From Turneriella parva DSM 21527 (GTDB lineage Bacteria > Spirochaetota > Leptospiria > Turneriellales > Turneriellaceae): DNA of 64,000 nt. Below are positions 1-64,000 of this stretch, piece after piece. The DNA is taken from the NCBI RefSeq assembly GCF_000266885.1, contig NC_018020.1, forward strand, positions 3,472,001 through 3,536,000. Direction: 5' to 3'. The notes under the pieces were generated by a model. The model did not search any database and was not told where the DNA came from. It saw nothing but the letters and a program-made list of their open reading frames with translations. The translations under genes and the position numbers were made by a program. The stretch's first letter is position 1. The number at the start of each line of letters is the position of its first letter.

Positions 1-171
1 GGCCGATGTGAGTCATGCAAGAAACCAGCACCGTTTAAGCGCGTATCAGATGGGTCACCGTATTTAGAGGTTCATCACCTTATTCGCTTAATAGATGGTG
101 GCGATGACTCAGTCGCAAACGCGACCGCCTTATGCCCAAACTGCCACAGAAGAATGCACTTTGGTCAATGA
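1..171 (+). CDS. HNH endonuclease, C-terminal part
   Basis: The open frame enters from the left edge and ends at TGA 169-171. The 56 visible residues contain a CESC pair, an LEVHH motif and a closing LCPNCHRRMH, which together form the Cys/His core of a small HNH nuclease domain. HNH proteins cut DNA with a single metal ion. The gene sits in the left-most, partial cassette and is followed 16 bases later by R'' of the first attC. The N-terminus is not visible, so whether it is restriction-, phage- or homing-type is unknown. Confidence 0.85.
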   Translation, partial: GRCESCKKPAPFKRVSDGSPYLEVHHLIRLIDGGDDSVANATALCPNCHRRMHFGQ

Positions 172-187
172 ACCGATGCGGCACTGC

Positions 188-412
188 GTACAACAAGATT
201 TACCTGCTGCGCTCGCTGCGGTGCCGTGGCTCCTCGCGTGCTCGGCCTCCGGTGGCCTGAAATGCGTTGACGCCCGCGCTCTATCGAGCTTAATTGGCGG
301 GCGCAACGCAGCCACCTGCGGCACATCGATGGCGCGCCAAGAGCGGCTTCCGTAAGAAGACCGTATTTATTGTGCGGCGCACCATCGACGTCAGGTAAAT
401 CCAACGTTGTGT
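188..412 (+). repeat. attC site 1 (family A)
   Basis: Family A, 225 bp. R'' GTACAAC, R' GTTGTGT. Inner arms AGATTTACC and GGTAAATCC pair. It closes the partial HNH cassette. Confidence 0.88.
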
Positions 413-449
413 GCAATGCCGCAAAAAGTTTTTCAAGAGGATAAGATTT

Positions 450-956
450 GTGATTAAAGATTTTGAACGATACAAGAATATATACGATGAGGTAGCAGAA
501 TATACTTTCATGGATTGGCATGAGCCGCGCTCATTTTTCTCAAAAGAAACTGCACCGAAAATTGGCGAGGTGGGCATATATATTTTCAAAGCCAAAACTC
601 TAAAGCAATTTAACCAGAAATATAATACAAGAATCCATAGCTCGATCTTCTATGTTGGTCGGACTCAACACCTCCAACAACGCATGCGCGGGCATTTCCG
701 CGGTGGGGAGGTTGATTCGGCTCCAGTCGCAAAGAAAATTCTAGAGAAGCTGGAACCAAAATTCGCAGGCAAAACCTATAAGGCGTTGGCGAAAGATAAG
801 ACCTATAAAGCTAAGCTAATCAATCTACAAGCACAGCTAGTTGGGGACATCATGGTTTCTTTTATTGAAGAAACTGATCATCCCAGACAGGCTCTGAAAG
901 AGATATTATTCTCACTACGCTTCGAATCAGATTTCAATGCATGGCATACTCACTAG
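450..956 (+). CDS. GIY-YIG nuclease domain protein
   Basis: This is the single gene of cassette C1. Around residues 35-75 it reads VGIYIF, then SSIFYVGRT, then RMRGHFR, which is the GIY-YIG signature followed by the conserved Arg region. The family (UvrC N-domain, homing and restriction nucleases) nicks DNA. I take the GTG at 450, preceded by AGAGG 9 bases upstream; a further in-frame GTG at 411 would start inside R'. The lysine-rich C-terminal half is unassigned. A stand-alone defence or repair nuclease is plausible. Confidence 0.75.
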   Translation: MIKDFERYKNIYDEVAEYTFMDWHEPRSFFSKETAPKIGEVGIYIFKAKTLKQFNQKYNTRIHSSIFYVGRTQHLQQRMRGHFRGGEVDSAPVAKKILEKLEPKFAGKTYKALAKDKTYKAKLINLQAQLVGDIMVSFIEETDHPRQALKEILFSLRFESDFNAWHTH

Positions 957-965
957 CGGCACTGC

Positions 966-1158
966 ACACAACAAATTTTACAAGCTGCGCCCCTGCGGTG
1001 CCGTGGCTCCTCGGGTGCTCGGGGTTGCGCGGCGAAGATCGTGGATGGCGCACAAGCGGGACGCTTGTTTTGTGCGCCACCACGAGCCGCTGCACCCACA
1101 TTTTGACTTGAAGCGAAGACGCATCAAGTCAAAACGTCTTGTAAAATCCGCGTTGTAT
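966..1158 (+). repeat. attC site 2 (family I, singleton)
   Basis: 193 bp. R'' ACACAAC, R' GTTGTAT. Arms ATTTTACAAGC and CTTGTAAAAT. The centre differs from all other sites. C1 ends match: start GTTGTGTGCAATGCCGC, end GCGGCACTGCACACAAC. Confidence 0.85.
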
Positions 1159-1205
1159 GCAATGTGCGAATTTTTTGTTCTTAAAGCTTTAATAAGGGGC
1201 AGCAA

Positions 1206-2036
1206 ATGAATTCAATTCTAGGATCAGCTTTAATCGGCGGCGTTGCAGGATTTATAGGTTTCTTCCTCGCATCACGGATACTCGGTACGCAGCGTAAGAA
1301 AGCTGCGCAGATAGTAGGCCTTATACTTATGTCCGTTTTCACTGCATTGGGAAACGCTTTTATTCTACCAACCTTCAAAGGACAGGATATTAAAGCACAA
1401 TTAAAGCCTTACCTAGAGGATGAAATGACACGTCCCATGGTGGATGCGATTAGAGAATTTGATCCGCCAACTTATGAAGCATTCTTAGATGAAATGACTA
1501 AGATCATTCAAGCGTACCCAAATGGACCGCAAGAAAAGGTAGATTTGCTGGGTAGATCAGCCGGAGCCAGATTATCCGCAAAATACTATCGAGCCGCATC
1601 AGACGATGCACTTCTTGCACATTTATCCAACACTATACGGACAATTAGAAAGCTAAGTGATGTTTCACCAAATAACGGCGTTCGGCTAATTTTTCCGGAA
1701 ACATTCGGCTCAGTGCAGTATACCTCTCTTCCACCAGAGCAAAAAGAAATCATGAAACAATTTATGAGCACCGTACGCGAATTGGTTAGATCATCGATGG
1801 TCAATCCAACCAATAAAGAACATTCCTTTGGCTCATACTACCTTGAAACGTATCGAACCGCATATTTACGCGCCCATCCCGAGCTCGTTCGTCAGTTTTC
1901 TAATCTCAACTCACTTAAAACAGAACCCGAGCAAAGGGACTTCTTGAACAATTTTTCACTCTTTCTGGAGGGGATGCTGAAACTCCCCAAGAAGCAGGCA
2001 GCCGATATGCAAAGATCCATGGGAAGCTCGCAATAA
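1206..2036 (+). CDS. Membrane-anchored protein of unknown function
   Basis: Single gene of C2, 276 aa. Two N-terminal hydrophobic segments (about residues 6-24 and 35-55, separated by a basic TQRKK loop) are followed by a ~210-residue soluble, charged, probably helical domain. ATG 1206 has AGGGG upstream at good spacing. I recognise no family. The stop lies 16 bases before R''. Confidence 0.7.
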   Translation: MNSILGSALIGGVAGFIGFFLASRILGTQRKKAAQIVGLILMSVFTALGNAFILPTFKGQDIKAQLKPYLEDEMTRPMVDAIREFDPPTYEAFLDEMTKIIQAYPNGPQEKVDLLGRSAGARLSAKYYRAASDDALLAHLSNTIRTIRKLSDVSPNNGVRLIFPETFGSVQYTSLPPEQKEIMKQFMSTVRELVRSSMVNPTNKEHSFGSYYLETYRTAYLRAHPELVRQFSNLNSLKTEPEQRDFLNNFSLFLEGMLKLPKKQAADMQRSMGSSQ

Positions 2037-2052
2037 GCGCCACGCACACTGC

Positions 2053-2271
2053 ATACAACAAGATTTACGAGCTGCGCTCCCTGCGGTGCCGTAGCTCCTC
2101 GGGTGCTCGGCCCTACGTGCCAAAGATGCCCTGCGCCCGCCGGCCTGTGGGCCTGCATTGGCGGGCTCGGGCAGGCACTTCGGGCAAATTTTGGCGGCTA
2201 AATATGCTCTTACCGTAATAAATAATTGACATAGTGCGCCGCCAAAACTTCTCGTAAATCCAACGTTGTGC
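2053..2271 (+). repeat. attC site 3 (family B)
   Basis: 219 bp. R'' ATACAAC, R' GTTGTGC. C2 ends match: start GTTGTATGCAATGTGCG, end CGCACACTGCATACAAC. Confidence 0.88.
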
Positions 2272-2368
2272 GCAATAGGCTTACAATTTACTTGACGCCG
2301 TCTTTAAGCTTGTGCTTTCTATAGGCGCGTAAATCAGTTTACAGAATTAAGAATGAGGGGACTACAAG

Positions 2369-2911
2369 ATGAAGATACGAATTGCTTTATTGTTTACTCT
2401 AACATGCTTAAGCCTCGCGAGATGCGGAAGCTATCAAGTCAAGAAGGATGCGTTTCAAGAAAAACAGCCAATTGTATTGTCAGACAAAATGGGGTATATT
2501 GCTTTCAGTTATTTAGGCCCCACTTCAGGCGATCCTGGACGCTGGTTAGCACATAACACAGACAAGAACGAGAAAATCTCTATGTATTTTTCGACAGAAC
2601 TAGAGCCTCAATTAGCCCTGTTTGAAGTACAACCAGGAAACTATTCGGCAATAGGCTTATCCGGTGGGCGTCAGTTGGACTTTGAGAACCCACCTGTTTA
2701 CGCAAAATTAAAGAACAAATGGAACGTTTGTGCGGGTTGTATCGCATACATCGGCCAAATCAATTATTCTTTCGTCTCAATGCCTAGGCAAAGCACAGTC
2801 TACTACAAGATTAATAATGAATTTGATACAGATAGCAAGGAGTTGCTTAAGAGATTTCCTGAAATCAGCAGAGAAAGACTGGTTAATGGGCTTAAGAATC
2901 CTTTAAAATAG
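2369..2911 (+). CDS. Putative lipoprotein, unknown function
   Basis: Single gene of C3, 180 aa. A basic start, a hydrophobic stretch and LARC at residues 16-19 form a loose spirochaete-type lipobox, so export and lipidation at Cys19 are likely. The mature part holds one CAGC pair near residue 125 and no recognised domain. ATG 2369 has GAGGGG 8 bases upstream. Confidence 0.72.
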   Translation: MKIRIALLFTLTCLSLARCGSYQVKKDAFQEKQPIVLSDKMGYIAFSYLGPTSGDPGRWLAHNTDKNEKISMYFSTELEPQLALFEVQPGNYSAIGLSGGRQLDFENPPVYAKLKNKWNVCAGCIAYIGQINYSFVSMPRQSTVYYKINNEFDTDSKELLKRFPEISRERLVNGLKNPLK

Positions 2912-2930
2912 CACATGCTCAGCCTACTGC

Positions 2931-3155
2931 GCACAACAAGATTTACCTGCTGCGCTCGCTGCGGTGCCGTGGCTCCTCGCGTGCTCGGCCTCCGGTGGCC
3001 TGAAATGCGTTGACGCCCGCGCTCTGTCGAGCTTAATTGGCGGGCGCAACGCAGCCACCTACGGCACATCGATGGTGCGCCAAGAGCGGCTTCACTAAGA
3101 AGACGGCATTTATTGTGCGGCGCACCATCGCCGTCAGGTAAATCCACCGTTAGCT
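2931..3155 (+). repeat. attC site 4 (family A)
   Basis: 225 bp. R'' GCACAAC, R' GTTAGCT. C3 ends: start GTTGTGCGCAATAGGC, end GCCTACTGCGCACAAC. Confidence 0.88.
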
Positions 3156-3177
3156 GCCATACCGCAAAACTAAACTC

Positions 3178-3903
3178 ATGCCACTGACCATAGCACATCC
3201 TGCAATAATTTTACCAGTGCTGCGATATAGCCGAAATGCAGCATTTGTTACGGGGCTCTTTATTGGCTGTCTAACACCAGATTTTGAATATTTTCTGCGC
3301 GCACAACTTACGAGTACAATCAGCCATACCGTTTTGGGGCAATTTATTTTTTGCCTGCCGATTGGTATTATTTTGACCATTTTGTGGCAAGTTGTAATTA
3401 AAAAACCACTGTTGGCCAACATGCCTCAATGGTTTCGCATACGTTTGGGTTCAGTATATAGTTCGGAAGTAAAAGGGTTTAATCAATGGCTTTTTTGCTG
3501 CCTTGGGTTAGTTTTTGGCAGCTTTTCTCACATAATATGGGATAGCTTTACTCATGAATCTGGGTATTTCGTTAAATTGATGCCATTGCTGAGTAATTCC
3601 CAACTGGGCAGTATCCCGCTATATAAGTTTGCGCAACATTTCTCAACGGCGATAGGTTTGGTGGCGCTTGGTCTGTACTTATTTTGGCTGCAACCAACCC
3701 CTGAGGTGCCCGCAGAAGCAACACCCTGGAAATATTGGTTCCCGTTAGCGTTTTTCTTTATTACTACCTTTTCGCTTTTATGGTGCTTTATCCCGGATCA
3801 AGGGCATAGGCATTCAATAGGCAACAAGATAGTCTGGTTACATACTGCAGGCTTAATAAGCCTCGTACTCGCAGGCATTCCCCGCATGCGGTACGGCAGC
3901 TAA
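3178..3903 (+). CDS. DUF4184 family membrane protein
   Basis: Single gene of C4, 241 aa. The N-terminus MPLTIAHPAIILP, followed by FVTGLFIGCLTPDFEYFLR, is typical of DUF4184 (metal-dependent-hydrolase-like membrane proteins): an early His, then a PDFEY acidic motif, then SHIIWDSFTHE near residue 120. About six hydrophobic segments follow. The stop codon TAA lies inside R'' (AGCTAAC), and the last residues RMRYGS are coded by the cassette's terminal inverted repeat. The family's role is unknown. Confidence 0.85.
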   Translation: MPLTIAHPAIILPVLRYSRNAAFVTGLFIGCLTPDFEYFLRAQLTSTISHTVLGQFIFCLPIGIILTILWQVVIKKPLLANMPQWFRIRLGSVYSSEVKGFNQWLFCCLGLVFGSFSHIIWDSFTHESGYFVKLMPLLSNSQLGSIPLYKFAQHFSTAIGLVALGLYLFWLQPTPEVPAEATPWKYWFPLAFFFITTFSLLWCFIPDQGHRHSIGNKIVWLHTAGLISLVLAGIPRMRYGS

Positions 3904-4121
3904 CAAGATTTACCTGCTGCGCTCGCTGCGGTGCCGTGGCTCCTCGCGTGCTCGGCCTCCGGTGGCCTGAAATGCGTTGACGCCCGCGCTCTATCGAGCT
4001 TTATTGGCGGGCGCAACGCAGCCACCTGCGGCACATCGATGGCGCGCCAAGAGCGGCTCTGTAAGAAGACTGCATTTATTGTGCGGCGCACCATCGACGT
4101 CAGGTAAATCCACCGTTGTCT
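3898..4121 (+). repeat. attC site 5 (family A)
   Basis: 224 bp. R'' AGCTAAC, R' GTTGTCT. C4 ends: start GTTAGCTGCCATACCGC, end GCGGTACGGCAGCTAAC. Confidence 0.88.
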
Positions 4122-4203
4122 GAAATCGTCGCCAAATTATTTGTTCTGAAAAGAGCTTAGGTTTGAGTATAATACACTTTAACGAAATGACCGATAATTG
4201 ATC

Positions 4204-4932
4204 ATGGAAATATATGCGCTGAGCAAATCTCCAAAAGCTACGCAGCCAGTTGGCAATACCAAGAATGCTGTCAGTAGACCATCAAACTTTAATAAGCCCG
4301 ATGAAGCTAAAATTTCCGTAACAGCCCAGATGAAAGCCCGGCTTCGGCAGATTCAACAATCGCAGGAAAATCTTGCATCAGGCATTACTATGTTGAACGT
4401 AGCTGACGGTTATCTTGCCGAAATGCAAGGTATTACAGAGCGATTGAAAGTACTTGCGTTGAAAGCCACTAATGGTACAGATAGCGCCTTTGATAGGCAG
4501 ATGGCACAAGTTACAGTATCCAGTCTAATCGATGAATTGGATCGGGTAGCTAAAGACTCATCGTATAAGCATATGCGTCTTTTCCTGGGCGACTATGCAA
4601 GAACAAGCAAAACAGCCTCTATGTGGTTTCAAATTGATATGACCCCGAATTCCCGCCATCGAATTTTCCTTGCTACGATGACATCTAGCGCCATGCGCCT
4701 CAGTGAAGCTGGGGCCAAAATATCAATTTCCACTGCTCTACAAGGCTCAGATGCCATTGGTGTGTTCAATGATGCTTTGGAACGAGTCAAAAAACAGCGG
4801 GCAGACATATCTGCAGATGCGGAAAAATTTGAATTCGCTATGACGGGCCTCGATAAAGAAGCTCAAGCGCTTAAGCAGGGTATAGAATCTATAGAAACCA
4901 GAAGAAATACTCATAAAAAAGTGGCTCCCTAG
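4204..4932 (+). CDS. Flagellin-domain protein, cassette-borne
   Basis: Single gene of C5, 242 aa. Residues about 55-125 follow the flagellin N-domain pattern: SGITMLNVADGYLAEMQGI, then LKVLALKATNGT, DRQMAQ, LIDELDRVAKDSSYKHMRL. The last ~60 residues (ALERVKKQRADI, then FEFAMTGLDKEA) match the flagellin C-domain helix. The variable middle is short. Flagellins polymerise into the filament, which is periplasmic in spirochaetes. A TATAAT lies at 4168-4173 without a clear -35. Start is ATG 4204; TTG 4198 is also open. It could be a minor filament or filament-capping variant. Confidence 0.75.
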   Translation: MEIYALSKSPKATQPVGNTKNAVSRPSNFNKPDEAKISVTAQMKARLRQIQQSQENLASGITMLNVADGYLAEMQGITERLKVLALKATNGTDSAFDRQMAQVTVSSLIDELDRVAKDSSYKHMRLFLGDYARTSKTASMWFQIDMTPNSRHRIFLATMTSSAMRLSEAGAKISISTALQGSDAIGVFNDALERVKKQRADISADAEKFEFAMTGLDKEAQALKQGIESIETRRNTHKKVAP

Positions 4933-4943
4933 GCGACGACGTC

Positions 4944-5168
4944 AGACAACAAGATTTACCTGCTGCGCTCGCTGCGGTGCCGTAGCTCCTCGCGTGCTCG
5001 GCCTCCGGTGGCCTGAAATGCGTTGACGCCCGCGCTCTATCGAGCTTTATTGGCGGGCGCAACGCAGCCACCTGCGGCACATCGATGGCGCGCCAAGAGC
5101 GGCTTCGCTAAGAAGACTGCATTTATTGTGCGGCGCACCATCGACGTCAGGTAAATCCAACGTTGGCT
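4944..5168 (+). repeat. attC site 6 (family A)
   Basis: 225 bp. R'' AGACAAC, R' GTTGGCT. C5 ends: start GTTGTCTGAAATCGTCGCC, end GGCGACGACGTCAGACAAC. Confidence 0.88.
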
Positions 5169-5185
5169 GACATAAGCTAGAAAAT

Positions 5186-6013
5186 ATGATTCCGAAAAGA
5201 CTAATTTCAAGATGCAGAACGTTGTACGCTAACAATCGTCTCGGTCTTTTACGCGAATTTGAAGGGTTTGACGCCCTTAAGCAGAAGAAAGCGATTTTCC
5301 TCGAAATTTTCAAAACGAAACAACTACCCGCAGTAGAAATAAAGTTTCTGCATTGCGACGACCTCTTGGAAGTCCTGAAAGACCGGAAGCTAAGAATTCG
5401 GAGTTATCATTGTGTAGGCGACTTATCCTGGGAAATTCGTGTTGCTATTAATCCGCGAATTAAGAATGGCCTAGATTGGGATGAAAAGTTAGGTGCCAAG
5501 TTTGGCGTCGTCCCTATACTCAAGTACGTTATCAATCATTATGTGGGCTGCTATTCAAGCTGGTGCTATACCATGGCGTTTGATCGGAAAACCAAGATAT
5601 TTGAATTTTCCCCCATAAAGCTACCGAAGCAATACAGCCGCTTAAAAAGCGATTTTGATACTGCACTCAATAGGCTAGGTTTTGTTTCGGTAGACAAGCG
5701 TGATTTTGATACGAGAATCTCAAATGTCACAACAGATACAATCCATAAGGGGCCGGTAAAGTTTTTTGATCTAGTTTTTACGGATATTTACGGTCACGAG
5801 TTTGAGAAAAGTCGGTTTACCACCAAGCCTATTAAGATTGACTCAACCTTCAGAGAATTCACGGGGACGAAAAACAACTTTTACGAGGAATCAATTACCC
5901 TTAATAATGGTGATGAAATATTTCTCATTAAAGAATTCGGGAAAAAGGCTCGCCTTACTTTGACCTACAAAAATGACAAGGGCAAGAAGCACAAGAGGGT
6001 ATTTAAACTATAG
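5186..6013 (+). CDS. Hypothetical protein
   Basis: Single gene of C6, 275 aa, soluble, basic, with no signal peptide or membrane segment. A central YHCVGDLSW ... GCYSSWCY region is rich in Cys and aromatics; the C-terminal ~90 residues look beta-rich. No family recognised. It starts 24 bases after the crossover, so translation probably depends on a cassette-internal or upstream promoter. Confidence 0.65.
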   Translation: MIPKRLISRCRTLYANNRLGLLREFEGFDALKQKKAIFLEIFKTKQLPAVEIKFLHCDDLLEVLKDRKLRIRSYHCVGDLSWEIRVAINPRIKNGLDWDEKLGAKFGVVPILKYVINHYVGCYSSWCYTMAFDRKTKIFEFSPIKLPKQYSRLKSDFDTALNRLGFVSVDKRDFDTRISNVTTDTIHKGPVKFFDLVFTDIYGHEFEKSRFTTKPIKIDSTFREFTGTKNNFYEESITLNNGDEIFLIKEFGKKARLTLTYKNDKGKKHKRVFKL

Positions 6014-6021
6014 CTTACGTC

Positions 6022-6247
6022 AGCCAACAAGATTTACCTGCTGCGCTCGCTGCGGTGCCGTAGCTCCTCGCGTGCTCGGCCTCCGGTGGCCTGAAATGCG
6101 TTGACGCCCGCGCTCTATCGAGCTTAATTGGCGGGCGCAACGCAGCCACCTGCGGCACATCGATGGCGCGCCAATATGCGGCTTTCGAAAGAAGACTGCA
6201 TTCATTGTGCGGCGCACCATCGACGTCAGGTAAATCCAACGTTGTGT
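6022..6247 (+). repeat. attC site 7 (family A)
   Basis: 226 bp. R'' AGCCAAC, R' GTTGTGT. C6 ends: start GTTGGCTGACATAAGCTA, end TAGCTTACGTCAGCCAAC. Confidence 0.88.
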
Positions 6248-6255
6248 GAAATCGC

Positions 6256-7044
6256 ATGAAGACAAATTGTAACAAACTTCTTATCGCTCTTGTTTTGGTT
6301 ATTCCCATTTTTACCGCTCCGCCAAAGAGTTCAATTAAATGGGTTGAGCCCAAACAAGGTATAAAACTATTCCGACTTCCGCGCGCTGATTCGCAAATAA
6401 TCGCGACCGTACCATATCAGGCTCAGATACAAATACTTTTCCGAAACGATGAAATGGTAGAAATTCAAAAACGCCGGGGTCACTGGGCAGTTATTAAATG
6501 GCATGATTTTGTCGGCTGGACATTTGATGAAGATCTTGTTTGGGGCAGCTACATAGACACAAAGACAGTTGAGATTAAAGAGCTAATCTGGCAACGTTGT
6601 TCTGTAGGCCAGGCACCTGATGAGTATTGCACCGGTCAGGCTTCGGGCATATCATTAGAGTTCGAGGCGAGCGATTTTAAAGGTGAAAAGCTCATAAAGG
6701 GCCCATTCATAGAAGCCTGCGAAGCCTTAAATAAACAGTCTTTCGCAGGTAGGAAAAATTGGCGGCTGCCCACAGCCTTAGAGCTCAAGACGTTGGTCAG
6801 GTGCACGGCGGGTCCCCAAACGCTTTTGAAAAACTTCAAACAATGTAACAAAGGCTCAGTCTATCCAACGATAGATGCCACGATATTCCCGAATACAAGC
6901 CCGAACATGTACGTAACGTCTGATCGTTCACCCGCCCCGTACCGAGATACAGTCTTTTCGGTGCATTTCGAAGTGGGCAGTACGGCCTCCAGCTATTCAA
7001 ACTATGCCATGCTGGGCTTAGTTCGGTGTGTCTCAGAAAAGTAA
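6256..7044 (+). CDS. Secreted SH3b + DUF1566-like protein
   Basis: Single gene of C7, 262 aa. A signal peptide (about residues 1-21, LLIALVLVIPIFTA) is followed by a bacterial SH3-like domain (about 30-95, ending in HFVGW-type residues) and a DUF1566-like C-domain with the hallmark NWRLPTALELKTLV near residue 175 and the closing GLVRCV. The start codon is part of the cassette's terminal repeat (GTTGTGTGAAATCGC then ATG). DUF1566 modules are common in spirochaete and deltaproteobacterial exported proteins; molecular role unknown. Confidence 0.8.
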   Translation: MKTNCNKLLIALVLVIPIFTAPPKSSIKWVEPKQGIKLFRLPRADSQIIATVPYQAQIQILFRNDEMVEIQKRRGHWAVIKWHDFVGWTFDEDLVWGSYIDTKTVEIKELIWQRCSVGQAPDEYCTGQASGISLEFEASDFKGEKLIKGPFIEACEALNKQSFAGRKNWRLPTALELKTLVRCTAGPQTLLKNFKQCNKGSVYPTIDATIFPNTSPNMYVTSDRSPAPYRDTVFSVHFEVGSTASSYSNYAMLGLVRCVSEK

Positions 7045-7065
7045 TAGACCTGAACATGCGACTTC

Positions 7066-7290
7066 ACACAACAAGATTTACCTGCTGCGCTCGCTGCGGT
7101 GCCGTAGCTCCTCGCGTGCTCGGCCTCCGGTGGCCTGAAATGCGTTGACGCCCGCGCTCTATCGAGCTTTATTGGCGGGCGCAACGCAGCCACCTGCGGC
7201 ACATCGATGGCGCGCCAAGAGCGGCTTCGCTAAGAAGACTGCATTTATTGTGCGGCGCACCATCGACGTCAGGTAAATCCACCGTTGGGC
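7066..7290 (+). repeat. attC site 8 (family A)
   Basis: 225 bp. R'' ACACAAC, R' GTTGGGC. C7 ends: start GTTGTGTGAAATCGCATG, end CATGCGACTTCACACAAC. Confidence 0.88.
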
Positions 7291-7319
7291 GCCATATTTT
7301 GAAATATTTTTTTAAAATC

Positions 7320-7337
7320 CTCGCCATCCTTGGCGAG
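7320..7337 (+). repeat. TCC-loop hairpin 1
   Basis: CTCGCC-atcctt-GGCGAG, near the start of C8. Bottom-strand loop AAGGAT. Confidence 0.7.
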
Positions 7338-7364
7338 CCATAAATCAAGGTCTGGTATTAGCTT

Positions 7365-8015
7365 ATGAATAACTGGATTTCAATCGCGATCTCGCTAGTT
7401 GCGGTCACCATATCATTGGTCACTGCTTGGTTAACATTCTTCCGAAGGGGACGGCTCCGGATGACTCAGCCTACCGTGATTTATCTTGGGCCTGACGGAA
7501 AAGCAGATGCGAAAGGAGATAACAAGATTTTTCTCAGAACGCTCCTTTATGCAACAGCTAAACGTGGATTGGTGGTGGAGAGCATGCATATTGCTCTGGA
7601 ACGCGGCGAATCAAAGCAAAATTTTTCCATTTGGGTGTATGGTGAGCAGCAGATGTATCGAGGCAGCGGTCTCTACGTAAATGACACAGGTCTGACCTAT
7701 AATCATCATTTTTTACTTCCGCGAGATAGCTCAGATTTTCAATTCAGCGAGGGTGAACACCGACTTCGTGTATTTGCCAAGATCGTTGATCAAAATAGCG
7801 TCATTGAACTCTTCAATACACGATTCACCGTGACCAAGACTCAGGCTGAACAGATCAGGGCTGGCAACTCTGGTTTGTATTTCGACTGGGGGCCTGATAG
7901 CCAGCAGTATCATAGCCACTTGGAACCGAAGCCAGAACCTGACATTACCGACATGTTTACCAACCTGATTAAAGAAGGCGTTGGCAAGAAAAAGAGAAAG
8001 AAATTAACATTGTGA
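7365..8015 (+). CDS. Single-pass membrane protein, unknown function
   Basis: Single gene of C8, 216 aa. One N-terminal membrane helix (about residues 5-26) is followed by basic FFRRGRLR, predicting N-out/C-in topology or an uncleaved anchor. The rest is a soluble beta-rich domain and a lysine-rich tail (KKKRKK). No family recognised. Confidence 0.7.
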   Translation: MNNWISIAISLVAVTISLVTAWLTFFRRGRLRMTQPTVIYLGPDGKADAKGDNKIFLRTLLYATAKRGLVVESMHIALERGESKQNFSIWVYGEQQMYRGSGLYVNDTGLTYNHHFLLPRDSSDFQFSEGEHRLRVFAKIVDQNSVIELFNTRFTVTKTQAEQIRAGNSGLYFDWGPDSQQYHSHLEPKPEPDITDMFTNLIKEGVGKKKRKKLTL

Positions 8016-8020
8016 AAGCT

Positions 8021-8048
8021 CAGAAAAGCGCATCCTTGTGCTTTTCTG
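8021..8048 (+). repeat. TCC-loop hairpin 2
   Basis: CAGAAAAGC arms around gc-atcctt-gt, 6 bases after the C8 stop codon. It could act as a terminator, though no T-run follows. Bottom-strand loop AAGGAT. Confidence 0.7.
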
Positions 8049-8070
8049 CTTTATCGCTACAAAATACGGC

Positions 8071-8266
8071 GCCCAACAAGTTTTACCTGCTGCGCTCGCT
8101 GCGGTGCCGTAGCTCCTCGCGTGCTCGGCCACTCCGCGCCAAAGATGCCCTGCGCCCGCCGGCCTGTGGGCCTGCATTGGCGGGCTCGGGCAGGCGCTCC
8201 GGGCACATTTTGGCTTGCGGCGAAGACGCCTCCAGCCAAAACGTCAAGGTAAAACCAACGTTGTCT
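8071..8266 (+). repeat. attC site 9 (family C)
   Basis: 196 bp. R'' GCCCAAC, R' GTTGTCT. C8 ends: start GTTGGGCGCCATATTTTG, end AAAATACGGCGCCCAAC. Confidence 0.88.
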
Positions 8267-8345
8267 GAAATTCCCGACGCCCCTGAGGCTATGACTTTAA
8301 ATTGACGCGCGTCCGCGCGATACATATATTCACCCATATCAAGGT

Positions 8346-8618
8346 ATGGAATTTGAATGGGATGATGCGAAGAGTGAATCAAATACAGATAAACACGGGT
8401 TATCCTTTGAAGAAGCTCAATACGCATTCAACGACCCAAAGCGCGTTATTGCCATTGACCATAAACACAGCACGAAGGCTGAGAAAAGGTACTTTTGCTA
8501 TGGAAAGATAGCTGGTAGGGTTGTAACAGTGAGATTCACATTCAGAGGTGAGAAAATCAGAATATTTGGTGCAGGATACTGGAGGGAAGGCAATGCGAAA
8601 TATAAGAGGAAAAGCTAA
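8346..8618 (+). CDS. brnT: BrnT family toxin
   Basis: First gene of C9, 90 aa. The start MEFEWDDAKSESNTDKHGLSF is diagnostic of BrnT (DUF497), a RelE-fold ribonuclease toxin that inhibits translation. The closing residues GKIAGRVVTVRFTF and IRIFGAGYW also match. The antitoxin gene follows with a 26-base overlap, the usual toxin-first BrnTA order. Confidence 0.88.
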   Translation: MEFEWDDAKSESNTDKHGLSFEEAQYAFNDPKRVIAIDHKHSTKAEKRYFCYGKIAGRVVTVRFTFRGEKIRIFGAGYWREGNAKYKRKS

Positions 8619-8856
8619 ATATACGGGCGCCCCAAAAGATATGGCGGATGCTATCAATTCTTCGGAGATAGTTGAAGACTTCTTGCCTAAGCCCGAAGAC
8701 TTGGTTTTCAAGAAAAAAACAGTAAAAGTTACCATGAATCTCAGCAAAGATAGTGTAGACTTTTTTAAGGTACGAAGTCGAAAGCTTGGCGTGCCATACC
8801 AAAAGATGATAAATAGCCTCGTAGATAAATACGTGGAACGTTATGGCCGAGCGTAG
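8593..8856 (+). CDS. brnA: BrnA-like antitoxin
   Basis: Second gene of C9, 87 aa. The C-terminal half (TVKVTMNLSKDSVDFFKVRSR then MINSLVDKYVERY) has the ribbon-helix-helix pattern of BrnA antitoxins, which neutralise BrnT and repress the operon. ATG 8593 has GGAGGGAAGG just upstream, inside brnT. An in-frame upstream GTG at 8548 is less likely. Confidence 0.83.
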   Translation: MRNIRGKAKYTGAPKDMADAINSSEIVEDFLPKPEDLVFKKKTVKVTMNLSKDSVDFFKVRSRKLGVPYQKMINSLVDKYVERYGRA

Positions 8857-8871
8857 GGCGTCGGGAACTTC

Positions 8872-9087
8872 AGACAACAAATTTTACGCGCTGCGCCGCT
8901 GCGGTGCCGTAGCTCCTCGCGTGCTCGGGTCTCCGCGGCATAGATCGCGGACGACGCGCACACCGGGAGGTGTGTTTTCGCGCGTCGCCGCGAGCCGCTA
9001 CGACCACATTTTTTGACGCAAATCGGCTTTACAATTTGAATAAATGACACAAGCGTCAAAAAACGTCAGCGTAAAATCCACGTTGTG
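8872..9087 (+). repeat. attC site 10 (family D)
   Basis: 216 bp. R'' AGACAAC, R' GTTGTGC. C9 ends: start GTTGTCTGAAATTCCCGACG, end CGTCGGGAACTTCAGACAAC. Confidence 0.88.
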
Positions 9088-9123
9088 CGAAAAATCTGCA
9101 AAAATTTTACCTTACTTTTTCAT

Positions 9124-9140
9124 GCCGACGTCCTGTCGGC
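9124..9140 (+). repeat. TCC-loop hairpin 3
   Basis: GCCGAC-gtcct-GTCGGC, near the start of C10. Confidence 0.65.
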
Positions 9141-9173
9141 ACGGCTTCCGATGACCAAGCAGGCGAATTCAAG

Positions 9174-9920
9174 ATGCTTTCTTTCATGAGAATCAGTAAG
9201 TTATACCTGGCTTTGCTCGGGCTAGGCTTTGTTTTCGTAGCATGCAAAGAAGAGCCCGAAACGACTTATATGCAAAGGATTCGTCAACCGAGCCCGAGCC
9301 AGATACCGCCGGACTACAAGTATCCAGTTACAATTCCCGTCGATATGAAATCCGAGCATTATTTTGACCAGAGCGAACTTTATTCAGAGAAGGCTGAAAA
9401 GCCCCAAGGCGAATGGCGTACGGTTAGTCTAATACCAAACGTGCAGCTAGAGTTTCCTAAGGCGATTAGCTTTCGATCTAACTATCAGATGCTGAATGAA
9501 AAACCATATTCACTTTCCCCGGCACCTTTGCCCCTCGAGCGATATTCGTTCGTAGATCCAGCCTTAGAGATAGCCATAACGAATGATCCAGAAAATCGCG
9601 GCTCCGAGGCATGCACAACTACGATCCATTTTGATATTATTCCCAACATTACGGTTCAGTCATATGCGAAACGACGTATCAGAGAAGACCCAATGTTCTA
9701 TTCTCTCGTAAAACGCATTAATGTCCCCAGAAAGGGCTTTTATGTGAAAATCAGTGATATGTTCACCTACATTCATGAATTATGGCTTGAAAACGGCACA
9801 GGCCTGTACAGGTTAAAAGTGGTTGAACCCTTTGGGAGAATTCCGGAGAAAAGCCGCTTAACATCAACCGAGGTTCTATATATACTCTTTTCGATAAAAC
9901 TACCAGCTCTTCAGCCATAG
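9174..9920 (+). CDS. Putative lipoprotein
   Basis: Single gene of C10, 248 aa. A hydrophobic signal ends in FVFVAC near residue 24, a good lipobox, followed by KEEPE. The mature protein is beta-rich, with a CTTTIHFDI segment near residue 145, and resembles no family I can name. ATG 9186 would also leave a complete signal peptide. Confidence 0.72.
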   Translation: MLSFMRISKLYLALLGLGFVFVACKEEPETTYMQRIRQPSPSQIPPDYKYPVTIPVDMKSEHYFDQSELYSEKAEKPQGEWRTVSLIPNVQLEFPKAISFRSNYQMLNEKPYSLSPAPLPLERYSFVDPALEIAITNDPENRGSEACTTTIHFDIIPNITVQSYAKRRIREDPMFYSLVKRINVPRKGFYVKISDMFTYIHELWLENGTGLYRLKVVEPFGRIPEKSRLTSTEVLYILFSIKLPALQP

Positions 9921-9925
9921 ACATC

Positions 9926-9949
9926 CGGCAAAACATCCGTGTTTTGCCG
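9926..9949 (+). repeat. TCC-loop hairpin 4
   Basis: CGGCAAAAC-atccgt-GTTTTGCCG, 5 bases after the C10 stop codon. Bottom-strand loop ACGGAT. Confidence 0.72.
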
Positions 9950-9970
9950 CACCAAAAAAGCAGATTCATC

Positions 9971-10166
9971 GCACAACAAGTTTTACCTGCTGCGCTCGCT
10001 GCGGTGCCGTAGCTCCTCGCGTGCTCGGCCACTCCGCGCCTAAGATGCCCTGCGCCCGCCGGCCAGTGGGCCTGCATTGGCGGGCTCGGGCATGCGCATC
10101 GGGCACATTTTTGCTTGTGTCTAAGAAGCCACAAGCAAAAACGTCAAGGTAAAACCAACGTTGTGC
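9971..10166 (+). repeat. attC site 11 (family C)
   Basis: 196 bp. R'' GCACAAC, R' GTTGTGC. C10 ends: start GTTGTGCGAAAAATCTGC, end GCAGATTCATCGCACAAC. Confidence 0.88.
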
Positions 10167-10199
10167 GAAAATGGGGCTTACATTACTCACACGAAGATC

Positions 10200-10586
10200 A
10201 TGAAACCAAAATCCTACTATATCGATGAAGAAAGACTCAAAGATCATGACGTCTTAGCCGCCGTATTTATTTCAAATGTCGAGATTTCCGATGATCAGTA
10301 TGCAGAGGAACCTCCAGAAGCCCTATGGATACATGAGGAAATACTTTCTCGGCTTATTCTGTTTGGCTCGGCCTATCAAATGCATTTTTCGGCCTTAATC
10401 CCGGACGTTTACGGGACTTACAACATTAACAAGCCTCAATGCGACGACCTTGCTGCTGAGTTAGAAACTGTGACTGAGTTGACAAATGATGACCTGCTCC
10501 GAAAGTATGCCCTCTTGATTCGCGAACAAGCTTTACGAGTTTGCCATGGTGCGAGCAATCAATTCTTGGTAGTCATGGGTAATTGA
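10200..10586 (+). CDS. Hypothetical acidic protein
   Basis: Single gene of C11, 128 aa, strongly acidic, soluble and helical (SYYIDEERLKDHDVLAAVFIS start; repeated DDL/EE patches). No family recognised. I choose ATG 10200; the frame is open back to the crossover at 10161. Confidence 0.65.
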   Translation: MKPKSYYIDEERLKDHDVLAAVFISNVEISDDQYAEEPPEALWIHEEILSRLILFGSAYQMHFSALIPDVYGTYNINKPQCDDLAAELETVTELTNDDLLRKYALLIREQALRVCHGASNQFLVVMGN

Positions 10587-10608
10587 CCCTGCATGACGCC
10601 CCATCATC

Positions 10609-10804
10609 GCACAACAAGTTTTACCTGCTGCGCTCGCTGCGGTGCCGTAGCTCCTCGCGTGCTCGGCCACTCCGCGCCGAAGATGCCCTGCGCCCGCCGG
10701 CCAATGGGCCTGCATTGGCGGGCTCGGGCAGGCGCTTCGGGCACATTTTTGCTTGTGACTAAGAAGCCACAAGCAAAAACGTCAAGGTAAAACCAACGTT
10801 GGGC
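10609..10804 (+). repeat. attC site 12 (family C)
   Basis: 196 bp. R'' GCACAAC, R' GTTGGGC. C11 ends: start GTTGTGCGAAAATGGGGC, end GCCCCATCATCGCACAAC. Confidence 0.88.
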
Positions 10805-10869
10805 GCAATGCCGCCTTAACTATTAGCTGTGATGTTGACGCGGCAAATAAAAAGGAGCAAACGAGCCTT

Positions 10870-11265
10870 ATGAAGCTAAAACCAACTGTTCTTGTTCTCT
10901 TTGTGCAAATATTCCTGGCGAGTAGCCTTGTTTTTGCGGAAACCGCGAAGGAACCCAAAATACAGTACGTCGGTAGCTTCGGCTCGGACATTCAAATCCA
11001 TGGCGAATCAGTGTTTGAGGTAATTCTCGAAAAGATGTTAGACGCCAAGAAATTAGCCAAAATTGCACCATACAAGCCTAAAAAGGACAATGAGAATGGT
11101 ATACTCGATGAAATTAATAAGGAGCTTATTGAATACAATCTCTCCTTTGGGGACTTATTTGTTGGCAAATTTGAAATCGAAAAACGCAATATAATTGCTC
11201 TAATACTCGTATATGGGGATCTTGCGCCGAGAATTCGCTACTACCACGTCAGAGGTAAGAAATAG
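10870..11265 (+). CDS. Small secreted protein
   Basis: Single gene of C12, 131 aa. Signal peptide about residues 1-23 (VLVLFVQIFLASSLVFA), then a mature ~108-residue domain with IQYVGSFGSDIQIHGESVF near its start, which has the look of a small periplasmic domain. No family recognised. AGGAG lies 13 bases before ATG, rather far. Confidence 0.68.
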   Translation: MKLKPTVLVLFVQIFLASSLVFAETAKEPKIQYVGSFGSDIQIHGESVFEVILEKMLDAKKLAKIAPYKPKKDNENGILDEINKELIEYNLSFGDLFVGKFEIEKRNIIALILVYGDLAPRIRYYHVRGKK

Positions 11266-11308
11266 GAATATTAGACGGTAATTGGGCCTCAGCTGACGGC
11301 GGCACAGC

Positions 11309-11504
11309 GCCCAACAAGTTTTACCTGCTGCGCTCGCTGCGGTGCCGTAGCTCCTCGCGTGCTCGGCCACTCCGCGCCGAAGATGCCCTACGCCCGCCGG
11401 CCAATGGGCCTGCATTGGCGGGCTCGGGCAGGCGCTTCGGGCACATTTTTGCTTGTGTCTAAGAAGCCACAAGCAAAAACGTCAAGGTAAAACCAACGTT
11501 GCCC
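11309..11504 (+). repeat. attC site 13 (family C)
   Basis: 196 bp. R'' GCCCAAC, R' GTTGCCC. C12 ends: start GTTGGGCGCAATGCCGCC, end GGCGGCACAGCGCCCAAC. Confidence 0.88.
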
Positions 11505-11955
11505 GCCATGCCTATGCGTGGCCAAAAATAGAAGAAGCACTGTGTGCAGTCGAGCTTGCGGCTTGCTATTTCGGTAAAGATTAGAGTTTGGCGGCTGACG
11601 CAAGCACGGCTGCTCGGTTGGCGCTCCTGGCTTCGATGTTTGTGTGCGTCAGAAATCCTACTATTTGTTCGAATTCGGTAAAGCGGCTTCGCAGGCCACG
11701 CATCGCGAGCTTGAGAACCATTGCCCCCTGCCCGATCGATGCGACGTCGCGCTCGCGAGTCGGCACGGCGGGCAACAGATTTTACAAGCTGCGCCGCCAT
11801 TCGCTACGCGAAAGGCGTGCTCGGTCTCGGCGACGAAGATGCGTCGACGCCTGCGCTCTGTCGAGCTTCATTGGCAGGCGCGCCGCAGTCGCCTTCGACA
11901 CAATTTGGGTTGCGCCGAAGACGGCACACCCCAAATCGTCTTGTAAAATCAAGCG
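11499..11955 (+). repeat. Type E cassette, copy 1 (C13)
   Basis: Gene-poor module, 457 bp, attC 11770-11961. Boundary pair GTTGCCCGCCATGCC / GGCACGGCGGGCAAC as in all E copies. A one-base loss (gtggccaaaaat) breaks the short frame that opens most copies. Confidence 0.85.
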
Positions 11956-12530
11956 TTCTATGTCATTGCCTAGCGTCGCGAAGAGATGAAAAAGCCGAAG
12001 AGCGCCTCTTCATTGTAAGCTCCCTCCAGGCTTCAACGCTGGTAGTGTAACGGACGCTACAGATGAAGATCGCGACGCTCCGCGATCGCTGCAAGAGTTT
12101 TACCCAGGCGCATTCGCAAAACCCGCTAAGAGTTGTCGGCGCGATGGATCAGATTTCGTCTTGCGCTACGTTCGCGAGCCTTCGTTCATTCGTACGCGGC
12201 GGAAATTACCGAGAGCTCGCGAACTCCGCTTTGATAAAACCTCTGGCGCCTCGTCAGGTAAAGTGCGGGTTTTGCGAACACGCCACAGCCCTACCCTAAG
12301 CGACCGCTTGACGGCAACGACATAGAACAAATTTTACGCGCTGCGCCGCGACCACTCCGTTGGGTCGCGTGCTCGGCCCTGCGCGCCAAAGATGCCTTCG
12401 TCGCACAAACGGGACGTTTGTTTGGTGCTCCTCAGGCAGGCGCTCCGGGCACATGCGCTTCGCGTAAAACGCAATGGTTGAAATGCAAAACACTTTACAC
12501 CCGCAGGCGCACGTCAGCGTAAAATCAACG
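11956..12530 (+). repeat. Type F cassette, copy 1 (C14)
   Basis: 575 bp, attC 12322-12536 (family F). Boundary pair GTTCTATGTCATTGCC / GGCAACGACATAGAAC. Nearly identical to copies 5, 7 and 11. A 78-codon frame (MKIATLRDRC...) is open but not supported as a gene. Confidence 0.85.
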
Positions 12531-12988
12531 TTGCCCGCCATGCCTATGCGTGGCCGAAAAATAGAAGAAGCACTGTGTGCAGTCGAGCTTGCGGCTTGCT
12601 AATTCGGTGAAGATTAGAGTTTGGCGGCTGGCGCAAGCACGACTGCTCGGTTGGCGCTCCTAGTATCGAGGTTCGTGAGCGTCAGAAATCCTGCTATTTG
12701 TTCGAATTCGGTATTGCGGCTTCGCAGGCCACGCATCGCGAGCTTGGGAGCGATTGGCCCCTGCCCGATCGAAGGTCTGTAGCGCTCGCTAGCCGGCACG
12801 GCGGGCAACAGATTTTACAAGCTGCGCCGCCATTCGCTACGCGAAAGGCGTGCTCGGTCTCGGCGACGAAGATGCGTCGACACCCGCGCTCTGTCGAGCT
12901 TCATTGGCGGGCGCGCCGCAGTCGCCTTCGACACAATTTGGGTTGCGCCGAAGACGGCACACCCCAAATCGTCTAGTAAAATCAAGCG
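12531..12988 (+). repeat. Type E cassette, copy 2 (C15)
   Basis: 458 bp, attC 12803-12994. Subtype II: GTCTGTAGCGCTCGCTAGCC replaces the GACGTCGCGCTCGCGAGTC block before R''. Confidence 0.85.
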
Positions 12989-13447
12989 TTGCCCGCCATG
13001 CCTATGCGTGGCCGAAAAATAGAAGAAGCACTGTGTGCAGTCGAGCTTGCGGCTTGCTATTTGGGTGAAGATTAGAGTTTGGCGACTGGCGCAAGCACGA
13101 CTGCTCGGTAGGCGCTCCTGGTATCGAAGTTCGTGAGCGTCAGAAATCCTTCTATTTGTTCGAAGTCGAATTTGCGGCTTCGCAGGCCACGCATCGCGAG
13201 CTTGGGAGCGATTGGCCCCTGCCCGATCGAAGCTCTGTAGCGCTCGCTAGCCGGCACGGCGGGCAACAGATTTTACAAGCTGCGCCGCCATTCGCTACGC
13301 GAAAGGCGTGCTCGGTCTCGGCGACGAAGATGCGTCGACGCCCGCAGCTCAGTTGAGCTTTATTGGCGGGCGCGCCGCAGTCGCCTTCGACACAATTTGG
13401 GTTGCGCCGAAGACGGCACACCCCAAATCGTCTTGTAAAATTGCGCG
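12989..13447 (+). repeat. Type E cassette, copy 3 (C16)
   Basis: 459 bp, attC 13261-13453. Subtype II, nearly identical to copy 9. Tandem with copy 2. The attC apex is GCTCAGTTGAGC instead of GCTCTGTCGAGC. Confidence 0.85.
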
Positions 13448-13477
13448 TTCTCTGACATAGTTGCGCCTTTGTTATCC

Positions 13478-13495
13478 GCCCGCGTCCATGCGGGC
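13478..13495 (+). repeat. TCC-loop hairpin 5
   Basis: GCCCGC-gtccat-GCGGGC, near the start of C17. Bottom-strand loop ATGGAC. Confidence 0.68.
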
Positions 13496-13516
13496 GCAAT
13501 TAAACTGTTCAGATTT

Positions 13517-13726
13517 TCATGTTTTACTCATGATTCGGGCACCTGCAATTTCCCAAATCCCTTTTGAAATTTGTTCATTCAAGCAGTTGTGGCAAACATT
13601 TACTTGATTTCGCCCAGGGGCACGCCAGACTGCTGTAATTGCCCCAGGTGTGCCTTTCGCCGTACAATTTTCACCTTTAATTTCACATGTGCCTATCATA
13701 ACCACGCCGCTACTCTCAACTTTCAT
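13517..13726 (-). CDS. Small zinc-ribbon-like protein
   Basis: Last gene of the reverse operon in C17, 69 aa. Two Cys pairs (CEIKGENC near residue 14 and CHNC near 45) suggest a small metal-binding ribbon. ATG is preceded by AGGGGGAG 5 bases upstream, and the gene overlaps the end of the metalloprotease-like gene by 11 bases, so the two are probably co-translated. Function unknown. Confidence 0.7.
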   Translation of the reverse strand: MKVESSGVVMIGTCEIKGENCTAKGTPGAITAVWRAPGRNQVNVCHNCLNEQISKGIWEIAGARIMSKT

Positions 13727-14177
13727 AAACGCTCCCCCTTTCTGCATACTTCAATTCTAAATACAAATTCAATCTATCTCTTGCATCTTCGACCAAATGG
13801 ATACGGTCGGTCTCGCTTAATTCTAAAGTGAAAAACGAAGCATGCAAACTAGTTTCGGCTTCATCAAGCAACATGTCGGGCTGTGTAAAAGGTCTTCTAA
13901 AGCCCATTCTAAAACGCTCGGCGTGGGCAAGCTCATGTGCCAGACAGGTGAGCATGGACAGCTGGGCATTTGCGCTAACGCCTACCCCTGGATACGCATT
14001 GGCTCCTAAGATTACGGCATTGCGATTTTCATCAAAACGCGTTTCAGAAGCGTATAGTTGGGCTTCATCGGTAATTAGAGGAATACCCTGCCCTCCCGTT
14101 AACAGCTCCCAGGCTATTCGGCAAAACTCTATCTGCCTCTCATCCAGTGGGCTCTGATTTCTTGCCGAATTTAACAT
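13716..14177 (-). CDS. Small HExxH metalloprotease-like protein
   Basis: Third gene of the C17 reverse operon, 153 aa. Near residue 83 it reads LAHELAHAERFRMGF, an HExxH zinc motif (here HELAH), followed about 20 residues later by LLDEAETSLHASF, which places a candidate third ligand (DEAE). This resembles the minimal ImmA/IrrE-type peptidase fold. Paired with the small Cys-rich protein it could be a two-gene protease/partner module. Cytoplasmic; no signal peptide. Confidence 0.72.
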   Translation of the reverse strand: MLNSARNQSPLDERQIEFCRIAWELLTGGQGIPLITDEAQLYASETRFDENRNAVILGANAYPGVGVSANAQLSMLTCLAHELAHAERFRMGFRRPFTQPDMLLDEAETSLHASFFTLELSETDRIHLVEDARDRLNLYLELKYAERGSVYES

Positions 14178-14232
14178 AGACAGGTTCGCACCGACTTTTT
14201 AATTATAGTTCAAATTTTCACAGTCTCGATCT

Positions 14233-16326
14233 TCATTGGAGTCGCCGAAATTTCTTTGTTACATTGTCAGAAATAAATAAACTAATACCATCGGTAGTAA
14301 TCCCCCAAGGGGTCGAGAACCTTACAGCGGTGCCTGTTCCATCAGCATCACCATCAGAACAGCCGGGTGAACAGCCTTGCGCGGGGCCTGCTATTGTGGT
14401 CACAGCGCCCGTACTTATTAGAATCTTGCGAATCTTATTATTTCTGTTCCCGGTACCATCCGCAACAAATAGGTTTGTTCTATCGGTCGTAATTCCGACG
14501 GGACTATAAAACCTTGCGGCATTACCAACGGCATCCGTATCGCCAGAAGTAATGGTTCCCTGTGATGGTCCGGCAATCGTTGTGACGACGCCGGTTGAGA
14601 TCACTAATTTGCGAATCTTATTGTTGTTTCCGTCTGCAATGAAAAGGTTTGTACCGTCGTAAGTAATGCCGGTTGGTTTATTGAAGCGGGCAGCATTGCC
14701 TGTGGCATCAGTATCACCTGTCGCAGCTGAGCCTTGTGCTGGTCCAGCAATTGTAGTTACTACGCGCGTGCTGATAACAATTTTTCTAATTTTACTGTTA
14801 GTCGAATCAGCAACATAGAGATTTGTCCCATCGGTAGTAATACCCTCAGGAACATTAAACCGCGCTGCCGTCCCTGTCCCATCAGTGTCGCCCCGAGGAC
14901 AAGGCGGTGTTGCCGAACACCCAGCCGCAGGCCCGACTAAAGTTGTGACCGCGCCTGTAGAGATGACAATTTTTCTGATTTTGGCTTGATTATCTATAAC
15001 ATAGAGATTTGTTCCATCGGTAGTTATCCCACTTGGTTGCCGAAATCGAGCAGTACTTCCTGTGCCGTCCGCATCGCCAAATTCCGTACTTGTGCCACCA
15101 GCTAGTTTAGTCACTGCGCCTGTCGAGATTACAATTTTACGAATATTGTTATTACCTGTATCGACTACATAGAGGTTTGTACCATCAGTTGTGACGCCTT
15201 TGATTTGGCGGAAACGGGCAGACGTCCCGGTGGCATCTAAATCACCTTCAGGACAGCCAGGGTTGTATGGAAAATAACAGCCGGGGCCAGGCCCTGCAAA
15301 AGTCGAAACATTTGCGCTCAAAGTAATCGGGCAATTTGACGCACCCCCCATTAAAGTGATGGCACAAGCTGCTACGCTCACAGTAATCGTATAGTTCTTT
15401 GTAGAGCTGTCTACAGCAACTACGGTGTACGCTCTTGGGGTGGTAAAATTGTTAACTGTGACACCGCTAACTTGATTGGCGCCACTAATATTCAAACTAG
15501 CACCAGATATCGAAAAAGTAGCAATTAAGCTAGTTACATCTGTTCCGTACGGTACTGTCACATCGATGGTATTGGTGCCAATTGTGCCAGCCTGACCCAA
15601 AATGCTAAAGGCCGTTATATCCTTTGCGCTATTTGCGGCCACCGATATTATTACGGTATAATCCTTTGTTGATCCATTTGCGGCCACAACAGTGTATATC
15701 TTCTGCGTTGTGAAGTCATTCGTAGTTGAACCACTCACCTGATTGACGCCACTTATATTTACGCTTGCCCCAGTATGGGAAAATACGGCTGCTAAGGCTG
15801 TCACATTTGTTCCAAATGGCACTGTAATACTAATGGTACTCGTACCGATAGTGCCAGTTTGGCCAGAAACGCTGAAGGCTGTTATCTCCTTTGCGCTGTT
15901 GGCGGCTACCGTTACATTCACTGTGAAGTTCTTAGTCGTCCCATCTACAGCAACAACCGTGTATATAACAGCGGTGCTAAAATCATTGGCAGTGACACCG
16001 CTGTCTTGCTGAATCCCTGTGATATTTACGGTATTGCCCGTAGTTACAAAGGTTGCAATTAGACTTGTAACATCCGTACCAAATGGCACTGTCACATCCA
16101 CAGAGTTTGTGCCAATTGTACCAACTTGTCCTAGAATACTAAATGATGTAAAGTCCTTCGATGAGGCAGAGGTTGGGACATTTGCCGTTGTTACATTTTC
16201 AACGGAATTTGGCAGCTTATCGCCATAATGGCGACATCCAAAGGCACTGATAAGTAAGCAGACTGCTAAGGCTAATCTTAGTCGTAATTGCCAGTCTCCT
16301 GATTTTTGGATGTTCCTAAAAAGCAT
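14233..16326 (-). CDS. NHL-repeat surface lipoprotein with DUF5018-like repeats
   Basis: Second gene of the C17 reverse operon, 697 aa from ATG 16326. The lipobox ISAFGC lies near residue 31. Three ~85-residue DUF5018-like repeats follow (each with ITAFS or FTSFS, GTIGT, VPFGTDVT, NDFTT, YTVVA). The C-terminal ~350 residues hold five to six NHL-type beta-propeller blades, each with GITTDGTNLYVAD, NKIRKIVISTGAVTT and AGPAQG. This architecture is frequent in Leptospira and relatives, as exported or surface proteins of unknown partner. GGGGGTGGGG precedes the ATG, which overlaps the upstream gene by 11 bases. Confidence 0.88.
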   Translation of the reverse strand: MLFRNIQKSGDWQLRLRLALAVCLLISAFGCRHYGDKLPNSVENVTTANVPTSASSKDFTSFSILGQVGTIGTNSVDVTVPFGTDVTSLIATFVTTGNTVNITGIQQDSGVTANDFSTAVIYTVVAVDGTTKNFTVNVTVAANSAKEITAFSVSGQTGTIGTSTISITVPFGTNVTALAAVFSHTGASVNISGVNQVSGSTTNDFTTQKIYTVVAANGSTKDYTVIISVAANSAKDITAFSILGQAGTIGTNTIDVTVPYGTDVTSLIATFSISGASLNISGANQVSGVTVNNFTTPRAYTVVAVDSSTKNYTITVSVAACAITLMGGASNCPITLSANVSTFAGPGPGCYFPYNPGCPEGDLDATGTSARFRQIKGVTTDGTNLYVVDTGNNNIRKIVISTGAVTKLAGGTSTEFGDADGTGSTARFRQPSGITTDGTNLYVIDNQAKIRKIVISTGAVTTLVGPAAGCSATPPCPRGDTDGTGTAARFNVPEGITTDGTNLYVADSTNSKIRKIVISTRVVTTIAGPAQGSAATGDTDATGNAARFNKPTGITYDGTNLFIADGNNNKIRKLVISTGVVTTIAGPSQGTITSGDTDAVGNAARFYSPVGITTDRTNLFVADGTGNRNNKIRKILISTGAVTTIAGPAQGCSPGCSDGDADGTGTAVRFSTPWGITTDGISLFISDNVTKKFRRLQ

Positions 16327-17497
16327 ACCCCACCCCCACTGAGAATTGAATTGAAATCGCTGGGACAAATTGATCGAATACATGACGATATGATAAAGAT
16401 GTGGCAATCTTCCAATCCGTTGTTAAGGGCATTTCAGCGAAAACTCCTGAATCAATTGCGGGTAAGGTAAAACCATAACCACCTTGATAATCTAAATTAC
16501 CGCCTGAAATTCCAAAAGTTGCAAAAGGCATAAGCGAAACACCATTTTGGATGCTTATCGGATACGTTAAACCAGTACCTGCGTAATAAAAAAACATGCC
16601 ATTAATATTCTTGCCTCTCGCGTTTATTGCATCCAATATAATGAGGGGGTTCAACCATGAATACAGCGCGTTCGCCCATATAGTCCCTCTCACGCCGTAA
16701 TGGACACCTAGATGTTCGGCGATCTTCCCTATCGGGAGGCCTACGCTAATATATGCGTTTGTATTGAGCTTTAGAGCGACCAATTTATCTTTTTCGCCGA
16801 TATGCGCCGGCTTGATAGGCTGTGGCTTTTCTTGAATAGAATTTCCATCAACGCCTCCAAGTTTTTGTTCGACGGCCTGATTTCGATGCACCTGATCCGG
16901 CGACATATTCGGCAGTTTTAGCGTCATATCCGCACTCAGGGTTTCGACAACTTGATCAATCGTCTTAAACATCTCCCCATCCAATTTACCATCAGATTTC
17001 TCTGCACTGACTATATTCCCGGTCAGCGCGTCTATGCCCTCCATCTCGAGCCGGAATTGCTTACCATTTACAAAAAAACGTCCCCTGGTTACAGCCTCGC
17101 AATTTAGCTGCTTGGCAAGATTGGCTGCACCGATTGCATCGAGGCTGTCAGTTTTAAGCTCTGGCAAAATAGTCTTTGCGGTGCTTATCTCCAACACATC
17201 GAATTTCTTGGCTTTTACCAATTGCGTTTTGAGGCTCCCCGCTAGCGATTCTCGCATCCAATCGTGCTCTCTGCTTTGCGAGGCGTTTTCAATAGGCAGA
17301 ATAAGTACTCGCCGACGAACCTGAGTAGCACCCTCTACTGAACTTTCATTTGCAAATAGGGTACCGACGCTCAGCAAAAAAGCCCATAAATTCTTAGAAT
17401 TAATAATACACCCCCTTTGACCTTGGCCTTTAGTCACCCCACCTACACAAGTGGTACCCGGAAACAATACACGCAGAGCCGTACCATCCCCGGCCAT
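16316..17497 (-). CDS. Exported TolB/FlgO-like N-domain with outer-membrane barrel-like C-domain
   Basis: First gene of the C17 reverse operon. After a hydrophobic segment (NLWAFLLSVGTLFA) comes a ~130-residue domain (RRRVLILPIENASQ, FDVLEISTAKTILPEL, ANLAKQLNCEAVTRGRFF) of the kind found in periplasmic TolB-N/CsgG/FlgO-like lipoproteins that sense or assemble envelope complexes. The last ~150 residues alternate hydrophobic/polar and end in VGVGYAF, as in outer-membrane beta-barrels. The start is uncertain: ATG 17497 leaves an unusual 32-residue leader; an ATT preceded by AAAGGGGG at about 17402 would give a clean signal peptide. Confidence 0.7.
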   Translation of the reverse strand: MAGDGTALRVLFPGTTCVGGVTKGQGQRGCIINSKNLWAFLLSVGTLFANESSVEGATQVRRRVLILPIENASQSREHDWMRESLAGSLKTQLVKAKKFDVLEISTAKTILPELKTDSLDAIGAANLAKQLNCEAVTRGRFFVNGKQFRLEMEGIDALTGNIVSAEKSDGKLDGEMFKTIDQVVETLSADMTLKLPNMSPDQVHRNQAVEQKLGGVDGNSIQEKPQPIKPAHIGEKDKLVALKLNTNAYISVGLPIGKIAEHLGVHYGVRGTIWANALYSWLNPLIILDAINARGKNINGMFFYYAGTGLTYPISIQNGVSLMPFATFGISGGNLDYQGGYGFTLPAIDSGVFAEMPLTTDWKIATSLSYRHVFDQFVPAISIQFSVGVGYAF

Positions 17498-17721
17498 GAG
17501 CAGGCGGGGTCGCTGAACTCTGCGTTAATTATTTAGCGGGTACCAGCCCCTACAGATCACTTCGGTCTGCGCAGCAATCCTGACTCAAATATCCTGACTG
17601 TCAATAAAAAAGCAATTTTTGCCGCATTTGGCACTTAAGTTCCAAATTTCCAATAGAACCAAAGTGTCTTTCACTAGTCGCCCGTCCCTCCGTGGCCGGG
17701 CTCTCAGGGCGCAACCACATC

Positions 17722-17946
17722 AGAGAACAAGATTTACCTGCTGCGCTCGCTGCGGTGCCGTAGCTCCTCGCGTGCTCGGCCTCCGGTGGCCTGAAATGCG
17801 TTGACGCCCGCGCTCTATCGAGCTTTATTGGCGGGCGCAACGCAGCCACCTGCGGCACATCGATGGAGCGCCAAGAGTGGCTTAACTAAGAAGACTGCAT
17901 TTATTGTGCGGCGCACCATCGACGTCAGGTAAATCCAACGTTCTAT
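17722..17946 (+). repeat. attC site closing C17 (family A)
   Basis: 225 bp. R'' AGAGAAC, R' GTTCTAT. It pairs with the start of C17 4.3 kb away: GTTCTCTGACATAGTTGCGC against GCGCAACCACATCAGAGAAC. Confidence 0.88.
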
Positions 17947-18517
17947 GTCATTGCCTAGCGTCGCGAAGAGATAGAAAGGCCGAAGAGCGCCTCGTCATTG
18001 CAAGCTCCTTCCAGGATTCAACGCGGGTTGTGTAACGAATGCTACAGATGAAGATCGCGACGCTCCGCGATCGCTGCAAGAGTTTTACCCAGGCGTATTC
18101 GCAAAACCCGCGAAGAGTTGTCGGCGCGATGGATCAGGTTTCGTCTCGCGCTACGTTCGCGAGCCTTCATTCATTCGTACGCGGCGGGAATTACTGGGAG
18201 CTCGCGAACTCCGCTTTCATTTAACCTCGGGCGCCTCGACAGGCAAAGTGCGGGTTTTGCGAACACGCCACAGCCCTGCTCCCAAGCGACCGCTTGACGG
18301 CAACGACATAGAACAAATTTTACGCGCTGCGCCGCGACCACTCCGTTGGGTCGCGTGCTCGGCCCTGCGCGCCAAAGATGCCTTCGTCGCACAAACGGGA
18401 CGTTTGTTTGGTGCTCCTCAGGCAGGCGCTCCGGGCACATGCGCTTCGCGTAAAACGCAATGGTTGAAAAGACAAAACACTTTACACCCGCAGGCGCACG
18501 TCAGCGTAAAATCAACG
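17941..18517 (+). repeat. Type F cassette, copy 2 (C18)
   Basis: 577 bp, attC 18308-18523 (family F). By eye identical to copy 4, 4.1 kb downstream. Confidence 0.85.
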
Positions 18518-18613
18518 TTGGGCGTCATGGTCGGATTGGGCTACGCTTCAGAAAATATATGCATTTTGAATGCATGTATTGAAGTGGCTCAGACTGTATT
18601 TTTAGCGCTCTAT

Positions 18614-19150
18614 ATGAAAAAGCACACCAAAGCTGCCCTTGTAATACTTGGATTTAATGTCATGGCGAATATTATGAGTATTGACAAAACAGAAAAAGGC
18701 ATAATTGGCCGTACAACAGAGAACGGCCGCCCTGTTATTTGGAAGTTCATCAATGAGATACCTAACGATGCGAAGCGCCGTAAACTGCCCTGGTTAACGG
18801 TCATCTCTTGGAAATATGACGGGGATTCAAACAATGGCATGCCCTCAAAAGATGTTAACGACCAAATGATCAGACTTGAAGAGACAATTGAACAAAGGTT
18901 AGAAAAAAAAGGCTTCTGCGAGCATGCCAATAGCAGGACAGGTAATAACCTGAAAGAGTTCGTTTACTACATTGCCAATCGTGAACAGTTCATGGCTCGG
19001 TTTAATGAAGCTTTAACCGAGCATCCCGCATACCCCATAGAAATCAATTTTTATGAAGATCCCGAATGGAAAGAATTTGCAAGCCTGATCAATGACTTTG
19101 GCGGTGCCCAAAACCTGAAAAAAGGACAAAAGAGCAAGAGCAAGAACTGA
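18614..19150 (+). CDS. DUF695 domain protein
   Basis: Single gene of C19, 178 aa from this start. Residues ~25-170 (ENGRPVIWKFINEIP, LPWLTVISWKYDG, FVYYIANREQFMARFNEAL, YPIEINFYEDPEWKEFA) match the DUF695 pattern of N-terminal WKFIN and C-terminal FYEDPEW. MKKHTKAALVILGFNVMA could be a signal or anchor; ATG 18662 would give the bare domain. ATG 18527 is also in frame. Function of the family is unknown. The tail is lysine-rich (KKGQKSKSKN). Confidence 0.75.
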   Translation: MKKHTKAALVILGFNVMANIMSIDKTEKGIIGRTTENGRPVIWKFINEIPNDAKRRKLPWLTVISWKYDGDSNNGMPSKDVNDQMIRLEETIEQRLEKKGFCEHANSRTGNNLKEFVYYIANREQFMARFNEALTEHPAYPIEINFYEDPEWKEFASLINDFGGAQNLKKGQKSKSKN

Positions 19151-19191
19151 GCCCAAGATGCGCGAACGAACATCTTCTGTGCGACCACGAC

Positions 19192-19387
19192 GCCCAACAA
19201 GTTTTACCTGCTGCGCTCGCTGCGGTGCCGTTGCTCCTCGCGTGCTCGGCCACTCCGCGCCAAAGATGCCCTACGCCCGCCGGCCAATGGGCCTGCATTG
19301 GCGGGCTCGGGCAGGCGCTCCGGGCACATTTTTGCTTGTGACGAAGACGCCACAAGCAAAAACGTCAAGGTAAAACCAACGTTAGCC
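19192..19387 (+). repeat. attC site closing C19 (family C)
   Basis: 196 bp. R'' GCCCAAC, R' GTTAGCC. C19 ends: start GTTGGGCGTCATGGTCG, end CGACCACGACGCCCAAC. Confidence 0.88.
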
Positions 19388-19411
19388 GCCATGCGCCCAA
19401 AATAATTTTTT

Positions 19412-20368
19412 ATGAATAATTCACCCAAGCCACGTAAATTTCCAACTCTATCCATTACAGATATAAATTCCACCGTGGCCGACGAACGAGACATTTACTT
19501 TAACATAGCCGACTTTGTTACTTGGGCACAAGGTGATTTTCCAGAAAATTGCAGCTGTGATTTTCACGATGAGTCTGGCTTTGATACCTATCTATTTCAT
19601 GAACTCAATATCTCAAGGGGTCTGGCAGAAGAACTTAGGTTTGAATTCATATGCCAGTATCCGAACAAATATTGGGAAGGGAAATGGGGTCTTTCTACAT
19701 ACTTATCAACCTTTGCCGATCAAGTGGGCTTTTCACCGCGTTTTGAGTTAGGCGAGCTTGATTTAGAAGATGACTGGAAAAAATTAACTGTTATAGCAGA
19801 ATACAAATTTCCGGGTAAAATAGAAGAAGCCCTAGGTGACCTCGTAGATGAGCTAAAAAGGTTAGAGCAGCAGACTCAAATTGCTTTGTCAGGACTTTCC
19901 TGGCTCCCTGAGTTCGAAAAGAATGAGCGACGATTCTGTACGGATCTGCTGCACCCGCTCTTACGCAGAATGGGCTTTTTGTCCGTCCGATACAGACAAG
20001 GGGCGATGGAGTATGGAAAGGACTTTACCTTCTCCGAACTCACTCAATTTGGAGAATTCAGACACTTTGGTCTTCAAGCAAAAGCTGGAAACGTAAGCGG
20101 TGAAGTTAATTCACAGATTGATGAATTGATCGGTCAGATAGATGATGCATTTAGCATGCCATATACTGAACTAGGTTCAAAAGATGACCGGTATATTTCC
20201 GTTTTCATAATTGCCATAAGCGGCGCCTTCACTCATAATGCGAAAGAGAAAATTGCGCAAAAAATTTCTAAAACGAGATATGGGTCTGTACTGTTTCTTG
20301 ATCGCGACAAGATCTTAGAACTCATAGAGAAGTACTGGATAAAACACGAAGGGCGCACAGGCGGCTAA
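19412..20368 (+). CDS. Restriction-endonuclease-like (PD-(D/E)XK-like) protein
   Basis: Single gene of C20, 318 aa. Residues ~165-240 (FCTDLLHPLLRRMGF, YGKDFTFSEL, HFGLQAKAG) fit a nuclease core with D followed by QxK. A ~150-residue N-domain and a C-terminal FLDRDKILELIEKY helix as in some type IV/Mrr-like enzymes complete it. The active-site spacing is not canonical, so catalysis is inferred. The TAA stop lies inside R'' (GGCTAAC). Confidence 0.6.
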   Translation: MNNSPKPRKFPTLSITDINSTVADERDIYFNIADFVTWAQGDFPENCSCDFHDESGFDTYLFHELNISRGLAEELRFEFICQYPNKYWEGKWGLSTYLSTFADQVGFSPRFELGELDLEDDWKKLTVIAEYKFPGKIEEALGDLVDELKRLEQQTQIALSGLSWLPEFEKNERRFCTDLLHPLLRRMGFLSVRYRQGAMEYGKDFTFSELTQFGEFRHFGLQAKAGNVSGEVNSQIDELIGQIDDAFSMPYTELGSKDDRYISVFIIAISGAFTHNAKEKIAQKISKTRYGSVLFLDRDKILELIEKYWIKHEGRTGG

Positions 20369-20586
20369 CAAAATTTACCCGCTGCGCTCGCTGCGGTGCC
20401 GTGGCTCCTCGCGTGCTCGGGTCTGCGCGACAAAGATCGCGGACGGCGCGCAAGCGGGACGCTTGCTTTTGCGCGCCGCCGCGAGCCGCTCCGACCACAT
20501 TGATGGTGCTTAATATGCGGCTTTTCAAATAAGCCCGGTTTTATTGTGTGGCGCACCATCAACGTCGGGTAAATTCCACGTTCTAT
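20363..20586 (+). repeat. attC site closing C20 (hybrid)
   Basis: 224 bp. R'' GGCTAAC, R' GTTCTAT. The outer arm and right end resemble family A (GTGTGGCGCACCATC), the left-centre resembles D/I (GGACGGCGCGCAAGC): a chimaeric site. Confidence 0.82.
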
Positions 20587-21155
20587 GTCATTGCCTAGCG
20601 TCGCGAAGAGGTAGAAAAGCCGAAGAGCACCTCGTCATTGTGAGCTCCTTCCAAGCTTCAGGGCGGGTTGTGTAACGTATACTATAGATGAAGATCGCGA
20701 CGCTCCGCGATCGCTGCAAGAGTTTTACCCAGGCGTATTCGCAAAACCCGCGAAGAGTTGTCGGCGCGATGGATCAGACTTCGTCTTGCGCTGCGTTCGC
20801 GAGCCCACGTTCATTCGTACGCGGCGGAATTTACTGGAAGCTCGCGAACTCCGCTTTCATTAAACCTCAAGCGCTCGTCTGGTAAAGTGCGGGTTTTGCG
20901 AACACGCCACAGCCCTGCCCCCAAGCGACCGCTTGACGGCAACGACATAGAACAAATTTTACGCGCTGCGCCGCGACCACTGCGTTGGGTCGCGTGCTCG
21001 GCCCTGCGCGCCAAAGATGCCTTCGTCGCACAAGCGGGACGCTTGTTTCGTGCTCCTCAGGCAGGCGCTCCGGGCACATGCGCTTCGCGTAAAACGCAAT
21101 GGTTGAAATACAAAACACTTTACACCCGCAGGCGCACGTCAGCGTAAAATCAACG
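20581..21155 (+). repeat. Type F cassette, copy 3 (C21)
   Basis: 575 bp, attC 20947-21161 (family F). Divergent copy with a one-base loss in ggcggaatttactg. Confidence 0.85.
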
Positions 21156-21192
21156 TTGTCTGCCATTTCAGCGCCAAGATTTATATATTCAT

Positions 21193-21221
21193 TTGACACC
21201 ATGGTGAAAAATGAATACATT
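21193..21221 (+). promoter_or_regulatory. Promoter of the HigBA cassette
   Basis: TTGACA, 17-base spacer, TACATT. The predicted start site falls at the GTG of the toxin gene, implying a nearly leaderless transcript. Confidence 0.6.
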
Positions 21222-21226
21222 GTATC

Positions 21227-21508
21227 GTGATTCTGTCTTTCGCTGATTCGGAGGCTGAGAAGATTTGGTCCGGACAAACTTCAAAGAAATTACCTCAAGA
21301 GATTCAGGTTAAGGCAAGAATGAAGCTGAGAATGTTGGATGCTGCTGTCAAAGTTGAAGATTTGAGGGTGCCACCAGCCAACAGGTTGCACAAGTTAGAA
21401 GGTGATCGCGCGGGACAGTATAGTATTAGCATAAATATGCAATACCGGATCTGCTTTAAATGGAATGAAGGTAACGCGCAAGATGTTGAGATCGTCGATT
21501 ATCACTAG
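21227..21508 (+). CDS. higB: HigB family toxin
   Basis: First gene of C22, 93 aa. MILSFADSEAEKIWSGQ, AARMKLRMLD-like helix, LEGDRAGQYSISINMQYRICF and VEIVDYH follow HigB/RelE-fold mRNA interferases that cut mRNA on the ribosome. The start is GTG, fixed by the conserved MI-SF beginning. The antitoxin follows 9 bases downstream, the usual toxin-first HigBA order. Confidence 0.9.
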   Translation: MILSFADSEAEKIWSGQTSKKLPQEIQVKARMKLRMLDAAVKVEDLRVPPANRLHKLEGDRAGQYSISINMQYRICFKWNEGNAQDVEIVDYH

Positions 21509-21517
21509 GAGGCCATC

Positions 21518-21835
21518 ATGAGAAAAAATTTGCCAAATATACATCCCGGCGATATTCTGCATGAAGAATTTATGCAGCCACTTAACGTGACAGGATACCG
21601 GTTGGCCAAAGATACAGGTCTTGATCCCAAGAGAATCAGCGATATTATCCATAAGAAACGGGGCATTACTGCTGATACGGCACTTCGGCTATCCAGATTT
21701 TTTGGAACAACAGCCCAATTTTGGCTGAATTTACAAAATTCATTCGATCTGGAAGAAAAGGAAAAAGAGTTGCGTCGCGTATTAACTCGAATTCATAAAT
21801 ATTCAGAAGAAGCCGTGGCTTCCGTGGGGCGCTGA
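21518..21835 (+). CDS. higA: HigA family antitoxin
   Basis: Second gene of C22, 105 aa. IHPGDILHEEFMQPLNVTGYR, LGLDPKRISDII-type helix-turn-helix and ALRLSRFFGTTAQFWLNLQ are the HigA/VapI signature. It binds HigB and represses the operon. AGGAGG lies 5 bases before the ATG, stronger than the toxin's start, which favours antitoxin excess. Confidence 0.92.
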   Translation: MRKNLPNIHPGDILHEEFMQPLNVTGYRLAKDTGLDPKRISDIIHKKRGITADTALRLSRFFGTTAQFWLNLQNSFDLEEKEKELRRVLTRIHKYSEEAVASVGR

Positions 21836-21841
21836 AACGGC

Positions 21842-22056
21842 AGACAACAAAATTTACCTGCTGCGCTCCCTGCGGTGCCGTGGCTCCTCGGGTGCTCGGC
21901 CCTGCGCGCCAAAGATGCCTTCGTCGCACAAGCGGGACGCTTGTTTTTGTGCTCCTCAGGCAGGCGCTTCGGGCACATTTGGTGACGCAAAATGGCTTTA
22001 CAGATTGAAATAATGACACAAGCGTCACCAAACGTCAGGTAAATTCAACGTTCTAT
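21842..22056 (+). repeat. attC site closing C22 (family G)
   Basis: 215 bp. R'' AGACAAC, R' GTTCTAT. C22 ends: start GTTGTCTGCCATTTCAGCGC, end GCGCTGAAACGGCAGACAAC. Confidence 0.88.
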
Positions 22057-22627
22057 GTCATTGCCTAGCGTCGCGAAGAGATAGAAAGGCCGAAGAGCGC
22101 CTCGTCATTGCAAGCTCCTTCCAGGATTCAACGCGGGTTGTGTAACGAATGCTACAGATGAAGATCGCGACGCTCCGCGATCGCTGCAAGAGTTTTACCC
22201 AGGCGTATTCGCAAAACCCGCGAAGAGTTGTCGGCGCGATGGATCAGGTTTCGTCTCGCGCTACGTTCGCGAGCCTTCATTCATTCGTACGCGGCGGGAA
22301 TTACTGGGAGCTCGCGAACTCCGCTTTCATTTAACCTCGGGCGCCTCGACAGGCAAAGTGCGGGTTTTGCGAACACGCCACAGCCCTGCTCCCAAGCGAC
22401 CGCTTGACGGCAACGACATAGAACAAATTTTACGCGCTGCGCCGCGACCACTCCGTTGGGTCGCGTGCTCGGCCCTGCGCGCCAAAGATGCCTTCGTCGC
22501 ACAAACGGGACGTTTGTTTGGTGCTCCTCAGGCAGGCGCTCCGGGCACATGCGCTTCGCGTAAAACGCAATGGTTGAAAAGACAAAACACTTTACACCCG
22601 CAGGCGCACGTCAGCGTAAAATCAACG
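22051..22627 (+). repeat. Type F cassette, copy 4 (C23)
   Basis: 577 bp, attC 22418-22633 (family F). By eye identical to copy 2. Confidence 0.85.
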
Positions 22628-22656
22628 TTGTCTGAAATAATTGTGCCTTTGTTCTC

Positions 22657-22675
22657 CGCCGACCTCGTGTCGGCG
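22657..22675 (+). repeat. TCC-type hairpin 6
   Basis: CGCCGAC-ctcgt-GTCGGCG at the start of C24. The loop deviates (TCG). Confidence 0.6.
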
Positions 22676-22736
22676 CACGGACTCCGCATTGCAGCACTGT
22701 GCATTCCCGAACTTTAATGATACTGAGAATCGACCA

Positions 22737-23114
22737 CTATGGAACAAACTCTCCGCGTCGGAAACGGTGACGAAGCATAATTTTTATGATCATATCTCTT
22801 TGCTCAAAATAAGCTCGGAAACACGCGATCAGTGAAATTATCGCCGCTAAGCCAAAAAGCCAGTTACCCCGTGGCGAGTTTAGGGCTAGATCTGTAAAAA
22901 ACACTAGTCCAGCTACCGACGTCAGCACAACAAATTCGGTTAATACAAAAACTACCCAAAAAATGGAATTCTTAACGTGTAAAAACAGTAATGGTTCCAA
23001 ACGCCTGACCATCAAGCCATATTTATCAGGTTTTATTCGCCCATTGTATCTTAGCAACAGCCGATGATAAATTCGACGCATCGATCGACTAAATTTAAGG
23101 CGCTTCTGATTCAT
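22737..23114 (-). CDS. Two-helix membrane protein (copy a)
   Basis: Single gene of C24, 125 aa, on the minus strand. A basic N-terminal ~45 residues (RLKFSRSMRRIYHRLLLRY) precede two membrane helices (about 49-72 and 82-98), and the C-terminal tail is basic again (IKIMLRHRFRRGEF). No family recognised. Being antisense to the array it needs its own promoter. Confidence 0.7.
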   Translation of the reverse strand: MNQKRLKFSRSMRRIYHRLLLRYNGRIKPDKYGLMVRRLEPLLFLHVKNSIFWVVFVLTEFVVLTSVAGLVFFTDLALNSPRGNWLFGLAAIISLIACFRAYFEQRDMIIKIMLRHRFRRGEFVP

Positions 23115-23233
23115 TTTGAGTTACCACGTAAATGGCAAATACTTGTTAGCACTTAGGCTTAGGCATTACGGCTGTAAAGCCAGATTCCGAGAAGCTTAGA
23201 AGGATTAGTTATGCGTACTGAACCCAAGTATTC

Positions 23234-23254
23234 GCGCGGTCATCCTAACCGCGC
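23234..23254 (+). repeat. TCC-loop hairpin 7
   Basis: GCGCGGT-catccta-ACCGCGC at the end of C24. Confidence 0.65.
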
Positions 23255-23273
23255 TCACAGGCACAATTACTTC

Positions 23274-23498
23274 AGACAACAAGATTTACCTGCTGCGCTC
23301 GCTGCGGTGCCGTAGCTCCTCGCGTGCTCGGCCTCCGGTGGCCTGAAATGCGTTGACGCCCGCGCTCTGTCGAGCTTTATTGGCGGGCGCAACGCAGCCA
23401 CCTGCGGCACATCGATGGCGCGCCAAGAGCGGCTTCTCTAAGAAGACTGCATTTATTGTGCGGCGCACCATCGACGTCAGGTAAATCCAACGTTGTCG
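23274..23498 (+). repeat. attC site closing C24 (family A)
   Basis: 225 bp. R'' AGACAAC, R' GTTGTCG. C24 ends: start ...GAAATAATTGTGCC, end GGCACAATTACTTC... Confidence 0.88.
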
Positions 23499-23555
23499 GC
23501 CATAGCAAGATGACAAAACGATCGAGGCCATTATATACTTCAGGGAGAAGACTTA

Positions 23556-23939
23556 ATGAAGAGTAGGACAAGTCTATTTCTGCTCCAAGGACTTTTTTTT
23601 GTGAATTATTGCAAGGGTGTTAACTCCGTAAGGGACGGGATGAGAACATCAGAACGCTGCGCATACAATCATGATCAAGCCGCCTGTCTAGGTGGCCAGG
23701 TTCGAGTTTTGCAAAGGACGGCGACAGTAATCCAAATAGCCGTTAAGGCCGAAGATAAAGAGAATGCTCCGCAAATTGCTAAGGAATTTCTTTCCGCAAA
23801 CAAAGAAGTTTATACCCCCATCACTCTTGAGGCGTGCAAACAAATATTCGGCGAGAGTATCAACTTTAAAGATCTAAATGCGGACTATTCTGGCAGAGGA
23901 TACTGGGAATGTCGTTTTACCGCCAAATTAAGCAAATAG
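23556..23939 (+). CDS. Small exported Cys-containing protein
   Basis: Single gene of C25, 127 aa. MKSRTSLFLLQGLFFVNYC looks like a lipoprotein signal ending at Cys19. The mature part has three further Cys (RCAY, AACLGG, EACKQ, WECRF) and may fold with disulfides in the periplasm. GGGAGAAG precedes ATG. No family recognised. Confidence 0.68.
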   Translation: MKSRTSLFLLQGLFFVNYCKGVNSVRDGMRTSERCAYNHDQAACLGGQVRVLQRTATVIQIAVKAEDKENAPQIAKEFLSANKEVYTPITLEACKQIFGESINFKDLNADYSGRGYWECRFTAKLSK

Positions 23940-23981
23940 CCGATTTTCTCTTAAGACGGCGGGGTTACAACTTGCTACGGC

Positions 23982-24197
23982 CGACAACAAAATTTACCTG
24001 CTGCGCTCGCTGCGGTGCCGTGGCTCCTCGCGTGCTCGGCCCTACGCGCCAGAAGATCGCGGACAAAGCACAAGCGGGACGCTTGTTTTGTGCTTTGCCG
24101 CGAGGCGCTTCGGGCACAATTGGTGACGCGAAATGGCCTTACAGATTGAATTAATGACACTTGCGTCACCAATCGTCAGGTAAATTCCACGTTCTAT
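23982..24197 (+). repeat. attC site closing C25 (family G)
   Basis: 216 bp. R'' CGACAAC, R' GTTCTAT. C25 ends: start GTTGTCGGCCATAGCAAG, end CTTGCTACGGCCGACAAC. Confidence 0.88.
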
Positions 24198-24766
24198 GTC
24201 ATTGCCTAGCGTCGCGAAGAGATGAAAAAGCCGAAGAGCGCCTCTTCATTGTAAGCTCCCTCCAGGCTTCAACGCTGGTAGTGTAACGGACGCTACAGAT
24301 GAAGATCGCGACGCTCCGCGATCGCTGCAAGAGTTTTACCCAGGCGCATTCGCAAAACCCGCTAAGAGTTGTCGGCGCGATGGATCAGATTTCGTCTTGC
24401 GCTGCGTTCGCGAGCCTTCGTTCATTCGTACGCGGCGGAAATTACCGAGAGCTCGCGAACTCCGCTTTGATTCAACCTCAGGCGCCTCGTCAGGTAAAGT
24501 GCGGGTTTTGCGAACACGCCACAGCCCTACCCTAAGCGACCGCTTGACGGCAACGACATAGAACAAATTTTACGCGCTGCGCCGCGACCACTGCGTTGGG
24601 TCGCGTGCTCGGCCCTGCGCGCCAAAGATGCCTTCGTCGCACAAACGGGACGTTTGTTTGGTGCTCCTCAGGCAGGCGCTCCGGGCACATGCGCTTCGCG
24701 TAAAACGCAATGGTTGAAATGCAAAACACTTTACACCCGCAGGCGCACGTCAGCGTAAAATCAACG
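24192..24766 (+). repeat. Type F cassette, copy 5 (C26)
   Basis: 575 bp, attC 24558-24772 (family F). Same subgroup as copies 1, 7, 11. Confidence 0.85.
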
Positions 24767-24794
24767 TTCTCTGACATGGTTGCACATGTTTTCT

Positions 24795-24814
24795 CGCCGC
24801 CCTCCATGGCGGCG
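24795..24814 (+). repeat. TCC-loop hairpin 8
   Basis: CGCCGCC-ctccat-GGCGGCG at the start of C27. Bottom-strand loop ATGGAG. Confidence 0.7.
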
Positions 24815-24857
24815 CATACCTAGTGACTGAATGTTTTAAACTTTTGATGCGGTATTT

Positions 24858-25517
24858 ATGATGAAATTACCAATAGCAGTCTTTCTCGTGGGCGCGATTT
24901 CGGCCGTTGCAACCGAAGAAATCATCAAAGCCGTTGAATCCGGCAATTCGACCGAAGTGAAGAGAATTTTGGCTTTAAAAGTAAGCCCAAACATACTCGG
25001 TACGACAGAAAACTTCCCGACTCCCGCTCCTTTATTGTCTATCGCCGCTTTTAATGGAGATTCAGCAATAGTAGAGTTGCTCTTGGCTGCAGGGGCTGAC
25101 ATTAATAAATCCTCTGAAAGCGGCGAAAACGCCGTTTTCTGGCCGGCAACTCTTGGCCATACGGGCACAGTGAAGATACTGATTAAAAAAGGAATTAACG
25201 TAAATACAACAATCAGAATAAATGATATTTCGGCTCTGCATAGTTCTTCCGGAGAGGGACATGCCGAAATCGTAAAGATGCTAGTTAAGGCAGGAGCCGA
25301 ACTAGATGGACAAGATGCAACAGGGAAAACAGCCTTAATGGCTGCTGCAATCGGCTGTCGAAAAAGTGTTGTTGAAATTCTAATTTCTGCCAAGGCAGAC
25401 CTTAATATTCAGAGCAAAATGAAAGGCACAGCACTAACAATGGCAAGAGATTATTGTAAGAATAAACAGATAGGCTCTGAAATAGTCAATTTGCTGAAAA
25501 CTGCTGGAGCACGTTAA
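24858..25517 (+). CDS. Exported ankyrin-repeat protein
   Basis: Single gene of C27, 219 aa. Signal peptide about residues 1-19 (LPIAVFLVGAISAVA). Five to six ankyrin repeats follow, each ~33 residues, e.g. PLLSIAAFNGDSAIVELLLAA with GADIN, TGTVKILIKKGINVN, GHAEIVKMLVKAGAELD, TALMAAAIGCRKSVVEILI. Ankyrin repeats mediate protein-protein contacts; the partner is unknown. Confidence 0.85.
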   Translation: MMKLPIAVFLVGAISAVATEEIIKAVESGNSTEVKRILALKVSPNILGTTENFPTPAPLLSIAAFNGDSAIVELLLAAGADINKSSESGENAVFWPATLGHTGTVKILIKKGINVNTTIRINDISALHSSSGEGHAEIVKMLVKAGAELDGQDATGKTALMAAAIGCRKSVVEILISAKADLNIQSKMKGTALTMARDYCKNKQIGSEIVNLLKTAGAR

Positions 25518-25536
25518 ACCTTATCTCAACCTAATC

Positions 25537-25557
25537 GCCCAGCCCTCCTGGCTGGGC
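25537..25557 (+). repeat. TCC-loop hairpin 9
   Basis: GCCCAGCC-ctcct-GGCTGGGC, 19 bases after the ankyrin gene. Confidence 0.7.
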
Positions 25558-25576
25558 TCTCATGTGCAACCACGTC

Positions 25577-25793
25577 AGAGAACAAATTTTACGCGCTGCG
25601 CCGCTGCGGTGCCGTAGCTCCTCGCGTGCTCGGGTCTTCGCGGCAAAGATCGCGGACGACGCGCACACCGGGAGGTGTGTTTTCGCGCGTCGCCGCGAGC
25701 CGCTACGACCACATTTTTTGACGCAAATCGGCTTTACAAATTGAATAAATGACCCAAGCGTCAAAAAACGTCAGCGTAAAATTCACGTTGCCC
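25577..25793 (+). repeat. attC site closing C27 (family D)
   Basis: 217 bp. R'' AGAGAAC, R' GTTGCCC. C27 ends: start GTTCTCTGACATGGTTGCAC, end GTGCAACCACGTCAGAGAAC. Confidence 0.88.
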
Positions 25794-26245
25794 GCCATGC
25801 CTATGCGTGGCCGAAAAATAGAAGAGTTACTGTGTGCAGTCGAGCTTGCGGCTTGCTATTTGGGTGAAGATTAGAGTTTGGCGACTGGCGCAAGCACGAC
25901 TGCTCGGTTGGCGCTCCTGGCTTCGAGGTTTGTGGGCGTCAGAAATCCTACTATTTGTTCGAATTCGGTATTGCGGCTTCGCAGGCCACGCATCGCGAGC
26001 TTGAGAGCGATTGGCCCCTGCCCGTTCGATGCGACGTCGCGCTCGCGAGTCGGCACGGCGGGCAACAGATTTTACAAGCTGCGCCGCCATTCGCTACGCG
26101 AAAGGCGTGCTCGGTCTCGGCGACGAAGATGCGTCGACGCCCGCGCTCTGTCGAGCTTCATTGGCGGGCGCGCCGCAGTCGCCTTCGACACAATTTGGGT
26201 TGCGCCGAAGACGGCACACCCCAAATCGTCTTGTAAAATCAAACG
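25788..26245 (+). repeat. Type E cassette, copy 4 (C28)
   Basis: 458 bp, attC 26060-26251. Subtype I, GAAGAGTTACTG variant near its start. Confidence 0.85.
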
Positions 26246-26279
26246 TTGTCTGACATGTGGGCATAAAAGTTTTTTTGTC

Positions 26280-26708
26280 ATGAAAAAGACATTCTTTATC
26301 AAGCCTCCAGTACTTTGGTCATTACCGTTGGTTTTGCAGGGAATACTTTTCTTTTCATACCTGCCGAGCACAAGCCTACTTGCTAGAATACCAGATAGCA
26401 CACTGGAATATTTCGAGTGGTTACCTGGTGTTTTTCTGATCGTAGCTTTCGTGTTTTTGATCGGCTTTTCTCTTGTAGCAGGCTTAATATTGAGTACCGA
26501 TAATCCGAGCTTCTTTTCTGTTCTTCTCACTGTTCTCGTTTGTTCTTTAGCTTGGGTTATCTTGGTAAATCTCTTTTATTCCAAATACCCTCGTCAGAGC
26601 GATGCTTGCCCGCAGGAATCCAAATTACTATGGCATCATCTAATATTTTGGAGTTTAATAAATATTTGTCTCACTATATGGCTATGGAAAGGAACACTTG
26701 ATTTATAA
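26280..26708 (+). CDS. Four-helix membrane protein
   Basis: Single gene of C29, 142 aa. Hydrophobic segments lie at about residues 10-30, 50-72, 79-98 and 118-135, with the SKYPRQSDACPQESK loop between the last two. No family recognised. The frame is open upstream through the attC, but ATG 26280 is the first plausible start after the crossover. Confidence 0.7.
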   Translation: MKKTFFIKPPVLWSLPLVLQGILFFSYLPSTSLLARIPDSTLEYFEWLPGVFLIVAFVFLIGFSLVAGLILSTDNPSFFSVLLTVLVCSLAWVILVNLFYSKYPRQSDACPQESKLLWHHLIFWSLINICLTIWLWKGTLDL

Positions 26709-26741
26709 TGCTTATGATTTGGCAGCCGATGCCCACACGTC

Positions 26742-26957
26742 AGACAACAAAATTTACCTGCTGCGCTCCCTGCGGTGCCGTAGCTCCTCGGGTGCTCGGC
26801 CCTACGCGCCCAAGATGCCCTGCGCCCGGCCAAGCGGGAGCTTGGTTTTGCCGGGCTCGGGCAGGCGCTACGGGCACATTTTTCGACGGGAAATGGCTTT
26901 ACAGTTTGAAATAATGACACAACCGTCGAAAAACGTCAGGTAAATTCAACGTTGCCC
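26742..26957 (+). repeat. attC site closing C29 (family G)
   Basis: 216 bp. R'' AGACAAC, R' GTTGCCC. C29 ends: start GTTGTCTGACATGTGGGCA, end TGCCCACACGTCAGACAAC. Confidence 0.88.
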
Positions 26958-27409
26958 GCCATGCCTATGCGTGGCCGAAAAATAGAAGAAGCACTGTGTG
27001 CAGTCGAGCTTGCGGCTTGCTATTTGGGTGAAGATTAGAGTTTGGCGACTGGCGCAAGCACGACTGCTCGGTGGGCGCTCCTGGTATCGAGGTTCGTGAG
27101 CGTCAGAAATCCTACTATTTGTTCGAATTCGGTATTGCGGCTTCGCAGGCCACGCATCGCGAGCTTGGGAGCGATTGGCCCCTGCCCGATCGAGGCTCTG
27201 TAGCGCTCGCTAGCCGGCACGGCGGGCAACAGATTTTACAAGCTGCGCCGCCATTCGCTACGCGAAAGGCGTGCTCGGTCTCGGCGACGAAGATGCGTCG
27301 ACACCCGCGCTCTGTCGAGCTTCATTGGCGGGCGCGCCGCAGTCGCCTTCGACACAATTTGGGTTGCGCCGAAGACGGCACACCCCAAATCGTCTTGTAA
27401 AATCAAACG
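26952..27409 (+). repeat. Type E cassette, copy 5 (C30)
   Basis: 458 bp, attC 27224-27415. Subtype II. Confidence 0.85.
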
Positions 27410-27444
27410 TTAGCTGCCATGATTTGACAATTTTTGAAGAAAAA

Positions 27445-27464
27445 TGCGGTCATCCTTGACCGCA
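27445..27464 (+). repeat. TCC-loop hairpin 10
   Basis: TGCGGTC-atcctt-GACCGCA at the start of C31. Bottom-strand loop AAGGAT. Confidence 0.7.
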
Positions 27465-27553
27465 CTATATTTGAAAGGGGAACAATTCTGAAAGCCGCTT
27501 GACCCACTATTTCACATCGATCTAAGGATGTTTTCGCCCGGCGGATAGAACCT

Positions 27554-28015
27554 ATGAAAAAGCAGAGAATCTATTTGGATACGTCAGTTATCGGCGGCTG
27601 CTTTGATAAGGAATTTGAGATCGAATCAAAGATGCTGATTGAGCAAATTCATGCGGGTAAATATATAGCCGTGATTTCAGATACAACCATGAGTGAACTT
27701 AAAGGTGCTCCGCCGTATATTCAGGAAATCATTACGAATATTCCGGTTCCGCAGATTCTTGAAATCTCCGTTAATTCCGAGATTATTGAATTGGCCGCAA
27801 AATATGTCTCTGAAAAGGTGATTCCTGACTGGTGCCAGGCTGATGCACTTCATATTGCCACTGCAACATATTATAATTCTGATTTACTGCTGAGTTGGAA
27901 TTTTAAACACATAGTAAACGTGAACAGGATTATGGGCTATAACAGCGTTAACCTTCGTGAAGGCTATAAGGCCTTAGAGATTCGCAGCCCCAAAGAGGTA
28001 GTCTATGATGAATAA
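27554..28015 (+). CDS. PIN domain ribonuclease (toxin)
   Basis: First gene of C31, 153 aa. RIYLDTSVIGGCFDKE at the N-terminus supplies the first acidic residue, SDTTMSEL the second acidic patch, and DALHIATATYYNSDLLLSWNFKH the closing acidic motif of PIN nucleases. Such VapC-like toxins cut tRNA or rRNA. A small partner gene overlaps its end by 11 bases. Confidence 0.82.
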   Translation: MKKQRIYLDTSVIGGCFDKEFEIESKMLIEQIHAGKYIAVISDTTMSELKGAPPYIQEIITNIPVPQILEISVNSEIIELAAKYVSEKVIPDWCQADALHIATATYYNSDLLLSWNFKHIVNVNRIMGYNSVNLREGYKALEIRSPKEVVYDE

Positions 28016-28199
28016 AGATTTCGACTGCGTTGAATGGGTTCGTGACATAAGAAACCGCGAATTTAATATGAATAAACACCTATCTTTAAAGGAATACGCT
28101 GAAAAGATGTCGCGAGAGGTGCATGAATCGGACTTCTTCCGAAAAGCGATTATAGACCGTGGTGTTGAAGTTGTTTCGCCATCCTTGGCGAAACAATAA
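28005..28199 (+). CDS. Small partner of PIN toxin (putative antitoxin)
   Basis: Second gene of C31, 64 aa, charged and helical (HLSLKEYAEKMSREVHESDFF). It overlaps the PIN gene by 11 bases, so an antitoxin role is inferred from context. Toxin-first order is less usual for PIN modules. Two adjacent ATGs (28005, 28008) are possible starts. Confidence 0.6.
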   Translation: MMNKDFDCVEWVRDIRNREFNMNKHLSLKEYAEKMSREVHESDFFRKAIIDRGVEVVSPSLAKQ

Positions 28200-28218
28200 T
28201 AGCCGATCAAATCACGGC

Positions 28219-28443
28219 AGCTAACAAGATTTACCTGCTGCGCTCGCTGCGGTGCCGTAGCTCCTCGCGTGCTCGGCCTCCGGTGGCCTGAAATGCGTTG
28301 ACGCCCGCGCTCTATCGAGCTTTATTGGCGGGCGCAACGCAGCCACCTGCGGCACATCGATGGCGCGCCAAGAGCGGCTTTCGTAAGAAGACTGCATTTG
28401 TTGTGCGGCGCACCATCGACGTCAGGTAAATCCAACGTTGCCC
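28219..28443 (+). repeat. attC site closing C31 (family A)
   Basis: 225 bp. R'' AGCTAAC, R' GTTGCCC. C31 ends: start GTTAGCTGCCATGATTTGA, end TCAAATCACGGCAGCTAAC. Confidence 0.88.
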
Positions 28444-28896
28444 GCCATGCCTATGCGTGTCCGGAAAATAGAAGAAGCACTGTGTGCAGTCGAGCTTGCG
28501 GCTTGATATTTCGGTGAAGATTAGAGTTTGGCGACTGGCGCAAGCACGACTGCTTAGTTGGCACTCCTGGCTTCGATGTTTTTGTGCGTCAGAAATCCTA
28601 CTATTTGTTCGAATTCGGTATTGCGGCTTCGCAGGCCACGCATCGCGAGCTTGAAAGCGATTGGCCCCTGCCCGATCGATGCGACGTCGCGCTCGCGAGT
28701 CGGCACGGCGGGCAACAGATTTTACAAGCTGCGCCGCCATTCGCTACGCGAAAGGCGTGCTCGGTCTCGGCGACGAAGATGCGTCGACGCCCGCAGCTCG
28801 GTTGAGCTTTATTGGCGGGCGCGCCGCAGTCGCCTTCGACACAATTTGGGTTGCGCCGAAGACGACGCACCCCAAATCGTCTTGTAAAATCAAGCG
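28438..28896 (+). repeat. Type E cassette, copy 6 (C32)
   Basis: 459 bp, attC 28710-28902. Subtype I. CTTAGTTGG introduces a stop in the 64-codon reverse frame that is open in most copies. Confidence 0.85.
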
Positions 28897-28929
28897 TTGT
28901 GCGAAACACGGCGGAGACTTTTTCATATC

Positions 28930-28949
28930 CTCGATCATCCGTGATCGAG
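28930..28949 (+). repeat. TCC-loop hairpin 11
   Basis: CTCGATC-atccgt-GATCGAG (extended by A-T) at the start of C33. Bottom-strand loop ACGGAT. Confidence 0.7.
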
Positions 28950-29021
28950 CTCTATCCATGAAGATTGTTGATTTCTAGCCAGTCAGGCATTCAGAGTGAA
29001 AGCAATTGACACCATATGCTG

Positions 29022-29038
29022 CATTGTGACTCACAATG
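29022..29038 (+). promoter_or_regulatory. Palindromic operator of the C33 toxin-antitoxin module
   Basis: CATTGTG-act-CACAATG is a perfect 7-bp inverted repeat starting 10 bases after a TTGACA (29006-29011) and ending 15 bases before the antitoxin ATG. It is well placed for autorepression by the antitoxin. Confidence 0.6.
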
Positions 29039-29053
29039 AATCAGGAGCAAAAT

Positions 29054-29296
29054 ATGCCCAGAACAGTAACTCTTAGATTGCCCGATAAGACTTATAAACA
29101 GGTCAAAACGGCCGCCTTGTCCGAGAATCGATCAATTGCAAACTACATTGAGACGCATCTGCTTGAACACTTGTTCGAGTCTGATTTCGTCGATGACATA
29201 GAAATGAGTTCGTACGCCAGGGATCCTAAATTTCGCAAAACCATCGAATCTGCCCAGGCTGACATCAAAAAGAAGAAGTACAAGATAGTGGCTTAG
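29054..29296 (+). CDS. Antitoxin (ribbon-helix-helix type)
   Basis: First gene of C33, 80 aa. PRTVTLRLPDKTYKQVKTAA then SIANYIETHLLEHL follows the CopG/RHH pattern (DNA-binding strand, then two helices). AGGAG lies 7 bases before ATG 29054; the frame opens at 29036 inside the palindrome. The toxin gene starts 1 base after its stop codon. Confidence 0.78.
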   Translation: MPRTVTLRLPDKTYKQVKTAALSENRSIANYIETHLLEHLFESDFVDDIEMSSYARDPKFRKTIESAQADIKKKKYKIVA

Positions 29297-29297
29297 A

Positions 29298-29552
29298 ATG
29301 TTCCAGATCGCTGAGACTGAAACCTTTGAGGAAGAGATAAAAGCGTTGCGGCTACAGCAAAGGTTCGATAAAGCCAGGAAGACTATCTACTCCATGCTCA
29401 AGGAAAATCCTTACTATGGAAAGAAACTGAAGGGCAATTACGCCGGGCTTTATCGCTACAGATTAGGCGATTACCGGCTGATTTACTCGATTGACGAAGA
29501 AGAGCAAATAGTTTTCATGTTACACGTAGTCCAAAGAAAAGACGCATACTAA
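29298..29552 (+). CDS. RelE/ParE family toxin
   Basis: Second gene of C33, 84 aa. NPYYGKKLKGNYAGLYRYRLGDYRLIYSIDEEEQIVFMLHVVQRKDAY contains the RelE/ParE core (GLYRYRLGDYRLIY) and the closing HVVQRKDAY. Such toxins cleave mRNA at the ribosome (RelE) or poison gyrase (ParE). Confidence 0.9.
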   Translation: MFQIAETETFEEEIKALRLQQRFDKARKTIYSMLKENPYYGKKLKGNYAGLYRYRLGDYRLIYSIDEEEQIVFMLHVVQRKDAY

Positions 29553-29555
29553 ACA

Positions 29556-29581
29556 CCTGATTGCCATCCTTGGCAATCAGG
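29556..29581 (+). repeat. TCC-loop hairpin 12
   Basis: CCTGATTGCC-atcctt-GGCAATCAGG, 3 bases after the toxin stop codon. Bottom-strand loop AAGGAT. Confidence 0.75.
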
Positions 29582-29602
29582 CTGAACCGAACGCCGTGCA
29601 TC

Positions 29603-29798
29603 GCACAACAAATTTTACGCGCTGCGGGCGCGACCGCTTCGCTGGGTCGCGTCCTCGGGTCTTCGCGGCAGAAGATCGCGGACGGCGCGCACACCGGGAG
29701 GTGTGTTTTGGCGCGCCGCCGCGAGCCGCTTCGACCACATTTTGACTTGCTGCGAAGACACAGCAAGTCAAAACGTCAGCGTAAAATCAACGTTCTAA
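29603..29798 (+). repeat. attC site closing C33 (family D variant)
   Basis: 196 bp. R'' GCACAAC, R' GTTCTAA. The inner block is GCGGGCGCGACCGC and the right arm resembles family I (TTGACTTGCTGCGAAG). C33 ends: start GTTGTGCGAAACACGGCG, end CGCCGTGCATCGCACAAC. Confidence 0.85.
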
Positions 29799-30346
29799 GC
29801 CATTGCCTAGCGTCGCGAAGAGAAGCATTACCACTAAGAGCGCCTCATCATTGCAAGACATTTCCAAGCTTGAAAGCTAGTCGTGTAACGACTGCTACAA
29901 TTGAAGATCGCGACGCTCCGCGATCGCTGCAAGAGTTTTACCCAGGCGTATTCGCAAAACCCGAAAAGAGTTATCGGCGCGATGGATCAGATTTCGCGTT
30001 GCGCTGCGTTCGCGAGCTTTGGTTCATTCGTACGCGGCGGGAATTAGCGAGAGCTCGCGAACTCCGCTTTTTGCAGACCTCGCGCCGCTCTTCAGGTAAA
30101 GTGCGGGTTTTGCGAACACGCCACGACCTGCCCCCAAGCGATCGCTTGACGGCAACGGCTTAGAACAAATTTTACAAGCTGCGCCGCCAATCGCCTCGCG
30201 ATTGGCGTGCTCGGTCTCGGCGACGAAGATGCGTCGACGCCCGCGGCTCGGTTGAGCTTTATTGGCGGGCGCGCCGCAGTCGCCTTCGACACAATTTGGG
30301 TTGCGCCGAAGACGGCACACCCCAAATCGTCTTGTAAAATCAAACG
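29793..30346 (+). repeat. Type F cassette, copy 6 (C34), with family E attC
   Basis: 554 bp, attC 30160-30352 of family E. Body divergent from other F copies (GTTCTAAGCCATTGCC / GGCAACGGCTTAGAAC boundary, itself compensated). By eye identical to copy 8. Confidence 0.85.
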
Positions 30347-30804
30347 TTGCCCGCCATGCCTATGCGTGGCCGAAAAATCGAAGAAGCACTGTGTGCAGTC
30401 GAGCTTGCGGCTTGCTATTTCGATGAAGATTAGAGTTTGGCGACTGGCGCAAGCACGACTGCTTGGTTGGCGCTCCTGGCTTCGATGTTTGTGTGCGTCA
30501 GAAATCCTACTATGCGTTCGAATTCGGTATTGCGGCTTCGCAGGCCACGCATCGCGAGCTTGTGAGCCATTGACCCCTGCCCGATCGATGCGACGTCGCG
30601 CTCGCGAGTCGGCACGGCGGGCAACAGATTTTACAAGCTGCGCCGCCATTCGCTACGCGAAAGGCGTGCTCGGTCTCGGCGACGAAGATGCGTCGACGCC
30701 CGCGCTCTGTCGAGCTTCATTGGCGGGCGCGCCGCAGTCGCCTTCGACACAATTTGGGTTGCGCCGAAGACGGCACACCCCAAATCGTCTTGTAAAATCA
30801 AACG
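30347..30804 (+). repeat. Type E cassette, copy 7 (C35)
   Basis: 458 bp, attC 30619-30810. Subtype I with TGAGCCATTGACCCC. Confidence 0.85.
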
Positions 30805-30839
30805 TTGTGCGCCATTGTCGTGCAAACCTCTTTCTACTC

Positions 30840-30857
30840 GCCGACATCCGTGTCGGC
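30840..30857 (+). repeat. TCC-loop hairpin 13
   Basis: GCCGAC-atccgt-GTCGGC at the start of C36. Bottom-strand loop ACGGAT. Confidence 0.7.
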
Positions 30858-30958
30858 CGGCAGCTCAGGGCGCACCAAAAGAATACTTGGCGTGGCAAAA
30901 TAGGCGATTCACCATGATGGTGTAATTAGGTAGAGATTCCCGAATAAGAATCTACTTC

Positions 30959-31180
30959 TTACTTTTTCCTGGCGTCAGCAATATCTTGTAGCCGAGAAGC
31001 CAGAGAGCCCAAATCCGAATCATAGTCTGCACTATCAGCAATACTCTTCCCAAATCCAGTCCCTGTAGCTGCCCCGCTTTCAATCAAAGAAAGCATCGCC
31101 TCGAACTTTTTCCTAGTTCCCTCTTCTAACCTGCGCTTGGCCAGTTCAGCTTCAATTTCCCGCAATGATTTTTCTGGCAT
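30959..31180 (-). CDS. Small helical hypothetical protein
   Basis: Single gene of C36, 73 aa, minus strand. The first ~35 residues are a charged helix (KSLREIEAELAKRRLEEGTRKKFEAML), then a Gly/Ala-rich linker and a second helix (LGSLASRLQDIADARKK). AAGG lies 4 bases before ATG 31180. No family recognised. Confidence 0.58.
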   Translation of the reverse strand: MPEKSLREIEAELAKRRLEEGTRKKFEAMLSLIESGAATGTGFGKSIADSADYDSDLGSLASRLQDIADARKK

Positions 31181-31290
31181 TACCTTTCGCAAATAAGTTT
31201 TGATAAGTCGTCAATTCATATTGAAAGATGTCTACGCTTTGACTCTCCGTGGCAAGCAGCCATACCAGAACAGATTGACCTAAGCCACAT

Positions 31291-31316
31291 GCCCTTGGCC
31301 ATCCGTGGCCAAGGGC
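31291..31316 (+). repeat. TCC-loop hairpin 14
   Basis: GCCCTTGGCC-atccgt-GGCCAAGGGC, perfect 10-bp stem, upstream of the reverse gene. Bottom-strand loop ACGGAT. Confidence 0.75.
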
Positions 31317-31333
31317 TACCGAACGACAACGGC

Positions 31334-31552
31334 GCACAACAAGATTTACGAGCTGCGCTCCCTGCGGTGCCGTAGCTCCTCGGGTGCTCGGCCCTACGTG
31401 CCAAAGATGCCCTGCGCCCGCCGGCCAGTGGGCCTGCATTGGCGGGCTCGGGCAGGCACTTCGGGCAAATTTTGGCGGCTAAATATGCTTTAACCGTATT
31501 AAATAATTGACATAGTGCGCCGCCAAAACTTCTCGTAAATCCAACGTTGTGC
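31334..31552 (+). repeat. attC site closing C36 (family B)
   Basis: 219 bp. R'' GCACAAC, R' GTTGTGC. C36 ends: start GTTGTGCGCCATTGTCGT, end ACGACAACGGCGCACAAC. Confidence 0.88.
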
Positions 31553-31577
31553 GCAATTGGTTAACAGGTAGTCCATC

Positions 31578-32237
31578 ATGAAAAAACTAAACAGATTAAT
31601 CGTTTTAATTACTCTAAACACAATGCTTTGGGGCCAAGAATATATGGTTCTACCCGACAGCGGTTTAAACCTACGAAGTAGCGCTGATAAGACATCCGAA
31701 CGCTTGACCAATGTGCCGACTGGAAGCATTGTACAGCTCATTCAGAGACATCATCAACTAGAAACCATAGATGGTATTACTGATAATTGGTGTAAGATCA
31801 ATGCTAATGGCCGCGAGGGTTGGGTTTTTTGTGGTTATCTCGGTCGCATTATGAGAAAGGTTACCTGCTCGTCTGTAGAATCTCTCCTACCACCTGGGGA
31901 CGCAGTCACAAAAAGTGAGATAATTGATGCCAAGTATGAGACCTCTCCCGAACCAGGAAAATATGTTCGCAAATTGACTTACTTTAAGAGCGGCATAGTC
32001 GTAGAGCATCGCTCAGGCTATGAATATTTTGCAGACAACTACTATTTTCCTGAAATTAATATTTATGAAGCGTTTTTAATTGTCAAACGCTGTAATGAAC
32101 TCTACTCCAAAATTTCGTTTCCGAAGGTTACAAAAGAGAAAACTATTCGCTTCAAACAAGACAAATACATGACGGGGCATGCTGTAATTGAGAAAAAGGC
32201 ACAAGGAGTAGAGATACGGTTTGAACACTACGATTAA
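31578..32237 (+). CDS. Secreted SH3-domain protein
   Basis: Single gene of C37, 219 aa. Signal peptide about 1-20 (LNRLIVLITLNTMLWG). An SH3b domain follows (residues ~22-92: GLNLRSSADKTSERLTNVPTGS, WCKINANGREGWVFCGYL). The C-terminal ~125 residues are a distinct domain with EYFADNYYFPEINIYE. Bacterial SH3 domains often bind peptidoglycan. Confidence 0.8.
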   Translation: MKKLNRLIVLITLNTMLWGQEYMVLPDSGLNLRSSADKTSERLTNVPTGSIVQLIQRHHQLETIDGITDNWCKINANGREGWVFCGYLGRIMRKVTCSSVESLLPPGDAVTKSEIIDAKYETSPEPGKYVRKLTYFKSGIVVEHRSGYEYFADNYYFPEINIYEAFLIVKRCNELYSKISFPKVTKEKTIRFKQDKYMTGHAVIEKKAQGVEIRFEHYD

Positions 32238-32245
32238 CCAACTGC

Positions 32246-32464
32246 GCACAACAAGATTTACGAGCTGCGCCCCCTGCGGTGCCGTAGCTCCTCGGGTGCT
32301 CGGCCCTACGTGCCGAAGATGCCCTGCGCCCGCCGGCCAGTGGGCCTGCATTGGCGGGCTCGGGCAGGCACTTCGGGCAAATTTTGGCGGCTAAATATGC
32401 TTTTACCGTAATAAATAATTGACATAGTGCGCCGCCAAAACTTCTCGTAAATCCAACGTTGCCC
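32246..32464 (+). repeat. attC site closing C37 (family B)
   Basis: 219 bp. R'' GCACAAC, R' GTTGCCC. C37 ends: start GTTGTGCGCAATTGGTTAA, end TTAACCAACTGCGCACAAC. Confidence 0.88.
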
Positions 32465-32917
32465 GCCATGCCTATGCGTGGCCGAAAAATAGAAGAGGCA
32501 CTGTGTGCAGTCGAGCTTGCGGCTTGCTAATTCGGTGAAGATTAGAGTTTGGCGGTTGGCGCAAGCACGACTGCTTGGTTGGCGCTCCTGGCTTCGATGT
32601 TTGTGTGCGTCAGAAATCCTACTATGCGTTCGAATTCGGTATTGCGGCTTCGCAGGCCACGCATCGCGAGCTTGGGAGCGATTGGCCCCTGCCCGATCGA
32701 TGCGACGTCGCGCTCGCGAGTCGGCACGGCGGGCAACAGATTTTACAAGCTGCGCCGCCAATCGCCTCGCGATTGGCGTGCTCGGTCTCGACGACGAAGA
32801 TGCGTCGACGCCCGCAGCTCAGTTGAGCTTTGTTGGCGGGCGCGCCGCAGTCGCCTTCGACACAATTTGGGTTGCGCCGAAGACGGCACACCCCAAATCG
32901 TCTTGTAAAATCAAACG
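32459..32917 (+). repeat. Type E cassette, copy 8 (C38)
   Basis: 459 bp, attC 32731-32923. Subtype I. The attC centre carries CCAATCGCCTCGCGATTGG, as in copies 6 and 8 of type F, instead of CCATTCGCTACGCGAAAGG. Confidence 0.85.
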
Positions 32918-33376
32918 TTGCCCGCCATGCCTATGCGTGGCCGAAAAATAGAAGAAGCACTGTGTGCAGTCGAGCTTGCGGCTTGCTATTTGGGTGAAGA
33001 TTAGAGTTTGGCGACTGGCGCAAGCACGACTGCTCGGTAGGCGCTCCTGGTATCGAAGTTCGTGAGCGTCAGAAATCCTTCTATTTGTTCGAAGTCGAAT
33101 TTGCGGCTTCGCAGGCCACGCATCGCGAGCTTGGGAGCGATTGGCCTCTGCCCGATAGAAGCTCTGTAGCGCTCGCTAGCCGGCACGGCGGGCAACAGAT
33201 TTTACAAGCTGCGCCGCCATTCGCTACGCGAAAGGCGTGCTCGGTCTCGGCGACGAAGATGCGTCGACGCCCGCAGCTCAGTTGAGCTTTATTGGCGGGC
33301 GCGCCGCAGTCGCCTTCGACACAATTTGGGTTGCGCCGAAGACGGCACACCCCAAATCGTCTTGCAAAATCAAACG
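32918..33376 (+). repeat. Type E cassette, copy 9 (C39)
   Basis: 459 bp, attC 33190-33382. Subtype II, near-identical to copy 3. Confidence 0.85.
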
Positions 33377-33951
33377 TTCTATGTCATTGCCTAGCGTCGC
33401 GAAGAGATGAAAAAGCCGAAGAGCGCCTCTTCATTGTAAGCTCCCTCCAGGCTTCAACGCTGGTAGTGTAACGGACGCTACAGATGAAGATCGCGACGCT
33501 CCGCGATCGCTGCAAGAGTTTTACCCAGGCGCATTCGCAAAACCCGCGAAGAGTTGTCGGCGCGATGGATCAGATTTCGTCTTGCGCTACGTTCGCGAGC
33601 CTTCGTTCATTCGTACGCGGCGGAAATTACCGAGAGCTCGCGAACTCCGCTTTGATTCAACCTCAGGCGCCTCGTCAGGTAAAGTGCGGGTTTTGCGAAC
33701 ACGCCACAGCCCTACCCTAAGCGACCGCTTGACGGCAACGACATAGAACAAATTTTACGCGCTGCGCCGCGACCACTCCGTTGGGTCGCGTGCTCGGCCC
33801 TGCGCGCCAAAGATGCCTTCGTCGCACAAACGGGCCGTTTGTTTGGTGCTCCTCAGGCAGGCGCTCCGGGCACATGCGCTTCGCGTAAAACGCAATGGTT
33901 GAAATGCAAAACACTTTACACCCGCAGGCGCACGTCAGCGTAAAATCAACG
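33377..33951 (+). repeat. Type F cassette, copy 7 (C40)
   Basis: 575 bp, attC 33743-33957 (family F). Same subgroup as copies 1, 5, 11. Confidence 0.85.
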
Positions 33952-34409
33952 TTGCCCGCCATGCCTAAGCGTGGCCGAAAAATAAGGAAAGCACTGTGTG
34001 CAGTCGAGCTTGCGGCTTGCTATTTGGGTGAAGATTAGAGTTTGGCGACTGGCGCAAGCACGACTGCTCGGTGGGCGCTCCTGGTATCGAGGTTCGTGAG
34101 CGTCAGAAATCCTACTATTTGTTCGAATTCGGTTTTGCGGCTTCGCAGGCCACGCATCGCGAGCTTGAGAGCGATTGGCCCCTGCCCGATCAATTCGACG
34201 TCGCGCTCGCGAGTCGGCACGGCGGGCAACAGATTTTACAAGCTGCGCCGCCATTCGCTGCGCGAAAGGCGTGCTCGGTCTCGGCGACGAAGATGCGTCG
34301 ACACCCGCGCTCTGTCGAGCTTCATTGGCGGGCGCGCCGCAGTCGCCTTCGACACAATTTGGGTTGCGCCGAAGACGGCACACCCCAAATCGTCTTGTAA
34401 AATCAAACG
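33952..34409 (+). repeat. Type E cassette, copy 10 (C41)
   Basis: 458 bp, attC 34224-34415. Subtype I with GATCAATTCGACGTCG and CCATTCGCTGCGCG. Confidence 0.85.
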
Positions 34410-34867
34410 TTGCCCGCCATGCCTATGCGTGGCCGAAAAAAAGAAGAAGCACTGTGTGCAGTCGAGCTTGCGGCTTGCTATTTCGGTGAAGATTAGAGTT
34501 TGGCGACTGGCGCAAGCACGACTGCTCGTTGGGCGCTCCTGGCTTCGAGGTTTGTGTGCGTCAGAAATCCTACTATTTTTTCGAAATCGGTTTTGCGGCT
34601 TCGCAGGCCACGCATCGCGAGCTTGGGAGCGATTGGCCCCTGCCCGATCGATGCGACGTCGCGCTCGCGAGTCGGCACGGCGGGCAACAGATTTTACAAG
34701 CTGCGCCGCCATTCGCTACGCGAAAGGCGTGCTCGGTCTCGGCGACGAAGATGCGTCGACGCCCGCGCTCTGTCGAGCTTAATTGGCGGGCGCGCCGCAG
34801 TCGCCTTCGACACAATTTGGGTTGCGCCGAAGACGCCGCACCCCAAATCGTCTTGTAAAATCAAACG
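34410..34867 (+). repeat. Type E cassette, copy 11 (C42)
   Basis: 458 bp, attC 34682-34873. Subtype I. Confidence 0.85.
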
Positions 34868-34896
34868 TTGTCTGAAATAATTGCGCCTTTGTGATC

Positions 34897-34915
34897 CGCT
34901 CGCCTCGTGCGAGCG
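34897..34915 (+). repeat. TCC-type hairpin 15
   Basis: CGCTCGC-ctcgt-GCGAGCG at the start of C43. The loop deviates (TCG). Confidence 0.6.
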
Positions 34916-34957
34916 CCATAAAACCTCAAGCAAACAGAATCTTTTTGACTGCGGTGT

Positions 34958-35539
34958 TTATCTATTGTACTTAGCGTAAGATGCACCTAATTCTTTGCGA
35001 ATGCGAATTAACTGTTCTTTAAGTGTCACTAAATCATCTGCATCTGTGAATAATTTCATCAAATAAGATGGTTCCAACACATTCTTGGGATCTACAAGAA
35101 CATTGTTGATTTCTGATTCTAGTTGAAGATACAAACAATCCAAAAAGAGCTGCTTGCAGAAAATTAACAATAGTCTGTGCGCCTCTCGGTTTCGATGAAT
35201 AATTTGAATCGCTCGGATTATCATATTCACCGTATGCGCATTCCGATCTGATAGGTCCCGTTGATTAGGGGTCGCATGTTTTCTTAGGTGCTCCCACCAA
35301 TAAGCATTAGTTTGATTTGCCATAGTGATTATCAAGTTCATGATATGCAGCTTTATTTGGTACCTTGCACTCGATACAATACTCATTAAAGACGCAACGA
35401 GAGCTAAACCAGCAATGCCAATAGTCAGTAGATCATACGGCCTGATTTCAGATTCTGAAAGACAAAAAATCATACTGTATATTGAAGAAACCAGTCTTCT
35501 GAAGATTCTATTTCGCCATGAATAAGGGAATTTCCCCAA
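34958..35539 (-). CDS. Membrane-anchored helical protein
   Basis: Second reverse gene of C43, up to 193 aa. One strong hydrophobic segment (LLTIGIAGLALVASLMSIV, about residues 38-56) is followed by a long helical domain ending in LVTLKEQLIRIRKELGASY. The longest frame starts at a TTG (35539); ATG 35473 gives 171 aa and keeps the membrane helix. The design resembles the small anchored protein of C63. No family recognised. Confidence 0.62.
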   Translation of the reverse strand: MGKFPYSWRNRIFRRLVSSIYSMIFCLSESEIRPYDLLTIGIAGLALVASLMSIVSSARYQIKLHIMNLIITMANQTNAYWWEHLRKHATPNQRDLSDRNAHTVNMIIRAIQIIHRNREAHRLLLIFCKQLFLDCLYLQLESEINNVLVDPKNVLEPSYLMKLFTDADDLVTLKEQLIRIRKELGASYAKYNR

Positions 35540-35557
35540 TCCAGGAGAATATACCTG

Positions 35558-36295
35558 TCATTTATTTTCAGAACTCTCCGGTGAATCTTCTAGTCGCGGG
35601 ATCTTTTCATTGCTTACTTTGAAATCTATTAATTTTACCCAACCTCGCCCTACACCAAAAACAGACACTTTTAGATCACACGTTTCGTTCTCGCCTTCAT
35701 TCTTTACAAAGAAATCGCTCAGTAAACTTTCAGGGGCCACGTGGACATCCTTCAAGAAGACCTTTCTCTGAGCAGCCTGCTCGAAGCTATCACGCAGTCG
35801 ATGCGGGAGCATATTATCATCATAACTGAGATGGAAATGACCTTCATGAATATCAGCCAAGCTGTGGTAAGGCGGCAAATGCGCTTCTCTTGGGCAGGAT
35901 TCAAGCGTCTCTGAGCAAACACATGCCTCAATAGATCCATAATCCGTCCGGAAAACTTGTGCACTCCATCTTCCTGTTAACCTTAGAATCGTTTTGGGTG
36001 GTGCTGAGCCAAAAATGCTATTATTAACAAATAGTGCAGAATTTCTTTTCTTAAATTCTTTCCATACCGCCTCAGCCTTTGTCGGTCTATCGTTCAGGTA
36101 CAGCTGTCTAATCTCTTCACATTTCGCAAGTGCTCCAGTTTTTTCAATAGCCTCCAACGTCCATACCCGCTGGGTCGGCGCGGCAGGTGTCTGAGTTGCG
36201 AGAATGACACCGCCAAAGAAAGCTATTAGTGCTATATAAACTTTGGGCTGCTTCGACGCGATTTTCTGTCTGACATTCCTGAGATAAGTATTCAT
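35558..36295 (-). CDS. Exported hypothetical protein
   Basis: First reverse gene of C43, 245 aa from ATG 36295. A basic n-region (RNVRQKIASKQPK) and hydrophobic VYIALIAFFGGVILATQTPAAP make a signal peptide or anchor. The mature part contains four Cys (AKCEEI, EACVCSETLESC) and a C-terminal domain CDLKVSVFGVGRGWVKLIDF. No family recognised. The frame stays open upstream to 36424, into the terminal repeat. Confidence 0.65.
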   Translation of the reverse strand: MNTYLRNVRQKIASKQPKVYIALIAFFGGVILATQTPAAPTQRVWTLEAIEKTGALAKCEEIRQLYLNDRPTKAEAVWKEFKKRNSALFVNNSIFGSAPPKTILRLTGRWSAQVFRTDYGSIEACVCSETLESCPREAHLPPYHSLADIHEGHFHLSYDDNMLPHRLRDSFEQAAQRKVFLKDVHVAPESLLSDFFVKNEGENETCDLKVSVFGVGRGWVKLIDFKVSNEKIPRLEDSPESSENK

Positions 36296-36375
36296 CAGTA
36301 ATGATGATATATGGTGACTTCCTATGTAAATCTCTTTTTTATTCTCATACTTAATATAAGTCTCATCTTGGTTTC

Positions 36376-36396
36376 GCCCGGCCGTCCTAGCCGGGC
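36376..36396 (+). repeat. TCC-loop hairpin 16
   Basis: GCCCGGC-cgtccta-GCCGGGC at the end of C43, directly before the shared TCACAGGCGCAATTAC end. Confidence 0.68.
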
Positions 36397-36415
36397 TCAC
36401 AGGCGCAATTACTTC

Positions 36416-36609
36416 AGACAACAAGTTTTACCTGCTGCGCGCACGACCACTGCGTTGGGTCGTGTGCTCGGCCACTCCGCGCCGAAGATGCCCTGCGCCC
36501 GCCGGCCAGTGGGCCTGCATTGGCGGGCTCGGGCAGGCGCTCCGGGCACATTTTGGCTTGCGGCGAAGACGCCACAATCCAAAACGTCAAGGTAAAACCC
36601 GCGTTGCCC
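36416..36609 (+). repeat. attC site closing C43 (family C)
   Basis: 194 bp. R'' AGACAAC, R' GTTGCCC. The inner arm is CGCGCACGACCACTGCG, shared only with the site closing C45. Confidence 0.86.
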
Positions 36610-37062
36610 GCCATGCCTATGCGTGGCCGAAAAATAGAAGAGGCACTGTGTGCAGTCGAGCTTGCGGCTTGCTAATTCGGTGAAGATTAGAGTTTGGCGG
36701 TTGGCGCAAGCACGACTGCTTGGTTGGCGCTCCTGGCTTCGATGTTTGTGTGCGTCAGAAATCCTACTATGCGTTCGAATTCGGTATTGCGGCTTCGCAG
36801 GCCACGCATCGCGAGCTTGAGAGCGATTGGCCCCTGCCCGATCGATGCGACGTCGCGCTCGCGAGTCGGCACGGCGGGCAACAGATTTTACAAGCTGCGC
36901 CGCCATTCGCTACGCGAAAGGCGTGCTCGGTCTCGGCGACGAAGATGCGTCGACGCCCGCAGCTCGGTTGAGCTTCATTGGCGGGCGCGCCGCAGTCGCC
37001 TTCGACACAATTTGGGTTGCGCCGAAGACGGCACACCCCAAATCGTCTAGTAAAATCTAACG
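36604..37062 (+). repeat. Type E cassette, copy 12 (C44)
   Basis: 459 bp, attC 36876-37068. Subtype I; the body resembles copy 8. Confidence 0.85.
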
Positions 37063-37237
37063 TTGTCTGAAATAATTGCGCCATTGCAGATACCCTACCT
37101 CGTGTCGGGGCAGGCAAATAAATTAATCATTTATGAAAATCAACGCTAAAATTAAGACCCCAAAATCTCTATGTTAAATTTTGCCCAGGGTGAAGAACAA
37201 CATATGATGCTGCAGTGACCCCCGAAAACCGGACAGC

Positions 37238-38059
37238 TTAACCTGCTGCCATTAGGTTCCTGTATTCAACCGGCGAACGCATCTTCAAGCCTTTATGGGG
37301 CGCATGATGGTTGTAGTCATGCATCCAGTCTGAAATCTGCGGCATTACTTTCCACGCGGATTCAAGGCGATTTATGTAAACGTAATCGCGCTTGAATGTT
37401 TTCACAAATGCTTCGGCCATACCGTTGCTTTCAGGGCTATAGGCAGGCGTCGTGCAGACTTGAAAGCCGATGGAAGATGCAAAATGAACCGTTTCACGGC
37501 TCGTGAATTGTGGGCCATTATCACTGAGCAGTTGAATGGTGTGTGGGCATTCAGCCTTGCCAAAGCGCTCTTCGACTGCACCGAGCAGCATGTCGCGAAT
37601 GTTCAGACCGTCGATGCCGACGGTGCTGCTAAAGTGATTGATGACTTGCCGATCGTGGCAATCCAGAACAAACGCCACCCAGACGTGAGTGCCATCCCAG
37701 GTAAGCACGCCAAATATATCCATGCACCAGCGCACGTCACTTTTCGCCGTGATGATTCTGCCATCATGCACAAGGGTGCGACGGCTTGCAACTTTTTGCA
37801 GCAGCAACTGGTGCACCTTCATCAATCGGTAGACGCGCTTCTTATTCACGCGTGAAAAGCCTTGTTTTTCAAGGGTTTTGTTGAGCATTGCTGTCACGCG
37901 TCTATACCCGTAAGTCGGTCTTTCATCACAGATGCGTCGGATTTCCGGCAGTACTCGTTCATCTACCGTCTGGTCGGTTTTATTTCCGCGTCGTGAGGAT
38001 TTCAAGCTTTCATAGAGGTTGGATCGAGATACGCGCAATACATCCGCTACCTGATTCAC
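37238..38059 (-). CDS. IS3-family transposase OrfB (DDE)
   Basis: 273 aa. An HTH_21-like N-domain (RPTYGYRRVTAML) is followed by the rve integrase core with WCMDIFGVLTWDG, LLSDNGPQFTS and SPESNGMAEAF supplying the D, D, E triad. All three are present, so the protein looks intact. Its ATG overlaps the OrfA stop codon by 4 bases. Confidence 0.93.
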   Translation of the reverse strand: MNQVADVLRVSRSNLYESLKSSRRGNKTDQTVDERVLPEIRRICDERPTYGYRRVTAMLNKTLEKQGFSRVNKKRVYRLMKVHQLLLQKVASRRTLVHDGRIITAKSDVRWCMDIFGVLTWDGTHVWVAFVLDCHDRQVINHFSSTVGIDGLNIRDMLLGAVEERFGKAECPHTIQLLSDNGPQFTSRETVHFASSIGFQVCTTPAYSPESNGMAEAFVKTFKRDYVYINRLESAWKVMPQISDWMHDYNHHAPHKGLKMRSPVEYRNLMAAG

Positions 38060-38451
38060 TCGAAACCCTCGATGCCGCGCAATGGCTTGTGCGAGATCAG
38101 TTTTTTTTCGCGTCCAATACGCACGGCTTCCTTGAGGATTTCAACTTCTTCCGTCTTACGACCCAAAATGCTCTCCAGCCGACGGATGCGCTCTTGGAGC
38201 TGCCTGACCTGCGATACGGGCAATACTTCCTCTTCGCTGCCAACAGCCGTCAGAGCGCCAGCCTCTTTCAGCTTTTTCCATTTGAAAATCTGCGTCGCTG
38301 CGATTCCATGTTTTCGGGCCACATACGACATGCTCATACCGGGCTGTTCGGCCTCTACCAGAATCTCCAGTTTCTCCGCGACCGACCATCTGCGCCGCCG
38401 CTGGACGGTTGTGACTAACTCTACCTTAGCCTTAGTACTATCATTATTCAT
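38056..38451 (-). CDS. IS3-family transposase OrfA
   Basis: 131 aa. The N-terminal HTH_Tnp_1 domain (RRRRWSVAEKLEILVEAEQPG, YVARKHGIAATQIFKWKK) binds the ends. A leucine-zipper-like helix follows (VRQLQERIRRLESILGRKTEEVEIL). A run of eight A (T8 at 38101-38108) within the gene is a possible slippage site for making an OrfAB fusion. Confidence 0.92.
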   Translation of the reverse strand: MNNDSTKAKVELVTTVQRRRRWSVAEKLEILVEAEQPGMSMSYVARKHGIAATQIFKWKKLKEAGALTAVGSEEEVLPVSQVRQLQERIRRLESILGRKTEEVEILKEAVRIGREKKLISHKPLRGIEGFE

Positions 38452-38689
38452 ATCACTACTCCTATGTCTTAGGAGCAGGATAAGGTGTCCGGTGATTTAG
38501 GGGGTCGCTACAGATGCGATTTCGTATCAGTCCTACCTAAGTGCCATATTCAATGGCCGTTAAAAGTATTTTATCCCATGTTGGCTGACCATTCCTTGCT
38601 CAACAAGACTCAATATAGAGAAGCCTTTCTTATGAATGAATGTGCGAAAACTTCTTGACCTTCGCGAGTAATAATATTTGAATGAAGTC

Positions 38690-39271
38690 ATGGTGCAAGC
38701 ATATAAGCGTTATCAGGCTATCAAAAAAATATGTGTCCTTTCGTGTATCTTTAGCATAGCAATTATGTGTAAGAAGCCTGTAGAAAATAATAAGCTACCT
38801 GTAGAGAATAAAATAATGTACGCCGCAGCAAAAACTGGCTTGAAAGTTTATGAGCAGCCAATTCTAAATAGCAAGGTCCTCAAAGACGTTCCATTCGGGG
38901 TGATGGTCGACGTCAAAGAGGAGAGAGTCGAAAAAAAAGACTTATACGGTACTCTCGGAAGATGGGCTCACATAAAATGCAATTCAAATAGCAATATAGA
39001 ATGCGACGGGTGGGTCTTGAGCGGGGAGCTCTCTGAAGTGCTAACCCCAGAAATGACCGCCGCAATGCGGGAGAAAGAACCGGCTGCGAAGGCGGTAAAA
39101 GCGCCTACGTGTTCTGAAAGGTGTAAGCTGGGATATGACAGGGGAATGACGAGATGCGAGGCGGCATTGCAAAAATGCGAAAGAGGCGATTGCTATGGAG
39201 AGAATAGCCGCTGCTACGACAAAGTAGTCAACACAGACCAGGCATGTATGAAAGAATGTGATAGATTTTAG
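38690..39271 (+). CDS. SH3-domain lipoprotein with Cys-rich tail
   Basis: Original gene of C45, 193 aa. The lipobox SIAIMC ends near residue 27. An SH3b-like domain follows (GLKVYEQPILNSKVLKDVPFG, WAHIKC, CDGWVLSGELSEVL). The last ~50 residues hold nine Cys in a CxxxC-rich pattern (CSERCKLGYDRGMTRCEAAL, QKCERGDC, RCYDK, ACMKECDRF), probably disulfide-linked. A TTG 12 bases upstream is in frame. Confidence 0.75.
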   Translation: MVQAYKRYQAIKKICVLSCIFSIAIMCKKPVENNKLPVENKIMYAAAKTGLKVYEQPILNSKVLKDVPFGVMVDVKEERVEKKDLYGTLGRWAHIKCNSNSNIECDGWVLSGELSEVLTPEMTAAMREKEPAAKAVKAPTCSERCKLGYDRGMTRCEAALQKCERGDCYGENSRCYDKVVNTDQACMKECDRF

Positions 39272-39459
39272 ATGCCTTGGGCGCCTTGGAAATCACTTTA
39301 CACTTAATCTCAGAAAATTCCGAACATCTTGGTCTGGGCTTTCACATATAGAGTCGTTTTAGGCAAGCCGTACGACGCTTGGTGGCAAAATGCTCCATAG
39401 TGAGACGACACTGGTGTCGCCTAGGCGGTATTGTCCGGGATCACAGGCGCAATTACTTC

Positions 39460-39653
39460 AGACAACAAGTTTTACCTGCTGCGCGCACGACCACTTCGTT
39501 GGGTCGTGTGCTCGGCCACTCCGCGCCAAAGATGCCTTGCGCCCGCCGGCCAGTGGGCCTGCATTGGCGGGCTCAGGCAGGCGCTCCGGGCACATTTTTG
39601 CTTGTGTCTAAGAAGCCACAAGCAAAAACGTCAAGGTAAAACCAACGTTGGGC
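39460..39653 (+). repeat. attC site closing C45 (family C)
   Basis: 194 bp. R'' AGACAAC, R' GTTGGGC. C45 ends pair across the IS: start ...GAAATAATTGCGCC, end GGCGCAATTACTTC... Confidence 0.87.
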
Positions 39654-39674
39654 GCCATTTGAAAGATTAAAAAC

Positions 39675-40304
39675 ATGAGCATTTCATCTAAGAACATTAT
39701 TACTTATTACAAAGACTTACCCGCAGAATTTCAATCTGGCAAGAACTTACACTCAGATTATGCATACAAAGAATACGATGGCTCGGTACTCTGTATTGAC
39801 ATTAAAGCAATGACCGTTTTAGCTGATGCGTTTACGGTTGATACTTTGCTAGAGCTGGCATCAATTCATCATTCGAAAATCTTCGAAGTGGTTCATAATT
39901 ACGATGGTTTTATCGGCCGCACGAATGGAGCCTTCAATCAATCCTTCTTTATCCAAGACAAGAATCAAAGTGCGGCAAAACGAGCTTGCTTAGCGGCGAA
40001 AGAAATAGTTACTTATTTTCTAGAAAATCCAATTTATGAAGGGTTAGATATTACATTAAAGGCGGGCATAAATACTGGCAGCTTCTATTTAATGTCTGTG
40101 GGTGATGAAAAAAGCAGACAGATTATTACGTCTGGCATTGACGTTAACTATGCTGAAGATCTAATGGAGAAGACCCGTTATTACGATACGACCATCATGC
40201 TCAGTGAAACCACCAAGAACGGCCTTGATTTAGAAACGAGGCAAATTGACTCCATTTATAGAAAAGGTGTTGAAGGGGCTCATTCTATATTTCAACTGTT
40301 ATGA
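39675..40304 (+). CDS. Class III nucleotidyl cyclase-like domain, probably inactive
   Basis: Single gene of C46, 209 aa. The whole protein resembles one adenylate/guanylate cyclase catalytic domain: GSVLCIDIKAMTVLAD (first metal-binding Asp kept), DGFIGRTNGAFNQSFF where active enzymes have a second Asp (GDG-type; lost here), then LKAGINTGSFYLMSVGDEKSRQIITSGIDVNYAEDL and a closing strand. Loss of the second metal Asp suggests a regulatory or nucleotide-sensing role. No membrane or sensor domain is attached. Confidence 0.72.
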   Translation: MSISSKNIITYYKDLPAEFQSGKNLHSDYAYKEYDGSVLCIDIKAMTVLADAFTVDTLLELASIHHSKIFEVVHNYDGFIGRTNGAFNQSFFIQDKNQSAAKRACLAAKEIVTYFLENPIYEGLDITLKAGINTGSFYLMSVGDEKSRQIITSGIDVNYAEDLMEKTRYYDTTIMLSETTKNGLDLETRQIDSIYRKGVEGAHSIFQLL

Positions 40305-40333
40305 GCATACTTCTGAAAATCTTTCAAACGGGC

Positions 40334-40549
40334 GCCCAACAAATTTTACGCGCTGCGCCGCGACCACTTCGTTGGGTCGCGTGCTCGGGTCTCCGCGGCA
40401 TAAGATCGCGGACGACGCGCACACCGGGAGGTGTGTTTTCGCGCGTCGCCGCGAGCCGCTACGACCACATTTTTTGACGCGAATCGGCTTTACAAAATGA
40501 TTAAATGACACAGGCGTCAAAAAACGTCAGCGTAAAATCCACGTTGTCT
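40334..40549 (+). repeat. attC site closing C46 (family D)
   Basis: 216 bp. R'' GCCCAAC, R' GTTGTCT. C46 ends: start GTTGGGCGCCATTTGAAAG, end CTTTCAAACGGGCGCCCAAC. Confidence 0.86.
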
Positions 40550-40563
40550 GAAATTTGCGGGGA

Positions 40564-40887
40564 CTAATCTATAAGCATTTCTCTCAGCACTGACTTAACT
40601 GAGCCAATGGCTTCAATATTGACCTTACCAAGCTTCTTAACTAAACGCGCTTTATCGACCGTACGAATCTGGTCGAGGACAATATATCCGGTCTTCTTTT
40701 TGAATACTGTTTTCACTCGTGTCGGATAATTTCGCGAAACGGTTGTCATAGGGGCGATGATTATCGTGGAAATATTACCGTTCATCTCATTTGGTGATAT
40801 GATGAGGCATGGCCTGGTTTTCTTAATCTCATGGCCGATAGTCGGATCAAGATTTATGAGAAATACGTCGTATTGTTCCACTACCAT
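40564..40887 (-). CDS. mazF: MazF/PemK family toxin
   Basis: Second gene of the C47 module, 107 aa, minus strand. EQYDVFLINLDPTIGHEIKKTRPCLIISP at the N-terminus, then STIIIAPMTT and GYIVLDQIRTVDKARL are the MazF/PemK landmarks. These ribonucleases cleave mRNA at short motifs. The gene overlaps the antitoxin by 7 bases. Confidence 0.93.
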   Translation of the reverse strand: MVVEQYDVFLINLDPTIGHEIKKTRPCLIISPNEMNGNISTIIIAPMTTVSRNYPTRVKTVFKKKTGYIVLDQIRTVDKARLVKKLGKVNIEAIGSVKSVLREMLID

Positions 40888-41129
40888 TGCCAGTCTCGAT
40901 CTGCCGCATCTGTGAAATCGGGCATTAATAACCTATCATCCCGGTTTGTCGCCATCTCTTTGAATTTCTTTGCCCAACCTGCTCGAGCCTTGCTTTTTAT
41001 AGGTTTCAAAAGAAGTCCATCTTTCGTCGAGGTAACATCCACCTCTTCTTCGATATGGTATTGTTCCAAAATACTTTTGGGGATCCGCAGCCCTTTCGAG
41101 TTGCCCACCTTTACTATCTGCAAGATCAT
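40881..41129 (-). CDS. mazE: MazE-like (AbrB/SpoVT fold) antitoxin
   Basis: First gene of the C47 module, 82 aa. MILQIVKVGNSKGLRIPKSILEQYHIEEEVDV is the swapped-hairpin AbrB DNA-binding domain; the C-terminal FKEMATNRDDRLLMPDFTDAADRDW tail is the MazF-binding part. Start ATG 41129; a longer frame begins 9 bases upstream. Confidence 0.92.
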   Translation of the reverse strand: MILQIVKVGNSKGLRIPKSILEQYHIEEEVDVTSTKDGLLLKPIKSKARAGWAKKFKEMATNRDDRLLMPDFTDAADRDWQW

Positions 41130-41138
41130 ACCGATCAA

Positions 41139-41157
41139 GTAATTACATTGTAATCAC
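41139..41157 (-). promoter_or_regulatory. Operator palindrome of mazEF
   Basis: On the minus strand GTGATTACA-a-TGTAATTAC, one mismatch, directly downstream of TTGACG and upstream of mazE. It is a likely MazE/MazEF binding site. Confidence 0.55.
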
Positions 41158-41193
41158 TTCGTCAAGTTTTTCTATTCCGAACCCGCAAACTTC

Positions 41194-41388
41194 AGACAAC
41201 AAATTTTATTTGCTGCGCTCCCTGCGGTGCAGTTGCTCCTCGGGTGCTCGGTCTCCGGTGACAAAGATGCATGGACGCCCGCGCTCTATCGAGCGTAATT
41301 GGCGGGCGCCATGCAGTCACCTACGACACATTTTGGCTTGTGTCGAAGACGCCACAAGCCAAAACGTCAAATAAAATACGCGTTCTCT
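41194..41388 (+). repeat. attC site closing C47 (family H)
   Basis: 195 bp. R'' AGACAAC, R' GTTCTCT. Arms ATTTTATTTG and AAATAAAAT. C47 ends: start GTTGTCTGAAATTTGCGG, end CCGCAAACTTCAGACAAC. Confidence 0.87.
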
Positions 41389-41417
41389 GCAATGATTTGA
41401 CAATTGACATAGTGCTC

Positions 41418-41435
41418 CCCGACATCCATGTCGGG
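41418..41435 (+). repeat. TCC-loop hairpin 17
   Basis: CCCGAC-atccat-GTCGGG at the start of C48. Bottom-strand loop ATGGAT. Confidence 0.7.
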
Positions 41436-41499
41436 CTTGCCCACCGCTGCCGTCTTTGGAGATAGGCGAAAGGCGCCAAACGCTCAAGAATAGGGTATT

Positions 41500-41751
41500 A
41501 TGACGATAATTTTCACAAATCATGCTCTTGAGCAAGCAGAGTTACGTGGAACCAATGAAGTCGAAATGACTGTGGCTATTGAGCAAGGTGAAGAAATTCC
41601 GGCCAAAAAGAGCCGATTTATGCGACGCAAGAACTTCGAATTCAACGCAACTTGGCAAGGCAAACCTTATCAGATTAAGCAGGTTGCGCCAGTCTTCGTT
41701 AGAGAAAACGAAAAAATAGTTGTCATCACGGTATATACTTTCTATTTTTAG
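41500..41751 (+). CDS. DUF4258 family protein (putative toxin)
   Basis: First gene of C48, 83 aa. IIFTNHALEQAELRGTNEVEMTVAI has the conserved HA..R.RGI-like start of DUF4258, and the end IKQVAPVFVRENEKIVVITVYTFYF matches its closing VITVY strand. DUF4258/DUF2283 neighbours are widely regarded as toxin-antitoxin-like; biochemical activity unknown. Confidence 0.85.
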   Translation: MTIIFTNHALEQAELRGTNEVEMTVAIEQGEEIPAKKSRFMRRKNFEFNATWQGKPYQIKQVAPVFVRENEKIVVITVYTFYF

Positions 41752-41762
41752 CCAGAGGCCCT

Positions 41763-41981
41763 ATGAAAATCTCATACGACGAAAAGTACGATACTATGTA
41801 TATAAAGCTCATAGATGAGCCCGTAGAATGCCGCACATTGCAGCTGTCAGAAGATGTAGCGCTAAATATTGGCCCAAACGAAAAGCTCGTTGGCATAGAA
41901 ATACTTGATGCTAAACAGGTTATTGGCCACGGTAAAGTCCCCAGTGTTGTACTGGATAACCTAAAACAAGCCGTAGCATAG
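41763..41981 (+). CDS. DUF2283 family protein (putative antitoxin)
   Basis: Second gene of C48, 72 aa. MKISYDEKYDTMYIKLIDEPV and VGIEILDAKQVI are the DUF2283 signature (DAMYI-like, GIEILDA). It starts 11 bases after the DUF4258 gene and is probably co-transcribed. Confidence 0.88.
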   Translation: MKISYDEKYDTMYIKLIDEPVECRTLQLSEDVALNIGPNEKLVGIEILDAKQVIGHGKVPSVVLDNLKQAVA

Positions 41982-41990
41982 GCTTTTACT

Positions 41991-42018
41991 CGATTTTCGC
42001 CCTCCTTGGCGAAAATCG
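41991..42018 (+). repeat. TCC-loop hairpin 18
   Basis: CGATTTTCGCC-ctcctt-GGCGAAAATCG, 9 bases after the DUF2283 gene. Bottom-strand loop AAGGAG. Confidence 0.75.
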
Positions 42019-42046
42019 CTACTACACTAAATTGTCAAATCACTGC

Positions 42047-42262
42047 AGAGAACAAAATTTACCTGCTGCGCTCGCTGCGGTGCCGTGGCTCCTCGCGTGC
42101 TCGGCCCTACGCGCCGAAGATCGCGGACAAAGCACAAGCGGGACGCTTGTTTTGTGCTTTGCCGCGAGGCGCTGCGGGCACAATTGGTGACGCAAGAGTG
42201 GCTTTACAATCCGAATTAATGACACCTGCGTCACCAATCGTCAGGTAAATTCCACGTTGCCC
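42047..42262 (+). repeat. attC site closing C48 (family G)
   Basis: 216 bp. R'' AGAGAAC, R' GTTGCCC. C48 ends: start GTTCTCTGCAATGATTTGAC, end GTCAAATCACTGCAGAGAAC. Confidence 0.88.
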
Positions 42263-42715
42263 GCCATGCCTATGCGTGGCCGAAAAATAGAAGAGTTACT
42301 GTGTGCAGTCGAGCTTGCGGCTTGCTATTTGGGTGAAGATTAGAGTTTGGCGACTGGCGCAAGCACGACTGCTCGGTGGGCCCTCCTGGTATCGAGGTTC
42401 GTGAGCGTCAGAAATCCTACTATTTGTTCGAATTCGGTATTGCGGCTTCGCAGGCCACGCATCGCGAGCTTGTGAGCCATTGACCCCTGGCCGATCGATG
42501 CGACGTCGCGCTCGCGAGTCGGCACAGCGGGCAACAGATTTTACAAGCTGCGCCGCCATTCGCTACGCGAAAGGCGTGCTCGGTCTCGGCGACGAAGATG
42601 CGTCGACGCCCGCAGCTCAGTTGAGCTTTATTGGCGGGCGCGCCGCAGTCGCCTTCGACACAATTTGGGTTGCGCCGAAGACGGCACACCCCAAATCGTC
42701 TTGCAAAATCAAACG
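42257..42715 (+). repeat. Type E cassette, copy 13 (C49)
   Basis: 459 bp, attC 42529-42721. Subtype I. R'' flank GGCACAGCGGGCAAC carries a G-to-A change. Confidence 0.85.
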
Positions 42716-42789
42716 TTGGGCGAAATCGATGGGCGCAAGAAAAGACTTTTCATGGTATTCTTTCTAAGTATTCAAACAATTTTACTCTA

Positions 42790-43140
42790 ATGAAGCAGCT
42801 ACAACCGATAGAAACAGTACTGTCCTATGACTATACACGACACCTCGGGCCGAGATTCGACAGTGCGGGCATTAAGATCGAAATACTACCAAGTAACACC
42901 TCATTAGAGGTAATAGCCGACCCTAATTTGCGAAATCCTGAATATTTTGAAGCCGCAAAAAGAGGTGTATTTGAGGGCCTAGAATTGATTTTTCCCAATG
43001 AGAAATTCACAGGCAAAATAATAATTCGTGATTTGATCGCTCATGAAGTACATTCGTCAGAGGTGGCTTTTCTGCGTGGAGCCAAGGCTTTGGTTGCTTC
43101 AATACCGGGACTTTTAGCCGAAATAAGACCCAAAGCATGA
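42790..43140 (+). CDS. Hypothetical protein
   Basis: Single gene of C50, 116 aa, soluble. SYDYTRHLGPRFDSAGIKIEIL then FEGLELIFPNEKFTGKIIIRDLIAHEVHSSEVAFL suggest an alpha/beta fold. No family recognised. The frame extends upstream into attC, but ATG 42790 is the first sensible start after the crossover. Confidence 0.62.
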   Translation: MKQLQPIETVLSYDYTRHLGPRFDSAGIKIEILPSNTSLEVIADPNLRNPEYFEAAKRGVFEGLELIFPNEKFTGKIIIRDLIAHEVHSSEVAFLRGAKALVASIPGLLAEIRPKA

Positions 43141-43168
43141 TGCTTTTACCGTGGCGGCCATCGACATC

Positions 43169-43384
43169 GCCCAACAAAATTTACCTGCTGCGCTCGCTGC
43201 GGTGCCGTGGCTCCTCGCGTGCTCGGCCCTACGCGCCAGAAGATCGCGGACAAAGCACAAGCGGGACGCTTGTTTTGTGCTTTGCCGCGAGGCGCTCCGG
43301 GCAGATTGAGTGACGCAAAATGGCTTTACAAAATACAAAGTTGAACGAAGCGTCACTCAACCTCAGGTAAATTCCGCGTTGTGC
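43169..43384 (+). repeat. attC site closing C50 (family G)
   Basis: 216 bp. R'' GCCCAAC, R' GTTGTGC. C50 ends: start GTTGGGCGAAATCGATGG, end CCATCGACATCGCCCAAC. Confidence 0.88.
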
Positions 43385-43417
43385 GAAAGAACCGCGAAAG
43401 ATTTTTATTTTTGCGCC

Positions 43418-43431
43418 CGCCATCCGTGGCG
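43418..43431 (+). repeat. TCC-loop hairpin 19 (short)
   Basis: CGCC-atccgt-GGCG near the start of C51. The stem is only 4 bp. Confidence 0.45.
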
Positions 43432-43461
43432 AGCTTCAGCCGTATGGCAATGAGTTAAGTA

Positions 43462-44379
43462 ATGGCAGTACCAGATTTTCAATCATTCTTCAGACCACTT
43501 CTTGAAATTGCGGGTGATGGCAAAGAGCATTCAATGTCAGAGGCAAGAGCCATAATCGCCAAGAACATGAATCTCTCAGAATCAGACCTTGCAGAGATGC
43601 TCGGCAGCGGTAAACAATCAAAATTCGATAATCGAGTAGCTTGGGCCAAAAGTTATTTCACTCAGGCAAAAGTGCTTGAGGCGCCGCGCCGGGGTTACTT
43701 CAAGATTACAGATCGCGGGGTACAACTCCTCAATGAAAAGCATGATCGAATTGATGTAAAAATTCTCAATAGATTCCCAGAGTTTGTAGAATTTCATACC
43801 GCGAAAGCGGATAAAGGGGACTCCGTAGATGACATTTCTGATAGTGCAGATACTACAGAAACCCCCGAGGAAAGCCTTGAAAAGGCGTATCAGTCCATTC
43901 GAAACGATCTCAGCAGCGCAGTTTTGGCGAAAGTAAAAACTAATACTCCGAAATTCTTTGAAAACCTCGTAATCGATTTGATGATTTCCCTGGGATACGG
44001 CGGTTCCCGAAAGGACGCCGGAAAATCGATTGGCCAGAGCGGTGATGAAGGTATAGACGGCATCATTAAAGAGGACATGCTAGGCTTAGATGTCATTTAC
44101 ATACAGGCGAAACGCTGGGAAGGCACAGTGGGTCGGCCCGAAATCCAGAAATTTGTTGGTGCCCTGCACGGCAAACGGGCAAAAAAGGGCGTCTTCATTA
44201 CAACTGGTAAATTTTCTCAAGATGCCATAGCCTACGTTGAAACCATTGACCCGAAGGTTATACTGATCGACGGTCGTCAATTGGCTGAGCTGATGATTGA
44301 TCACAATTTAGGTGTTTCAACCTCAAACTCATACGAAATCAAGAAAATGGATAGTGACTATTTTGATGAAACTGAATAA
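43462..44379 (+). CDS. mrr: Mrr family type IV restriction endonuclease
   Basis: Single gene of C51, 305 aa. The N-terminal ~95 residues form the Mrr_N winged helix (FRPLLEIAGDGKEHSMSEA, NRVAWAKSYFTQAKVLEAPRRGYFKITDRG). The C-terminal Mrr_cat domain has FFENLVIDLMISLGYGG, GDEGIDGIIKEDMLGLDVIYIQAKRW (D and QxK) and VGALHGKRAKKGVFITTGKFSQDA. It cuts methylated DNA in the cytoplasm. Length is that of complete Mrr proteins. Confidence 0.95.
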   Translation: MAVPDFQSFFRPLLEIAGDGKEHSMSEARAIIAKNMNLSESDLAEMLGSGKQSKFDNRVAWAKSYFTQAKVLEAPRRGYFKITDRGVQLLNEKHDRIDVKILNRFPEFVEFHTAKADKGDSVDDISDSADTTETPEESLEKAYQSIRNDLSSAVLAKVKTNTPKFFENLVIDLMISLGYGGSRKDAGKSIGQSGDEGIDGIIKEDMLGLDVIYIQAKRWEGTVGRPEIQKFVGALHGKRAKKGVFITTGKFSQDAIAYVETIDPKVILIDGRQLAELMIDHNLGVSTSNSYEIKKMDSDYFDETE

Positions 44380-44380
44380 C

Positions 44381-44408
44381 CCAGGCTCGCCTTCCTTGGC
44401 GAGCCTGG
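44381..44408 (+). repeat. TCC-loop hairpin 20
   Basis: CCAGGCTCGCC-ttcctt-GGCGAGCCTGG, directly after the mrr stop codon. Bottom-strand loop AAGGAA. Confidence 0.75.
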
Positions 44409-44434
44409 CATTTGCCGCGTGTCGCGGTTCCATC

Positions 44435-44653
44435 GCACAACAAGATTTACGAGCTGCGCTCCCTGCGGTGCCGTAGCTCCTCGGGTGCTCGGCCCTACGT
44501 GCCAAAGATGCCCTGCGCCCGCCGGCCTGTGGGCCTGCATTGGCGGGCTCGGGCAGGCACTTCGGGCAAATTTTGGCGGCTAAATATGCTTTTACCGAAT
44601 TTAAGAATTGACATAGTGCGCCGCCAAAACTTCTCGTAAATCCAACGTTGCCC
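44435..44653 (+). repeat. attC site closing C51 (family B)
   Basis: 219 bp. R'' GCACAAC, R' GTTGCCC. C51 ends: start GTTGTGCGAAAGAACCGCGA, end TCGCGGTTCCATCGCACAAC. Confidence 0.88.
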
Positions 44654-45106
44654 GCCATGCCTATGCGTGGCCGAAAAATAGAAGAGTTACTGTGTGCAGT
44701 CGAGCTTGCGGCTTGCTATTTGGGTGAAGATTAGAGTTTGGCGGCTGGCGCAAGCACGACTGCTCGGTGGGCGCTCATGGTATCGAGGTTCGTGAGCGTC
44801 AGAAATCCTGCTATTTGTTCGAATTCGGTATTGCGGCTTCGCAGGCCACGCATCGCGAGCTTGGGAGCAATAGGCCCCTGCCCGATCGATGCGACGTCGC
44901 GCTCGCGAGTCGGCACGGCGGGCAACAGATTTTACAAGCTGCGCCGCCATTCGCTACGCGAAAGGCGTGCTCGGTCTCGGCGACGAAGATGCGTCGACGC
45001 CCGCAGCTCAGTTGAGCTTTATTGGCGGGCGCGCCGCAGTCGCCTTCGACACAATTTGGGTTGCGCCGAAGACGGCACACCCCAAATCGTCTTGCAAAAT
45101 CAAACG
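44648..45106 (+). repeat. Type E cassette, copy 14 (C52)
   Basis: 459 bp, attC 44920-45112. Subtype I. Confidence 0.85.
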
Positions 45107-45136
45107 TTGGGCGAAAGTCGCGAAGGGAGATTAGAT

Positions 45137-46276
45137 ATGTTAAAATGTTCCATCATAGTGCTAATACTGCTTTGTTCTGCTACATTTGCTGGTTCAGAAA
45201 TACATTGGTTTAAGAGCATACCTGCAACTAATGAAAGCATTGAGTCTGTGCGTTGCATCCCAGAAAAGAAATCAATTCTCATAAGTTACGGCAATCAAAA
45301 GACGGCCGAATGGGATTACGAAAAGCTGAAGCTGAAAAAAGAGATTTCAGGTGTTGTGAAAGCGATTTCACCGGACGGGAAAAGTGCTATTTTTGTAGAA
45401 TCCGATAGGGCTGTGATCCGAACCTTCCCAAACTTGGCAGAAACTTGGCATATTAAGGGTACTAACTTTAATCAAGTTCTATTCAGCGCCAAAGGCCAAT
45501 TTCTGGCTGTTCAGCAACTTGGGATGCTCACCATTTGGTTGACGAGTACGCACAATAAATTTTTAGAATTGCAGCCCTCCGGGCGGCCGCCAGCTGACTT
45601 TGATTTCAGTTCCAATGAGCAATTCCTGGCGATCTCGCAATATGATCAATATGCGATCGCAGTTCTTGATCTGAAGAGCCAGAAGCCGCACGAGACCTTG
45701 AACGCCGAAAAGGACACCTACGCTTCAGGCCCATTAATTAATCCCAGGGTCGCTTTTCATAAGAGTCGTCCTATTCTGGCTTATTCAGATGCGACTGAAG
45801 CCCATGTGCGAAGTATTTTCAACCCTACCAAAGTCTGCCACTTGAATAAGCACAACAATTTTATCACCCACCTCCAATTCCTTAAGGCTTCGGATGAAAT
45901 TCTAACGTCTGGCGGCCGCATAGACCCTAGGATAATCATTTGGCAGCATGATACGTGCAAAGTGAAGGCAATTTTTGACCAGCATCAAGATGCCGTTTCT
46001 GCAATTGACTATGTGAATGAAACAGGCATTATTTCTGGTGATGAATCGGGTCAGCTCTATGCTTGGGACAGCAGATTCCCGGACAAAGCGATCAAATTGA
46101 CTGGTCATAAAGGCATAATCATGGACTTAACAGTGTGTGCACCTGATAACCTTGTAGCGCTCTCCGACGAAAAAGGCAGAGTAAACATTTGGCGATTACC
46201 TACTTCCTTTGGTGCCTCAACCGTCGCGACCTACGCCCAACAATATTTACCTGCTGCGCTCGCTGCGGTGCCGTAG
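45137..46276 (+). CDS. Exported WD40-like beta-propeller, reading into attC
   Basis: Single gene of C53, 379 aa. Signal peptide about 1-18 (CSIIVLILLCSATFAG). Six to seven WD40-like blades follow, the clearest near residues 270-365: EILTSGGRIDPRIIIWQHD, DAVSAIDYVNETGIISGDESGQLYAWDSR, KGIIMDLTVCAPDNLVALSDEKGRVNIWRL. It has no stop before R''; the last ~15 residues (AQQYLPAALAAVP) are coded by attC, ending at its TAG. The gene was probably truncated or lost its stop when the cassette formed. Confidence 0.82.
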   Translation: MLKCSIIVLILLCSATFAGSEIHWFKSIPATNESIESVRCIPEKKSILISYGNQKTAEWDYEKLKLKKEISGVVKAISPDGKSAIFVESDRAVIRTFPNLAETWHIKGTNFNQVLFSAKGQFLAVQQLGMLTIWLTSTHNKFLELQPSGRPPADFDFSSNEQFLAISQYDQYAIAVLDLKSQKPHETLNAEKDTYASGPLINPRVAFHKSRPILAYSDATEAHVRSIFNPTKVCHLNKHNNFITHLQFLKASDEILTSGGRIDPRIIIWQHDTCKVKAIFDQHQDAVSAIDYVNETGIISGDESGQLYAWDSRFPDKAIKLTGHKGIIMDLTVCAPDNLVALSDEKGRVNIWRLPTSFGASTVATYAQQYLPAALAAVP

Positions 46277-46459
46277 CTCCTCGCGTGCTCGGCCTCCGGT
46301 GGCCTGAAATGCGTTGACGCCCGCGCTCTATCGAGCTTTATTGGCGGGCGCAACGCAGCCACCTGCGGCACATCGATGGCGCGCCAAGAGCGGCTTCTGT
46401 AAGCAGACTGCATTCATTGTGCGGCGCACCATCGACGTCAGGTAAATCCAACGTTCTAA
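46235..46459 (+). repeat. attC site closing C53 (family A)
   Basis: 225 bp. R'' GCCCAAC, R' GTTCTAA. C53 ends: start GTTGGGCGAAAGTCGCGA, end TCGCGACCTACGCCCAAC. Confidence 0.88.
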
Positions 46460-47007
46460 GCCATTGCCTAGCGTCGCGAAGAGAAGCATTACCACTAAGA
46501 GCGCCTCATCATTGCAAGACATTTCCAAGCTTGAAAGCTAGTCGTGTAACGACTGCTACAATTGAAGATCGCGACGCTCCGCGATCGCTGCAAGAGTTTT
46601 ACCCAGGCGTATTCGCAAAACCCGAAAAGAGTTATCGGCGCGATGGATCAGATTTCGCGTTGCGCTGCGTTCGCGAGCTTTGGTTCATTCGTACGCGGCG
46701 GGAATTAGCGAGAGCTCGCGAACTCCGCTTTTTGCAGACCTCGCGCCGCTCTTCAGGTAAAGTGCGGGTTTTGCGAACACGCCACGACCTGCCCCCAAGC
46801 GATCGCTTGACGGCAACGGCTTAGAACAAATTTTACAAGCTGCGCCGCCAATCGCCTCGCGATTGGCGTGCTCGGTCTCGGCGACGAAGATGCGTCGACG
46901 CCCGCGGCTCGGTTGAGCTTTATTGGCGGGCGCGCCGCAGTCGCCTTCGACACAATTTGGGTTGCGCCGAAGACGGCACACCCCAAATCGTCTTGTAAAA
47001 TCAAGCG
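46454..47007 (+). repeat. Type F cassette, copy 8 (C54), with family E attC
   Basis: 554 bp, attC 46821-47013 of family E. By eye identical to copy 6, 16.7 kb upstream. Confidence 0.85.
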
Positions 47008-47583
47008 TTCTATGTCATTGCCTAGCGTCGCGAAGAGATAGAAAGGCAGAAGAGCGCCTCGTCATTGTAAGTTCCTTCCAGGCTTCAACGCTGGTTGTGT
47101 AACGATTGCTATATATGAAGATCGCGACGCTCCGCGATCGCTGCAAGAGTTTTACACAGGCGCATTCGCAAAACCCGCGAAGAGTTGTCGGCGCGATGGA
47201 TCAGGTTTCGTCTTACGCTGCGTTCGCGAGCCTTCGTTCATTCGTACGCGGCGGAAATTACGGAGAGCTCGCGAACTCCGCTTTCATTAAACCTCTGGCG
47301 CCTCGTCAGATAAAGTGCGGGTTTTGCGAACACGCCACAGCCCTGCCCCCAAGCGACCGCTTGACGGCAACGACATAGAACAAATTTTACGCGCTGCGCC
47401 GCGACCACTGCGTTGGGTCGCGTGCTCGGCCCTGCGCGCCAAAGATGCCTTCGTCGCACAAGCGGGACGCTTGTTTGGTGCTCCTCAGGCAGGCGCTGCG
47501 GGCACATGCGCTTCGCGTAAAACGCAATAGCTGAGATGCAAAACACTTTACACCCGCAGGCGCACGTCAGCGTAAAATCCACG
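47008..47583 (+). repeat. Type F cassette, copy 9 (C55)
   Basis: 576 bp, attC 47375-47589 (family F). Divergent copy, precedes the duplicated cassette C56 just as copy 4 precedes C24. Confidence 0.85.
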
Positions 47584-48448
47584 TTGTCTGAAATAATTGT
47601 GCCTTTGTTCTCCGCCGACCTCGTGTCGGCGCACGGACTCCGCATTGCAGCACTGTGCATTCCCGAACTTTAATGATACTGAGAATCGACCACTATGGAA
47701 CAAACTCTCCGCGTCGGAAACGGTGACGAAGCATAATTTTTATGATCATATCTCTTTGCTCAAAATAAGCTCGGAAACACGCGATCAGTGAAATTATCGC
47801 CGCTAAGCCAAAAAGCCAGTTACCCCGTGGCGAGTTTAGGGCTAGATCTGTAAAAAACACTAGTCCAGCTACCGACGTCAGCACAACAAATTCGGTTAAT
47901 ACAAAAACTACCCAAAAAATGGAATTCTTAACGTGTAAAAACAGTAATGGTTCCAAACGCCTGACCATCAAGCCATATTTATCAGGTTTTATTCGCCCAT
48001 TGTATCTTAGCAACAGCCGATGATAAATTCGACGCATCGATCGACTAAATTTAAGGCGCTTCTGATTCATTTTGAGTTACCACGTAAATGGCAAATACTT
48101 GTTAGCACTTAGGCTTAGGCATTACGGCTGTAAAGCCAGATTCCGAGAAGCTTAGAAGGATTAGTTATGCGTACTGAACCCAAGTATTCGCGCGGTCATC
48201 CTAACCGCGCTCACAGGCACAATTACTTCAGACAACAAGATTTACCTGCTGCGCTCGCTGCGGTGCCGTAGCTCCTCGCGTGCTCGGCCTCCGGTGGCCT
48301 GAAATGCGTTGACGCCCGCGCTCTGTCGAGCTTTATTGGCGGGCGCAACGCAGCCACCTGCGGCACATCGATGGCGCGCCAAGAGCGGCTTCTCTAAGAA
48401 GACTGCATTTATTGTGCGGCGCACCATCGACGTCAGGTAAATCCAACG
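47584..48448 (+). repeat. Duplicated cassette C56 (copy b)
   Basis: 865 bp, same as C24 including gene, both hairpins (47613-47631 and 48190-48210) and terminal repeats. Confidence 0.88.
47693..48070 (-). CDS. Two-helix membrane protein (copy b)
   Basis: Single gene of C56, 125 aa; the predicted protein is identical to that of C24: basic N-terminal region, two membrane helices, basic tail. Identity at base level, including non-coding parts, points to recent duplication by cassette excision and re-insertion. Confidence 0.7.
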   Translation of the reverse strand: MNQKRLKFSRSMRRIYHRLLLRYNGRIKPDKYGLMVRRLEPLLFLHVKNSIFWVVFVLTEFVVLTSVAGLVFFTDLALNSPRGNWLFGLAAIISLIACFRAYFEQRDMIIKIMLRHRFRRGEFVP

Positions 48449-48454
48449 TTGTCT
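48230..48454 (+). repeat. attC site closing C56 (family A)
   Basis: 225 bp. R'' AGACAAC, R' GTTGTCT. Confidence 0.88.
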
Positions 48455-48479
48455 GAAATAATTGCGCTCTTGTACTTCC

Positions 48480-48495
48480 TCGCCATCCGTGGCGA
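48480..48495 (+). repeat. TCC-loop hairpin 21
   Basis: TCGCC-atccgt-GGCGA at the start of C57. Bottom-strand loop ACGGAT. Confidence 0.6.
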
Positions 48496-48557
48496 CGCGG
48501 CTTTATCTACGGCCACGGAAATTTGTACTGCGATTCGCTCGCTAAATTGCTTGGACA

Positions 48558-49298
48558 TTACTGAGGGCAGTACAGAGAATAACCGTCACCGAGATAGACC
48601 CGAACTATCTTCTCGTCCCAATTTTCTACCTCTTCTATAACGCACAGATCACGATTTATTCGATAGCGCTTTTCCTCGAATTCCATAGTTGGCAATATCT
48701 TATTAACCTTGTCAAATTCCTCTTCTTGGACAAATGCATTTATTTTCGGGTGCCACCTCAAGCGATAAGTGCCTGCTTTTTCACCATAACGTTTAATGAT
48801 CAAGAAATGATTTTCGATTGTATAACTACCTTTGCCTTTAACAGGGATCTGCTCTTGCTCCCCCGCTATGCCAAGATATTCCATACCTCTAAAATCAATT
48901 TTATTCCTGGCAAGTAGCTGGAAAAAATCCCCACTATGACCGTGTGCATCCGAAACAAAGCCCTCTTTAAGGCGCATTTTCAATTTCGATTTACTTTGAA
49001 GACTTGGTGAGAGTAGCGGGCCAAAGACATAACCGTTAATTTCTTTGCAATAGTACCACTGCCCGGTCATCGACATTATTGTTTCAGTCGATCCTTGCGG
49101 CCGGCAGAAAAGCTTTGTGCCGAAAGGTATAGCTATTATTGATTCGGCATCCTTTGACGGGGCTTTTCGCCCGATCACAAAATTGAATTTGTCGACATAC
49201 ATAGCGGCTTCTGTAGAGTCTAGCTTCGCTACACCGGCCAGAGAAATGGCAATCATCAGCAGCCTGGTGAAAGAGATTGATCGGGAACGATTTTCCAC
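48558..49298 (-). CDS. Exported SH3-like protein
   Basis: Single gene of C57, 246 aa, minus strand. Signal peptide about 1-32 (FTRLLMIAISLAGVAKLDSTEAA). An SH3b-like domain follows (IIAIPFGTKLFCRPQGS, GQWYYCKEINGYVFGPLLSPSL), then a C-domain with YLGIAGEQEQIPVKGKGSYTI and YRLRWHPKINAFVQEEEF. The layout parallels the C37 and C45 proteins, which may share a role at the cell envelope. Start GTG 49298 with GGGAG upstream. Confidence 0.72.
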   Translation of the reverse strand: MENRSRSISFTRLLMIAISLAGVAKLDSTEAAMYVDKFNFVIGRKAPSKDAESIIAIPFGTKLFCRPQGSTETIMSMTGQWYYCKEINGYVFGPLLSPSLQSKSKLKMRLKEGFVSDAHGHSGDFFQLLARNKIDFRGMEYLGIAGEQEQIPVKGKGSYTIENHFLIIKRYGEKAGTYRLRWHPKINAFVQEEEFDKVNKILPTMEFEEKRYRINRDLCVIEEVENWDEKIVRVYLGDGYSLYCPQ

Positions 49299-49398
49299 TC
49301 CGTACTCCCTTGTCTTACTGTAACTACGTCAATCTAATTTGAAACATCCTCCAAGCCAAGATTACGGATTCTTTGTCATATTTTAGTAACAACTTGCC

Positions 49399-49420
49399 GC
49401 CCGGCCGTCCGTGGCCGGGC
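49399..49420 (+). repeat. TCC-loop hairpin 22
   Basis: GCCCGGCC-gtccgt-GGCCGGGC at the end of C57. Bottom-strand loop ACGGAC. Confidence 0.72.
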
Positions 49421-49439
49421 TCGCAAGCGCAATTACTTC

Positions 49440-49654
49440 AGACAACAAATTTTACGCGCTGCGCCGCGACCACTTCGTTGGGTCGCGTGCTCGGGTCTCC
49501 GCGGCAAAGATCGCGGACGACGCGCACACCGGGCGGTGTGTTTTCGCGCGTCGCCGCGAGCCGCTACGACCACATTTTTTGACGCAAATCGGCTTTACAA
49601 TTTGAATAAATGACACAAGCGTCAAAAAACGCCAGCGTAAAATCCACGTTCTAT
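49440..49654 (+). repeat. attC site closing C57 (family D)
   Basis: 215 bp. R'' AGACAAC, R' GTTCTAT. C57 ends: ...AATTGCGCT / AGCGCAATT..., a compensated change relative to C43 and C45. Confidence 0.88.
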
Positions 49655-50225
49655 GTCATTGCCTAGCGTCGCGAAGAGATAGAAAAGCCGAAGAGCGCCT
49701 CGTCCTTGCAAGCTGCTTCCAGGCCTCAACGCTTGTTGTGTAACGACTGCTACAGATGAAGATCGCGACGCTCCGCGATCGCTGCAAGAGTTTTACCCAG
49801 GCGTATTCGCAAAACCCGCGAAGAGTTGTCGGCGCGATGGATCAGATTTCATCTTGCGCTACGTTCGCGAGCCTTCGTTTTTTCGTACGCGGCGGGAATT
49901 ACCGAAAGCTCGCGAACTCCGCTTTCATTAAACCTCTGGCGCGTCGTCGGGTAAAGTGCGGGCTTTGCGAACACGCCACAGCCCTACCCCCTAAGCGATC
50001 GCTTGACGGCAACGACATAGAACAAATTTTACGCGCTGCGCCGCGACCACTGCGTTGGGTCGCGTGCTCGGCCCTACGCGCCAAAGATGCCTTCGTCGCA
50101 CAAACGGGACGTTTGTTTGGTGCTCCTCAGGCAGGCGCTCCGGGCACATGCGCTTCGCGTAAAACGCAACGGTTGAAATGCAAAACACTTTACACCCGCA
50201 GGCGCACGTCAGCGTAAAATCAACG
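49649..50225 (+). repeat. Type F cassette, copy 10 (C58)
   Basis: 577 bp, attC 50017-50231 (family F). GTGCGGGCTTTGCGAA instead of GTGCGGGTTTTGCGAA in the long-range stem. Confidence 0.85.
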
Positions 50226-50683
50226 TTGCCCGCCATGCCTATGCGTGGCCGAAAAATAAAAGAGATACTGTGTGCAGTCGAGCTTGCGGCTTGCTATTTC
50301 GGTGAAGATTAGAGTTTGGCGACTGGCGCAAGCACGACTGCTCGGTGGGCCCTCCTGGTATCGAGGTTCGTGAGCGTCAGAAATCCTACTATTTGTTCGA
50401 ATTCGGTATTGCGGCTTCGCAGGCCACGCATCGCGAGCTTGAGAGCGATTGGCCCCTGCCCGATCAATGCGACGTCGCGCTCGCGAGTCGGCACGGCGGG
50501 CAACAGATTTTACAAGCTGCGCCGCCATTCGCTGCGCGAAAGGCGTGCTCGGTCTCGGCGACGAAGATGCGTCGACACCCGCGCTCTGTCGAGCTTCATT
50601 GGCGGGCGCGCCGCAGTCGCCTTCGACACAATTTGGGTTGCGCCGAAGACGGCACACCCCAAATCGTCTTGTAAAATCAAACG
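50226..50683 (+). repeat. Type E cassette, copy 15 (C59)
   Basis: 458 bp, attC 50498-50689. Subtype I, near copy 10. Confidence 0.85.
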
Positions 50684-51142
50684 TTGCCCGCCATGCCTAT
50701 GCGTGGCCGAAAAATAGAAGAAGCACTGTGTGCAGTCGAGCTTGCGGCTTGCTAATTCGGTGAAGATTAGAGTTTGGCGGCTGGCGCAAGCACGACTGCT
50801 TGGTTGGCGCTCCTGGCTTCGATGTTTGTGTGCGTCAGAAATCCTACTATGCGTTCGAATTCGGTATTGCGGCTTCGCAGGCCACGCATCGCGAGCTTGT
50901 GAGCCATTGACCCCTGCCCGATCGATGCGACGTCGCGCTCGCGAGTCAGCACGGCGGGCAACAGATTTTACAAGCTGCGCCGCCATTCGCTACGCGAAAG
51001 GCGTGCTCGGTCTCGGCGACGAAGATGCGTCGACGCCCGCAGCTCAGTTGAGCTTTATTGGCGGGCGCGCCGCAGTCGCCTTCGACACAATTTGGGTTGC
51101 GCCGAAGACGGCGCACCCCAAATCGTCTTGTAAAATCAAGCG
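50684..51142 (+). repeat. Type E cassette, copy 16 (C60)
   Basis: 459 bp, attC 50956-51148. Subtype I, near copy 7; tandem with copy 15. Confidence 0.85.
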
Positions 51143-51717
51143 TTCTATGTCATTGCCTAGCGTCGCGAAGAGATGAAAAAGCCGAAGAGCGCCTCTTCAT
51201 TGTAAGCTCCCTCCAGGCTTCAACGCTGGTAGTGTAACGGACGCTACAGATGAAGATCGCGACGCTCCGCGATCGCTGCAAGAGTTTTACCCAGGCGCAT
51301 TCGCAAAACCCGCTAAGAGTTGTCGGCGCGATGGATCAGATTTCGTCTTGCGCTACGTTCGCGAGCCTTCGTTCATTCGTACGCGGCGGAAATTACCGAG
51401 AGCTCGCGAACTCCGCTTTGATTCAACCTCAGGCGCCTCGTCAGGTAAAGTGCGGGTTTTGCGAACACGCCACAGCCCTACCCTAAGCGACCGCTTGACG
51501 GCAACGACATAGAACAAATTTTACGCGCTGCGCCGCGACCACTCCGTTGGGTCGCGTGCTCGGCCCTGCGCGCCAAAGATGCCTTCGTCGCACAAACGGG
51601 ACGTTTGTTTGGTGCTCCTCAGGCAGGCGCTCCGGGCACATGCGCTTCGCGTAAAACGCAATGGTTGAAATGCAAAACACTTTACACCCGCAGGCGCACG
51701 TCAGCGTAAAATCAACG
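51143..51717 (+). repeat. Type F cassette, copy 11 (C61)
   Basis: 575 bp, attC 51509-51723 (family F). Same subgroup as copies 1, 5, 7. Confidence 0.85.
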
Positions 51718-51751
51718 TTGTATGCCATTCAGCCATTGATAGGAGTTACCG

Positions 51752-53188
51752 ATGAAAAAAAAGAAGTCAATAGTGAAGAGTTCGCCGAAAGAGCTACAAA
51801 CATCCATCAGTTCTCTGAATAAACCACTAGCAAATTACATTCAATCCCTGGGCCTCCCAACTGAAAATGTACTTTCGCCGATTGCGGAGCGGTCCAAAGT
51901 ATTGACTAATTTGGGCGAAACGTTAGAGCTTTTACCCGAAGAAGAGCGCATAAAATCCACATATCTAACAAAGTTTACGGTGGCCATTTCCAGCGGCCTA
52001 TTTGATGGCGCCATAAATTATCTTTGGGATCAAACCATAAAAGCCCTTAGAAGCTTGATCGTCGAATTTGACCTGCCTTATTTTTTTCAGATCGCGGAGA
52101 CTATCGCCAGCAAATACAGAAATTGCAGTACTGTCGAAGACATGGAAGATATTTCTGAACATGATCTACTAGAAATCTGTCGTAGAATAGGCGTCATCTC
52201 TGACATAAACTTCAAGCGCCTCGAATACGTGAATTATATGCGTAATCATGCTAGTGCCGCACACCCGAACGATAATCAGGTTACTGGGTTAGAAATACTA
52301 ACTCTTTTGGAAAACTGCCTACGTTACGCGATTACTGCTAAACCAGATCATTCCGTCATCACGATGTATCAGCTCATCCACAATATGCGAACACAAGATA
52401 TTGCGGAAACTGATGTTCCCCTTATTGAGAGCGAACTAGCAAAACAACCAACGGAACGCATTGACGACTTCCTTGGCTCGGTTTTTGGCAACTATTGTGA
52501 TCCGAGAATCCAAACTGGGCTCCGATCCAATATTGAAAAATTGGTCTCAGGAATCTGGACTTGCGCTTCCGAGGCAAAACGATATGAGATTGGTGGTCGA
52601 TATGGATATTACAGAAAGAATGCCGATACCACAAGAAAGAACAATGCCGAACGCTTTTTGGCGTTAGTTGACGGGCTTGCATACAAAGACGAAGATAGCC
52701 TGGGTGTTGAACTCTTAGAAAAACTTTCGAATTTGCGAAGCACGCACTTTGAATTCAATAACTTCTATAATGAGTTACCCCATGCCGAATCTTTATTAAG
52801 CTCTCTGCCTCTAACGGGTCAAATACCTATGGCTGCAAAACATCAATTTACAAAAGTTGTATCAATTTGCTACGCTGGCAATGGGAAAGGTTATCGAGAC
52901 GGCGTTTGCACTTCGGCTATACCTATATATGAGAAATGTATTGATCTTTTTACGGATAGCGAAATTGCCATCTTTGTTCGCCTATTTTCAGATCCCGAAT
53001 TTCTGACAGATGCACACCAGACAACCGTTCAGAAGCGGTATCGCAACCTCTGCGAAATATTGAGAACGAAAACACGAAATGTTCATCTGACTCGGTTACT
53101 TGCTTTTATAATAAAGGAAAAAGACATTACGGTTGTTCACAAGTTGACCGACTATCAAAACCTGCTGAAGCAGATACCCAGAGGCTGA
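51752..53188 (+). CDS. Large helical protein with HEPN-like motif
   Basis: Single gene of C62, 478 aa, soluble, alpha-helical throughout. Near residue 165 it reads LEYVNYMRNHASAAHPN: an R followed six residues later by H, as in HEPN ribonucleases, with RN and AHPN context common in abortive-infection HEPN proteins. A GRYGYYRKNADTTRKNNAERF stretch is found near residue 290. TAGGAG precedes ATG. The motif alone does not prove nuclease activity. Confidence 0.6.
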   Translation: MKKKKSIVKSSPKELQTSISSLNKPLANYIQSLGLPTENVLSPIAERSKVLTNLGETLELLPEEERIKSTYLTKFTVAISSGLFDGAINYLWDQTIKALRSLIVEFDLPYFFQIAETIASKYRNCSTVEDMEDISEHDLLEICRRIGVISDINFKRLEYVNYMRNHASAAHPNDNQVTGLEILTLLENCLRYAITAKPDHSVITMYQLIHNMRTQDIAETDVPLIESELAKQPTERIDDFLGSVFGNYCDPRIQTGLRSNIEKLVSGIWTCASEAKRYEIGGRYGYYRKNADTTRKNNAERFLALVDGLAYKDEDSLGVELLEKLSNLRSTHFEFNNFYNELPHAESLLSSLPLTGQIPMAAKHQFTKVVSICYAGNGKGYRDGVCTSAIPIYEKCIDLFTDSEIAIFVRLFSDPEFLTDAHQTTVQKRYRNLCEILRTKTRNVHLTRLLAFIIKEKDITVVHKLTDYQNLLKQIPRG

Positions 53189-53193
53189 ACGGC

Positions 53194-53407
53194 ATACAAC
53201 AAAATTTACCTGCTGCGCTCCCTGCGGTGCCGTGGCTCCTCGGGTGCTCGGCCCTACGCGCCGAAGATGCCTTCGTCGCACAAGCGGGACGCTTGTTTTG
53301 CGCTCCTCAGGCAGGCGCTTCGGGCACATTTTTCGACGGGAAATGGCTTTACAACTTGAAATAATGACACAACCGTCGAAAAACGTCAGGTAAATTCCGC
53401 GTTGTCT
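53194..53407 (+). repeat. attC site closing C62 (family G)
   Basis: 214 bp. R'' ATACAAC, R' GTTGTCT. C62 ends: start GTTGTATGCCATTCAGCC, end GGCTGAACGGCATACAAC. Confidence 0.88.
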
Positions 53408-53430
53408 GAAATAATTGCGCCTTTGTACTC

Positions 53431-53449
53431 CGCCGACCTCGTGTCGGCG
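53431..53449 (+). repeat. TCC-type hairpin 23
   Basis: CGCCGAC-ctcgt-GTCGGCG at the start of C63. Loop TCG. The ~240 bases from here to the next gene show nothing I recognise. Confidence 0.6.
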
Positions 53450-53689
53450 CGGCAAATAGCTGCTAAAATAGTTCTAAATTATGGGCAGTTACTCTGTACG
53501 GGTTCTATTCCCGGTTTCTACTTTGTCAGCACTTGCTTGAGCTTAAAGCGGTGTAGAGCACACGTCCCAGAAATGCCGGCGGAAAAATTTTGCCAAAGTC
53601 GAAACTTCGGCCACCCTCGTATGTCTTAGGCGTACATCTGCTAAAGTGTATTTAAGCCGCCGGGTCTGACGGGCTTGCTGATTGGCTGA

Positions 53690-54052
53690 CTATCGCACGC
53701 AGCGGACGTAAAGAACACCATAGTGCTTATTATTGTCCATGTATATTCCATTCTTCGAATGTAATCCCCAGTATGAATAATAGTCCCCGGCATATTTCGA
53801 TGACGACCAATATGCACCTTGTTCCGGCCACGCTTTAGTTACCGCGCTGTTGTATGCAGCTATGAGTTCCTCGATACTTGGCAAGCGCATACCAAGGCTT
53901 TTACATTTCTCTGTAGCTTCTTTCCATTTCATTTCGCCTTGATAGGGACTCCACGTTATTCCCCCGCCTCCAGCGTACAAAGTTTGCCAGAACGGCGCCA
54001 GGCAGAGTGTGATACCCAATACAAATCTTACTTTTGAAAATGTTCGTTCCAT
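53690..54052 (-). CDS. Small secreted DUF1566-like protein
   Basis: Gene of C63, 120 aa, minus strand. Signal peptide about 1-27 (FVLGITLCLAPFWQTLYA). The mature part is a minimal DUF1566 module: WKEATEKCKSLGMRLPSIEELIAAYN, AYWSSSKYAGDYYSYWGLHSKNG and the closing VLYVRCVR. The same module is appended to an SH3 domain in C7. Confidence 0.85.
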   Translation of the reverse strand: MERTFSKVRFVLGITLCLAPFWQTLYAGGGGITWSPYQGEMKWKEATEKCKSLGMRLPSIEELIAAYNSAVTKAWPEQGAYWSSSKYAGDYYSYWGLHSKNGIYMDNNKHYGVLYVRCVR

Positions 54053-54141
54053 ATAGTAGATTATCGCTGTGATGTTCTCGATGCGTCAATCGATTTGACA
54101 ATGTTTTTTTGGGGCGGTTACGTGGTCATTTTAAACGTCCG

Positions 54142-54315
54142 TCACTTCGGGATGCATTTCCAAGTCATTTCACCACCGATATATTCATTTAACGGCAAAT
54201 CTTTTTCGATTAATTTCCCAGCCGCCTGACACGATTCTATAGTTTTAAAATCGTGCATAATCACCGATGGGTGTGCCTGAATACTTGCTGATATCAAAAT
54301 AACTAAAACAAACAT
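54142..54315 (-). CDS. Very small secreted protein
   Basis: Gene of C63, 57 aa, minus strand. MFVLVILISASIQAHPSV is a signal peptide; the mature ~43 residues contain two Cys (ESCQAAG, WKCIPK) that could form one disulfide. AAGGAG lies 5 bases before ATG 54315, which fixes the start. No family recognised. Confidence 0.62.
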   Translation of the reverse strand: MFVLVILISASIQAHPSVIMHDFKTIESCQAAGKLIEKDLPLNEYIGGEMTWKCIPK

Positions 54316-54405
54316 TTTTCTCCTTGGCACCCTTTGGTGTGGTTGTAAAGTCTTTTGCACATTAAGAAATATCAATCGCCGCTCGTCTCTCTCTGCATTC
54401 ACCTT

Positions 54406-54540
54406 ATGATCTGTCTTTTGGTTCCTCTCTTCCTGCTTTCAGTTTGTTACCTTGTTTTTAGGTCGACCGGCAATGGCTTACGGCGAGAGTTTCAACGGTT
54501 CGTTGAGAACCAGAAGATAATCTTACAGAGAATCATGTGA
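54406..54540 (+). CDS. Possible small membrane peptide
   Basis: 44 codons: a strongly hydrophobic first half (LLVPLFLLSVCYLVF) and a basic, polar second half. No clear ribosome binding site. It is divergent to the small secreted protein. Could be chance. Confidence 0.3.
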   Translation: MICLLVPLFLLSVCYLVFRSTGNGLRREFQRFVENQKIILQRIM

Positions 54541-54568
54541 CTCAATATCCGTCATGCATAGTACACGA

Positions 54569-54847
54569 TCAATGCGGGTCTTTTCTTAGCTTGAAAATCT
54601 CCTGCAGCTTTTTGTCGACGGTTTCCAGCTCACTCTGCACATCAAAGAACTCTTTGTAAGCTTCCGGGACAGTCTCCCTGAACTTTTGCTTATTCCGCTC
54701 TAATCGTTCAATATTTCTGCGAATATCCAGGCTGAATGTAATACCAACACTTCTGCGCATTTGCATTGTCGCCCAAATCGCAGTGGCAATCGATATAAGA
54801 ATCCCTGCTATAGACAAAGCATGTCCGATGTATTCTTTCAAATCCAT
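54569..54847 (-). CDS. Small membrane-anchored coiled-coil protein
   Basis: First reverse gene of C63, 92 aa. One membrane helix (about residues 9-28, ALSIAGILISIATAIWATM) is followed by a charged helical region with a coiled-coil pattern (NIERLERNKQKFRETV, QSELETVDKKLQEIF). No family recognised. Confidence 0.66.
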   Translation of the reverse strand: MDLKEYIGHALSIAGILISIATAIWATMQMRRSVGITFSLDIRRNIERLERNKQKFRETVPEAYKEFFDVQSELETVDKKLQEIFKLRKDPH

Positions 54848-54961
54848 TTCGTTTTACTGCCATTCCGGAATTTACTAAATATGATCATAGGCAAACTGAT
54901 AACAGCTATGACCCATTCCGCGTAAAGAAAATATTCCGTTACAATCAATGACCGAAATTTC

Positions 54962-54982
54962 GCCCGGCCCTCCTAGCCGGGC
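54962..54982 (+). repeat. TCC-loop hairpin 24
   Basis: GCCCGGC-cctccta-GCCGGGC at the end of C63. Confidence 0.68.
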
Positions 54983-55001
54983 TCACAGGCGCAATTACTT
55001 C

Positions 55002-55198
55002 AGACAACAAATTTTACGCGCTGCGCCGCTGCGGTGCCGTAGCTCCTCGCGTGCTCGGGTCTCCGCGGCAGGAGATCGCGGACGACGCGCACACCGGGAG
55101 GTGTGTTTTCGCGCGTCGCCGCGAGCCGCTCCGACCACATTTTGACTTGCTGTGAAGACCCAGCAAGTCAAAACGTCAGCGTAAAATCCACGTTGTCT
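55002..55198 (+). repeat. attC site closing C63 (family D)
   Basis: 197 bp. R'' AGACAAC, R' GTTGTCT. Right arm as in the C33 site. Confidence 0.87.
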
Positions 55199-55221
55199 GA
55201 AATCGCCATCAGAGAATATTC

Positions 55222-55256
55222 TTGTCGAAGCCGGCCTATTTTAATACACTGTATTA
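55222..55256 (+). promoter_or_regulatory. Promoter and operator of the C64 PIN module
   Basis: TTGTCG, 17-base spacer, TACACT (55245-55250). The -10 lies inside the perfect palindrome TAATACA-c-TGTATTA (55242-55256), 3 bases before the antitoxin ATG: a compact autorepression layout. Confidence 0.65.
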
Positions 55257-55259
55257 CAT

Positions 55260-55478
55260 ATGCGTAAAGTGATTACCGTAAGCCTTCAGCCCGAGCTAAG
55301 CAGGAAGTTGGATAAATCCGTAAAGGCAAACAAGACCACCCGTAGTGAAATCGTGAAAAAGGCACTGGATCAATATCTCTATCAACAAGAGACTAATCGA
55401 ATACGGGCTAAACTAAGGCCATATGCTGAAAAAGCCGGTTTCTATAGTGAAGAAGATGTTTTTCGGGCCATTTCTTGA
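55260..55478 (+). CDS. RHH antitoxin of PIN module
   Basis: First gene of C64, 72 aa. RKVITVSLQPELSRKLDKSVKANKTTRSEIVKKALDQYL is a ribbon-helix-helix DNA-binding domain; the tail (IRAKLRPYAEKAGFYSEEDVFRAI) is the toxin-binding part typical of PIN partners. The toxin TTG overlaps its stop codon. Confidence 0.9.
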   Translation: MRKVITVSLQPELSRKLDKSVKANKTTRSEIVKKALDQYLYQQETNRIRAKLRPYAEKAGFYSEEDVFRAIS

Positions 55479-55876
55479 AGATCGTAATCGATACAAATGT
55501 ACTCATCTCTGCGCTGATTTTCCCAGGAGTCTCCTCCGAAGTTTTTGATTCCGCCGTGAATAATCATGAAATTTGGCTTTCTGAATGGATCATTCGGGAA
55601 TTCAGCCAGAAGTGTGCGGAAAAATTCAAAATACCCCGTGAGGCTCTTAGCGAGACCTTGAAGCATTTGGGTGAAAGGGTAAACATAGCAATACCCACAG
55701 GGCAAAGGCCAGAAGTATGCCGAGATCCAGATGATAACAATGTGCTTTGGGTCGCGAATGCAATAGGGGCAGACATACTTCTTACTGGTGACCAAGATTT
55801 ACTGGTATTGAAAAGGTTTAAAAATACCCAAATTCTCTCTCCCAGAGACTACAAGGCCGGCTATATGGCATCGTAG
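55475..55876 (+). CDS. PIN domain toxin (VapC-like, COG1569 type)
   Basis: Second gene of C64, 133 aa. MKIVIDTNVLISALIFPG, SEWIIREFSQKC, CRDPDDNNVLWVANAIGADILLTGDQDLL give the four acidic positions of the PIN site. The start is TTG, set by the conserved N-terminus and a 4-base overlap with the antitoxin gene. Confidence 0.93.
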   Translation: MKIVIDTNVLISALIFPGVSSEVFDSAVNNHEIWLSEWIIREFSQKCAEKFKIPREALSETLKHLGERVNIAIPTGQRPEVCRDPDDNNVLWVANAIGADILLTGDQDLLVLKRFKNTQILSPRDYKAGYMAS

Positions 55877-55891
55877 TCAGATGGCGACTTC

Positions 55892-56086
55892 AGACAACAA
55901 ATTTTATTTGCTGCGCTCCCTGCGGTGCCGTAGCTCCTCGGGTGCTCGGTCTCCGGTGACAAAGATGCATGGACGCCCGCGCTCTATCGAGCTTGGTTGG
56001 CGGGCGCCATGCAGTCACCTACGACACATTTTGGCTTGTGTCGAAGACGCCACAAGCCAAAACGTCAAATAAAATACGCGTTGCCC
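55892..56086 (+). repeat. attC site closing C64 (family H)
   Basis: 195 bp. R'' AGACAAC, R' GTTGCCC. C64 ends: start GTTGTCTGAAATCGCCATC, end GATGGCGACTTCAGACAAC. Confidence 0.88.
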
Positions 56087-56539
56087 GCCATGCCTATGCG
56101 TGGCCGAAAAATAAAAGAGGCACTGTGTGCAGTCGAGCTTGCGGCTTGCTATTTCGGTGAAGATTAGAGTTTGGCGGCTGGCGCAAGCACGACTGCTTGG
56201 TTGGCGCTCCTGGCTTCGATGTTTGTGTGCGTCAGAAATCCTACTATGCGTTCGAATTCGGTAATGCGGCTTCGCAGGCCACGCATCGCGAGCTTGAAAG
56301 CGATTGGCCCCTACCCGATCGATGCGACGTCGCGCTCGCGAGTCGGCACGGCGGGCAACAGATTTTACAAGCTGCGCCGCCATTCGCTACGCGAAAGGCG
56401 TGCTCGGTCTCGGCGACGAAGATGCGTCGACGCCCGCAGCTCAGTTGAGCTTTATTGGCGGGCGCGCCGCAGTCGCCTTCGACACAATTTGGGTTGCGCC
56501 GAAGACGGCACACCCCAAATCGTCTTGTAAAATTGCACG
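56081..56539 (+). repeat. Type E cassette, copy 17 (C65)
   Basis: 459 bp, attC 56353-56545. Subtype I. CCCCTACCC places a stop in the 64-codon reverse frame. Confidence 0.85.
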
Positions 56540-56569
56540 TTGTCTGAAATGGCGCAAAATATATTTCAC

Positions 56570-57178
56570 ATGCGACACAGAGCTAAACGAAGACAAAGGG
56601 TACTTTTCTGGATACTCATTACGGCTTTACTTTATGGCTGTAATAAGAGCTCGCAGCCTCCAGCCACTAACCCTGCGGAGAAGAAAGCCGAAGTCGTAAA
56701 TGACGAAAACTGCATTAAACCAAAAGGAAAGAATCTATTCTCTGACTTCAAAGCCGGTTGCTTGGGCCCAGATTGCACTGAGCCGAGAGATTGCGGAGAT
56801 ATTAAGCTAATCTTTAAGAAAGGCGGCAAATTCTACGCAGAATATTCATGCCATGGGCCAGTTTACAATGGGACTTGGTCCGTCAAAAATGGGAATTTGA
56901 TCGCAACCGCCGTAAGCTCAGAATCTCGCGAAGACTATTGCAATGACCAATGCCATGATGAAGATTTGCCTTGTCTCAAAAATTGCAAAGCGACATTTTT
57001 TGAAAAATTCGGTAAAGATGAATTGAAAACGCGTCTTCGTTACGAATTTGTTGACAGAGGCTCTAATCACATTGAATTGCAGCTCATAACAACAGATTTA
57101 CATCCAGTTGACGGTAAAGAAAAGTACGACAATTCTTGGGCCGAACCAGAGTGGGAAGAAATGGGGTGCATGCATTAA
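56570..57178 (+). CDS. Cys-rich lipoprotein
   Basis: Single gene of C66, 202 aa. RHRAKRRQRVLFWILITALLYGC is a basic n-region plus lipobox (LLYGC). The mature protein has many Cys (NCIKP, AGCLGPDCTEPRDCGD, YSCHG, DYCNDQCHDEDLPCLKNC, MGCMH), and FYAEYSCHGPVYNGTWSVKNGNLIA suggests a lipocalin-like beta sheet. Earlier ATG 56549 is possible. No family recognised. Confidence 0.7.
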   Translation: MRHRAKRRQRVLFWILITALLYGCNKSSQPPATNPAEKKAEVVNDENCIKPKGKNLFSDFKAGCLGPDCTEPRDCGDIKLIFKKGGKFYAEYSCHGPVYNGTWSVKNGNLIATAVSSESREDYCNDQCHDEDLPCLKNCKATFFEKFGKDELKTRLRYEFVDRGSNHIELQLITTDLHPVDGKEKYDNSWAEPEWEEMGCMH

Positions 57179-57194
57179 TACCATGCGCCACTTC

Positions 57195-57408
57195 AGACAA
57201 CAAAATTTACCTGCTGCGCTCGCTGCGGTGCCGTTGCTCCTCGCGTGCTCGGCCCTACGCGCCAAAGATGCCTTCGTCGCACAAACGGGACGTTTGTTTG
57301 GTGCTCCTCAGGCAGGCGCTTCGGGCACATTTGGTGACGCAAATAGGCTTTACAGGTTGAAATAATGACACAAGCGTCACCAAACGTCAGGTAAATTCTG
57401 CGTTGTGC
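57195..57408 (+). repeat. attC site closing C66 (family G)
   Basis: 214 bp. R'' AGACAAC, R' GTTGTGC. C66 ends: start GTTGTCTGAAATGGCGCA, end TGCGCCACTTCAGACAAC. Confidence 0.87.
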
Positions 57409-57451
57409 GAAAGACGCGGGCAAATACACATTATTCTGAACGAAACGGCAT

Positions 57452-57916
57452 ATGAAAGAAACTGACTTACTCCCGAAAAAGGCAGAAAAGTTGCTTTTAT
57501 CACAAATCAAGAACTCTAACTTGGAGCCGTCCGAATTATCCCCGGAGACCTTACTAAAGCAAATAGTCGATTTTTATTTGAATACTCGATTTGAGGAAGT
57601 TGATATATCAGCCGACGGCGATATGCTGCTGATCCAATGGGGAACCTATGACTGGGGAGAAGGTGCTTTCTTCGAATTTGACATTACGCGGCAGTTTATT
57701 GAATCGAGCAAAACAGATGACGACGCAATAAGCCAATTACACGCTACGCTATTTTTTGCCGAAACTCCGGAACTCTCAAAAGAACAAGGGAATCAATGGT
57801 TCCATGACCCCGAAAGTGCGGCTTCTACATTTGATTTTGTTAAGGGACTAAAGTTCATTGATAAGCTACAGAAATTGAAGCCTCTAAAAGTAGAGATACG
57901 GTCTGAATATGTGTAG
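57452..57916 (+). CDS. Hypothetical acidic protein
   Basis: Single gene of C67, 154 aa, soluble. The middle (DMLLIQWGTYDWGEGAFFEFDITRQFI) is beta-rich with aromatics, the ends helical. It has the size and composition of immunity-type proteins, but I recognise no family. Confidence 0.65.
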   Translation: MKETDLLPKKAEKLLLSQIKNSNLEPSELSPETLLKQIVDFYLNTRFEEVDISADGDMLLIQWGTYDWGEGAFFEFDITRQFIESSKTDDDAISQLHATLFFAETPELSKEQGNQWFHDPESAASTFDFVKGLKFIDKLQKLKPLKVEIRSEYV

Positions 57917-57928
57917 CCCGCGTCCATC

Positions 57929-58144
57929 GCACAACAAAATTTACCTGCTGCGCTCGCTGCGGTGCCGTAGCTCCTCGCGTGCTCGGCCCTACGCGCCAGA
58001 AGATCGCGGACAAAGCACAAGCGGGACGCTTGTTTTGTGCTTTGCCGCGAGGCGCTGCGGGCACATTTGGTGACACAAGGCGGCTTTCCTGACTGCATTA
58101 ATGACACAAGTGTCACCAAACGTCAGGTAAATTCCGCGTTGCCC
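57929..58144 (+). repeat. attC site closing C67 (family G)
   Basis: 216 bp. R'' GCACAAC, R' GTTGCCC. C67 ends: start GTTGTGCGAAAGACGCGGGC, end GCCCGCGTCCATCGCACAAC. Confidence 0.88.
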
Positions 58145-58597
58145 GCCATGCCTATGCGTGGCCGAAAAATCGAAGAAGCACTGTGTGCAGTCGAGCTTGC
58201 GGCTTGCTATTTCGATGAAGATTAGAGTTTGGCGACTGGCGCAAGCACGACTGCTCGGTTGGCGCTCCTGGCTTCGAGGTTTGTCTGCGTCAGAAATCCT
58301 ACTATTTGTTCGAATTCGGTATTGCGGCTTCGCAGGCCACGCATCGCGAGCTTGAAAGCGATTGGCCCCTGCCCGATCGATGCGACGTCGCGCTCGCGAG
58401 TCGGCACGGCGGGCAACAGATTTTACAAGCTGCGCCGCCATTCGCTACGCGAAAGGCGTGCTCGGTCTCGGCGACGAAGATGCGTCGACGCCCGCAGCTC
58501 GGTTGAGCTTTATTGGCGGGCGCGCCGCAGTCGCCTTCGACACAATTTGGGTTGCGCCGAAGACGACGCACCCCAAATCGTCTTGTAAAATCAAGCG
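58139..58597 (+). repeat. Type E cassette, copy 18 (C68)
   Basis: 459 bp, attC 58411-58603. Subtype I; the 25-codon frame at its start is fully open here. Confidence 0.85.
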
Positions 58598-59055
58598 TTG
58601 CCCGCCATGCCTATGCGTGGCCGAAAAATAGCAGAGTACTGTGTGCAGTCGAGCTTGCGGCTTGCTATTTGGATGAAGATTAGAGTTTGGCGGCTGGCGC
58701 AAGCACGACTGCTCGGTGGGTGCTCCTGGCTTCGATGTTTGTCTGCGTCAGGAATCCTACTATTTGTTCAAATTCGGTATTGCGGCTTCGCAGGCCACGC
58801 ATCGCGAGCTTGAGAGCGATTGGCCCCTGCCCGATCAATGCGACGTCGCGCTCGCGAGTCGGCACGGCGGGCAACAGATTTTACAAGCTGCGCCGCCATT
58901 CGCTACGCGAAAGGCGTGCTCGGTCTCGGCGACGAAGATGCGTCGACGCCCGCAGCTCGGTTGAGCTTTATTGGCGGGCGCGCCGCAGTCGCCTTCGACA
59001 CAATTTGGGTTGCGCCGAAGACGCCGCACCCCAAATCGTCTTGCAAAATCAAACG
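58598..59055 (+). repeat. Type E cassette, copy 19 (C69)
   Basis: 458 bp, attC 58869-59061, the last attC in the window. A one-base loss (ATAGCAGAGTACTG) breaks the opening frame. Confidence 0.85.
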
Positions 59056-59088
59056 TTGTGCGACAAATCTGCAAAATTTTCCTTTTCT

Positions 59089-59109
59089 GTGCTGACCTCC
59101 TGTCAGCAC
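59089..59109 (+). repeat. TCC-loop hairpin 25
   Basis: GTGCTGAC-ctcct-GTCAGCAC, 34 bases after the last crossover: the segment that carries the mcc operon begins like an ordinary cassette. Confidence 0.68.
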
Positions 59110-59173
59110 GGCTCATGAATTCGGGCATAAGAGGCTTCAAGGGGGTGTCAACTTTAGAACGGCGCAAATCAGA

Positions 59174-59193
59174 AAATGACACATTTGTCATTT
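59174..59193 (+). promoter_or_regulatory. Palindrome upstream of mccA
   Basis: AAATGACA-catt-TGTCATTT, a perfect 8-bp inverted repeat 116 bases before the precursor gene. Possible regulator site. No convincing -35/-10 pair was found between it and the gene. Confidence 0.4.
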
Positions 59194-59309
59194 AGGCGAT
59201 TTAAGCCTTCGCGGAGATCTGAAAAAAAAATTGCCGCCGTGATCTGGAGGTTCCTATCCCGTAATGCCGAAAGTTTTTGCGGCACCAATAAAACCAATAG
59301 GAGAAACTT

Positions 59310-59363
59310 ATGAAAATCGAAAAAACAGCCAAGAAGATTACTCGCACTGGCGGCGCTAATTAA
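59310..59363 (+). CDS. mccA: MccA-like microcin C precursor peptide (17 aa)
   Basis: The 17 codons read MKIEKTAKKITRTGGAN. The last six residues, RTGGAN, parallel the E. coli microcin C precursor MRTGNAN, and the essential C-terminal Asn, to which MccB attaches the nucleotide, is present. AGGAGA lies 5 bases before the ATG. The gene is followed within 12 bases by a strong hairpin, then by the MccF, MccB, acetyltransferase, methyltransferase and exporter genes. The basic N-terminal extension (KIEKTAKKIT) could be a leader removed by peptidases or an uptake determinant. Longer MccA peptides ending in Asn are known from other bacteria; assignment rests on context plus the C-terminal motif. Confidence 0.85.
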   Translation: MKIEKTAKKITRTGGAN

Positions 59364-59374
59364 TTAGCTTCGCC

Positions 59375-59413
59375 GACTCAGCTCGATTTCGAGCTGAGTC
59401 TTTGAATTTTATA
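59375..59413 (+). terminator. Terminator-like hairpin between mccA and mccF
   Basis: GACTCAGCTCGA-tt-TCGAGCTGAGTC, a perfect 12-bp match (loop realistically four bases), followed by TTTGAATTTTAT. In E. coli a hairpin after mccA causes partial termination and an abundant short mccA message; the same role is inferred here. Confidence 0.7.
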
Positions 59414-59443
59414 CCTACTATCAAAACTTATCAAAGGTAATAT

Positions 59444-60451
59444 ATGACCAGATTATTTCCAAAAGCTTGGGTCGGTACCATGACCGTCGGAACCATCGCA
59501 CCTGCTAGCCCAGCCCCAAACAATTTCCGCCAAAGATATGAGAGAGGGATTCAGAATCTTAAAGCCTTAGGGCTCAAAGTTATCGAAGATAGGCGAGTTT
59601 TTGCCAAGAACGGTCATGTGGCTGGTACTGTCGGCGCGCGAGTCAGGCATATTCACGATCTATTTCAAAACCCGGAAGTAGGCATGATTATCAGCGCTAT
59701 CGGTGGTTTCAATTCGAATCAATTGCTGCGCCATATTGATTACGATCTGATTCAAAGAAATCCGAAAATCTTAGTTGGCTATAGTGATGTTACGAATTTG
59801 CACATGGCAATTACTAAACAAACGAATTTAGTCACTTTTTATGGGCCAGCAATAATGCCTCAATTTGGTGATTTCGGCGGACCAATCGATTTTACTCTCC
59901 GGAACTTTAAGAAAGCCTTTCAGCCGATTCCCATCGGCAGTCTACCAGTAAGCGAGGTCTTTACCGAAGAGCTTTTGCCTTGGGGGACGCACGATAGTCG
60001 CCCCAAACAAATGCAGCCCAATTCCGGCTGGATAATTTGCCACGAGGGGAAATCCGAAGGTTACTCTCTGGTAGCAAACCTGACCACCTTAATGATGACG
60101 ATTGCGACGCGCTGGGAACCAATATGGCAAGATAAAGTGCTTTTTCTCGAAGAGGAAGGGCAATCGACGCAGATAACTGATAGATGTCTTACACACTTAG
60201 AGAATATTGGCGTCTTTGAAAAGATAAAAGGAATCGTTTTCGGCAGATCATACGGCTACAAAGTAGTTGATTCTAAATACCCTTTGAAGCGAATACTGAG
60301 ACGGTTTGGTCGTCGCTACAAAATTCCGGTCATTGCAAACGTTGATTTCGGGCATTCTGACCCAGTTCTCACTCTTCCGCAGCTCATTCATGTCAAAGTG
60401 GATACTGCTAAGCAAGACGTTGCATTTACAGAGGCGGCCGTCGTTGCGTGA
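59444..60451 (+). CDS. mccF: MccF-like serine carboxypeptidase (immunity)
   Basis: 335 aa, the length of S66-family MccF/LD-carboxypeptidases. Landmarks: GTIAPASPA near residue 16, IISAIGGFNSNQLL near 82, the nucleophile Ser114 in VGYSDVTNLH, the Glu cluster LFLEEEG near 236, and His304 in NVDFGHSDP. MccF cleaves the amide between the C-terminal aspartate and the nucleotide in intact or processed microcin C, so it protects the producer. Placement directly after the precursor differs from E. coli, where mccF is apart from mccABCDE. Cytoplasmic, no signal peptide. A housekeeping LD-carboxypeptidase is the alternative, unlikely here. Confidence 0.92.
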   Translation: MTRLFPKAWVGTMTVGTIAPASPAPNNFRQRYERGIQNLKALGLKVIEDRRVFAKNGHVAGTVGARVRHIHDLFQNPEVGMIISAIGGFNSNQLLRHIDYDLIQRNPKILVGYSDVTNLHMAITKQTNLVTFYGPAIMPQFGDFGGPIDFTLRNFKKAFQPIPIGSLPVSEVFTEELLPWGTHDSRPKQMQPNSGWIICHEGKSEGYSLVANLTTLMMTIATRWEPIWQDKVLFLEEEGQSTQITDRCLTHLENIGVFEKIKGIVFGRSYGYKVVDSKYPLKRILRRFGRRYKIPVIANVDFGHSDPVLTLPQLIHVKVDTAKQDVAFTEAAVVA

Positions 60452-61544
60452 ACGCTTTCAGCTCAAGAAATTCTATCGCATATCGGATTATCAAAATTCG
60501 AACGTTAGCGAATTTCCACACCTTGTCTCCCTAGGTTATGACGAAATTCTCGCAAAGCAGGTTCAGGGAAATGACGTGACGCTTTCTTTGTTGGCCCATT
60601 TGGACGGTACTAAATCCTTGGGGGAAATTTGTGATATCCTGTCTAAGGCCCATAAGATTTCAGAAGCAGAAATTTTCCTCCAAGTTAGGGCATTGATTGA
60701 TGCTGGGTTGTTGCTTCCGGAACACAAATCTGAACTGTTATCGACGGAGGAAATTATTCGATATGATCGCCACCTTCTTTTCTATTCCATATTTACTGAG
60801 AATCCAATCTGGCATCAAGAGAAACTCGCAAAAGCAACTGTTGCAATCCTTGGTGTCGGCGGGATTGGTTCGTGGGTCGCGTACAATTTGGCATGCTGTG
60901 GCGTCGGTCGTTTGATTCTGATAGATTCAGACTTCATTGAAACGAGTAATTTAACGCGACAAATACTCTACGGGCCATCGGACGTTGGAAAATCGAAAAT
61001 AGAGGTTGCCGTAAATAGGCTGCGAAATTTTAATCCCTTTATCAATGTCATCGGCATTGAGAAAAAAATCCAAAACTACGGTGATCTTGACGAAATTCTG
61101 CCCGAAATCGATTTTGCGGGCATCGATTTCATCATCCAAAGTGCTGATAAACCGGAGAAAATTCATTTCTGGCTGGATGAATTTGCTTATCGCAGAAAAA
61201 TTTCCTACGCTTTTGCAGGTTATATCGAAATTCTTGGTGTGGTGGGCCCCATTGTAATTCCCGATAAAACTTCATGCTTAATGTGTGCCGAAGCGAAAAT
61301 TCATGACTTTGAAAACGCAGATCTGAAGGCCATACAAGATCGATTTCAAGCTCCGTCTTTCGGGCCGATAAACAGTATCGTTAGCTCGTTCGTCGTCTTG
61401 GAGACTATAAAGCTCCTTTTAGGTATGGAGGAATCGCAGCTTCTTAACCAACGGCTTACATACAATTTCCTAAAAAATCAAATAGATTACGAACCCTACC
61501 CAAAAAATCCAAATTGCACACAATGTGGGAGAAAAAATGATTAA
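60444..61544 (+). CDS. mccB: MccB-like peptide nucleotidyltransferase (ThiF/E1 fold)
   Basis: 366 aa from TTG 60444, which has GAGG 9 bases upstream and overlaps mccF by 8 bases; ATG 60390 is an alternative. N-terminal ~105 residues form a peptide-clamp-like domain (SLLAHLDGTKSLGEI). The E1-like core has the nucleotide loop VAILGVGGIGSWVA (about 133-146), ILIDSDFIETSNLTRQIL, SADKP near 233 (Mg-binding Asp) and two Cys pairs (CLMC 278-281, CTQC 358-361) for zinc. The block RYDRHLLFY...SNLTRQ...DVGKSK closely parallels E. coli MccB, which adenylates the C-terminal Asn of MccA using two ATP. Confidence 0.95.
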   Translation: MRERFQLKKFYRISDYQNSNVSEFPHLVSLGYDEILAKQVQGNDVTLSLLAHLDGTKSLGEICDILSKAHKISEAEIFLQVRALIDAGLLLPEHKSELLSTEEIIRYDRHLLFYSIFTENPIWHQEKLAKATVAILGVGGIGSWVAYNLACCGVGRLILIDSDFIETSNLTRQILYGPSDVGKSKIEVAVNRLRNFNPFINVIGIEKKIQNYGDLDEILPEIDFAGIDFIIQSADKPEKIHFWLDEFAYRRKISYAFAGYIEILGVVGPIVIPDKTSCLMCAEAKIHDFENADLKAIQDRFQAPSFGPINSIVSSFVVLETIKLLLGMEESQLLNQRLTYNFLKNQIDYEPYPKNPNCTQCGRKND

Positions 61545-62190
61545 ACCTGGGCCAAATCTTTGCATGCTACCGATGGAGGAAAGGCATGTGCCATTCCTTC
61601 AAAACCTCCAGATGGATTGGGATAATGCTGATCTGTACAGGATGCGTAATGTCATTTATTCAGTCTTTGAAACTGTTGCTTGGTATAGAAACGTTTTATT
61701 GAATAATGAATCGCTTCGCTATTTTATTATTGCTGCGAATGATGATCCTAATAAAAATCCTGTCGGGCTGGTGTATTACTCAAATATCAGTCAAAAGGCA
61801 AGGGTCATTGAACAAGGCATCTACCTAGAAAAAAAATTGCGAGCCAAACCCACGGCCATTTTGGAGGTAATCCACATATCTGCGCGTTATGTATTTGAAA
61901 CGTTGAATTACCGAAAAATCAAAATGCACCTGACTGAAAGAAGAAAGAGTATCATGCGTGCTTTACAGGCAATAGATTGGGTTGTGGAAGGTCGATTCAT
62001 CAAAGAGGTTTTTTTCTGGGGAAAATACTACGACGAGTACCGATTAAGTCTTTTCGATGAGAGTTATCATAAGCTCGTTGCAGAATTTGAAGCATCTGGG
62101 AACGATTACCAAAGATATTTAAAAGCCCGGTTAAAAAATATGCCGTCCGCAGACATTAAGAGTGCAACGTTCCAAATTGGTGGCGATTGA
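61537..62190 (+). CDS. GNAT acetyltransferase, MccE C-domain-like
   Basis: 217 aa, RimL/GNAT type: strands FIIAAND and GLVYYSNIS, then EQGIYLEKKLRAK, AILEVIHISARYVFETLNYRKIKMHL and WVVEGRFIKEVFFWGKYYDEYRLSLF. In E. coli the GNAT domain of MccE acetylates processed microcin C (aspartamide-adenylate), giving self-immunity; here it stands alone without the PLP decarboxylase half. It starts at ATG 61537 with GGGAG upstream and overlaps mccB by 8 bases. Precursor-modifying acetylation is the alternative. Confidence 0.82.
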   Translation: MIKPGPNLCMLPMEERHVPFLQNLQMDWDNADLYRMRNVIYSVFETVAWYRNVLLNNESLRYFIIAANDDPNKNPVGLVYYSNISQKARVIEQGIYLEKKLRAKPTAILEVIHISARYVFETLNYRKIKMHLTERRKSIMRALQAIDWVVEGRFIKEVFFWGKYYDEYRLSLFDESYHKLVAEFEASGNDYQRYLKARLKNMPSADIKSATFQIGGD

Positions 62191-62924
62191 TGCAAACCGA
62201 TTACTTTAATCTGTTGGCTAAGTTCAACCACGCTTACTTACATCCCGGTGGCTTGGCCGCAACAGAGACATTACTGTCATGGGTGAATTGGCAAGCTTCT
62301 CCAAAGATACTCGAAGTCGCATGCGGTGTCGGCCGAACATCACTAATGGCTGCAAAGCGAGGTGCCGCTGCGGTCATAGGCATCGATGAAAGTGCGGGCA
62401 TGATAGCATCAGCAAAAGAGAACTTGAAAAGGCAAAATATTCAAAACGTGAATTTCACAGTGCTGCAAGCTGAAGCGAATGCGCAACCTGATAAGGATTA
62501 CGATGTTGTAATTTGCGAGGGGGCCACTGCATTTTTCTCTAATCGAAAAAAAGGGATTTCGGAAATCAAACGAGTCTTAAAACCGGGTGGCATATTTCTG
62601 ACGACGGAGTTCTATTATAAAGAACGGCCTCCAGAAGCTCTGATTCAGAAAATGAGCGATTTAATGGGGAAGAAATTTGAACCATATAGCTTAGATGATT
62701 GGCTTGCCTTATATGGAGAAACAGGGTTCACCATTGGAGAGATTATTTCGACTCCACGGAATAAGCCATGGTCTCGTTTTTTTCGTGAATGGCGGGAGAA
62801 TATGCATTTTTTCCTGTTCTCAAAATGGCATCCTGATAGACCGAAATTAAATGAATATTTTAGCGCATTTCGTGAAAATGCAAAATACCTAGCGGCCTGC
62901 TCGTACAAGCTTATTCGTTCATGA
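62190..62924 (+). CDS. SAM-dependent methyltransferase of the mcc operon
   Basis: 244 aa, class I Rossmann methyltransferase: motif I ILEVACGVGRTSLMA at 40-54, VIGIDESAGMIASAKENL, then YDVVICEGATAFF and IKRVLKPGGIFLTTEFYYKE. Start ATG shares one base with the preceding TGA. In other mcc operons related proteins transfer aminopropyl (MccD) or carboxymethyl (MccS) groups to the nucleotide; this one lacks the obvious partner (decarboxylase or Cx-SAM synthase) inside the window, so a plain methyl mark is possible. Partner genes may lie beyond the right edge. Confidence 0.8.
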   Translation: MQTDYFNLLAKFNHAYLHPGGLAATETLLSWVNWQASPKILEVACGVGRTSLMAAKRGAAAVIGIDESAGMIASAKENLKRQNIQNVNFTVLQAEANAQPDKDYDVVICEGATAFFSNRKKGISEIKRVLKPGGIFLTTEFYYKERPPEALIQKMSDLMGKKFEPYSLDDWLALYGETGFTIGEIISTPRNKPWSRFFREWRENMHFFLFSKWHPDRPKLNEYFSAFRENAKYLAACSYKLIRS

Positions 62925-64000
62925 AACTCTTTCATATACATGTAGTGATGACCACTTCCCTTTTTAGCAGCCTCATTTGGGGCATGATGCTCCCAAACTT
63001 AACCCCCTATTTCAGTGCAAAGGGTTTTGAAATAATCTCAATCGGCCTGCTATTTAGTATTTCAGTTCTATCGCGGGTCTTTTCTCAGTATTTTTTTGGC
63101 GCCCTAATTTCACGGTATGGATTCGTAGTTGCGGGTATGGTAAATGCTTTCGGCATATTCTTATTAAGCCTCCTGCTGATAGATGAATTTGAACATCCTA
63201 TAAAACTCATTCTAGCCGGTATAGGTTTTGGCTTGATCAATGGAATTTTCTTCGTAACACTGGATACAATAATCCGAAGTGTCTCTGAGAGTCCCGCGAA
63301 ATTATTTTCACTTAGAATCGTTCTTGTTGGCATAGGCTTGACGGTGGGCCCCATTTTGAATCATTTCCTGCTTCTCATTTCTGTCGAAAGCTGTCTTAAA
63401 TTGCAATTGTTGGTCGCGATTTTGATTTCAATTTATTTCTTTTTCTTCCCGAAATCATCAATGCTGCTTGAAACACGACGGACTTTGAGTTTCTCACCTA
63501 ACCTCAGAATCGTAATAATTGCACTACCCGTCTTTACGGCTCAAATTATTTATGGCGCCTTAGAGCCCATATTACCGTTATACGCTCTTAATGAGATAAA
63601 AGATCCAAAAATGGCACCGATTTTCTTCTCTGTGAACTTTATTGCTTTTATCATTGGTCAAGGATTCGGCCTGATTCTCCAGAAATTCTTAAAAATCGAG
63701 AATATATTCATCTTAGCTTTTACCCTGATGGGATTAAGTTTCTGCATTTTTTCGCTGCAAACGAATCCATTTTTCTTCTACCTATGGATAAGTCTCGAAA
63801 GTATATCAGCCTCCATCCTTTTTTTAACTGGAAAGAGCATCATCGGTTCATACTTCTCAAAAGAGGAATTTGCTAATGCCTACGGTCAGTATGCAGCTTT
63901 CACGGATTTTGGTCTATTCATTGCGCCTGTCATCTTCACTTATTGGTACCAACATATTTCCGCCAAATACATATTACCTTCTATAGCAGGTTTTGTGCTT
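62921..64000 (+). CDS. mccC: MFS exporter, MccC-like, cut by window edge
   Basis: 360 codons are visible without a stop. About ten to eleven hydrophobic helices of the major facilitator pattern, e.g. VMTTSLFSSLIWGMMLP, ISIGLLFSISVLSRVFSQYFFGALISRYGF (loop-2-like acid/aromatic region) and LAGIGFGLINGIFFVTL. The ATG overlaps the methyltransferase stop codon (ATGA). By analogy with MccC it should pump the finished microcin out and add to immunity. Confidence 0.87.
   Translation, partial: MKLFHIHVVMTTSLFSSLIWGMMLPNLTPYFSAKGFEIISIGLLFSISVLSRVFSQYFFGALISRYGFVVAGMVNAFGIFLLSLLLIDEFEHPIKLILAGIGFGLINGIFFVTLDTIIRSVSESPAKLFSLRIVLVGIGLTVGPILNHFLLLISVESCLKLQLLVAILISIYFFFFPKSSMLLETRRTLSFSPNLRIVIIALPVFTAQIIYGALEPILPLYALNEIKDPKMAPIFFSVNFIAFIIGQGFGLILQKFLKIENIFILAFTLMGLSFCIFSLQTNPFFFYLWISLESISASILFLTGKSIIGSYFSKEEFANAYGQYAAFTDFGLFIAPVIFTYWYQHISAKYILPSIAGFVL

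Follow-up and report, generated by a model that had tools for sequence, protein, structure and literature searches.

The window analysed here, a stretch of 64,000 nucleotides (NC_018020.1:3,472,001-3,536,000), belongs to Turneriella parva H^T (DSM 21527), a free-living member of the Leptospiraceae, classed at biosafety level 1, whose genome of 4,409,302 bp is divided between two contigs of 4,384,015 and 25,287 bp (PMC3746428). Near its right end lies an operon with the order mccA, terminator hairpin, mccF, mccB, GNAT acetyltransferase, methyltransferase and MFS transporter, all on the + strand. Its GC content is 42.3%, as against 53.6% genome-wide (PMC3746428). An earlier note on this DNA had placed in a probable spirochaete a 17-codon gene ending in RTGGAN, followed by a hairpin and by MccF-like, MccB-like, GNAT, methyltransferase and MFS genes, each overlapping the next. 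The host is indeed a spirochaete, the mini-gene is present with an ATG start six bases downstream of AGGAG, and the hairpin is a perfect 11-bp stem followed by T-rich TTTGAATTTT (z = -6.0 against shuffles). The chain of overlaps is borne out for the five large genes, successive members of which share 1-8 bases, while mccA and mccF do not overlap. Extending the contig to the right, as the note had proposed, completes the last gene: the MFS frame runs past the end of the window to 64072 and encodes a full 383 amino acids. The features of the locus are as follows.

58869-59061, + strand: attC of the preceding cassette, R'' GGGCAAC ... R' GTTGTGC, of the same family as 207 left ends
59056-64154, + strand: cassette with the whole operon, body 5,099 nt, defined by its ends and attC; its own attC extends to about 64342, outside the window
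59089-59109, no strand assigned: perfect inverted repeat in the leader, GTGCTGAC-CTCCT-GTCAGCAC, possible regulatory hairpin
59174-59193, no strand assigned: perfect inverted repeat in the leader, AAATGACA-CATT-TGTCATTT, possible operator
59299-59303, + strand: Shine-Dalgarno sequence of mccA, AGGAG, from sequence
59310-59363, + strand: mccA, precursor MKIEKTAKKITRTGGAN, 17 aa with C-terminal Asn, from mini-ORF screens
59375-59400, + strand: terminator or attenuator hairpin between mccA and the enzyme genes, from its fold against shuffles
59444-60451, + strand: mccF-type S66 peptidase, 335 aa, predicted self-immunity, from its score to MccF and its residues
60444-61544, + strand: mccB-type RRE and ThiF adenylyltransferase, 366 aa, TTG start, from sequence, tree and fold
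61537-62190, + strand: GNAT acetyltransferase, 217 aa, SpeG/RimL-like, from family matches
62190-62924, + strand: class I SAM-dependent methyltransferase, 244 aa, predicted tailoring enzyme, from family matches
62921-64072 (within the window to 64000), + strand: MFS transporter, 383 aa, predicted exporter, from family matches

The precursor gene

Mini-genes were screened for an ATG, GTG or TTG start, a Shine-Dalgarno sequence, a length of 5-60 amino acids and a C-terminal Asn. The leader of the operon yields exactly one, MKIEKTAKKITRTGGAN, whose product comprises a basic leader of ten residues and an E. coli-like core (TRTGGAN vs MRTGNAN). Dinucleotide-shuffled leaders gave any such candidate in 4.7% of cases, and one with both ATG and a 5-nt Shine-Dalgarno sequence in 0.4%. 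Across 320 kb (both strands), a single one of 9,514 mini-ORF stops matches RTGNAN at four or more of its six positions; this is mccA, which matches at five. As a control, the same screen applied to E. coli found MRTGNAN together with a second, TTG-started candidate, and in relatives encoding microcin C (McC) it recovered heptapeptides in most cases (e.g., MNSTARN, MLKLGGN, MRFTANN, MDHSMNN, and MNTVPGN). Thr3 and Asn7 of E. coli MccA are the residues critical for MccB (PMC12250964), and both are kept in T. parva. This conservation and the match at five of six positions indicate an E. coli-like core (RTGGAN for RTGNAN) set behind ten additional residues, giving 17 amino acids in place of the E. 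coli seven, with Thr where E. coli has formyl-Met.

Longer precursors are known from other McC clusters, including those of Yersinia pseudotuberculosis (42 aa), Bacillus amyloliquefaciens (19 aa), and Hyalangium minutum (36/46 aa). In a 2019 survey, precursors of 7-8 residues accompany the main MccB clade and those of 17-56 residues another (PMC6495379). The longer forms are thought to be trimmed, the 42-residue Yersinia precursor being processed to 11, and this trimming is attributed to TldD/E, at least by the title of a paper cited in a review (PMC12250964). The T. parva precursor likewise exceeds eight residues and ends in Asn, which makes removal of its leader likely, and the genome encodes a TldD/TldE pair. 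Unlike in the long-precursor clusters, its core is of the E. coli kind; unlike in Bacillus and Yersinia, its MccB has no fused carboxymethyl-cytidine domain and MccS is lacking.

The enzymes and their possible chemistry

The S66 peptidase scores 175 bits to MccF and 76 bits to the LD-carboxypeptidase 5z01. Equivalents of S118, E243, H311, and W186 of E. coli MccF are all conserved; the first three form the catalytic triad, and W186 is the nucleotide-stacking Trp of the E. coli MccF structure. No S66 match at E <= 1e-10 was found in any of the 47 other genomes of the class to which T. parva belongs, and the gene is thus not a housekeeping gene of the lineage. An LdcA (LD-carboxypeptidase) reading is rejected on the scores and on this absence. 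Judged from scores and residues, the peptidase is predicted to be a dedicated immunity gene of the MccF type, its cleavage activity being inferred. Within the plasmid set, the S66 gene closest to it is one that stands alone in Cytobacillus (37%; E. coli MccF 32%).

MccB of T. parva combines an N-terminal RRE with a ThiF domain that carries the ATP/Mg residues and the Zn Cys4 site, and scores 156 bits to E. coli MccB, to which it is 36% identical, 89 bits to PaaA, and 71 bits to MoeB. Equivalents of the catalytic residues R157, K170, and D214, of Tyr239, and of the four Cys are conserved. The AlphaFold2 model (pLDDT 80) is less confident in its N-terminal winged-helix/RRE-like domain; its best 24 fold matches in the PDB are all E. 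coli MccB, followed by PaaA and then by E1/ThiF/MoeB proteins, and E. coli MccB is also the best PDB match by sequence. With 366 aa the protein extends no further than the ThiF domain and has no C-terminal transferase domain. The heptapeptide MccB clade has 69 conserved positions, of which the T. parva protein retains 48, more than any other ThiF protein tested from outside that clade; at the 26 positions specific to the heptapeptide clade it matches 8, level with the presumed long-type enzymes (6-9). The earlier note had proposed an MccB tree as a check, and in the trees the protein falls within the RRE-ThiF clade of RiPP enzymes (100/98), apart from the MoeB clade (100/98); the grouping with ThiF/MoeB housekeeping enzymes that the note had named as a refutation was not observed. 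In the best tree it occupies a long branch outside the heptapeptide clade, nor does it fall within the candidate long-type clade (L086, L087, and L090, assigned by inference); forcing it together with the two McC clades was not rejected (AU p = 0.26). Its position relative to the known McC clades is therefore unresolved. That it works like MccB is well supported by sequence and model, its activity remaining an inference in the absence of chemistry data.

The long branch outside the resolved McC clades lends some weight to a different ThiF-RiPP chemistry, in which MccB would activate the C-terminus of the peptide to give a succinimide, cyclised, or amidated product without a nucleotide, similar to pantocin or enterofaecin. 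Other chemistries have been described for RRE-ThiF enzymes (PaaA, EnfB; PMC12250964), PaaA of the pantocin A-type clusters shares the RRE and ThiF enzyme fold, and the GNAT, methyltransferase, and MFS proteins all belong to generic families. Such a chemistry is nonetheless considered unlikely. By sequence, fold, and key residues T. parva MccB is nearer to E. coli MccB than to PaaA, which modifies Glu-Glu and lacks equivalents of both the Mg-binding Asp and Tyr239, whereas T. parva MccB has the two. The precursor combines a C-terminal Asn with an E. coli-like core, and the operon, unlike pantocin A-type clusters, includes an MccF-type peptidase, one that keeps both the triad and the nucleotide-stacking Trp.

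The GNAT protein is predicted to be a second immunity or tailoring enzyme. It has no match to E. coli MccE, and SpeG is its nearest relative, so that orthology with MccE2 is unsupported and its role is kept as a prediction only. The methyltransferase scores 57 bits to YcgJ and 35 bits to MccD; since generic methyltransferases outscore MccD, its identification as a true MccD is unsupported. No sequence similarity was detectable between the MFS protein and MccC. There is no MccE decarboxylase-like gene in the operon, and aminopropylation of the E. coli type is consequently not expected; none of the operon's proteins has a carboxy-SAM synthase among its best matches. The earlier note had inferred a complete or near-complete mcc cluster, and the precursor, the terminator, the immunity gene of MccF type, the acetyltransferase, and the predicted exporter all fit that description. 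The operon is not a copy of mccABCDE, since MccE is absent and MccD is not the closest match of its methyltransferase. A single-protein scan of genome contigs revealed no close relatives of the operon, an alignment scan for relatives gave at best about 36% identity or less over the domain, and the neighbourhoods of the best methyltransferase and S66 plasmid matches have no mcc context.

The integron cassette

The repeats flanking the operon on both sides turned out to be integron attC sites, a setting absent from the earlier note. The entire window lies inside a chromosomal integron array of about 212 kb. Within contig positions 3440001-3760000 the + strand carries 207 copies of the attC left-end motif and the - strand a single one, spanning 3456712-3668761, and in 171 of the 184 cassettes for which both ends were seen (93%) the ends are complementary at a minimum of 8 of 10 bases, compared with 13% for shuffled partners. 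The mcc operon occupies exactly one cassette. Its left recombination point is the R' GTT at 59055-59057, in the attC of the preceding cassette, and its ends, GTTGTGCGAC and GTCGCACAAC, are complementary at 19 of 20 bases. The end core GTTGTGCGAC is unique to this one among the 184 cassettes, neither end pairs equally well with any other cassette, and the bottom strand of the cassette's attC folds strongly (z = -6.5). By standard accounts a cassette holds one ORF, sometimes two or none (PMC8618304). The mcc cassette is the second-longest in the array, in which well-matched cassettes have a median of 593 nt; the longest has a transposase-like ORF and the mcc cassette has none.

At the left end of the array, about 0.7 kb from the first attC, a tyrosine recombinase is encoded on the - strand (133 bits to the XerC-like 4a8e, 122 bits to IntI4). 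It falls below the TIGR02249 cut-off and leaves model positions 179-235 unmatched, so the protein may lack the insert specific to IntI. A 2013 paper named Treponema as the sole spirochaete clade with integrons (PMC3607928). The same attC family occurs in congeners of T. parva, with nine copies in G062; the MccF gene was not found in them. The array resembles the sedentary chromosomal (super)integrons of the Vibrio type in its hundreds of cassettes in one orientation, its complementary cassette ends, and the tyrosine recombinase at one end. Unlike these, it has attC sites that are long, at about 180-215 bp, numerous repeated cassettes without ORFs, a recombinase from which the IntI-specific insert is apparently absent, and an antibiotic operon of six genes within a single cassette.

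The mcc cassette is situated deep within the array, about 75 kb from the integron promoter, and a scan restricted to the sigma-70 consensus detected no promoter of that kind on the + strand of its leader. Both observations would suit a decayed or silent cassette, stored unused with its genes intact and yielding no product. This is held to be improbable: none of the six reading frames is interrupted, their starts and stops overlap, and their ribosome sites are good; the leader, unlike that of a promoterless single-gene cassette, is equipped with a terminator of its own as well as two perfect inverted repeats. The restriction of the promoter scan to the sigma-70 consensus further weakens the case for silence.

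Comparison with known systems and biological meaning

On sequence evidence the locus is probably a complete microcin C-like (peptidyl-nucleotide) biosynthesis and immunity operon carried as one T. parva chromosomal integron cassette, with the nucleotide chemistry inferred. Against this reading stand the long branch of MccB, the lack of MccE, the dissimilarity of the methyltransferase and MFS proteins to MccD and MccC, the stand-alone Cytobacillus gene as nearest S66 relative, and the seeming want of the IntI-specific insert. S66 and ThiF folds are common to housekeeping enzymes, but a housekeeping MoeB/ThiF protein beside an LD-carboxypeptidase with a coincidental mini-ORF is scarcely tenable, being contradicted by the single mini-ORF in 9,514, by the RRE-like N-terminal domain of MccB, and by the trees and scores (156 vs 71 bits) that rule out a MoeB/ThiF reading of MccB, with the separate MoeB/ThiF-type genes of T. 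parva in the MoeB clade.

The microcin C-like operon shares with E. coli microcin C (McC/C7, mccABCDE plus mccF) a short precursor gene with a strong Shine-Dalgarno sequence followed by a terminator, the latter lying between mccA and mccB in E. coli (PMC6495379), as well as an MccB-type enzyme, an MFS protein (in T. parva a predicted exporter), a SAM-dependent enzyme, a GNAT protein, and an MccF-type peptidase. It differs in its order on a single strand (A-F-B-GNAT-MT-MFS), in having no MccE decarboxylase and a methyltransferase that is not clearly MccD, and in its location in a chromosomal integron cassette rather than on a plasmid. By analogy, early termination would yield an excess of the mini-message, and read-through would supply the enzymes. 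MccB would use two NTPs to convert the C-terminal Asn into an isoasparaginyl-N-P-nucleotide, a step without biochemical data here. The methyltransferase may decorate the product, its leader may be removed by a protease (the TldD/TldE pair being a candidate), and the MFS protein would export it. A target cell would import and degrade it to an aspartyl-nucleotide inhibiting AspRS; the producer would be protected by MccF cleaving the product and perhaps by the GNAT protein acetylating it. Cassette recombination would move the entire trait as a unit, which is inferred without excision or integration data. The full proposal is that an operon for antibiotic biosynthesis, export, and immunity travels as a single cassette and that its product is a new peptidyl-nucleotide. 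In this product a removable leader would precede the E. coli-like core, and the SAM-dependent decoration would be new as well. The proposal as a whole is judged about as likely as not.

Clusters of the McC type are an already known kind. As far as the accessible literature goes, what is new is the spirochaete host, the combination of a long precursor with an E. coli-like core, the gene order A-F-B-GNAT-MT-MFS and, most of all, the carriage of the operon in one integron cassette. Neither a microcin nor an integron in Turneriella was found in that literature, which did not include supplementary tables or subscription papers. An earlier listing of T. parva in MccB surveys cannot be excluded; the 17-residue lower bound in PMC6495379 could even be T. 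parva. The claim of the earlier note that none is described in this host group holds for the same literature, but Brevinematales bacterium Ch60, a second spirochaete, has an MccB and MFS pair, and T. parva may thus not be the only such spirochaete.

Integrons are known for carrying resistance genes, and a cassette usually has room for just one gene. The presence of the whole kit in one exchangeable cassette suggests that integrons can move antibiotic-making operons, not just resistance genes; if true, this would be the first antibiotic pathway, beyond a resistance gene alone, mobilised by an integron. With a six-gene operon and its own immunity housed in one cassette, complete warfare traits could be captured and transferred by the integron mechanism, which would offer a concrete route by which McC clusters reached distant phyla. 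The natural occurrence of the E. coli McC core with a longer N-terminus bears on why most McC precursors have seven residues, and spirochaetes become candidate producers of Trojan-horse AspRS inhibitors.

The chromosomal integron and its adjoining recombinase

T. parva carries a chromosomal integron of very large size that encloses the whole window, and a tyrosine recombinase gene lies beside its attC array. Positions are on the chromosome contig (G000:C1), with those of the extracted stretch L120 in brackets.

3455166-3668790, attC left ends in one orientation: integron
3455166-3455999 (L120:15166-15999), minus strand: tyrosine recombinase, sub-cut-off match to the integron integrase model

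The array comprises 207 attC left ends in a single orientation across ~212 kb, which puts it on a par in size with the largest Vibrio superintegrons; its attC sites are ~180-215 bp long. The recombinase scores under the cut-off of the integron integrase model, is about as similar to XerC-like recombinases as to IntI and, judged from its sequence, appears to lack the IntI-specific insert.

Cassettes other than mcc

Two further large cassettes were located on the same contig.

3461183-3470016: 8.8-kb cassette, ten complementary end bases
3618492-3622064: 3.6-kb cassette with phosphoribosyltransferase-like and transposase-like ORFs and a reverse transcriptase (YADD motif)

Since the 8.8-kb cassette holds several genes (named by eye only as an acyl-CoA dehydrogenase-like gene, ferritin-like proteins, a TetR-type regulator, a peroxiredoxin and a transposase), mcc is not the sole multi-gene cassette in the array. 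The 3.6-kb cassette is possibly a retron-type system carried within an integron cassette.

Near-identical small cassettes of two sizes also recur by dozens throughout the array (window 58139-58417 and 58598-58875, plus many others). Among the paired cassettes, those with both ends seen, the ~279-bp type (ends GTTGCCCGCC) occurs 42 times and the ~374-bp type (ends GTTCTATGTC) 24 times; neither contains an obvious gene.

Relatives of the enzyme and of the integron

A second MccB-like enzyme from the Spirochaetota, that of Brevinematales bacterium Ch60, places inside the heptapeptide McC clade.

L047 / L043:5553-7639: MccB-like gene with an MFS gene 3' of it

No mccA was found at this locus, which is close to a contig end. 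A congener (G062) has nine copies of the attC motif that marks the T. parva array, spread over two contigs, and the integron family therefore predates the T. parva type strain.
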